In this document: positions 1-36,320 of the stretch, one piece after another
Numbering within the stretch: the stretch's first letter is position 1
How the letters are laid out: each line of letters begins with the position of its first letter
Source of the DNA: an uncultured Lachnospiraceae bacterium
GTDB lineage: Bacteria; Bacillota; Clostridia; Lachnospirales; Lachnospiraceae
Direction: 5' to 3'
NCBI GenBank assembly: GCA_945834545.1
Contig: CAMAHO010000003.1
Location: 1-36,320 of the forward strand
Length of the DNA: 36,320 nucleotides
Translations under genes and position numbers: made by a program
The notes under the pieces: model-generated
The model's database searches: none
What the model saw: only the letters and a program-made list of their open reading frames with translations
What the model was told of the DNA's origin: nothing

Positions 1-717
1 TTCTACTGTTCTAAGGAGAAGTCCATGGCTCATATCGAGGCTGGTGCAAAGAAGGTTGTTATTTCCGCTCCTGCAGGAAACGATCTTCCTACCATCGTTT
101 ACTCTGTAAATGAGAAGACATTGACAAAGGATGACAAGGTTATTTCTGCTGCTTCTTGTACAACAAACTGCCTTGCTCCTATGGCTAAGGCTCTTAACGA
201 TTACGCTCCTATCCAGAGCGGTATCATGAGCACAATTCACGCTTACACCGGTGACCAGATGATTCTTGATGGTCCTCACAGAAAGGGTGACTTAAGAAGA
301 GCTCGTGCAGGTGCTGCAAACATCGTTCCTAACTCTACAGGTGCTGCAAAGGCAATCGGCCTTGTAATTCCTGAGTTGAACGGCAAGTTAATCGGTTCCG
401 CACAGCGTGTTCCTGTTCCTACCGGTTCTACTACAATCCTTACTGCAGTAGTAAAGGGCAAGGATGTTACTAAGGAAGGCATCAACGCAGCTATGAAGGC
501 AGCTTCCAGCGAGTCCTTTGGTTACAACACAGACGAAATTGTTTCTTCTGATGTTATCGGTATGAAGTTTGGTTCTTTATTCGATGCAACCCAGACTATG
601 GTTTCCAAGATTGACGAGGATACTTATCAGGTACAGGTTGTTTCTTGGTATGACAACGAGAACTCTTACACAAGCCAGATGGTTCGTACCATTAAGTACT
701 TCGCTGAGTTGAACTAA
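1..717 (+). CDS. gap: Glyceraldehyde-3-phosphate dehydrogenase, C-terminal part (5' end outside window)
   Basis: Frame open from base 1 ([25 protein letters not shown]...); catalytic [28 protein letters not shown]-terminus. Confidence 0.97.
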
Positions 718-740
718 TTCACTCATAAAAGTGGACTTAG

Positions 741-772
741 GGGTCCGGTCTCTTGGACCGGGCCCTTTCTCT
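741..772 (+). terminator. Intercistronic terminator-like hairpin between gap and pgk
   Basis: GGGTCCGGTC-TCTTG-GACCGGGCCC (10 pairs, one G-U) followed by TTTCTCT. Confidence 0.7.
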
Positions 773-814
773 ATTGAAACCAAGCGTATTTATATATTTA
801 TGGAGGATGATATA

Positions 815-2038
815 ATGAGTCTGAACAAGAAATCTGTTGATGATATCAACGCAAAGGGAAAAAGAGTATTAGTCAGATGTGACTTCAACGTTCCTTTAAA
901 GGATGGCGTAATCACTGACGAAACCCGTATCGTAGCAGCGCTGCCTACCATTCAGAAATTGATCAATGATGGTGGTAAGGTGATTCTTTGCTCTCATTTG
1001 GGCAAGGTTAAGGAAGGACCTAATGAGAAAGAATCTCTTGCACCTGTAGCAAAGAGACTTTCTGAGAAGCTTGGCAAGGAGGTTGTATTCGTTTCTGATT
1101 ACAACGTTACCGGCGAAGCTGCAACTGCAGCAGTAGCAGCTATGAAGGAAGGAGATGTGGTTCTTCTTCAGAATACCCGTTTCCGTGGAAAAGAAGAGAC
1201 CAAGAATGGTGAGGAATTCTCTAAGGAGCTTGCAGACCTTGCAGACCTTTATGTTTGCGATGCCTTTGGTTCTTCCCACAGAGCACATGCATCTGTAGAG
1301 GGTGTTACAAAGTTCATCACTGCTAAGGGTGGCGAGAATGTGGTTGGTTACTTAATGCAGAAGGAAATCAATTTCCTGGGCAATGCAGTTGAGAATCCAG
1401 TAAGACCTTTCGTTGCAATTCTTGGTGGTGCTAAGGTTGCTGATAAGTTGAATGTTATTTCAAACCTTCTTGAGAAGTGCGATACCTTAATCATTGGTGG
1501 TGGTATGGCATATACCTTCCTAAAGGCACAGGGTTACGAAATTGGTAAGTCTCTTGTAGACAATGAGAAGATTGACTACTGTAAGGAAATGATGGCTAAG
1601 GCTGAGAAGCTTGGCAAGAAGCTTGTGCTTCCTGTAGATTCCGTTACCATCGCAGATTTCCCCAATCCTATTGATGCACCTGTTGAGGTTGAGGTATATG
1701 ATGTTAACAATATGCCTGCTGACAGAGAGGGCTGTGATATCGGACCTAAGTCCCAGGCAATGTTTGCAGAGGCTGTTAAGTCTGCTAAGACGGTTGTTTG
1801 GAACGGACCTATGGGCGTATTTGAGAATCCTACTCTTGCAGCCGGTACAATTGCAGTAGCGAAGGCTCTTGCTGAAACCGATGCTACTACAATCATTGGT
1901 GGTGGTGACTCTGCCGCAGCTGTAAACCAGCTTGGCTTTGGCGATAAGATGAGCCATATCTCTACCGGTGGTGGTGCTTCCCTTGAGTTCTTAGAGGGCA
2001 AGGAGCTTCCCGGTGTAGCAGCAGCTGACAATAAATAA
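815..2038 (+). CDS. pgk: Phosphoglycerate kinase
   Basis: [31 protein letters not shown]...; [21 protein letters not shown] before ATG at 815. The ORF-track start at 731 lies within the upstream hairpin region. Confidence 0.97.
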
Positions 2039-2067
2039 ACAGCGTGAAAAGGTAAGGAGAAACCAAA

Positions 2068-2817
2068 ATGGCAAGAAAGAAAATCATTGCCGGAAACTGG
2101 AAGATGAACATGACTCCCAGTCAGGCGGTTGCACTTTGTGCAGAATTAAAGGATTTGGTAAAGAACGAAGAGGTAGATGTAGTATACTGCGTACCTGCAA
2201 TTGATATTGTACCTGTTGTAGAAGCTGTAAAGGGCACAAATGTACAGGTTGGTGCTGAGAATATGTACTTCGAGGAGAAGGGTGCGTATACCGGTGAAAT
2301 CAGCGCAGAAATGCTTCTGGATGCTGGGGTTAAGTATGTGATCATTGGCCACTCTGAGAGAAGAGACTACTTCAAGGAGGATGACGCTCTTCTGAACAAG
2401 AAGGTAAAGAAGGCAATCGAGAAAGGATTAACTCCTATTCTTTGCTGTGGAGAATCCCTTGAGCAGAGAGAGATGGGCGTTACCATGGATTGGATACGTT
2501 TCCAGATTAAGTCCGACCTGGTAGAAGTCACTGCTGACCAGGTAAAGGATATCGTTATCGCATATGAGCCAATCTGGGCTATCGGTACCGGTAAGACAGC
2601 TACCACTGAGCAGGCTGAGGAAGTATGTAAGGGCATTCGTGAGTGCATTAAAGAGATGTACGACGAGGCTACTGCAGAAGCAGTTCGCATCCAGTACGGC
2701 GGCTCTGTAAATGCAGGCAATGCTGCTGAGCTTTTCGCACAGCCTGACATTGATGGCGGCCTTGTAGGCGGCGCTTCCTTGAAGGCTGACTTTGGCAAAA
2801 TTGTTTGCTACAAATAG
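2068..2817 (+). CDS. tpiA: Triosephosphate isomerase
   Basis: [50 protein letters not shown] motifs. Confidence 0.98.
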
Positions 2818-2875
2818 AATAAGCTCTAACTTATCTAATAGTGATTCATATGGAGCTGTGTAATCAACTTTCATA

Positions 2876-2915
2876 AAAAAGCCTCTGCTGCATACTATGT
2901 GGCAGGGGTTTTTCT
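2876..2915 (+). terminator. Rho-independent terminator after tpiA
   Basis: A-tract, CCTCTGC / GCAGGGG stem (2882-2888 / 2902-2908), then TTTTTCTT. Confidence 0.75.
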
Positions 2916-2939
2916 TGAGTTGGGGAGCCACGGTGGACA

Positions 2940-2978
2940 GGGGACAGTGGAGACAGGTCCATTTGACCCGCTGTCCCC
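2940..2978. repeat. Short palindromic interspersed repeat, copy A
   Basis: GGGGACAG (2940-2947) pairs with CTGTCCCC (2971-2978); inner GGTC-CATTT-GACC (2956-2968). Core GTGGAGACAGGTCCATTTGACCC recurs at 4911-4932. Confidence 0.6.
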
Positions 2979-3042
2979 CCTATTGTATAATTCAAGAGTG
3001 TATGCTATTCTAGAAATATCAAAAAGGGGAAGGAGAAAAAGC

Positions 3043-4035
3043 ATGATTTTTACCTGTACAAATTGTGAAGGCAATATGGTCTACAGCCCGGAAAAGAAAG
3101 TGATGTTTTGCCCTTACTGTGAAAGCCAGGGGAGTCAGGAAAAGAGACATGTGAATGTGGGCAATCTGACTAAATTTTGCCCGAATTGTGGCGGTGAGAT
3201 AGCGATTGGGGAGCATGACAGTGCAATGCAATGCCCCTATTGTGATAATTACATTATTCAGGATGCCAGGATAGAAGAGCCCTTCAAGCCGGATTATGTT
3301 GTTCCGTTTAAGATGGGAAAGGAAACGATGAAGAAGAGGTTCAAGGAGCATTTTAGGAAGTTTCGTTTTGCACCTACCGATTTTCTGACGGAGACAAGAC
3401 TGAACAGTATTCAGGGATGGTATGTTCCGTTTTGGTTCTATGATTATGATACCCGGTGTACCTTAAAAGGCGAGGGGACGAAGGTGAGAAGCTGGACCAA
3501 CGGGAATATGAGTTATACGGAAACTTCCTATTATGATGTGGCCAGAATCATAGATATTCCTTACAATAAGATTCCTGCGGATGCTTCCGTGCAGATGCCG
3601 GACGATGTGATGGATCTCATGGAGCCATACAATTATCAGGAGATGGAAACTTTTCAACCGGAGTTTTTGTCCGGATTTCACGGTGAAAAATACAATATGA
3701 CTGCAGAAACTTTGGGCGGAAGAGCCAGAGAGAAAATGGAGAAGAGTGCTAAGGAATATCTTCGTTCTACCTGTGCTGGGTATGCTTCCTTTAGCAAAAA
3801 TCAGGAAACAGTGGATATCACCGGCTCGAAGATTTCCTATGGTCTTCTGCCGGTTTGGAGATATCTGTATGAGTATAACGGAAAGGAGTATCCTTTCTAT
3901 GTGAATGGTCAGACCGGGAAGATAGTTGGGACAGCTCCGATTTCCAAAAAGAAGGTTTGTGCGTATTCTATTACCTTTGGGGCACTGGTCACCTTGTTGT
4001 TAGGCATATTGAATTTGTATGCCATGTTGAGTTAG
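3043..4035 (+). CDS. Double zinc-ribbon protein with C-terminal transmembrane helix, uncharacterised
   Basis: MIFTCTNCEGNM...FCPYCES...FCPNCGGEI...QCPYCDNY, two CxxC pairs of pairs; C-terminal hydrophobic ITFGALVTLLLGILNLYAML. ATG at 3043 preceded by GGGGAAGGAG. Confidence 0.8.
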   Translation: MIFTCTNCEGNMVYSPEKKVMFCPYCESQGSQEKRHVNVGNLTKFCPNCGGEIAIGEHDSAMQCPYCDNYIIQDARIEEPFKPDYVVPFKMGKETMKKRFKEHFRKFRFAPTDFLTETRLNSIQGWYVPFWFYDYDTRCTLKGEGTKVRSWTNGNMSYTETSYYDVARIIDIPYNKIPADASVQMPDDVMDLMEPYNYQEMETFQPEFLSGFHGEKYNMTAETLGGRAREKMEKSAKEYLRSTCAGYASFSKNQETVDITGSKISYGLLPVWRYLYEYNGKEYPFYVNGQTGKIVGTAPISKKKVCAYSITFGALVTLLLGILNLYAMLS

Positions 4036-4055
4036 ATTTGGAAGGGAGTGAGTCT

Positions 4056-4892
4056 ATGAATAATGAAATCAAAAAAACGGCCATCCTTCAATATCTTTCC
4101 TATTTCAAAATATGGTTTATCATCCTGCTTTTCTTTATCGGAGGTTTGATAGTCTACCTGACAAATCGGAAAAACCAGACATCCATCAATTCCAATGCGC
4201 CTCAGGAGAGAGTGTATGATTACGCCGATGTTTTAACACTTGAGGAGGAAGAACTGTTAAGACAGCAGATTCAGGACAGTGAGTCCAAGTATGGAATACA
4301 TATCGTATTGGTGACGGAAAACAAGTATATACCTGTAGGTGAGGAATACTTAGCCAGAGATATTGCGGATGATTTCTACGATACGAATAATTACGGATAT
4401 AACAGAATCCATGGAGATGGTCTGTTGCTGTATGATTTCTGTGCCGGAAAGGGAGACAGCTATGCCTGGCTTTCCACCTGTGGCAAGGTAGAGAACAAAT
4501 TCAGTACAGACGATATTGATAGTGTTCTTGACGAAGTGTACGATTCCAATTACAGCTGTTATGCGAATGCAATCAGACGGGCTTGTGATATTGTTTCCGA
4601 TGATGGTATCTTGGGAAATCCGATTTTGTTCCCCATTATTTTGGTAATCGGTATTGTGTCGGGACTTGTCTTTGCCGGCGTAAACTCTGTACAAAAAAAG
4701 GCTCAGGTAACTACTAATAACAGGACCTACCTTTCGGATACTCCTAAAATTACTTACCAGAAGGATCAGTACTTGAGAAAGCATGTAACCTCCAGAAAGA
4801 TTGAGACCAGCAGTGGTGGCGGCGGTGGCGGAGGAGGCCATCACGTCAGCAGAAGCGGAGTCAGTCACGGCGGTGGAGGAAGAAGACACTAG
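4056..4892 (+). CDS. TPM-domain membrane protein with Gly/His-rich C-terminus
   Basis: N-terminal TM segment, VYDYADVLTLEEEELLRQQIQDSESKYGIHIVLVTE typical of TPM domains, second TM segment, tail GGGGGGGGHHVSRSGVSHGGGGRRH. Confidence 0.8.
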   Translation: MNNEIKKTAILQYLSYFKIWFIILLFFIGGLIVYLTNRKNQTSINSNAPQERVYDYADVLTLEEEELLRQQIQDSESKYGIHIVLVTENKYIPVGEEYLARDIADDFYDTNNYGYNRIHGDGLLLYDFCAGKGDSYAWLSTCGKVENKFSTDDIDSVLDEVYDSNYSCYANAIRRACDIVSDDGILGNPILFPIILVIGIVSGLVFAGVNSVQKKAQVTTNNRTYLSDTPKITYQKDQYLRKHVTSRKIETSSGGGGGGGGHHVSRSGVSHGGGGRRH

Positions 4893-4898
4893 GGTTGA

Positions 4899-4945
4899 CA
4901 AGGGGGACAAGTGGGGACAGGTCCATATGACCCCAGAAACTGAAG
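4899..4945. repeat. Short interspersed repeat, copy B
   Basis: GTGGGGACAGGTCCATATGACCCCAGAAACTGAAG; near-identical core to copy A in the same orientation. Confidence 0.6.
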
Positions 4946-4955
4946 TAAAAAAAGC

Positions 4956-4984
4956 TTGACAAGATCAAACTTATTACCTATACT
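4956..4984 (+). promoter_or_regulatory. Sigma-A-type promoter for rpsT
   Basis: TTGACA (4956-4961), 17-nt spacer, TATACT (4979-4984). Confidence 0.75.
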
Positions 4985-4997
4985 GTAACAGTATGTT

Positions 4998-5026
4998 TAC
5001 GTTAGCCACCGTGTCTTGCTAACGTA
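4998..5026 (+). promoter_or_regulatory. rpsT 5' leader hairpin
   Basis: TACGTTAGC (4998-5006) / GCTAACGTA (5018-5026), 9 perfect pairs, between promoter and RBS. Confidence 0.5.
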
Positions 5027-5075
5027 TGCTGATAAATTGATATTTAGAATGTATACAAAATGGAGGTGTACTACT

Positions 5076-5339
5076 TTGGCTAACATTAAATCTGCTAAGA
5101 AGAGAATTTTGGTTAACCGTACCAAGGCTGAGAGAAACAAAGCTATCAAGTCCAGCGTAAAGACCGCTATTAAGAAGGTTTTCGCTACAATTGAAGCTGG
5201 TGATAAGAAGGCAGCTGAGGCAGAGCTTACAGCAGCTATCAAGACTATCGAGATGGCTGGTTCCAAGGGTGTTTACCACAAGAACAATGTAGCTCGTAAG
5301 GTTTCCCGTATTTCCAAAGCCGTAAACGAGATGGCATAA
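5076..5339 (+). CDS. rpsT: 30S ribosomal protein S20
   Basis: (TTG)ANIKSAKKRILVNRTKAERNKAIKSSVKTAIKK; RBS GGAGGTG at 5062-5068 supports TTG 5076 rather than the ORF-track start at 5016. Confidence 0.93.
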   Translation: MANIKSAKKRILVNRTKAERNKAIKSSVKTAIKKVFATIEAGDKKAAEAELTAAIKTIEMAGSKGVYHKNNVARKVSRISKAVNEMA

Positions 5340-5361
5340 ATAAAAAGAAAGATAAGAAAAG

Positions 5362-5401
5362 GAGAAGCATCTGCAACCGTCATGCAGATGCTTCTCTTTT
5401 G
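5362..5401 (+). terminator. Rho-independent terminator after rpsT
   Basis: GAGAAGCATCTGC / GCAGATGCTTCTC, 13-bp perfect stem plus TTTT. Confidence 0.9.
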
Positions 5402-5409
5402 TAAAAGCG

Positions 5410-5437
5410 CATAAATGTTCACAACGCTGTATATAAT
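5410..5437 (+). promoter_or_regulatory. Possible sporulation (SigE-like) promoter of spoIIP
   Basis: CATAAAT...13 nt...TATATAAT, resembling SigE elements; weak match, based also on the known SigE control of spoIIP in Bacillus. Confidence 0.25.
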
Positions 5438-5466
5438 ATCAAGAAGTGATACTGGGGGAACACCGG

Positions 5467-6582
5467 TTGAAGAAACGCATTTTGGTATTCATAACAGCGA
5501 TTTTTTTTGTTTGGCTATTCATTGCTCTTGGCATGCCTAAAATCGTAAAGGAAATATTGTGGAACCGATATTGCCATTGGCTCTATTCGGAGTATCTCCC
5601 GCTTGCCAATAAACTTCCCTCCTACAAGGAGCTGGAGGGGGATTACATAATGGAATCAGAGGGGAAGGAAAGTCAAAAGCAATATGTGCGTCTACAGACA
5701 TTGCAGTTGGCAGAGGAGCTTTTGGAACAAAATCAGAGCTTAGAGGGGGAGGAATCGGAGCCGGAAATAACAGAGGAAATAGAAATGCCGACTCCGATTT
5801 CTATGTTTGTGCCGGGGGACAAGGTGGAAACCATTGAGGATTCCGCGTTATCCGATTATACGGAGCTTGTGAAACAGTTTTATACCATTGATAAAACCAC
5901 GGCAGCCGGGGAGAGCTTGCTGAATGTAGAGGAATTTCATAAGTGGGATTTAAGTATGGAGAAGAATAGCGCAGAGCCACAGATTCTAATTTATCACACC
6001 CATACCAGAGAACGGTATTCGGATTCGGATGGAAGGGATACCGGCGTGGTGGGAGCAGGAGAGCGTTTGGCTGAAATACTCAGAACAGACTACGGGTATC
6101 AGGTGCTTCACTGCTCAGACAGCTTTGACGAACCGGACTATACCAAGGCCTATTCTACAGCCCTGACTGCAGTACAGTCCATTTTGGAGGAGAATCCCAG
6201 CATTCAGGTAATAATAGACCTTCATCGGGATGATTTGCCGGAAAATTATGATAATACAGAGACCATACAAGGAATGGAATGCGCCAGGTTTATGTTTTTT
6301 AACGGCCTTTGCAGAACCAAAAAGACCGGAGAACTGTCCTATCTAAAAAATGAAAATTTGGGCGGAAACCTTGCCTTTTCCTTTGCCTTAGAGAAGAAGG
6401 CCAAGGAGTATTACCCCGGACTTACCCGAAAAATTTACCTGAAAAGCTATCGCTATAATATGCATCTTCGCCCCAGAAGCATCTTGCTGGAATTAGGCTG
6501 TCAGCACAATACCTATGAGGAAGCCTGCAATTCCTGCTATCCCATAGCACATATTCTGGATATGGTGCTTCAGGGAGGGTGA
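5467..6582 (+). CDS. spoIIP: Stage II sporulation protein P (peptidoglycan hydrolase)
   Basis: ILIYHTHTRERYSD, VIIDLHRDDL, YRYNMHLRPRSILLELGCQHNTYEEA motifs; N-terminal TM segment. TTG 5467 has a GGGGGA RBS; GTG 5446 is the alternative start. Confidence 0.88.
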   Translation: MKKRILVFITAIFFVWLFIALGMPKIVKEILWNRYCHWLYSEYLPLANKLPSYKELEGDYIMESEGKESQKQYVRLQTLQLAEELLEQNQSLEGEESEPEITEEIEMPTPISMFVPGDKVETIEDSALSDYTELVKQFYTIDKTTAAGESLLNVEEFHKWDLSMEKNSAEPQILIYHTHTRERYSDSDGRDTGVVGAGERLAEILRTDYGYQVLHCSDSFDEPDYTKAYSTALTAVQSILEENPSIQVIIDLHRDDLPENYDNTETIQGMECARFMFFNGLCRTKKTGELSYLKNENLGGNLAFSFALEKKAKEYYPGLTRKIYLKSYRYNMHLRPRSILLELGCQHNTYEEACNSCYPIAHILDMVLQGG

Positions 6583-6590
6583 AGGGATTC

Positions 6591-6619
6591 TGGACAAAGC
6601 CTCCTTTTTTTGATACAAT
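6591..6619 (+). promoter_or_regulatory. Candidate sigma-A promoter for lepA
   Basis: TGGACA, 17-nt spacer, TACAAT. Confidence 0.5.
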
Positions 6620-6662
6620 CGGTGAGAAAATCAAAAGTATTTTGGAAAAGTGAGGAATCAGG

Positions 6663-8477
6663 ATGTCATCTGCTGAACAGAGTAAAATCCGCAATTTTTG
6701 TATTGTTGCTCATATAGATCATGGAAAATCTACCCTGGCTGACAGAATTATCGAAAAAACCGGGCTATTAACAAGCCGTGAGATGCAGGCTCAGGTTTTG
6801 GACAATATGGATTTGGAAAGGGAGAGAGGTATCACCATCAAAGCCCAGACAGTACGTACTGTATACAAGGCAAAGGATGGGGAGGAGTATATCTTTAACC
6901 TGATTGATACACCAGGCCATGTGGACTTTAATTATGAGGTTAGCCGTTCTCTGGCAGCCTGCGACGGAGCCATTTTGGTAGTGGACGCAGCGCAGGGAAT
7001 CGAAGCGCAAACCCTGGCAAATGTGTATTTGGCCCTGGATCACGATCTGGATGTATTCCCCGTCATCAATAAGATTGATTTGCCCAGCGCGGACCCCCAA
7101 AGAGTTATCGCAGAGATTGAGGATGTGATAGGCATTGAGGCGCAGAATGCACCTTTGATTTCCGCGAAAAACGGTATCGGCATCGAGGATGTATTGGAAA
7201 GAATTGTGGAATGTATTCCTGCTCCCAAGGGAGACCCGGATGCCCCCTTGCAGGCATTGATTTTTGATTCCCTTTATGATTCCTACAAAGGGGTTATTGT
7301 ATTTTGCCGTATTATGGAAGGTACTGTGAAAAAGGGTACGAAGATAAGAATGATGGCGACCAATGCCAGCTATGATGTTGTGGAGGTGGGATATTTCGGC
7401 GCAGGTCAGTTTATTCCCTGTGAGGAGTTGAGTGCGGGAATGGTTGGATATATCACCGCTTCGATAAAAAATGTTAAGGACACAAGCGTAGGCGACACCA
7501 TTACGGAGGTGGACAGACCTTGTGCCCAGCCACTTCCCGGCTATAAGCAGGTCCAGTCCATGGTGTATTGTGGCATGTATCCGGCGGATGGGGCAAAGTA
7601 CCCGGATTTGCGGGATGCTCTGGAGAAGCTGAAACTCAATGACGCCTCCTTAAATTATGAGCCGGAGACGTCTATAGCCCTTGGCTTTGGATTCCGCTGT
7701 GGCTTTTTAGGCTTGCTGCATTTAGAGATTATCCAGGAGAGACTGGAGAGAGAGTACAATTTAGACTTGGTAACGACGGCACCGGGCGTTGTATATAAAG
7801 TGCACCAGACCAACGGAGAGGTTATCGAGCTTACCAACCCTTCCAATTTACCGGACCCGTCTCAGATTGAGTATATGGAGGAACCTGTGGTATCCGCCGA
7901 GATTATGGTTACCACGGAATTTATTGGTTCCATTATGGAGCTTTGTCAGGAACGAAGAGGAAAGTATATCGGAATAGAGTACACCACCGGCGGAAGAGCT
8001 TTGATTCGATATGACCTGCCTCTAAATGAGATTATCTACGATTTTTTTGATGCACTGAAATCCCGTTCCAGAGGCTATGCTTCCTTCGACTACGATTTAA
8101 AGGGGTACGAGCAGTCCAGCCTTGTAAAGCTGGATATCCTGATCAATCGAGAGGAGGTAGACGCCTTAAGCTTTATTGTACATGCTGACTCTGCTTATGA
8201 AAGGGGACGCAAAATGTGCGAAAAGTTAAAGGACGAAATCCCCAGACACTTGTTTGAGATTCCGATTCAGGCCGCTGTGGGAGGTAAAATCATAGCGAGA
8301 GAAACGGTTAAGGCTATGCGAAAGGATGTGCTGGCGAAGTGCTATGGTGGAGATATTACCCGTAAGAAAAAATTGCTGGAGAAGCAGAAAGAGGGCAAGA
8401 AGAGGATGCGCCAGATTGGCAATGTAGAGATTCCTCAGAAAGCCTTTATGAGTGTGTTAAAGCTTGATGACAAATAA
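6663..8477 (+). CDS. lepA: Elongation factor 4 (LepA)
   Basis: [39 protein letters not shown]; LepA C-terminus [28 protein letters not shown]. Confidence 0.98.
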
Positions 8478-9606
8478 ACCGTTAGAAATCTACCTTCATA
8501 TTCCCTTTTGTGTCAGGAAATGCGCTTACTGTGATTTCCTGTCAGGATCAGCAAATGGGGAGACTATGCTGCGTTATACGGCGGCATTGTGTCAGGAAAT
8601 ACAGCTAAGAAAGTCGGAATATCAGGGGAGAAGGATTTCCAGCATATTCTTTGGAGGAGGCACGCCCTCTGCTCTGCCCTTGGGATGTATAGAGCTGCTT
8701 TTAAAGACAATAACAGGTAGAATGGAATTGTCGCCTGACTGTGAAATAACTCTGGAAATGAATCCCGGAACAGCCGTGAAGGAGAAACTTGCAGAGTACA
8801 AGAAGGCTGGAGTCAACAGACTCAGTATCGGCTTGCAATCAACCAATGACGAAGAACTTTGTACTCTGGGGCGTATTCATACTTACAGGCAGTTTCAGGA
8901 TACCTATGAGACGGCCAGAGAGGTAGGGTTTGCCAATATCAATGTGGATCTTATCAGTGCTGTTCCGGGGCAGACCAAGGCGAGCTTCTTAGACTCTCTT
9001 AGGAAGATAACGCAGCTAACCAAGCCACCTGAGCATATTAGTGTATATAGTCTGATCATCGAGGAAGGAACCCCGTTTTATCAACTGTATCAGGATAAGC
9101 CGGCTCTCTTTTTGAGTGAGGAGGAGGACAGGGATTTATACCACGAGACAAAAGCACTCCTAAATACATTTGGGTACGACAGATACGAGATATCTAATTA
9201 TGCCAAACCTGGCTTTGCGTGTCGACATAACATGGGATATTGGAATCGCGCTGAATATCTGGGCTTTGGAATAGGAGCGGCGTCCTTGTACAAGGAAAGC
9301 CGTTTTTTTAATTCGGACATCCTTGAAGACTACCTGGAAAATCCTGTGGGTGTCAGAAGCACCCCCGAAGTTTTATCAAAAAAAGACCAGATGAGTGAAT
9401 TCATGTTTCTGGGCTTGCGTCTGTGTAAAGGCGTATCCAAGTCAGAGTTCCAACGAATTTTCGGAACAACCATTAGGAATGTATTTGAAGAAGCCATCTC
9501 CAAGAGCATTCGGGAGAAACTGATGCTGGAAACCAGGGACAGCTTCATGCTTACAGACTACGGCCTGGATGTGAGTAATTATGTCATGAGTCGATTTCTA
9601 TTGTAA
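8467..9606 (+). CDS. hemW: HemW-like radical SAM protein (coproporphyrinogen III oxidase-like)
   Basis: [17 protein letters not shown] (CxxxCxxC), [38 protein letters not shown]; overlaps the lepA 3' end. Confidence 0.93.
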
Positions 9607-9754
9607 CCCCCTATCGAAATTGAGACCCACAACGAATTGTGTACTTATATTGCAGACCGTGTAGCACCGTCGGTCCTTAGCGAGCACATTTTGACACAAT
9701 GGGCAGGCAGTCGTCATAAAATAGGATGTAATAATTTGGTGGAGGATTCTGCTC

Positions 9755-10387
9755 TTGAAGACCTTTCTGAAGCCGTTGGACTCCAAAGAGGAAGAGCGGT
9801 GTATTCGCCTGATGAGGGAGGGTAACCCCGAAGAAGCAAGAAAGGCTAGAAAATTACTGATAGAGCACAACCTAAGATTAGTAGCCCACATCATAAAAAA
9901 GTATCAGTTTACCGATGAAGATATGGAGGATTTGCTTTCCACCGGGACAATCGGCCTGATTAAAGCAGTGGACACCTTTGACGCATCCAAGGGCCGACTG
10001 GCTACCTATGCCTGCAGATGTATTGACAATGAACTTCTTATGCTGTTGCGCGCAAAAAAGAAAAGCAGAGGGCTGGTATCCCTGTATGATCCGGTAGGAA
10101 GCGACAAAGAAGGAAATGAGATGCAGTTAATCGATGTGGTGGAAGACCCTACTCCCGACCTGTTGGAAAAACTGGTGAAAGAGGGCGAATTGTCGGCTAT
10201 GAGGAGAGCTATGAAGGAGAGATTGTCAGAACGGGAGTACACTATTCTGGTGCTGCGATATGGTTTGGCCAGTGGGGAAGAAATGACACAGAGCCAGGTG
10301 GGAAACTTACTGGGAATTTCGAGAAGCTATGTATCGCGCATTGAAAAAAGGGCACTTGAACAGCTAAGGCAGGATTTACTTGTTTAA
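9755..10387 (+). CDS. sigK: RNA polymerase sporulation sigma factor, SigK type
   Basis: LIEHNLRLVAHIIKKY, LLSTGTIGLIKAVDTFDASKG..LATYACRCIDNELLM, DPVGSDKEGNEMQLIDVV, GISRSYVSRIEKRALEQL; TTG start with GGTGGAGG RBS. Confidence 0.88.
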   Translation: MKTFLKPLDSKEEERCIRLMREGNPEEARKARKLLIEHNLRLVAHIIKKYQFTDEDMEDLLSTGTIGLIKAVDTFDASKGRLATYACRCIDNELLMLLRAKKKSRGLVSLYDPVGSDKEGNEMQLIDVVEDPTPDLLEKLVKEGELSAMRRAMKERLSEREYTILVLRYGLASGEEMTQSQVGNLLGISRSYVSRIEKRALEQLRQDLLV

Positions 10388-10434
10388 CACCCTATCTGTT
10401 TTCGGTAAATCGTTTGAAATGTGCCGTTTTGTTC

Positions 10435-10463
10435 TTGCGGGTAGGCAAAAAATAAAGTATAAT
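10435..10463 (+). promoter_or_regulatory. Sigma-A-type promoter for HD-GYP-like gene
   Basis: TTGCGG, 17-nt spacer, TATAAT. Confidence 0.55.
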
Positions 10464-10516
10464 TCAAAAGGGATATTTCAAAATTTACAGTATCAGATAA
10501 CTATTGGGGGATATAC

Positions 10517-11614
10517 ATGATTTTTGTAAAAGTAGAGGATTTAAAGGTTGGGATGCGGTTGGCACGGCCCATATACAGCAAAAAGGGAGTGTTATTGTAT
10601 GAAAGGAACTCCAAGCTTACCATACAGGGAATCGACAGTGTCAGAAACTTTGGATTATTAGGTATTTATGTTCTTGAACCGGCAGAGCCTTTGCCACCTA
10701 TGTCAGAAGAAGATTTGGAGTTTGAACGTTTCCAGACTATGTGTATCTTCTTGTTAAAGGAAGAAGTGGAAAAGATACTGGGCGGAGAAAAGCAGAACAA
10801 GCTTTTAAATCTGATTAATATGCTGATTAAACGGTATGGTTATATTGATGGAAAGTCCAGCTTTTATCAAAATTTGAGAAGTAAGGATGACTATGTATAT
10901 AGACATTCCTTAAATGTGGCAATCCTGTGTGCTATGATGGCCAAGAAGCTTGGCATGCGCATGGATGAGCAGGTTCAGGTGGTAGGAGCTGCCCTGTTGC
11001 ACGATATTGGGCGTATCTCTGTAATGGATGACAGAAGCTTCACTATGAATATGGATATGGAAACCCAAAGGTTCTTGCTCAGTGCTCAGAATAACGCAGC
11101 TGATTTGATAGAATCCTCCTTTTCAGACGGAGGTCCTGTACGACGAATCTGTATGCAGGCCCTTAAGGTTCAGGTAGATGATATGCAAGGAAATCTGAAG
11201 GACGGCATGAAGCTGGTATTGGGAGCGAAAATTCTATTGGTGGCAAATCGATATGATGAAATAACGGCTATGGATTTAGAGGGAAATACAGAGTCAGAGG
11301 TAAAAGCTCTATACGAGTTTATGGAAAAAAGCAAGATGTATGATTTTCAAGTAGTCGATGCTCTTACAGACTCTATCAAGATTCTTTTCCCCGGGGTAAG
11401 CATTGTGTTAAGCACCGGAGAGAAGGCTCTGGTCATCAAGGAGAATCCGGAGAATGTCTTACGACCGGTTGTGTTAACCTTTGAGGACAACAGTGTCATT
11501 GATTTATCACTTAGGGTAAATTATGATATCCGTATTGTGGATATTATGAAAACATTGGATAATCGATATATTATTGACGAAGAGACCCTTCGCCAGGCTG
11601 GCTATTTACAATAA
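10517..11614 (+). CDS. HD-GYP-like protein with degenerate catalytic motifs
   Basis: RHSLNVAILCAMMAKKLGM...AALLHDIGR; C-terminal NPENVLRPVVLTFEDNSVIDLS typical of HD-GYP proteins; no HHE..DGxGYP motif present. Confidence 0.78.
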   Translation: MIFVKVEDLKVGMRLARPIYSKKGVLLYERNSKLTIQGIDSVRNFGLLGIYVLEPAEPLPPMSEEDLEFERFQTMCIFLLKEEVEKILGGEKQNKLLNLINMLIKRYGYIDGKSSFYQNLRSKDDYVYRHSLNVAILCAMMAKKLGMRMDEQVQVVGAALLHDIGRISVMDDRSFTMNMDMETQRFLLSAQNNAADLIESSFSDGGPVRRICMQALKVQVDDMQGNLKDGMKLVLGAKILLVANRYDEITAMDLEGNTESEVKALYEFMEKSKMYDFQVVDALTDSIKILFPGVSIVLSTGEKALVIKENPENVLRPVVLTFEDNSVIDLSLRVNYDIRIVDIMKTLDNRYIIDEETLRQAGYLQ

Positions 11615-11626
11615 GCTGATGCATAA

Positions 11627-11678
11627 GTCCAAGAGTTTTATTTGACTTAAATATATTTAGACAATAGAACTCTTGGAC
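11627..11678. repeat. 11-bp perfect inverted repeat between HD-GYP-like gene and comM
   Basis: GTCCAAGAGTT (11627-11637) / AACTCTTGGAC (11668-11678), 30-nt loop, no following T-tract. Confidence 0.6.
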
Positions 11679-11834
11679 ATCCTAATATCCTATTGTAATT
11701 CTTTCAAAGATATGCTACATTCAAAATATCAAAAGAAGTTCGGGTTCGTGCCGTTCCGGGCACATCGAAATTTTCTGTATTTACCATTTACAACTATTTT
11801 AAATAGTTACCATTATTTTTAAAGGAGGTACGAA

Positions 11835-13376
11835 ATGTATTATTGCGTGAATTCATGCGCTGTAGTAGGCGTAAATGCAATGCCGGTACAGGTTGAGGTG
11901 GATGTCTCAGAGGGACTTCCACAGATGTCTATGGTGGGTTCTCTGGGGCAGGAGGTAAGAGAGGCTAAGGAGAGGGTTTTTGCTGCATTGAAAAATATCG
12001 GCTTAGATGTGCCGGCAATGCATATCACGGTAAATCTCTCCCCGGCCGACCTAAGAAAGGAAGGAACTGCCTTTGATTTGCCCATTGCAATCGGAATGTT
12101 TGTTTCCATGTCCTATATTCCCAACATCAATCTGCACGAAATGATGTTTTTAGGTGAAATCGGACTTAACGGAGAAATCAAGTCCGTGAGAGGAGCTCTG
12201 CCAATGGTGCGGTTGGCCAAACAACAAGGAATCAAGCATTGCTTCCTGCCTGCAGAAAACGCAAAGGAGGGAGCTGTTATCGAGGGGATTCAGGTGTATG
12301 GCATTCATCATCTCACAGAGCTGATACTGTTTTTTCAAATGGAGGAGAAAAGCCGTGAGGAAGTGTTAAAGCCGGAAAAAGTGAATGTTTTGGAACTGTT
12401 TCAACAGGGAAGAGAAGCCTATAAGGATGATTTTTCACAAGTCAGAGGGCAAACCGTAGCGAAACGGGCATCACTTATCGCTGCCGCAGGCTTTCACAAC
12501 CTATTGATGCTGGGGCCGCCGGGGGCAGGAAAGTCTATGATTGCGAAACGAATTCCCGGGATATTGCCGCCACTTACTTTAGAAGAAAGTCTGGAAGTTA
12601 CTTCTGTATACAGTGTTGCCGGTCTTACAAAAAATCAAAATTTGCTGGTCAATCGACCGTTTCAAAGTCCCCATCATACCATATCCACAACTGCATTAAC
12701 CGGAGGAGGAATCCGGCCTAGACCAGGAGCAATTTCGCTGGCTCATAGAGGAGTGTTGTTTTTAGATGAATTGCCGGAATTTTCTAAAAATGCTTTGGAG
12801 GCTATGCGACAACCTCTGGAAAACAAGACCATACAGGTGGCGCGAGTAGGTGGAGTGGTAGAGTATCCGGCCGATTTTATGTTAGTTTGTGCTATGAATC
12901 CCTGTCCCTGCGGATACTTTCCCAATCGCAATAAGTGCAAATGCACGGAGCCACAGATTAAGAGATATCTTTCAAAAATCTCCGGGCCTATTTTGGACAG
13001 AATCGACCTGTGCGTGGAGCTTAAGGAGGTGGAAATCGAACATTTACAACGAAAGGAGGAGAATGACACCACCAGCAGTATGCTGCAGAACAAGGTGGAA
13101 ATAGCAAGGCAAATCCAAACGGAACGATTTCGGAATACGGAGTATCGATTTAACAGTGATATTCAGGCAAAAGATATGGATGAGTTTTGCTATTTGGGTA
13201 AGGTAGAAAGACTGTGTATTCAGAAAATGTATCAATCCCTTAATCTAAGTGCCAGAAGCTACCATAGAATCATCAAGGTGGCCAGAACCATAGCGGATTT
13301 GGAGGAAAGTAAGGAAATTCAGGAAAAGCACCTGCTGGAAGCAGGACTGTATCGGCCGGGGGAGGTGTTAGCATAA
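11835..13376 (+). CDS. comM: YifB/ComM family Mg-chelatase-like AAA+ ATPase
   Basis: MYYCVNSCAVVGVNAMPVQVEVDVSEGLP, NLSPADLRKEGTAFDLPIAIG, GPPGAGKSM, CAMNPCPCGYF, RSYHRIIKVARTIADL. Confidence 0.95.
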   Translation: MYYCVNSCAVVGVNAMPVQVEVDVSEGLPQMSMVGSLGQEVREAKERVFAALKNIGLDVPAMHITVNLSPADLRKEGTAFDLPIAIGMFVSMSYIPNINLHEMMFLGEIGLNGEIKSVRGALPMVRLAKQQGIKHCFLPAENAKEGAVIEGIQVYGIHHLTELILFFQMEEKSREEVLKPEKVNVLELFQQGREAYKDDFSQVRGQTVAKRASLIAAAGFHNLLMLGPPGAGKSMIAKRIPGILPPLTLEESLEVTSVYSVAGLTKNQNLLVNRPFQSPHHTISTTALTGGGIRPRPGAISLAHRGVLFLDELPEFSKNALEAMRQPLENKTIQVARVGGVVEYPADFMLVCAMNPCPCGYFPNRNKCKCTEPQIKRYLSKISGPILDRIDLCVELKEVEIEHLQRKEENDTTSSMLQNKVEIARQIQTERFRNTEYRFNSDIQAKDMDEFCYLGKVERLCIQKMYQSLNLSARSYHRIIKVARTIADLEESKEIQEKHLLEAGLYRPGEVLA

Positions 13377-14518
13377 TGGAGAAGAGAAATTTTTATTGTT
13401 GGCTGTGTAGTTTGTCAGAACTGTCAGACCGTCAAAGGATAGGCTTATCCGAGGCTTACGAAAGCTTTGAGGATTTATTGCAGGATGTACAGCAAAGCTA
13501 CAAGGATATATTAGGAAAAAAGGGAGCCTGGTTTGAAGGGATTGCAACGAAGCTGCGTATCGACAGACAATATTACACACAGGCAATTCAAACCCAGGAC
13601 AGGCTGACGGAATCGGGGATTTTATTCTGTCATAAGCATGAGGAAATCTTTCCTGAAAGGTTACAAAACATACCGGATCCTCCCTTGGGTTTCTTCTATA
13701 AAGGGTCACTTATGAGAGAGCCGGGAGCCGTAGCTGTCATTGGCGCCAGGGAATGCAGCTGCTACGGGCAGGCTATGGCGAAGGCCTTAGGAGAAGCCTT
13801 AGGACAGAGGAAAATTGCTGTGGTCAGCGGTATGGCCAGAGGCATCGACGGGATTGCTCAGGCAGCTGCAATGGCGGCTGGAGGAACCTCCTATGGAGTG
13901 TTGGGTTGTGGTGTAGATATCTGTTATCCAGGGTCCAATCGTAGGATCTATGAAAACCTCATCCAAAATGGAGCGGTATTATCTACTTACCCGCCGGGAA
14001 CGCAGCCAAAAGCTATCAACTTCCCGCCCAGAAATCGCATTGTCAGCGGACTGGCGGATGTTGTGGTTGTGGTAGAGGCAGGGCGAAAGAGCGGAACCCT
14101 AATAACAGTGGATATGGCTTTGGAGCAGGGAAAGGAGGTCTGGGTCGTTCCCGGCAGAATGGACGACAGACTAAGCATGGGCTGTAATCGGTTGATTTCT
14201 CAAGGTGCACAGATTTTATGGGATATTCCTGAGTTTGTGGAACAAATAGAAACAAAGCTGTTTCCGGAGGGTATAAAACAGAGAGGAAAGGTATGGCATA
14301 GAGAGGGGGAAGCTATGCCATGGAACCGGGAGGAAGATACTGGACGAAAGCGTCAAATTATGCAGAAATTAGAGTACACCCCTGTAACCGTGGAAGAGAT
14401 TTGGAATCGTATGGGAAACACGGTTTCGGTGGGGGAGCTGCAAATTGCATTGATGGAGCTTCTGTTGGAAGGCAAGGTGGTACAACCAGCTACAGGTTAT
14501 TTTTGTAAAAATAGATAA
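13376..14518 (+). CDS. dprA: DNA processing protein DprA
   Basis: VAVIGARECSCYGQAMAKALG, VVSGMARGIDGIAQAAA, PPRNRIVSGLADVVVVVEAGRKSGTLITVDMALEQGKEVWVVPG; start overlaps comM stop (TAATG). Confidence 0.95.
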   Translation: MEKRNFYCWLCSLSELSDRQRIGLSEAYESFEDLLQDVQQSYKDILGKKGAWFEGIATKLRIDRQYYTQAIQTQDRLTESGILFCHKHEEIFPERLQNIPDPPLGFFYKGSLMREPGAVAVIGARECSCYGQAMAKALGEALGQRKIAVVSGMARGIDGIAQAAAMAAGGTSYGVLGCGVDICYPGSNRRIYENLIQNGAVLSTYPPGTQPKAINFPPRNRIVSGLADVVVVVEAGRKSGTLITVDMALEQGKEVWVVPGRMDDRLSMGCNRLISQGAQILWDIPEFVEQIETKLFPEGIKQRGKVWHREGEAMPWNREEDTGRKRQIMQKLEYTPVTVEEIWNRMGNTVSVGELQIALMELLLEGKVVQPATGYFCKNR

Positions 14519-14611
14519 AATTTTTGTTTCCTTTTCTCTGTATCGTATACTTGTAAAAGCATTTCATACAAGGTAAACTTTACTCAGAATGAAATGAGAA
14601 GAGGAAGGAAC

Positions 14612-15670
14612 ATGATTACCAGACAAGATACAAAGAAAATATGGATTGGAAATAAGGCTATCGGAGGGGGAGAACCCATTGCTATTCAGTCTATGACCAA
14701 CACAGACACAAGGGATGTGACAGCAACGGTCAACCAGATTCATAGGCTGGAGAAAGCGGGCTGTGAAATCATACGTTGTACCGTGCCGGATATGGAGGCG
14801 GCGAAAGCCATTCAAGAGATAAAAAAGCAGATTCATATCCCGATTGTTGCGGATATTCATTTTGATTACAAAATGGCTATTGCCGCTATGGAGCATGGCG
14901 CTGATAAGATACGAATCAATCCGGGAAATATCGGTGATGCAGATAAGGTGAAAGCTGTGGTGAATGTTGCTCAGGAGAGAAATATCCCTATACGGGTAGG
15001 GGTGAATAGTGGCTCTTTGGAAAAACACCTGCTGGAAAAATACGGAGGGGTAACAGCGCAGGGGATTGTGGAAAGTGCTCAGGATAAGGTAAAGATGTTG
15101 GAGGAGTTTGGCTTTACCAATATGGTGGTGAGCATCAAGAGCTCTGATGTCATGATGTGCGTAAAGGCTCACGAATTGTTAGCACAAACCTGTCCATATC
15201 CGCTGCATGTGGGGATTACGGAATCCGGTACACTGTGGTCCGGAAATATTAAGTCTTCTGCTGGCTTGGCTATGATATTATCTCAGGGAATCGGAGATAC
15301 CATACGAGTATCCTTAACAGGAGATCCGGTAGAGGAGATTAAGACCGCGAAACTGTTGCTTAGAACCTTAAAGCTTAGAGAAGGAGGCATTGAGGTGGTA
15401 AGCTGTCCGACCTGCGGAAGAACTAAAATTGATTTGATTGCTCTGGCAAGACAGGTGGAAACCTTGGTGGCAGACTACCCATTATCGATGAAGGTGGCTG
15501 TCATGGGTTGCGCTGTGAATGGCCCCGGTGAGGCTAGAGAGGCAGACCTGGGGATTGCCGGCGGAATCGGGGAAGGACTCTTAATAAAACATGGAGAGGT
15601 CATCCGTAAGGTGCCGGAGACAGAGTTATTACAAGCACTGAAATTTGAATTAGACCACTGGAGTGAATAG
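14612..15670 (+). CDS. ispG: 4-hydroxy-3-methylbut-2-enyl diphosphate synthase
   Basis: IWIGNKAIGGGEPIAIQSMTNTDTRD; VVSCPTCGRTKIDL; AVMGCAVNGPGEAREADLGIAGG. ATG 14612 has a GAGGAAGGA RBS. Confidence 0.96.
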   Translation: MITRQDTKKIWIGNKAIGGGEPIAIQSMTNTDTRDVTATVNQIHRLEKAGCEIIRCTVPDMEAAKAIQEIKKQIHIPIVADIHFDYKMAIAAMEHGADKIRINPGNIGDADKVKAVVNVAQERNIPIRVGVNSGSLEKHLLEKYGGVTAQGIVESAQDKVKMLEEFGFTNMVVSIKSSDVMMCVKAHELLAQTCPYPLHVGITESGTLWSGNIKSSAGLAMILSQGIGDTIRVSLTGDPVEEIKTAKLLLRTLKLREGGIEVVSCPTCGRTKIDLIALARQVETLVADYPLSMKVAVMGCAVNGPGEAREADLGIAGGIGEGLLIKHGEVIRKVPETELLQALKFELDHWSE

Positions 15671-18600
15671 ATGAGCAAACATTTTCTGGAAGCCTTCCCA
15701 ACTTTACAATGGGATGGAGCAATGAGTTCTTTATTGGAGCATGTCAGTGTAGAAAAGGTAACTGTATCGAAAAATCGCGATACCATGAGAATCTATATTC
15801 TATCGGACCGCCTGATCCAAAAGAATGTTATCTTTGATATGGAATCGAGTATACAGAAGCAGCTGTTTGGAAAACAGCATGTTTTAGTAAAGATATATGA
15901 GAAGTACGTGCTGTCCTCTCAATATACACCGGAAACCTTACTGGAAGTTTACAAGGACAGTATCCTGTTGGAGTTAAAAGGATACAATCACATATTGTAC
16001 AATGCATTAAAAAATTCGAAGATAGAATTTCCGGAGGAACATACTCTGGTTATGACCATAAAGGAATCGGTCATTCTGCGTAGACAGGAGGAGGATTTCC
16101 TTCATATTTTGAATAAGGTCTTTGTAGAACGCTGCGGCATGGATGTGCAGATTCATATCTGCTATGAGGAGATGGAGGAAAACAGCCGCCGAGAAGAGGA
16201 GGAACAGCGCGTTCAGCTAAAGGTAGAAGAGATTACAAAGCGGCTATACGAGGTTTCCGGGGGTACAGAGGAGGAAGCAGGAACCCTATCTGCCCAGCCC
16301 AATAAACCAGTGGAGAAGGAAAGTGAGAAACCCAAGAGTAGTATTGGGGATAAGGCAGAAGGCTTGAAACCTTTGAAGAAGTCTGACAATCCGGATGTGA
16401 TTTACGGAAGAGACTTTGACGGGGATACTATACCTATGGAAGATGTTGTGGGAGAAATGGGCGAGATTATCATACGCGGACAGATTTCCAAACAGGATTC
16501 CTTAGATATCAAGAATGGTAAGTCGATTGTTTTTCTGGATGTTACGGATTTTACAGATACATTGCCGCTAAAACTGTTTATACCCACAGTTCAAAAGGGT
16601 GAGCTGTTAGGCGGACTGAAAACGGGTACCTTTGTGAGAATCAAAGGGGTTGCCATGATTGATAAATTTGATCATGAGCTGGTCATCAGTTCTGTTACCG
16701 GGATTAAGAAAATACCGGATTTCCGTGTGCCCAGGAAGGATACTTCTCCGGTGAGACGAGTGGAGCTTCATTGCCATACAAAGATGAGTGATATGGATGG
16801 CGTTTCTGAGGCAAAGGATATTGTGAAAAGGGCATACAAGTGGCAGCATCGCGCTATTGCAATCACGGACCACGGTGTGGTTCAGGGATTTACGGATGCA
16901 AATCACGTTTGGGATGATTTGTGGAAGGAGGAAAAGAAGAGGAGAAGTGAAGCCGGCGACGCCAAGCCGGACAGACAAGATTTCTTTAAGGTTATTTATG
17001 GAGTGGAGGCTTATTTAGTAGATGACCTAAAGGAGATAGTCACAAACTCCAAAAACCAATCGTTGGAGGAAGACTATGTGGTTTTTGATATTGAGACCAC
17101 TGGCTTTTCACCGGTCTCCAATCGGATTATTGAGATTGGGGCAGTTAAGGTTAGCGGTGGCTCCATAAAAGAGCGGTTTTCTACCTTTGTAAACCCGCAG
17201 ACACCGATACCCTTTGAAATCGAAAATCTAACCTCTATCACGGATGATATGGTAAAAGATGCGCCAGTCATAGAAGAGGTGTTGCCGAAGTTCTTAGAGT
17301 TTTGTGAAAACAGTGTTCTGGTTGCACATAATGCATCCTTTGATATGAGCTTTATCTTGGAGAATTGTAGGCGACTGGGATACCAGACAGATTTTACCTA
17401 TGTAGATACGGTAGGGATTGCTCGTGCTTTGTTGCCGAATCAGGCAAAGCATACCTTGGATGCTGTGGCAAAAACCTTGGGCATTTCCTTGGAGAACCAT
17501 CACAGGGCAGTAGATGATGCAGAAGCTACAGCCGAGATATTTTTGCGTTTTATTGAGAAACTCAGACTTCAGGACAGGGAGACTTTGGACCAGGTGAATG
17601 CTCTGGGAGATTCCAATGCAGATATTGTTAAGAGGTCGTCCTCCTATCATGCCATTATTTTAGCCAAAAATGATTTGGGCAGAACCCATCTTTATAAATT
17701 GATTTCAGAATCCCACCTGAATTATTTCAGCAGACATCCCAGAATTCCCAAGAGCCTGGTGAACAAATACAGAGAGGGATTGATACTGGGCAGCGCCTGT
17801 GAAGCCGGTGAACTGTACCGTGCCTTGCTGGATGGACAAAGTGAGGATCAGATTGCCAGAATAGTGAGTTTTTATGATTATCTGGAAATACAGCCGGTGG
17901 GTAATAACAAGTTTATGATTGCCTCGGAAAAGATTCGCAATGTGAATTCGGAGGAAGATATCAGAAATTTGAATCGGAAGGTGGTTGAACTGGGAGAACA
18001 GTTTAGGAAGCCTGTGGCGGCAACCTGTGATGTGCATTTCCTGGATCCGGAAGATGAGATTTACAGAAGAATCATAATGGCCGGGAAGGGCTTTGCGGAT
18101 GCAGACGACCAAGCCCCGCTTTATTTACACACAACAGAAGAAATGCTGGAGGAATTCTCTTATCTGGGCAGTGATAAGGCTTATGAGGTCGTAGTCAAGA
18201 ATACCAATATGATTGCCGATATGATAGAAACCATTGCTCCTGTACGGCCGGATAAATGTCCTCCTGTCATTGAAAACAGCGATGTGACATTGCGTAATAT
18301 CTGTTATAACCGTGCCCACGAGCTATATGGTGAGAATCTGCCTCAAATTGTTGAGGAACGGTTGGAGAGAGAACTGAAATCCATCATTGGCAATGGCTTT
18401 GCGGTAATGTATATCATTGCACAGAAGCTTGTTTGGAAGTCCGTAGAGGATGGGTATCTTGTGGGTTCCAGAGGATCGGTAGGAAGCTCCTTTGTGGCTA
18501 CCATGGCCGGAATTACGGAAGTGAATCCATTAAGTCCTCATTATTATTGTAGCAAATGTCATTATGTAGATTTTGACGAGGAGGATGTCAAGGCATATGC

Positions 18601-20167
18601 CGGAAAAGCCGGAATCGATATGCCTGATAAGGTGTGCCCAAACTGTGGTGAGTTGCTGCACAAGGATGGCTTTGATATTCCTTTTGAAACCTTCCTTGGA
18701 TTTAAGGGGGATAAGGAGCCGGATATTGATCTGAATTTCTCAGGTGAGTATCAGTCCAAGGCACATAAATATACGGAGGTTATCTTTGGTGCCGGACAAA
18801 CCTTCCGAGCAGGAACCATAGGCACACTGGCAGATAAGACTGCATACGGATTGGCAGCCAAGTATTTTGAGGAGAGAGGCAAAAACAAGAGAAAGAGTGA
18901 GCTGGAGAGGCTTGCTTTGGGCTGTACCGGCGTTCGCAGAAGTACCGGGCAGCATCCGGGAGGAATCGTGGTCCTCCCTCTGGGGCAGGATATCAATTCC
19001 TTCACCCCTGTTCAGCATCCTGCAAATGATATGGAGACGGACACAGTCACCACGCATTTTGATTATCATTCCATTGACCACAATCTGTTGAAACTGGATA
19101 TTCTGGGGCACGATGATCCTACCATGATTCGTATGCTTCAGGATTTAACCGGTATCGACCCGACGACCATACCGTTGGATGGAAAGGATGTAATGAGCCT
19201 GTTCCAAAATACCAGTGCCCTTGGCATTGAGCCGGAGGATATCGGAGGATGTCAGTTGGGTGCATTGGGTATTCCGGAGTTTGGTACGGATTTTGCCATG
19301 GCCATGGTAATCGACGCGAAGCCCACCTCTTTTTCTGATTTAGTCAGAATTTCCGGTCTTTCTCACGGCACGGATGTGTGGGTCGGAAATGCTCAGGATC
19401 TGATTAAAAGTGGTGTAGCGACCATATCCACAGCAATCTGTACAAGAGATGACATTATGTTGTACCTGATTCAGATGGGAGTGGAAAGCAGTTTGGCCTT
19501 TACCATCATGGAGAGTGTGCGGAAGGGCAAGGGGCTAAAGCCGGAATGGATTGACGAGATGAAGGCCAACAATGTGCCTCAATGGTACATTGATTCGTGC
19601 CTTAAAATTAAGTATATGTTTCCCAAGGCTCACGCCGCAGCATATGTTATGATGGCGTGGCGTATTGCATACTGTAAAATTCATTATCCTCTGGCCTATT
19701 ACGGAGCATTCTTCAGCATTCGTGCAAAGGCATTTTCCTATGAGGTAATGTGCCAGGGAAGAGCAAACCTGGAGCGGCATATAGAGGAATATAAAAGAAA
19801 GGTGGCAGCCAACGAGAAGCTTTCCAATAAGGATAAGGATGCATACAGTGATATGAGAATTGTTCAGGAAATGTATGCCCGTGGATATGAGTTTGCGAAA
19901 ATCGATATCTTTAAGGCACATTCCAGATTGTTCCAGATACTCGACGGTAAACTGATGCCTTCCTTGACCAGTATTGAAGGAATGGGAGAGAAGGCTGCTG
20001 ATGCGGTGATGGAAGCAGCAAAGAATGGCCCCTTTTTATCCAAGGACGATTTCAAGCAGAGAACCAAGGTATCACAGACGGTAACGGATTTGATGGACAG
20101 GCTAGGCTTGCTTGGCGACTTGCCGGAAAGCAATCAGATTAGCTTATTCGATTGGGGTATGGGGTAA
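15671..20167 (+). CDS. polC: DNA polymerase III alpha subunit, PolC type
   Basis: 1498 aa; PHP domain ([15 protein letters not shown]), embedded DnaQ exonuclease ([22 protein letters not shown]), polymerase core ([36 protein letters not shown]). Confidence 0.98.
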   Translation: [1498 protein letters not shown]

Positions 20168-20213
20168 GCTTGCCATGAGAAACAGGAGAAAAAGCTGTTT
20201 ATATAAAGGCTGT

Positions 20214-20377
20214 GTAACAGTTCAGTCGAGCCATTCGCAAAGTCGCACCTTCGGTGCTTCCTCGCTGCTACGCAGCTAGCTTTGCTCATTGATTGGCGCT
20301 TAGTTCATATCGAATGTCAGCTCCCAATTTATGCGAGCATAATTTGGAGCTGACATTCGATATGACTGAACTGTTAC
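20214..20377. repeat. Cloverleaf-like inverted-repeat element (MITE-like or structured RNA)
   Basis: GTAACAGTTCAGTC (20214-20227) / GACTGAACTGTTAC (20364-20377); GCAAAG / CTTTGC (20237-20242 / 20280-20285) enclosing GCACC-TTC-GGTGC and GCTGC-TAC-GCAGC; ~28-bp hairpin 20306-20334 / 20337-20364. Confidence 0.75.
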
Positions 20378-20407
20378 CAATGTTGTAAAAAATTTTTAAA
20401 AAAGTAC

Positions 20408-20436
20408 TTGCTTTTTTTAGAACTTTGTATTATTAT
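20408..20436 (+). promoter_or_regulatory. Promoter of tRNA-Glu
   Basis: TTGCTT, 17-nt spacer, TATTAT. Confidence 0.6.
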
Positions 20437-20464
20437 ATGCAAGTGCTGTTGAGGCAGCAAAAAT

Positions 20465-20536
20465 GGCTGATTGGTCAAGCGGTTAAGACGCCGCCCTCTC
20501 ACGGCGGAAACAGGGGTTCGATTCCCCTATCAGCTG
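20465..20536 (+). tRNA. tRNA-Glu, anticodon CTC, CCA not encoded
   Basis: GGCTGAT acceptor / ATCAGCT; D arm GTC..GAC; CCGCC-CTCTCAC-GGCGG anticodon arm; AGGGG-TTCGATT-CCCCT T arm. Confidence 0.93.
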
Positions 20537-20565
20537 TTTCGCTGAATTTCATAATTCATTGGAAG

Positions 20566-20597
20566 ATTCTTGAAATTTATTTCAAGAATTTTTTTTT
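20566..20597 (+). terminator. Rho-independent terminator after tRNA-Glu
   Basis: TTCTTGAAA-TTTA-TTTCAAGAA followed by a T-tract. Confidence 0.85.
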
Positions 20598-20725
20598 GTA
20601 ACAGCGCGGATGAACCGTAATTTTTTTTATCCATATACCTTGCAATTAAAAAAAGTATAGTGTATAGTTTGTGGCGTTAGCTATAAAATGATATCAGGAT
20701 AATTGTATCGAAAGTAGGATAATAG

Positions 20726-22711
20726 ATGGCAAAGAATCTAGTAATTTTAGAGTCTCCTGCGAAGGTCAAGACCGTAAAAAAAATATTAGGAGCAAATTAT
20801 GAAGTTATGGCCAGCAATGGGCATGTCCGTGATTTGCCCAAAAGCCAGTTGGGGTTTTCACCTGAGAATGACTATGAACCAAAGTATATTACAATTCGCG
20901 GGAAAGGAGACATTCTTGCAGCGCTTCGAAAAGAAGTCAAGAAGGCAGACAAGATATATCTGGCAACCGACCCGGACCGCGAAGGAGAGGCAATTTCATG
21001 GCATTTATTCTATGCACTGAAATTAGAAGAGAAAAAGGTATATCGCATTACATTTAATGAGATTACCAAAAATGCTGTGAAAGAGGCATTAAAAAACCCA
21101 AGAGAGATTGATCAGAAGCTTGTAGATGCCCAACAAGCCAGAAGAATGCTGGACCGCATGGTGGGGTATCGGATTTCTCCCCTTTTGTGGACTAAGATTA
21201 AGAGAGGCTTAAGTGCAGGAAGAGTACAGTCCGTAGCACTTCGTATTATCTGCGACCGAGAAGCCGCGATTGAAGCCTTCGAACCCAAGGAATATTGGTC
21301 CTTTGATGTAAAGCTTGCTGTACCTGGCGAAAAGAAACCTATCCTTGCCGGGTATTACGGAACGATAGAAGGGAAAAAGGAACTGGGAAGGAAAGAGGAT
21401 GTGCTGGAGGTTCAAACAGCAATTCAGAATGCTGCATTCCAGGTTGTTGAGATAAAAAAAGGACATAAGGAGAAAAAAGCCCCCCTGCCCTTTACCACCT
21501 CAACACTCCAGCAGGAAGCCAGTAAACACTTAAATTTCTCAACACAAAAAACCATGCGCCTTGCCCAGCAGCTCTATGAAGGCGTGGATATTAAGGGAGA
21601 GGGAACAGTTGGCTTGATCACCTACCTTCGTACGGATTCCACTCGAATATCAGAGGAGGCTTCTGCCAAAGCTGCTGATTATATTGCAAAGCAATATGGG
21701 CAGGAGTATTTGGCACAGGAAACTGGCAAAAGGAAAACAGAACAAAAAATTCAAGATGCCCATGAGGCGATTCGCCCCACGGAAATTGGCAGAACACCTG
21801 CTCATGTGAAGGATGAATTACCACGGGATTTATTTCGCTTGTATCAGCTCATTTGGAATCGCTTTGTGGCAAGCCAGATGTGTAGCGCAAAATATGAGAC
21901 TATATCCGTTAAGTTTCAGGCTGAGAAACAGATTTTTACTGCCGCTGCGTCTCGAATCCTGTTTGGAGGGTATCAGTCTGTCTATCATCTGGAGGATGAA
22001 AAGGAAGAGAAACAGATTCTTTCCGGCAAGTTAGAGAAAGGTCTAAAGCTGGATTGTGAGGAAGAGCTGCCGGCGCAGCATTTTACACAACCTCCGGCTC
22101 ACTATACAGAAGCATCCCTGGTACACGTGCTGGAAGAATTGGGGATTGGCAGGCCAAGTACCTATGCACCTACGATTACCACCATATTGGCCAGACGATA
22201 TGTAACAAAAGAAAAGAAAAACCTATATGTGACGGAATTAGGGGAAGCAGTAAACAAGATGATGATAGAAGCCTTTCCAAGTATCGTAGATGTGAATTTC
22301 ACGGCAAATATGGAAGCCTTGCTGGACAGCATTGCAGAAGGCTCGGTAAAATGGAAAAATGTAATCTCCAACTTCTATCCCGATTTAGATGAGGCAGTTC
22401 GGGATGCAGAGAAACTATTGGAAAATGTGAAGATAGCGGATGAAGAATCGGATGAGCTTTGTGAGTTCTGCGGCAGAAGAATGGTTATCAAATATGGACC
22501 CCATGGTAGCTTTTTGGCTTGCCCCGGATTCCCTGAGTGTAAAAATACAAAGCCCTACTTTGAGAAGATAGGAGTACCTTGCCCTAAGTGCGGAAAGGAT
22601 ATTGTAATCCGTAAGACGAAGAAGGGCAGAAGATACTACGGCTGTATAGACAATCCGGATTGTGATTATATGGTGTGGCAGCGTCCCAAAACAGAAGAGA
22701 AGGGGAAATAG
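20726..22711 (+). CDS. topA: DNA topoisomerase I
   Basis: KNLVILESPAKVKTVKKILG, DPDREGEAISWHL, TYLRTDSTRIS, GIGRPSTYAPTI; C-terminal Cys4 zinc ribbons. Confidence 0.98.
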   Translation: MAKNLVILESPAKVKTVKKILGANYEVMASNGHVRDLPKSQLGFSPENDYEPKYITIRGKGDILAALRKEVKKADKIYLATDPDREGEAISWHLFYALKLEEKKVYRITFNEITKNAVKEALKNPREIDQKLVDAQQARRMLDRMVGYRISPLLWTKIKRGLSAGRVQSVALRIICDREAAIEAFEPKEYWSFDVKLAVPGEKKPILAGYYGTIEGKKELGRKEDVLEVQTAIQNAAFQVVEIKKGHKEKKAPLPFTTSTLQQEASKHLNFSTQKTMRLAQQLYEGVDIKGEGTVGLITYLRTDSTRISEEASAKAADYIAKQYGQEYLAQETGKRKTEQKIQDAHEAIRPTEIGRTPAHVKDELPRDLFRLYQLIWNRFVASQMCSAKYETISVKFQAEKQIFTAAASRILFGGYQSVYHLEDEKEEKQILSGKLEKGLKLDCEEELPAQHFTQPPAHYTEASLVHVLEELGIGRPSTYAPTITTILARRYVTKEKKNLYVTELGEAVNKMMIEAFPSIVDVNFTANMEALLDSIAEGSVKWKNVISNFYPDLDEAVRDAEKLLENVKIADEESDELCEFCGRRMVIKYGPHGSFLACPGFPECKNTKPYFEKIGVPCPKCGKDIVIRKTKKGRRYYGCIDNPDCDYMVWQRPKTEEKGK

Positions 22712-22732
22712 AACAACGAAATTGAGTGACAA

Positions 22733-22776
22733 GGGTAAATTGTACATGAATTGTGTACAATTTACCCTTTGTTTTA
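22733..22776 (+). terminator. Rho-independent terminator after topA
   Basis: GGGTAAATTGTACA / TGTACAATTTACCC, 14-bp perfect stem, 7-nt loop, then TTTGTTTT. Confidence 0.88.
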
Positions 22777-22786
22777 TAATATTTCG

Positions 22787-22815
22787 TTGCAAAGCTGAAA
22801 ATTATGTGATATTAT
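22787..22815 (+). promoter_or_regulatory. Sigma-A-type promoter for codY
   Basis: TTGCAA, 17-nt spacer, TATTAT. Confidence 0.6.
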
Positions 22816-22865
22816 CTAGACATAAATGTATACTTGTCATTGAAGGGAAGAATGAGGGCTGATTC

Positions 22866-23651
22866 GTGAGTAGTGTACAACTGTTAGATAAGACCAGAAA
22901 AATTGGAAAACTGTTACATAATAATAATTCCAGCAAGGTAGTGTTTAATGATATCTGTAAAGTGATGCAGGAGATTTTAAACTCCAATGTCCTGGTAATC
23001 AGTAAAAAGGGAAAATTGCTCGGGATAGGCTGTCACGAGGGGGTTGAGGTAATTGATGAGCTGATTCATAATTCCGTAGGGGAATTTGTGGATGGTATGT
23101 TCAATGAGAGACTCTTAGGCATCTTATCGACCAAGGAAAATGTAAATTTGGAAACTCTTGGTTTTGAGAAGGAGGAAAGCCAAAAATTTCAGGCTATTGT
23201 AGCTCCCATAGAGACGGCGGGAGAGCGTCTGGGGACCTTGTTCATTTACAAGCTGGAACAGAAATATGATATTGACGACATTATTCTCTGTGAATATGGC
23301 ACTACCGTGGTAGGACTAGAGATGCTTCGAGCTGTCAATGAGGAAAATGCGGAGGAAAATCGTAAGATTGCAATTGTAAAGTCGGCAATCAGTACATTGT
23401 CCTTCTCCGAGCTCACTGCAATTGTACATATTTTTGAAGAGCTGGGTGGTACGGAAGGCATTTTGGTTGCAAGTAAAATTGCTGACAGAGTGGAAATCAC
23501 AAGGTCTGTGATTGTAAATGCACTAAGGAAGTTTGAGAGTGCGGGCATCATAGAATCCAGGTCTTCCGGTATGAAGGGCACCTACATCAAGATATTAAAC
23601 GATGCTATTTTTGAAGAATTGCAACGGATTAAAAGGGAAGAATTAAACTAA
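22866..23651 (+). CDS. codY: GTP-sensing transcriptional pleiotropic repressor CodY
   Basis: (GTG)SSVQLLDKTRKIGKLLHNN...; ASKIADRVEITRSVIVNALRKFESAGIIESRSSGMKGTYIKILN wHTH. Confidence 0.96.
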   Translation: MSSVQLLDKTRKIGKLLHNNNSSKVVFNDICKVMQEILNSNVLVISKKGKLLGIGCHEGVEVIDELIHNSVGEFVDGMFNERLLGILSTKENVNLETLGFEKEESQKFQAIVAPIETAGERLGTLFIYKLEQKYDIDDIILCEYGTTVVGLEMLRAVNEENAEENRKIAIVKSAISTLSFSELTAIVHIFEELGGTEGILVASKIADRVEITRSVIVNALRKFESAGIIESRSSGMKGTYIKILNDAIFEELQRIKREELN

Positions 23652-23724
23652 CAAAAAGGGATTTGGCGTAGGAAACTACGAGGAAAAGGGATTTACCATA
23701 AGGTAGATTCCTTTTTGTGTTTTT
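23651..23724 (+). terminator. Terminator region after codY with two alternative left arms
   Basis: Right arm ATTCCTTTTTGT (23707-23718) can pair with AAAAGGGAT (23684-23692) or ACAAAAAGGGAT (23651-23662); T-rich tail. Confidence 0.65.
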
Positions 23725-23765
23725 ACACTATATTTTGTATTCTGATGAAAAAATAGAAAAAGATA

Positions 23766-23793
23766 TTGTGTTTTTACTATTTTTCTTTATAAT
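23766..23793 (+). promoter_or_regulatory. Candidate sigma-A promoter of the flagellar operon
   Basis: TTGTGT, 16-nt spacer, TATAAT upstream of flgB. Confidence 0.5.
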
Positions 23794-23844
23794 AAAATAG
23801 AGTGGGTGCGTTGTGCCCTGCTTTAGGAGACATAGGAGGTATGT

Positions 23845-24234
23845 ATGCTTCAATCAAATGCATTTGACTATATTAATATTTTGGATAAAGCAGCGGATGC
23901 AAGCTGGCTTAGAAATGAGGCCATTGCAAATAATATTGCGAATGTGGACACACCGGGCTACAAGAGGCAGGATGTATCCTTTGAGACAGAACTGCAAAAG
24001 GCCTTAGGACATTTTCAGTTTACCTCTCTGGATGAAAAGGTGGCTGCCGTAAAGACCGGCCGATTGAATCCTCAGCCCTTTACGGATTATGCCGGTTACT
24101 CTTATCGACTGGATGGAAATAATGTGGATATCGACCAGGAAAATATCTACCTTGCGGAAAATCAATTAAAATACCAAGGATTGATGGCTGGTATCAAGTC
24201 TGAGTTTACCAATTTACAGAATGCTATGAAATAA
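23845..24234 (+). CDS. flgB: Flagellar basal body rod protein FlgB
   Basis: WLRNEAIANNIANVDTPGYKRQDVSFETEL; NNVDIDQENIYLAENQLKYQ; RBS AGGAGGT. Confidence 0.95.
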   Translation: MLQSNAFDYINILDKAADASWLRNEAIANNIANVDTPGYKRQDVSFETELQKALGHFQFTSLDEKVAAVKTGRLNPQPFTDYAGYSYRLDGNNVDIDQENIYLAENQLKYQGLMAGIKSEFTNLQNAMK

Positions 24235-24253
24235 GTGGGAAGGAGATTAGGCT

Positions 24254-24706
24254 ATGAGTATGTTTGGCTCTTTTGATATCAATGCGTCAGGCTTGACAGC
24301 GCAAAGATATCGTATGGATGTGATTTCAGAGAATGTGGCAAATGCCAATACAACCAGGACCCAGGATGGCACTGCTTACCGAAGAAAGGTGGTCACCTTC
24401 GCACAGAAGGGGGACCAGACAGCATTCAGCAAGGTCTTTGGCGATATCATACATAAAGGCGGATACAGCGGACAAGGGGTAAAGGTAACCAGCGTGATAG
24501 AAGACCGGGAAACAGAGATGAAGATGGTATACGATCCTTCTCATCCGGATGCAGATGAAAACGGTTATGTGACCTACCCCAATGTCAACATCGTCACTGA
24601 GATGACAGATTTAATTGATGCAAGCAGGGCCTATGAGGCCAATGCGACAGCCTTTACGGCCAGCAAATCCATAGTTCAGCAAGGGCTGCAGCTTGCACAA
24701 AACTAA
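24254..24706 (+). CDS. flgC: Flagellar basal body rod protein FlgC
   Basis: FDINASGLTAQRYRMDVISENVANANTTRT; YPNVNIVTEMTDLIDASRAYEANATAFTASKSI. Confidence 0.96.
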   Translation: MSMFGSFDINASGLTAQRYRMDVISENVANANTTRTQDGTAYRRKVVTFAQKGDQTAFSKVFGDIIHKGGYSGQGVKVTSVIEDRETEMKMVYDPSHPDADENGYVTYPNVNIVTEMTDLIDASRAYEANATAFTASKSIVQQGLQLAQN

Positions 24707-24784
24707 TGAGGAGTCCGGATGTTTGTCTTTTGACAAAACTTAGGTTTGGTTCGTTCTGATTGACGTAGAACAGAGGAGAAAGAT

Positions 24785-25126
24785 ATGGATTTAATGTCAT
24801 TAAGCGCGATAAACAGAATTCAAGGAGTGCAGGGGGTACAGGCAGTCAAGAATTACTCCGGTATCTTACAGTCACAGGATAACAAAAAGACTGAGGGAAC
24901 CTTGTTTGACAGCTTCTTAAATTCTGCCATTGATTCCATCAAGACAACAAATAGCTATCTGTCTGATGCAGAGAACGAGGAAATCAAATTTGCACTGGGG
25001 GAAGTGGATAACAGCCACGATTTGAGTATTGCACTGCAGAAGGCATCCACAGCGTTACAATACACAGTTGCAGTAAAGAATAAGTTTTTGGAAGCATACA
25101 AAGAGATCATGCAGATGCAGATTTAG
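24785..25126 (+). CDS. fliE: Flagellar hook-basal body protein FliE
   Basis: SFLNSAIDSIKTTNSYLSDAE...HDLSIALQKASTALQYTVAVKNKFLEAYKEIMQMQI. Confidence 0.94.
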   Translation: MDLMSLSAINRIQGVQGVQAVKNYSGILQSQDNKKTEGTLFDSFLNSAIDSIKTTNSYLSDAENEEIKFALGEVDNSHDLSIALQKASTALQYTVAVKNKFLEAYKEIMQMQI

Positions 25127-25175
25127 CAACCTGCAGGGCTTGATTTTAGGAATTTTAAGGTAAGGGAGAAGTACA

Positions 25176-26777
25176 ATGCTTGAAAGGCTGAAGGCAATTC
25201 AAAAAAAGGTACTGGATTGGTGGAATCGGTTCACTACAAAACAGAAGAGTATTATCATAGGCGTGATTGCTGTAGCAATTCTGACATTGGCGTTTATTGT
25301 GTATTTTGCAAGCAGACCGCAGTATGTCCGCTTGCAGGAGTGTGATACTACCAAAAAGGCATCTGAGATTGTCAGTATTTTACAGAGTAATAACATAGAG
25401 TATAGGACTTCCTCGGATGGCTTAAAAATTGATGTTATGGCTGGACAGGAGGCTCTCGCCAATTTAGCCATAGGAGCAGCTGGCTATGTGGCGGAGGATT
25501 ATACGCCGGAAAGCGCACTTAGCGGTGGCTTGTCAACAACTGCTTCCGATAAGGAGAAGCTGTGGGGAATTTATCTGGAAACCCGCCTTGCCAATGATTT
25601 TGCCGCTTTGTCCAATGTAAAGAGTGCCAAAGTGCGCTTTCATTTGGAGAATCAGACAGGCACTTTGATTGAGAGAAAGGCCGAGCATAGTGCTTTTGTG
25701 CAATTGGAATTAGACGGTACCTTTACCTCAGCAAATGCGCAAGCTATGGCCAAAGCCATACAGACAGCCCTTGGAAATGAGACCACAGATAATATCACCA
25801 TTATGGACCAGGATGCAAATCTGCTATTTGCCGGAGGTCAAAGTGATACCAATGCAGGGATTGCAAACTCTATGCTGGAGCTGCAGCAGCAGGCTGAGAA
25901 TATGCTGACTAACCAGCTGCGTAGAGTGCTAATCGGTACAAACCAGTTTAGTTCCATAGAAGTAACCAGTCACCTCGAGGTGGATTTTGCTTCCTATGAG
26001 GAGACTGTGAAACGGTATTATGCCAATGAAGGCAGAGATGAGGGTATGATATCCTCGGAAAAATATTATGAATCTACCAATGAAAGCGATGTAGGCGGCG
26101 TGCCCGGTGCAACCTCCAATGACGGAACAGTAATGGTCAATCCGGATGCCAGCAACAGCTCTTCCCAGCAGTCCGAGAGAGAAATCAACCGACTGCCCAA
26201 TGAAGCCATTAAATATATCATCAATCCGGGTGGAACGATAGATTACAAGGCTTCCTCTGTGTCGATTGCTATGATAACCTACAAGGAAGTAAAACAGGAA
26301 GATGCCAAACTACAAGGCTTCTTAGATGATATGACCTGGGAGGAGTATAAGCTTGCCAACAGTGAGGATGTAAAGGTTGAGGTGGATGGGGAGCTGTACT
26401 CTATGGCATCCACGGCTACCGGTATACCGGTAGAAAATATTACCATTATGGCTTACGAGACACCGCTGTTTTATGATAAGCCCGCTGTGAATGTAAACTG
26501 GACGGTGATTCTCAGCATTGTCATGATGGTTGTCATTTTTGGCTTGTTAGCTTTTGTGGTGTTTAGGACCATGAGAGTTCGCGTAGAGGATTCCGAGATA
26601 GAACCGGAGGAATTGCCGGTAGAAAAATTGTTGGCATCTACACCTGAGAGCGAATTAGAGGATATTGATGTAGAGACGAAGTCTGAAACACGCAGGATGA
26701 TAGAGAAGTTCGTGGATGAAAACCCCGAGGCTGCGGCAGCCTTACTTCGAAACTGGCTGAACGCAGATTGGACTTAA
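25176..26777 (+). CDS. fliF: Flagellar M-ring protein FliF
   Basis: YFASRPQYVRLQ; KLWGIYLETRLANDFAALSNVKSAKVRFHLE; two TM segments; C-terminal ENPEAAAALLRNWLN (FliG-binding). Confidence 0.95.
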   Translation: MLERLKAIQKKVLDWWNRFTTKQKSIIIGVIAVAILTLAFIVYFASRPQYVRLQECDTTKKASEIVSILQSNNIEYRTSSDGLKIDVMAGQEALANLAIGAAGYVAEDYTPESALSGGLSTTASDKEKLWGIYLETRLANDFAALSNVKSAKVRFHLENQTGTLIERKAEHSAFVQLELDGTFTSANAQAMAKAIQTALGNETTDNITIMDQDANLLFAGGQSDTNAGIANSMLELQQQAENMLTNQLRRVLIGTNQFSSIEVTSHLEVDFASYEETVKRYYANEGRDEGMISSEKYYESTNESDVGGVPGATSNDGTVMVNPDASNSSSQQSEREINRLPNEAIKYIINPGGTIDYKASSVSIAMITYKEVKQEDAKLQGFLDDMTWEEYKLANSEDVKVEVDGELYSMASTATGIPVENITIMAYETPLFYDKPAVNVNWTVILSIVMMVVIFGLLAFVVFRTMRVRVEDSEIEPEELPVEKLLASTPESELEDIDVETKSETRRMIEKFVDENPEAAAALLRNWLNADWT

Positions 26778-26806
26778 GTAGGCTTTTAACAGAAAGGGAA
26801 TGACCT

Positions 26807-27829
26807 ATGGCTAGAAATGGAAGAGAACAGGGGGGCGTCAGTGGATTACAGAAGGCTGCGATCTTACTGATTTCCCTGGGACCTGAGAGATCGGCAGGGA
26901 TTTTTAAACATTTAAAGGAAGAGGAAATTGAAGAACTCACCTTAGAGATTGCAAATACCAGAAGTGTAACCCCTCAAGTAAAAGAGGATGTTATAAATGA
27001 ATTTTACGAGGTGTGCTTGGCACAACAGTATATTGCGGAAGGTGGTATTGGCTACGCCAAGGAGCTGTTGGAAAAATCCTTTGGTACTGAGAAGGCTGTG
27101 GATGTCATCAGCAAGCTGACCGCATCCTTACAGGTGAAACCTTTTGAATTTGTCAGAAAGACAGATGCTTCTCAGTTGATCAGCTTTATACAGGATGAGC
27201 ATCCTCAGACCATTGCGCTTATTTTATCCTATTTATCTCCTAGCCAGGCGGCGCTTATTATTTCGGCTCTTCCTCCTGACAGGCAGGCGGATGTTGCAAG
27301 GAGAATTGCGGTTATGGATCGAACCAGCCCTGATGTCATCAAGGAAGTGGAAAAGATGCTGGAGAGCAAACTGGCCAGCCTTGTAAATCAGGATTACACA
27401 ATTATCGGTGGTGTAGATAATGTGGTTGAAATATTAAATGCCGTGGATCGTGGTACAGAAAAGCATATTATGGAAACCTTGGAGATTGAGGAACCTGAAC
27501 TGGCAGATGAAATCCGCAAGAAGATGTTTGTATTTGAAGACATCCTGCTATTGGATGACAAGTCGATTCAGAGAGTTCTGAAAGAAGTTGACAGTTCTGA
27601 TTTGACGGTTGCGCTTAAGAGTGCAAATGAACAGGTACAGAATGCAATCTTTAGCAATGTATCCTCCAGATTGGCAGTTATGATCAAGGAGGATATGGAG
27701 TTTATGGGTCCTGTGCGTATGAAGGATGTAGAAGAAGCACAGCAAAAAATTGTTAATATCATTCGTAAGCTTGAGGATGCTGGTGAGATTATCATAGCCA
27801 GAGGCGGAGGAGATGAGATCATTGTCTAG
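26807..27829 (+). CDS. fliG: Flagellar motor switch protein FliG
   Basis: GLQKAAILLISLGPERSAGIFKHLKEEEIEELTLEIA; DEHPQTIALILSYLSPSQAALII; MFVFEDILLLDDKSIQRVL. Confidence 0.98.
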   Translation: MARNGREQGGVSGLQKAAILLISLGPERSAGIFKHLKEEEIEELTLEIANTRSVTPQVKEDVINEFYEVCLAQQYIAEGGIGYAKELLEKSFGTEKAVDVISKLTASLQVKPFEFVRKTDASQLISFIQDEHPQTIALILSYLSPSQAALIISALPPDRQADVARRIAVMDRTSPDVIKEVEKMLESKLASLVNQDYTIIGGVDNVVEILNAVDRGTEKHIMETLEIEEPELADEIRKKMFVFEDILLLDDKSIQRVLKEVDSSDLTVALKSANEQVQNAIFSNVSSRLAVMIKEDMEFMGPVRMKDVEEAQQKIVNIIRKLEDAGEIIIARGGGDEIIV

Positions 27830-28676
27830 TAATTTGATTAAGAGGGGAAGTACCCTAATAAGCCAGGATAATACCCGAATAATTGATGTCAATGAACTCA
27901 TCGCAAAGCGTATGGAAGCTCTCAGGGTTCAAGCAGCCTGCGAGGAAGAGGAAATCCTATTGGCAAACAGCAATTCTGACAAGGAACAGGTGGAAAACTT
28001 GTTGTCAGAAGAAGGCTTTGTAGGCCTGGGAGATACCGCACAACAGCTCTTTGAAGAGATTCCGGAGGAGACAGAAGAGGTAACCGCTACGCCGGAGGAG
28101 GTTTTGGCTGAAGCCAGAAAGCAGGCGGAATGCATCCTGGAGGAGGCAAGAAGAAATGCGGAAAATGAGGCAGAAAGATTGCACCAGGAAGCTACCTTGA
28201 AAGGCAGGGAAGAAGGGCTTAATGAAGCGAAAGAAACCCTTGATATTCAACTTAGGGCTCTGGAAGAAGAAAAGGAAGAGCTGCACAGGCAATATGATGA
28301 ATTGATGTTAGAAGCGGAGAGCAAGCTGATTGATATCTTGTCTGAGGTATATGAGAAATTGATCGGAGTCAGCTTTCAGGGAGATAAAGAAGTTCTTTTG
28401 TATGTTATCTCCAATGCCCTGAAGGGAATCGACGGAAGTCATAGCTTTACAGTCCGTGTTGCACCTGAGGAGTATGAAACTGTCCGACAAAAGCAAGCTA
28501 TATTAGAAAACTGTATTCAGGGGAAGGATAGTTACTTAGAAATTTTGTCTGACAATCAGTTGCAGCCCGGAGGATGCAGCATAGAGACGGAAAAAGGAAT
28601 CTATGACTGCAGTATTGACACCCAGCTAAATGAAATCAAGAAAAGATTAGTGCTTTTGTCCTATGAGAAAGCATAG
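27813..28676 (+). CDS. fliH: Flagellar assembly protein FliH
   Basis: Position between fliG and fliI; coiled coil followed by FliH/V-ATPase E-like C-terminus; overlaps fliG stop. Confidence 0.85.
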   Translation: MRSLSSNLIKRGSTLISQDNTRIIDVNELIAKRMEALRVQAACEEEEILLANSNSDKEQVENLLSEEGFVGLGDTAQQLFEEIPEETEEVTATPEEVLAEARKQAECILEEARRNAENEAERLHQEATLKGREEGLNEAKETLDIQLRALEEEKEELHRQYDELMLEAESKLIDILSEVYEKLIGVSFQGDKEVLLYVISNALKGIDGSHSFTVRVAPEEYETVRQKQAILENCIQGKDSYLEILSDNQLQPGGCSIETEKGIYDCSIDTQLNEIKKRLVLLSYEKA

Positions 28677-28687
28677 TAGAGGAAACT

Positions 28688-30001
28688 TTGAGAAAACCGG
28701 ATATTCAGTATGATAAATATCAAAAATTAGTAAGAAAATCCTTCGTTGTCAGGAAGGGGAAGGTGGTCAATGTTGTTGGCTTGACAATTGAGTCTGCCGG
28801 ACCTGATGCAAAATTGGGGGATTTATGCACGATTTTCCCTGATGAAGAGGGAAATTATAAACCTGTTGCCGCGGAAGTAGTTGGCTTTAAGGACGGGCGA
28901 ACCTTGTTAATGCCTTATGACGTGACGGAGGGAATCGGAGCAGGGAGCATTGTGACCAATACCGGATTTCCATTGATGGTTACCGTAAGCGAGAAGCTTC
29001 TTGGGAAGACTTTAAATGGATTAGGCGTTCCGCTTAGTGGGGAGAGTCTTGACGGGGAGAGCTATCCGGTGGAAGCCTTACCTCCTGACCCGCTAAAGAG
29101 AACCATCATCGATGAGGTATTGCCTTTGGGAGTCAAGGCAGTGGATGGACTGATCACTGTGGGAAAAGGACAGAGAATCGGTATCTTTGCAGGCTCCGGT
29201 GTAGGAAAGTCTACCCTTATGGGAATGTTTGCCAGAAATACAAAGGCTGATATAAATGTGATCGCTTTGATTGGTGAGCGTGGCAGGGAAGTTAGAGAAT
29301 TTATTGAGAGAGACCTTGGTGAGGAGGGTATGAAGAGGTCGGTGGTAGTGGTGGCTACTTCTGATCGACCGGCCTTGGAGAGAAACAAGGCTGCTAAAAC
29401 TGCAACTGCTATTGCTGAGTATTACAGAGATCAGGGGAAAGATGTTTTGCTGATGATGGATTCCCTGACTCGATTTTCCATGGCCCAGAGAGAGATAGGA
29501 CTAGCGGGAGGGGAACCGCCTGTTACAAGAGGGTATCCGCCTTCTGTTTATTCTGAAATGCCCAAGCTTCTTGAACGGGCAGGGAGGAATGATATTGGTT
29601 CCATTACCGGCTTGTATACTGTTTTGGTAGATGGAGACGATTTTAATGAGCCTATTGCGGATACTGCAAGAAGTATTTTGGATGGACATATTGTGCTTAG
29701 CAGAAAGCTGGCGCATCAGAATCATTATCCTGCGGTTGATGTTTTGCAGAGCATTTCCAGATGTATGAGTCAGATTGCTACCAAAGACCATAAACAGTGT
29801 GCCGGGAAGCTTAGAAATGTCCTGGCAACCTACAATGAGGCTGAGGATTTGATTAATATCGGAGCATACAAGAGCGGCAGCAATCCCTCCATTGACTATG
29901 CAATTTCCAAAATAGAGGCTGTAAATTCGTATTTATGTCAGGATGTGGACGAGAAGATTACATTTGAAGATTCGAAGGAATTGCTGGAGAAACTGTTCTA
30001 G
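28688..30001 (+). CDS. fliI: Flagellum-specific ATPase FliI
   Basis: GLITVGKGQRIGIFAGSGVGKSTLMGM (Walker A), LLMMDSLTRFSMAQREIGLAGGEPPVTRGYPPSVYSEMP; TTG start. Confidence 0.98.
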   Translation: MRKPDIQYDKYQKLVRKSFVVRKGKVVNVVGLTIESAGPDAKLGDLCTIFPDEEGNYKPVAAEVVGFKDGRTLLMPYDVTEGIGAGSIVTNTGFPLMVTVSEKLLGKTLNGLGVPLSGESLDGESYPVEALPPDPLKRTIIDEVLPLGVKAVDGLITVGKGQRIGIFAGSGVGKSTLMGMFARNTKADINVIALIGERGREVREFIERDLGEEGMKRSVVVVATSDRPALERNKAAKTATAIAEYYRDQGKDVLLMMDSLTRFSMAQREIGLAGGEPPVTRGYPPSVYSEMPKLLERAGRNDIGSITGLYTVLVDGDDFNEPIADTARSILDGHIVLSRKLAHQNHYPAVDVLQSISRCMSQIATKDHKQCAGKLRNVLATYNEAEDLINIGAYKSGSNPSIDYAISKIEAVNSYLCQDVDEKITFEDSKELLEKLF

Positions 30002-30073
30002 GCATAGCATAAATAATAGGTTAAGTCCTATTAGAACCTGAACCAAGCGAACGGAGGGATGGTAGGAGGACAC

Positions 30074-30523
30074 ATGGCAAGGTTTCGATATTCCTTACAA
30101 AGCATTCTAAATATTAAGGAAAAACTGGAAACGCAAAAGAAGCAAGAGTTTGCAGCAGCGCAGATTGCTTTATCGGAGCAACAGGAAAAAACACTGGCAC
30201 TTAGAAACAGACTTTCAGACTGTGAAGACAGGGCAAGAGTTCTGCTAAGTGGAACCTTAGATTTTATGGAAATACAGGAGAACAAGGCATTGCAGCTGTC
30301 TCTTGAGAATCGCCTGAAAATGCAGCTCGTGGAAGAAAAAAAGGCAGAGCAAAACCTGGAGCGTGCAAAAGAGGAAATGGTCAGTGCACGCACGGAACGA
30401 AGAACCTATGAGACATTAAGAGAACAGGCTTTCAGAGAATTTATGATGGAAGAAAATAAGGCGGAAAGCAGAGTGGTTGACGAATTAGTCAGCTACACCT
30501 TCGGACAGAAAAAGAAAGGGTAG
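30074..30523 (+). CDS. fliJ: Flagellar export protein FliJ
   Basis: MARFRYSLQSILNIKEKLETQKKQEFAAAQ; coiled coil; AGGAGG RBS before ATG 30074. Confidence 0.88.
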   Translation: MARFRYSLQSILNIKEKLETQKKQEFAAAQIALSEQQEKTLALRNRLSDCEDRARVLLSGTLDFMEIQENKALQLSLENRLKMQLVEEKKAEQNLERAKEEMVSARTERRTYETLREQAFREFMMEENKAESRVVDELVSYTFGQKKKG

Positions 30524-30526
30524 CCT

Positions 30527-31402
30527 ATGGCAAAGGAAGAAAGTCAGCAGGAACTTCAAACAAAAGCCCAAAAACAGAAGATTGTTGAAGAAAAGAAGAA
30601 CCTGAAAAAAGAGCAAAAGGAACAGAAAAAAGAGGCAAAAAAACGTGCTAGGGAAATTGCAAAGCAGGAGGATGCATTAGCAGAACAAGAGGAGGGAAAC
30701 ACTCTGGTGACCTTTGGTGCCACATTGCTAATCGTAGTACTTTGGCTGGCAGTGATCTGTGTCATCATTAAGATGGACATAGGCGGTTTCGGTAGCAATA
30801 TTATGACTCCTATTTTGAAGGATATCCCGGTGGTGAATAAAATTTTACCGGGAGTATCTATGAGTGTCACTTCTAATCCTGAGGAATACGGTGGATACAC
30901 AAACCTAAAGGATGCAGTGGATCAGATTAAGAAGTTAGAGCTTCAGATTGATAATCTACAGGTTAGCATAAACACAAAGGATGAGGAAGCGAAAACACTG
31001 AAGGCAGAGATTATAAGACTGCAGGAGTTTGAAAAGAAACAGGTAGAATTTCAACGCATTCGAACCGAGTTCTACGAGGAAGTGGTGTATGCAGACAAGG
31101 GTCCGGGTGCAGAGGAATATGCAAAATATTATGAAACCATGGATCCTGCCATGGCTGAGTATATATACAAGCAGGTGGTTGCCTCTGTACAGGCGACAAA
31201 GGAGATACAGGATTATGCATCAGCATATTCACAGATAAAACCGAAAGAAGCGGCAGGCATCTTTGAAAAAATGACAGATGATCTGAATCTGGTGGCGAAG
31301 ATTTTGAATGCTATGAATGCTGAAAACAGAGGCAAAATACTGGGAGCTATGGATCCAACAGTTGCTGCGAAACTTACAAAAATTATGGATCCGGAGCGTT
31401 AA
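30527..31402 (+). CDS. ylxF: YlxF/MotE-like protein with MgtE_N-like C-terminus
   Basis: Lys/Glu-rich N-terminus, one TM helix, periplasmic coiled coil, C-terminal IKPKEAAGIFEKMTDDLNLVAKILNAMNAENRGKILGAMDPTVAAKLTKIM; located between fliJ and fliK. Confidence 0.82.
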   Translation: MAKEESQQELQTKAQKQKIVEEKKNLKKEQKEQKKEAKKRAREIAKQEDALAEQEEGNTLVTFGATLLIVVLWLAVICVIIKMDIGGFGSNIMTPILKDIPVVNKILPGVSMSVTSNPEEYGGYTNLKDAVDQIKKLELQIDNLQVSINTKDEEAKTLKAEIIRLQEFEKKQVEFQRIRTEFYEEVVYADKGPGAEEYAKYYETMDPAMAEYIYKQVVASVQATKEIQDYASAYSQIKPKEAAGIFEKMTDDLNLVAKILNAMNAENRGKILGAMDPTVAAKLTKIMDPER

Positions 31403-31496
31403 GAAATCTTGGAAAACCTCCGATATAATGGTATAGGCGAAAACTAGGCACGCAACATAGTTAAAAAGCCGGAATTTTTTAGAAAGGAGGAAGAGA

Positions 31497-33062
31497 ATGA
31501 CAAGTGCGAATATTACGGAAACACTGTTCTTCACGCAAGTAACACCAAAGCAAACAGAGCAGGCTGCTGCTCCTGCCAATGACCAGTTTAAGAATATCCT
31601 GGCAAAGCAGACGGAATCGGTAAAGAAACCGGAAGCTGGAAAAACGCAAACCGTAAAACGTGAACAAGCAGTTGAAAATACTAGGCCAAAGACGGTTCTT
31701 TCAAAAAAGAGCGATTCCGTGGAAGCAACTCCCAGTACAGAGAAGTCATTGGAAGAAATCGGTGCGGATATGGAAACGTTGGAAGATGATATCGATGCTT
31801 TGAGTACGGATATTATGGCTTGTATAGCGGAGATTTTCGGTGCTACTCCTAACCAGGTTGAAGCCTTCGCAGAACAACAGGGAATTGAACCTAATGAGTT
31901 GCTTGATATGGAGATACTAGGGGAGTTTACCAGACAGTTTGCAGAGGTTGAAAATCCCTTGGAGCTATTGACCAACGAGCAGGCGTTCCAAAATTTTAAG
32001 GATGTTATGGAATTTGCAAAGACCGGACTGGAGAGTTTGAGCGAACAATACCAGCTTCCAATAAAGGAAATACAAGCTGTTGCCATTCAAAATGTTGTGG
32101 TACAGGACAGCTTTGAAGGCTCAGTGCAGGTGGTTGGCAATGGAGCGATTTTCTTAGAAGCTGAAATGATAGCGGAAGAAAGCAATGTCCCGGTGACAAA
32201 TCAATTTGGTTACATGGAAGATGCTGAGCTGTTAGATACCAATAGTGTAACTGAATTGGGTGAGAAACAAATTTCTTCGGAAAACCTGGAGGATGGAGCC
32301 GAGGCAATGGAAGCCACGCAACATCCGCAAACAAAACAAGGTATGCAGCAGGAAGAACAGGGAAATGCAGATAGTTCTTACTCACATAATCAATTTGAAG
32401 CAAATACAAAGACGCAGACAAAAACGGTAAATATTCATTCAGGTACAACGAATACCGCAAATACTGTATCTAAGGCACAAGCAAAAGACACATCCGTTGA
32501 TGTCACACAGACCGGTGGCAGGTTCGTATTAAATCCGTTGGAACAACCCTTTCAGGAAACACAGAACATTCTAAGTTATGAAGGCACGGACAGCGGAATC
32601 AGCACAGAGGATATCATGCGACAGCTTATGGATTACATGAAGGTGTCTGTGAAACCGGATGCATCCGATTTGGAAATGCAACTTCATCCCCAGAGCTTAG
32701 GAAATGTGCAAATTCACATCGCCAACAAGGAAGGAACCATTACAGCTCAGTTCACCACGGAAAATGAAGCGGTCAGGGCAACCTTGGAAGGACAGATGAT
32801 TCAGCTAAAGGAACGCTTTGAGGAGCAGGGAATTAAGGTAGAAACGATTGAGGTTACCGTTGAAACCCATTCCTTTGACCAGAATCTGGGACAGAATCAG
32901 AGTCAGGGAGAGGAAGACTATAACGGACAGCAACGGAAGGCAACAAGAAGTATCTTAGATACCTCCTTATCCGAAGAAGAAATGGAACTTTTAAGTGATG
33001 AGGACAAATTAAAGCTTCGGATGATGGAATCCAATGGAAATCAGGTGGACTATAAGGCCTAG
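31497..33062 (+). CDS. fliK: Flagellar hook-length control protein FliK
   Basis: Low-complexity N-terminal part; C-terminal LEMQLHPQSLGNVQIHIANKEGTITAQFTTENEAVRATLEGQMIQLKERFEEQGIKVETIEV. Confidence 0.92.
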   Translation: MTSANITETLFFTQVTPKQTEQAAAPANDQFKNILAKQTESVKKPEAGKTQTVKREQAVENTRPKTVLSKKSDSVEATPSTEKSLEEIGADMETLEDDIDALSTDIMACIAEIFGATPNQVEAFAEQQGIEPNELLDMEILGEFTRQFAEVENPLELLTNEQAFQNFKDVMEFAKTGLESLSEQYQLPIKEIQAVAIQNVVVQDSFEGSVQVVGNGAIFLEAEMIAEESNVPVTNQFGYMEDAELLDTNSVTELGEKQISSENLEDGAEAMEATQHPQTKQGMQQEEQGNADSSYSHNQFEANTKTQTKTVNIHSGTTNTANTVSKAQAKDTSVDVTQTGGRFVLNPLEQPFQETQNILSYEGTDSGISTEDIMRQLMDYMKVSVKPDASDLEMQLHPQSLGNVQIHIANKEGTITAQFTTENEAVRATLEGQMIQLKERFEEQGIKVETIEVTVETHSFDQNLGQNQSQGEEDYNGQQRKATRSILDTSLSEEEMELLSDEDKLKLRMMESNGNQVDYKA

Positions 33063-33080
33063 GCCGGAAAGGAGAAGACA

Positions 33081-33782
33081 ATGGCTTTAATGGCAGCAGT
33101 AAAGGATGGACAGATTGTAGAGTCTGCGTCACAAAGCTCTCTTAACAAAGCAAATGCAAAAAGCACTGACGGTATGGATAAGGATGCTTTTTTGCAGCTT
33201 CTGGTAGCGCAAATGAAATATCAGGATCCTTTGGAGCCAACTTCAAACACAGAGTATATTTCCCAGTATGCACAGTTCTCCCAGGTGGAGCAGATGCAGA
33301 ATATGGCGGGAAGTATGGATTTACAGAGAGCCAGCTCTTTGGTGGGACAGGAGGTCTATATTAAGACCACCGGTTCTGACGGCACACCCAAATACATTCA
33401 AGGCAAGGTGGATTATGTCGTCTACGAGAATGGAGAAGCCTTCTTAGCGATTGACGAGGAGCTGTATTCCATTGATGATCTGGATACAGTGGCAGACAAA
33501 GAATATCTGGCAGCATACGACAAGGCTACGGATTTTGTAACTCGAATCAAGAAGCTTCCGGGACTGTTATCCGTTGGAGAGCAGGATATTGAAGAAATCG
33601 AAGCACTTCAGACAGCTTATCAGGAGATGACAGAGTATGAAAAACGTTTCATCGCCAGCGATGTGGTTAATGATTTATCCAAGTATGTGGAGCAAAAGGA
33701 TTTGGTGAAAAACAGATTGGAGCAAAACCAGCCGACAGAAGAGAACACGGATGAGACAACGGATGAGACGGGGGGAGAGTAA
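33081..33782 (+). CDS. flgD: Flagellar hook capping protein FlgD with atypical C-terminal helical domain
   Basis: MDKDAFLQLLVAQMKYQDPLEPTSNTEYISQYAQFSQVEQMQNM; SSLVGQEVYIKT; C-terminal RIKKLPGLLSVGEQDIEEIEALQTAYQEMTEYEKRFI. Confidence 0.92.
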   Translation: MALMAAVKDGQIVESASQSSLNKANAKSTDGMDKDAFLQLLVAQMKYQDPLEPTSNTEYISQYAQFSQVEQMQNMAGSMDLQRASSLVGQEVYIKTTGSDGTPKYIQGKVDYVVYENGEAFLAIDEELYSIDDLDTVADKEYLAAYDKATDFVTRIKKLPGLLSVGEQDIEEIEALQTAYQEMTEYEKRFIASDVVNDLSKYVEQKDLVKNRLEQNQPTEENTDETTDETGGE

Positions 33783-33784
33783 CC

Positions 33785-33808
33785 GGTACATGACCCCATA
33801 AATTGACG
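33785..33808. repeat. Short interspersed repeat, degenerate copy C
   Basis: GGTACATGACCCCATAAATTGACG matches copy B GGTCCATATGACCCCAGAAACTGAAG with a 2-nt gap and a few substitutions. Confidence 0.4.
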
Positions 33809-33846
33809 AAAGGACGATTTACGGGAAATGTGGTAACAGGGAAGGA

Positions 33847-34254
33847 ATGGAGAATATGGAGATTCAAAATACAAGCTTTCTTTCCATTGAACAGCTTTCC
33901 GATAAGTACCTGACAAAAGGAACGCAGATTACCAGGCATCAAAACGATGTGGCATCCTTCCGAGAAATCTTTGCAACCAAACAGGCAGCTGTGAAGGAGG
34001 GAGAACTGAAGTTTTCCAAGCACGCCGCAAAGCGATTGGTGGACAGAGGAATCGAACTGGATGACAATCAGTTGATGAGACTGGAAGGCGGCACCAGGAA
34101 AGCAGGACAAAAAGGAATTGTGGAATCCTTGGTACTTATGGATGAACTGGCGTTTATCGTAGATGTTCCAAGTAAAACGGTAGTAACTGCAATGGACAGC
34201 AGAAGCGAGGAAGAAAACATTTTTACAAATATTAACGGAGCTGTGATTGTATAG
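33847..34254 (+). CDS. Flagellar operon protein, flg_new/TIGR02530-like
   Basis: KFSKHAAKRLVDRGIELDDNQLMRLEGGTRKAGQKGIVESLVLMDELAFIVDVPSKTVVTAMD; located between flgD and flgE. Start could be 33856. Confidence 0.85.
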   Translation: MENMEIQNTSFLSIEQLSDKYLTKGTQITRHQNDVASFREIFATKQAAVKEGELKFSKHAAKRLVDRGIELDDNQLMRLEGGTRKAGQKGIVESLVLMDELAFIVDVPSKTVVTAMDSRSEEENIFTNINGAVIV

Positions 34255-34334
34255 CCGGACCGACAGGAGGTTATTTCTCTTTGAACGACAGATAAGAGAA
34301 CACGGTTCCTACAGAAATAGGAGGAACAAAGCTT

Positions 34335-36071
34335 ATGATGAGATCATTATTTTCTGGTGTGGCAGGTCTTAAGACACATCAGACCAAGATGGATGTAATC
34401 GGTAACAATATTGCCAACGTAAATACGGTGGCTTACAAGTCAAGCTCCATTACCTTCAGCGAGCTTATGAGCCAGACAACGCAGAAGGCAAGCGGCCCCA
34501 ATGCCACCACCGGTACCGGTGGTACCAATGCAAGACAGATTGGCTTGGGCGTAAGAACCGGAGCAATCAATGTGGACATTACCTCCCAGGGTGCAAGCCA
34601 GTCTACGGGAAATCCCTTTGATATTATGATTACCGGAGAAAACTTCTTTGTTGTCAGCAACGGTACGGACAATTTCTTTACCAGAGATGGCTCCTTCTAT
34701 GTGGACGGAGCAGGCAACCTGGCTATGACCAGCACCGGTTACAATGTTATGGGCTGGGGCGTAGACCCGGAGACCATGGATATCAAGAGAGATTCTGTAA
34801 CGGCCCTTCGTATTATGAGCAGCGCCAATATGACCTATCCGCCGGAGGCTACCTCAAAGGCCTATGTAGCCGGCATTCTTGATAAGAATGATAAGAATGT
34901 AGTCAGCGCTAACGGCAAGGCAATCAATTTGAACTTCTATGATTCCCTTGGTTATAGCTATACAGCAAAATTAATCTTCAAGCAGTCCCAGAACCCCAGT
35001 GAATACAGTGTGGAGTTAGAGAAGATCCTGGATTCTACCGGTCAGGAGATTGATACAACAGGGGTAACCTTTGGTGCTACTACCCTGCAGGAAAAGAAAA
35101 CAGCATTTAATTTTGATAATGACAGCTACAAATGGGTTGGTTCAGAATTGCGTGATATTAATGATAATGTTTTAGTTAATGTAAATCAATTAGTAGATGG
35201 AACACCTGGAGAGTTTAAGGGAAAGGATGAGCTTACTAGTGTTCCCAAACCGGGCTCCAATCCGGCTGAGTATTATACCGTAGGAGAATCTATGGATATG
35301 ATTGCCGCAGCATATGGCTTTGAAGGCTCTACAGAGGAGTTTTTCAATCTGTATTTTGTGACAGATGCAAATACGGTGCCGGTTACCAGACAAACGGTAC
35401 AGCAGATTTTACAGGCAAATACATTTCCAAATCTTTTGACGGCAGATACAACTGCCGGCTTTGAGGCAGACGGACGCTTCTTCACCGGTGGAAATGTGGC
35501 CTTTGACCCTGACAACGGTGAGTTTGCAGGAATGGGAGGCAATGCTACCAATTCCACATTGACCTTAAGCTTCAATGGTTTGCCAGAGTTTGGTAATTTC
35601 TCGGATATTGAAATTGATTTCTCGGAATGCTCCATGTTCGATAACAAGGGAACATCTACCTTAGGAGCTACCAGCGGTGACTTTGACGGCATCGGGGCAG
35701 GACGTCGTCTGGGCGATATGATTGGTGTTTCCGTACAGAAGAACGGTATGATTTATGCAAGCTATGACAATGGTATGACAAAGCTGTTGGGTCAGCTTGC
35801 GACAGCTAATTTTGCCAATGCCTCTGGTCTGGAGAAGGCAGGAGATAATCTCTATTCTGCCACCCTAAACTCCGGAGAATTCGATGGGATTGGTGTGGAT
35901 GTTACAGCCAATGGTGGATACATGTCTACGGGTCAGCTGGAAATGAGTAATGTTGACTTATCAGCAGAGTTTACTGAAATGATTACTACCCAGCGAGGCT
36001 TCCAGGCCAACAGCCGTATTATCACAGTATCTGATACCTTGCTTGAGGAGCTGACCAATTTGAAGAGATAA
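34335..36071 (+). CDS. flgE: Flagellar hook protein FlgE
   Basis: MRSLFSGVAGLKTHQTKMDVIGNNIANVNTVAYKSSSITFSELM; C-terminal SAEFTEMITTQRGFQANSRIITVSDTLLEELTNLKR. Confidence 0.96.
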   Translation: MMRSLFSGVAGLKTHQTKMDVIGNNIANVNTVAYKSSSITFSELMSQTTQKASGPNATTGTGGTNARQIGLGVRTGAINVDITSQGASQSTGNPFDIMITGENFFVVSNGTDNFFTRDGSFYVDGAGNLAMTSTGYNVMGWGVDPETMDIKRDSVTALRIMSSANMTYPPEATSKAYVAGILDKNDKNVVSANGKAINLNFYDSLGYSYTAKLIFKQSQNPSEYSVELEKILDSTGQEIDTTGVTFGATTLQEKKTAFNFDNDSYKWVGSELRDINDNVLVNVNQLVDGTPGEFKGKDELTSVPKPGSNPAEYYTVGESMDMIAAAYGFEGSTEEFFNLYFVTDANTVPVTRQTVQQILQANTFPNLLTADTTAGFEADGRFFTGGNVAFDPDNGEFAGMGGNATNSTLTLSFNGLPEFGNFSDIEIDFSECSMFDNKGTSTLGATSGDFDGIGAGRRLGDMIGVSVQKNGMIYASYDNGMTKLLGQLATANFANASGLEKAGDNLYSATLNSGEFDGIGVDVTANGGYMSTGQLEMSNVDLSAEFTEMITTQRGFQANSRIITVSDTLLEELTNLKR

Positions 36072-36097
36072 TAAGAATGGAATAGTAAGGCGATCCT

Positions 36098-36133
36098 AAG
36101 GGACGGAGCAATCCGTCCCTTGTATGTCTTTTT
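36098..36133 (+). terminator. Terminator-like hairpin between flgE and flbD
   Basis: AAGGGACGGA-GCAA-TCCGTCCCTT, 10-bp perfect stem, then GTATGTCTTTTT (interrupted T-tract). Confidence 0.6.
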
Positions 36134-36160
36134 AGACAATGATAAGGGAGGAAATGGAAA

Positions 36161-36320
36161 TTGGTTGAGGTGACAAAACTAAATGGGGTTAAGATACTGG
36201 TAAATCCCTCTCTTTTTGAGGTGGTAGAGGAAACACCGGATACAGTCATCACTCTGACAACCGGCAAAAAAATAATTGTAAAAGAAAGTAGACAAGAGAT
36301 AAAAAATCTTGTAAAATTGT
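36161..36320 (+). CDS. flbD: Flagellar protein FlbD, 5' part (runs off window)
   Basis: (TTG)VEVTKLNGVKILVNPSLFEVVEETPDTVITLTTGKKIIVKES; GGGAGG RBS 9-10 nt upstream. Not in the ORF track. Confidence 0.88.
   Translation, partial: MVEVTKLNGVKILVNPSLFEVVEETPDTVITLTTGKKIIVKESRQEIKNLVKL

Follow-up and report, generated by a model that had tools for sequence, protein, structure and literature searches.

The ISBst12 group is a single-gene branch of the IS66 family of transposable elements, and one of its members, ISDge4, has the ends GTGACTACTCAGCA / GTAACTGCTCAGCA and an 8-bp repeat (PMC12898284); 8-bp repeats of IS66 elements are also reported in PMC11946415 and PMC3281130. The Rfam family RF01699 (Clostridiales-1) is recorded as a candidate RNA only, without a cis-regulatory role (Weinberg et al. 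2010, PMC2864571). Bacterial short non-autonomous elements (MITEs) that give rise to RNAs include QMITE1/2 of Coxiella, in which some sRNAs derive from such elements (PMC5896051), and RUP, Correia, ERIC and others (reviewed in PMC2229807 and PMC10969869). The element described here is 164 bp long and lies between polC and a tRNA-Glu gene in a stretch of 36,320 nucleotides from an uncultured Lachnospiraceae bacterium (the window). Like the ISBst12 group it has an end of the GTAACTNNTCAG type and its family makes an 8-bp direct repeat, and the IS66 elements of its genus relatives likewise have a single transposase gene; unlike ISBst12-group elements, it is only 164 bp long and gene-free, with an interior that has no visible likeness to IS66 genes. 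With RF01699 it shares a full-length alignment on the minus strand and a long hairpin with a GCTTGC-type tip, followed by the core TGAGCA / TGCGAAT, whereas its family ends in GTAACAGTTCAG rather than the canonical TGATGCCAGGGTCAAAAG and duplicates 8 bp rather than 5-6 bp. QMITE1/2, RUP, Correia and ERIC are likewise short and non-autonomous, and their transcripts fold stably, but the window's family differs from them in hosts, ends and interiors, and its interior is that of a curated RNA family which occurs in two transposon chassis, the arms being hypervariable yet self-complementary. Our main reading, to which we assign a probability of about 85%, is that the element is a MITE that would be moved in trans by an ISBst12-group IS66 transposase and whose interior is homologous to Clostridiales-1. 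Its parts and setting are listed here by window coordinates.

20214-20377, no strand assigned: complete non-autonomous element (MITE) of 164 bp, with ends set by aligning 123 copies and by the 8-bp duplications at their targets
20214-20227, plus strand: left terminal inverted repeat GTAACAGTTCAGTC, read from the window sequence; family-wide form GTAACAGTTCAG
20364-20377, minus strand: right terminal inverted repeat GACTGAACTGTTAC, from the window sequence and the copy alignment
20230-20242, no strand assigned: one strand of the core stem, GCCATTCGCAAAG (minus strand CTTTGCGAATGGC), with GCGAAT almost invariant
20280-20297, no strand assigned: other strand of the core stem, CTTTGCTCATTGATTGGC (minus strand GCCAATCAATGAGCAAAG), with TGAGCA nearly invariant; predicted pairing
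20245-20257, no strand assigned: short hairpin GCACC-TTC-GGTGC, with compensatory changes in relatives (helix 7)
20264-20276, no strand assigned: short hairpin GCTGC-TAC-GCAGC, with compensatory changes in relatives (helix 6)
20306-20364, minus strand: long near-perfect hairpin (arms 20306-20334 / 20337-20364), the arms hypervariable between copies and self-complementary
Within 20306-20364, minus strand: tip of the long hairpin, GC(T/C)(T/C)GC with one conserved unpaired base, from the aligned copies
20217-20374, minus strand: full-length match to Rfam RF01699 Clostridiales-1 (39.6 bits, gathering threshold 48, E 4.4e-7 in an 801-base search)
19721-20167, plus strand: 3' end of polC, the upstream neighbour, uninterrupted (stop codon 20165-20167)
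20408-20436, plus strand: likely tRNA-Glu promoter TTGCTT - 17 bp - TATTAT, downstream of the insertion, with similar boxes in relatives
20464-20537, plus strand: tRNA-Glu(CTC), the downstream neighbour (tRNA call)

The terminal inverted repeats are perfect over 14 bp, as the original prediction had read them, and both triloop hairpins, the branch that carries them and the long hairpin lie where it had placed them. It had overlooked an asymmetry near the tip of the long hairpin that is conserved: beside the tip, the minus strand has one unpaired base, an A in 69 of 76 copies. Folding of the minus strand yields -79 kcal/mol (z = -10.0 against dinucleotide shuffles) and that of the plus strand -81 kcal/mol (z = -11.3), and none of 200 shuffles reaches such an energy. 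The interior has no protein-coding content.

The BLASTN comparison with the host genome and its relatives that had been proposed for this sequence shows it to be multi-copy in its own bin (2.18 Mb in 258 contigs, 85% complete) and also present in genomes of the same genus. Thirty-nine BLAST matches in the bin, some of them self-inverse matches of the palindrome, correspond to about 30 copies, full or fragmentary, on unrelated contigs; many are cut off by contig ends, which is the usual behaviour of dispersed repeats in assemblies. When aligned, the own-bin copies have a single fixed boundary pair, GTAACAGTTCAG...CTGAACTGTTAC, and unrelated flanks, and a search with the end sequences yields further end-only and deletion derivatives. 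This is the composition of a MITE, a short gene-free repeated unit with terminal inverted repeats (14 bp and perfect in the window, with a 12-bp core family-wide). DNA-level matches were found in 16 of 61 genomes (37 from a single genus, the others from elsewhere in the order), all 16 belonging to the same genus, with 1 to 22 matches per genome outside the own bin. An exact-pattern scan of named genomes found at least 120 stretches, mostly labelled Lachnospiraceae or kin; carriers among the matches listed include uncultured Acetatifactor, Roseburia and Mediterraneibacter bins as well as Catenibacillus scindens, Mediterraneibacter catenae, Ruminococcus turbiniformis and others. Copies in gut Lachnospiraceae thus run to dozens. 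The plasmids searched with the element gave no match.

Several observations on partial and derived copies were made alongside. Six partial matches, covering the branch half, come from faecal phage records that lack annotation ('Bacteriophage sp.'; MT836949.1, MT836794.1 and four more). The branch half also stands in tandem arrays in one relative (G029:C10:13566-14064 and G029:C15:6037-6393), with spacings of about 104 bp and 150 bp, and partial tandem copies at L043 and L057 resemble these arrays. Two derivatives come from the window's own genome. One (L078:503-587) consists of the hairpin only, with both ends altered in step (GCACCAGTTCAG...CTGAACTGGTGC) and a palindrome that runs on into the flanks (TTTTAA/TTAAAA). 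The other (L074:524-617) is 94 bp long, lacks the long hairpin and has the flanks AAAAAATT/GAAAAATT, which match at 7 of 8 positions; the long hairpin may be dispensable for insertion, or may have been lost afterwards. A different palindromic repeat, GGGGACAGG...CATATGAC...GTCATATG...CCTGTCCCC, is found at two loci of the same genome (L061 and L080).

The flanks of every copy with a recognisable end pair were compared, 123 distinct copies from 48 assemblies, with the expectation given by random re-pairing of left and right flanks. An exact 8-bp direct repeat flanks 30 of the 123 copies against 0.3 expected, while exact repeats of 7 and 9 bp flank two copies each; another 17 copies have one mismatch in the eight positions. 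The exact 8-bp duplications are 77% A+T, compared with 51% for the loci. This peak at 8 bp indicates an integrating transposase with an 8-bp stagger. What is repeated is a discrete unit of 164 bp with GTAACAGTTCAG inverted repeats at its borders, and it inserts with an 8-bp AT-rich target duplication. By crude ORF calls, insertions are enriched between divergent genes (33/81, versus 63/310 intergenic gaps); the joined sites lie inside a long ORF in 27 of 123 cases, a crude figure on which we do not rely, as these ORFs are not real gene calls.

The window copy itself is flanked by AAGGCTGT / CAATGTTG, between which no duplication is recognisable; either it is old or it is missing one flank. A search of the window's bin, 85% complete, for an IS66 gene (PF03050) gave no match, so that no donor is demonstrated in this genome. 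A cognate transposase would be expected alongside an active MITE, whereas an old copy does not require one. Given both results, the window copy is probably old and immobile.

At the polC locus the gap to tRNA-Glu measures 299 bp in the window and 79-142 bp in 11 of the 18 same-genus genomes in which it could be read, and in these 11 the tRNA-Glu promoter region past the insertion point is recognisable. The search for empty sites thus turned out positive in terms of gap length and the conserved right-hand promoter rather than of a base-exact junction, since the relatives are other species. The window copy would have landed between polC and the tRNA-Glu promoter, breaking neither. Three relatives (G022, G006 and G073) carry their own palindromic inserts in this gap, of which that in G073 (L316 / L341:522-838) has GTAACAGTTCAG ends, an unrelated interior and the exact 8-bp duplication AAGAAAAA. 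The position downstream of polC and the very stable hairpin might suggest a bidirectional terminator, or a chance palindrome fixed at this locus; however, the edge has no T-tract, copies with the same boundaries are dispersed in unrelated loci, and the gap is short in relatives, and we give this explanation next to no weight.

IS66 genes (PF03050) are present in genomes of the same genus, where the elements that carry them have ends nearly identical to those of the MITE and the same 8-bp duplication. The complete genome G006 contains two identical IS66 elements (L161 and L162) with the ends GTAACTATTCAG...CTGAATAGTTAC, one flanked by the exact 8-bp duplication ATTTTTAT and the other by AAAAAAAC; G017 contains one (L100) with the ends GTTACAGTTCAG/GTTACTGTTCAG and the 8-bp duplication CCGATTTT. 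Both types have a single long transposase gene between their ends (485 and 543 aa, respectively); the 485-aa protein (P0001) scores above the Pfam IS66 and NCBIfam transpos_IS66 cut-offs, and the 543-aa protein (P0002) above the Pfam IS66 cut-off but short of that of NCBIfam transpos_IS66. The MITE end shares 10-11 of 12 positions with these elements. We found no IS66 element in which both ends read exactly GTAACAGTTCAG; those that come closest differ at 1-3 positions. A decayed IS66 element in G147 begins GTAATTGTTCAGTCGCGCCA, compared with GTAACAGTTCAG(T/C)CGCGCCA in MITE copies, a likeness to the MITE left end of 18 of 20 bases. In the window's own genome, the variant MITE L065 carries ends exactly as in G006, altered on both sides, and the 8-bp duplication AAAATATT.

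Judged by these ends and duplications, the mover of the window's family is most likely an IS66-family (ISBst12-type) transposase. A single-gene transposase of the ISBst12 group would be supplied in trans, would bind the terminal repeats, cut or copy the element, and insert it elsewhere through strand transfer with an 8-bp stagger. The original prediction had offered a MITE or a REP-like palindrome. The first is backed by the number of copies, their terminal repeats and 8-bp duplications, the empty gaps of relatives and the transposases whose ends match. A REP/RAYT system would account neither for the 8-bp duplication of the target nor for the IS66 ends that match. A REP/BIME-type palindrome moved by a Y1 (RAYT/IS200-like) transposase would also be short, palindromic and of high copy number, with an unpaired base in its hairpin; exact 8-bp duplications and ends held in common with DDE IS66 elements are at odds with single-strand Y1 transposition, and this makes such an origin very improbable.

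The interior of the MITE, for which the original prediction recognised no named family, does have a relative in Rfam. The minus strand of the window element aligns to all positions (1-166) of the RF01699 model, scoring 39.6 bits against a gathering threshold of 48, and the element is a homologue, not a formal member, of Clostridiales-1. Matches to mir-2329 and other weak Rfam matches were discarded, their scores being far under threshold. The own bin also contains Clostridiales-1 copies of up to 152.7 bits, and multi-copy matches to RF01699 are patchily distributed, occurring in 47 of 101 genomes of the genus and in 37 of 196 genomes across several families of the order.

Because the literature records Clostridiales-1 only as a candidate RNA, we tested the canonical copies for mobility; among open-licence papers we found none that treats the family as mobile. 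In two genomes (G006 and G112; L343-L356, L149-L157) these copies have the ends TGATGCCAGGGTCAAAAG...CTTTTGACCCCGACATCA and 18-bp inverted repeats, TGATGYCRGGGTCAAAAG. An exact 5- or 6-bp direct repeat is present at 25 of 30 listings, against about 2 expected, or, as some copies are listed on both strands, at 16 of 19 distinct elements; no flank repeat of 7 bp or longer was seen. With their 18-bp inverted repeats and 5-6-bp duplications, the Clostridiales-1 copies are therefore miniature transposons, at least in G006 and G112. An autonomous partner or transposase with canonical RF01699 ends was sought at paired and solo ends in the same two genomes, and none was found. In the branch to which the window element belongs, a related interior sits in a second chassis, which differs in its ends and in the length of its duplication. 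As a MITE the element is of an ordinary kind; what is new is what it says of an Rfam family, and that a folded interior of one type occurs in two transposon chassis.

We aligned 66 copies of the window's branch. Two-sided compensatory changes affect 22 of 44 consensus pairs, and 93.5% of cells are paired compared with 82.5% in shuffles and 30-43% in slid controls; part of this pairing contrast stems from deriving the structure from the same sequences, which is not true of the compensatory changes. The earlier suggestion of a structured RNA has strong covariation in its favour, but the same covariation is equally compatible with a DNA palindrome. We consider the odds about equal between a transcribed structured RNA and a palindrome that is selected, or template-corrected, as DNA.

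On the first of these accounts, the element is primarily a structured non-coding RNA gene of the Clostridiales-1 type, with a putative minus-strand transcript, which is carried by a transposon and selected for its RNA fold. Besides the covariation, the full-length RF01699 match and the nearly invariant internal loop TGAGCA / GCGAAT favour it, as tandem G.A pairs would be possible there on the minus strand only. As a discriminator between RNA and DNA we set the number of G.U mismatches on the Rfam strand against that of A.C mismatches, leaving out the 'outer' and 'inner' stems owing to register problems. A first count in the long hairpin gave 83 G.U versus 34 A.C (ratio 2.44, cluster bootstrap 1.51-4.28), the terminal repeats being even at 35 versus 38. 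Under a stricter count the numbers fell to 53 versus 38, with an interval that includes 1, and canonical RF01699 copies gave 53 versus 48 and 20 versus 22. Wobble asymmetry was accordingly set aside as proof of RNA: it was significant in the first count, yet neither robust under the stricter one nor replicated in canonical copies. Further points weigh against an RNA gene. The short hairpins change on both sides almost without wobble intermediates (one pair is UA in 34 copies, CG in 16, GC in 15 and G.U in none), which speaks for correction at the DNA level; no promoter was recognised by eye within the element; and, by crude ORF calls, the minus (Rfam) strand is antisense to tandem-gene neighbours by 30:15, although the interval touches 1. 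An RNA gene is thus a serious but somewhat less than even possibility.

We hold it just as possible, again at a little under even odds, that the palindromic interior is a feature of the DNA, in which hairpin or cruciform extrusion brings the ends of the 164-bp element together and template-switch correction keeps the arms complementary without any RNA function. Within one genome the arms of the long hairpin differ by 42-44% between copies, against 11% for the branch and 9% for the tip, so that arm divergence is about fourfold that of the rest of the element, and self-complementarity is nonetheless kept (18 of 18 arm positions paired in 7 of 16 tabulated copies, 12-17 in the others). Outside the long hairpin most two-sided changes lack wobble intermediates, and the canonical copies are without strand asymmetry, as a DNA-level process would have it. 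Against this, conservation of the core (GCGAATGG, TGAGCA) and of the unpaired base near the tip exceeds the needs of a plain palindrome. We also considered the hairpin arms as guides and rejected this, the window arm occurring only in the window element, two other copies and one site with two mismatches.

A bolder and rather unlikely proposal is that the folded Clostridiales-1 RNA module is the portable cargo of at least two unrelated chassis, one of the 8-bp IS66 type and one of the 5-6-bp type with TGATGYCRGGGTCAAAAG ends, and would act at the RNA level for elements or hosts while its hairpin arms diversify yet remain paired.

With the window element read as a MITE that an IS66 transposase would mobilise, RF01699, an orphan RNA family predicted in 2010, becomes a mobile DNA element whose ends and target duplications are identified, and a probable transposase can be named for one branch of RF01699-like elements. 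Covariation alone failed to tell a mobile palindrome from an RNA gene, and two chassis with related interiors allow a clean test of whether it is for their RNA or for their DNA structure that mobile palindromes are kept. The finding also accounts for a class of repeats at which Lachnospiraceae genome assemblies seem to break.
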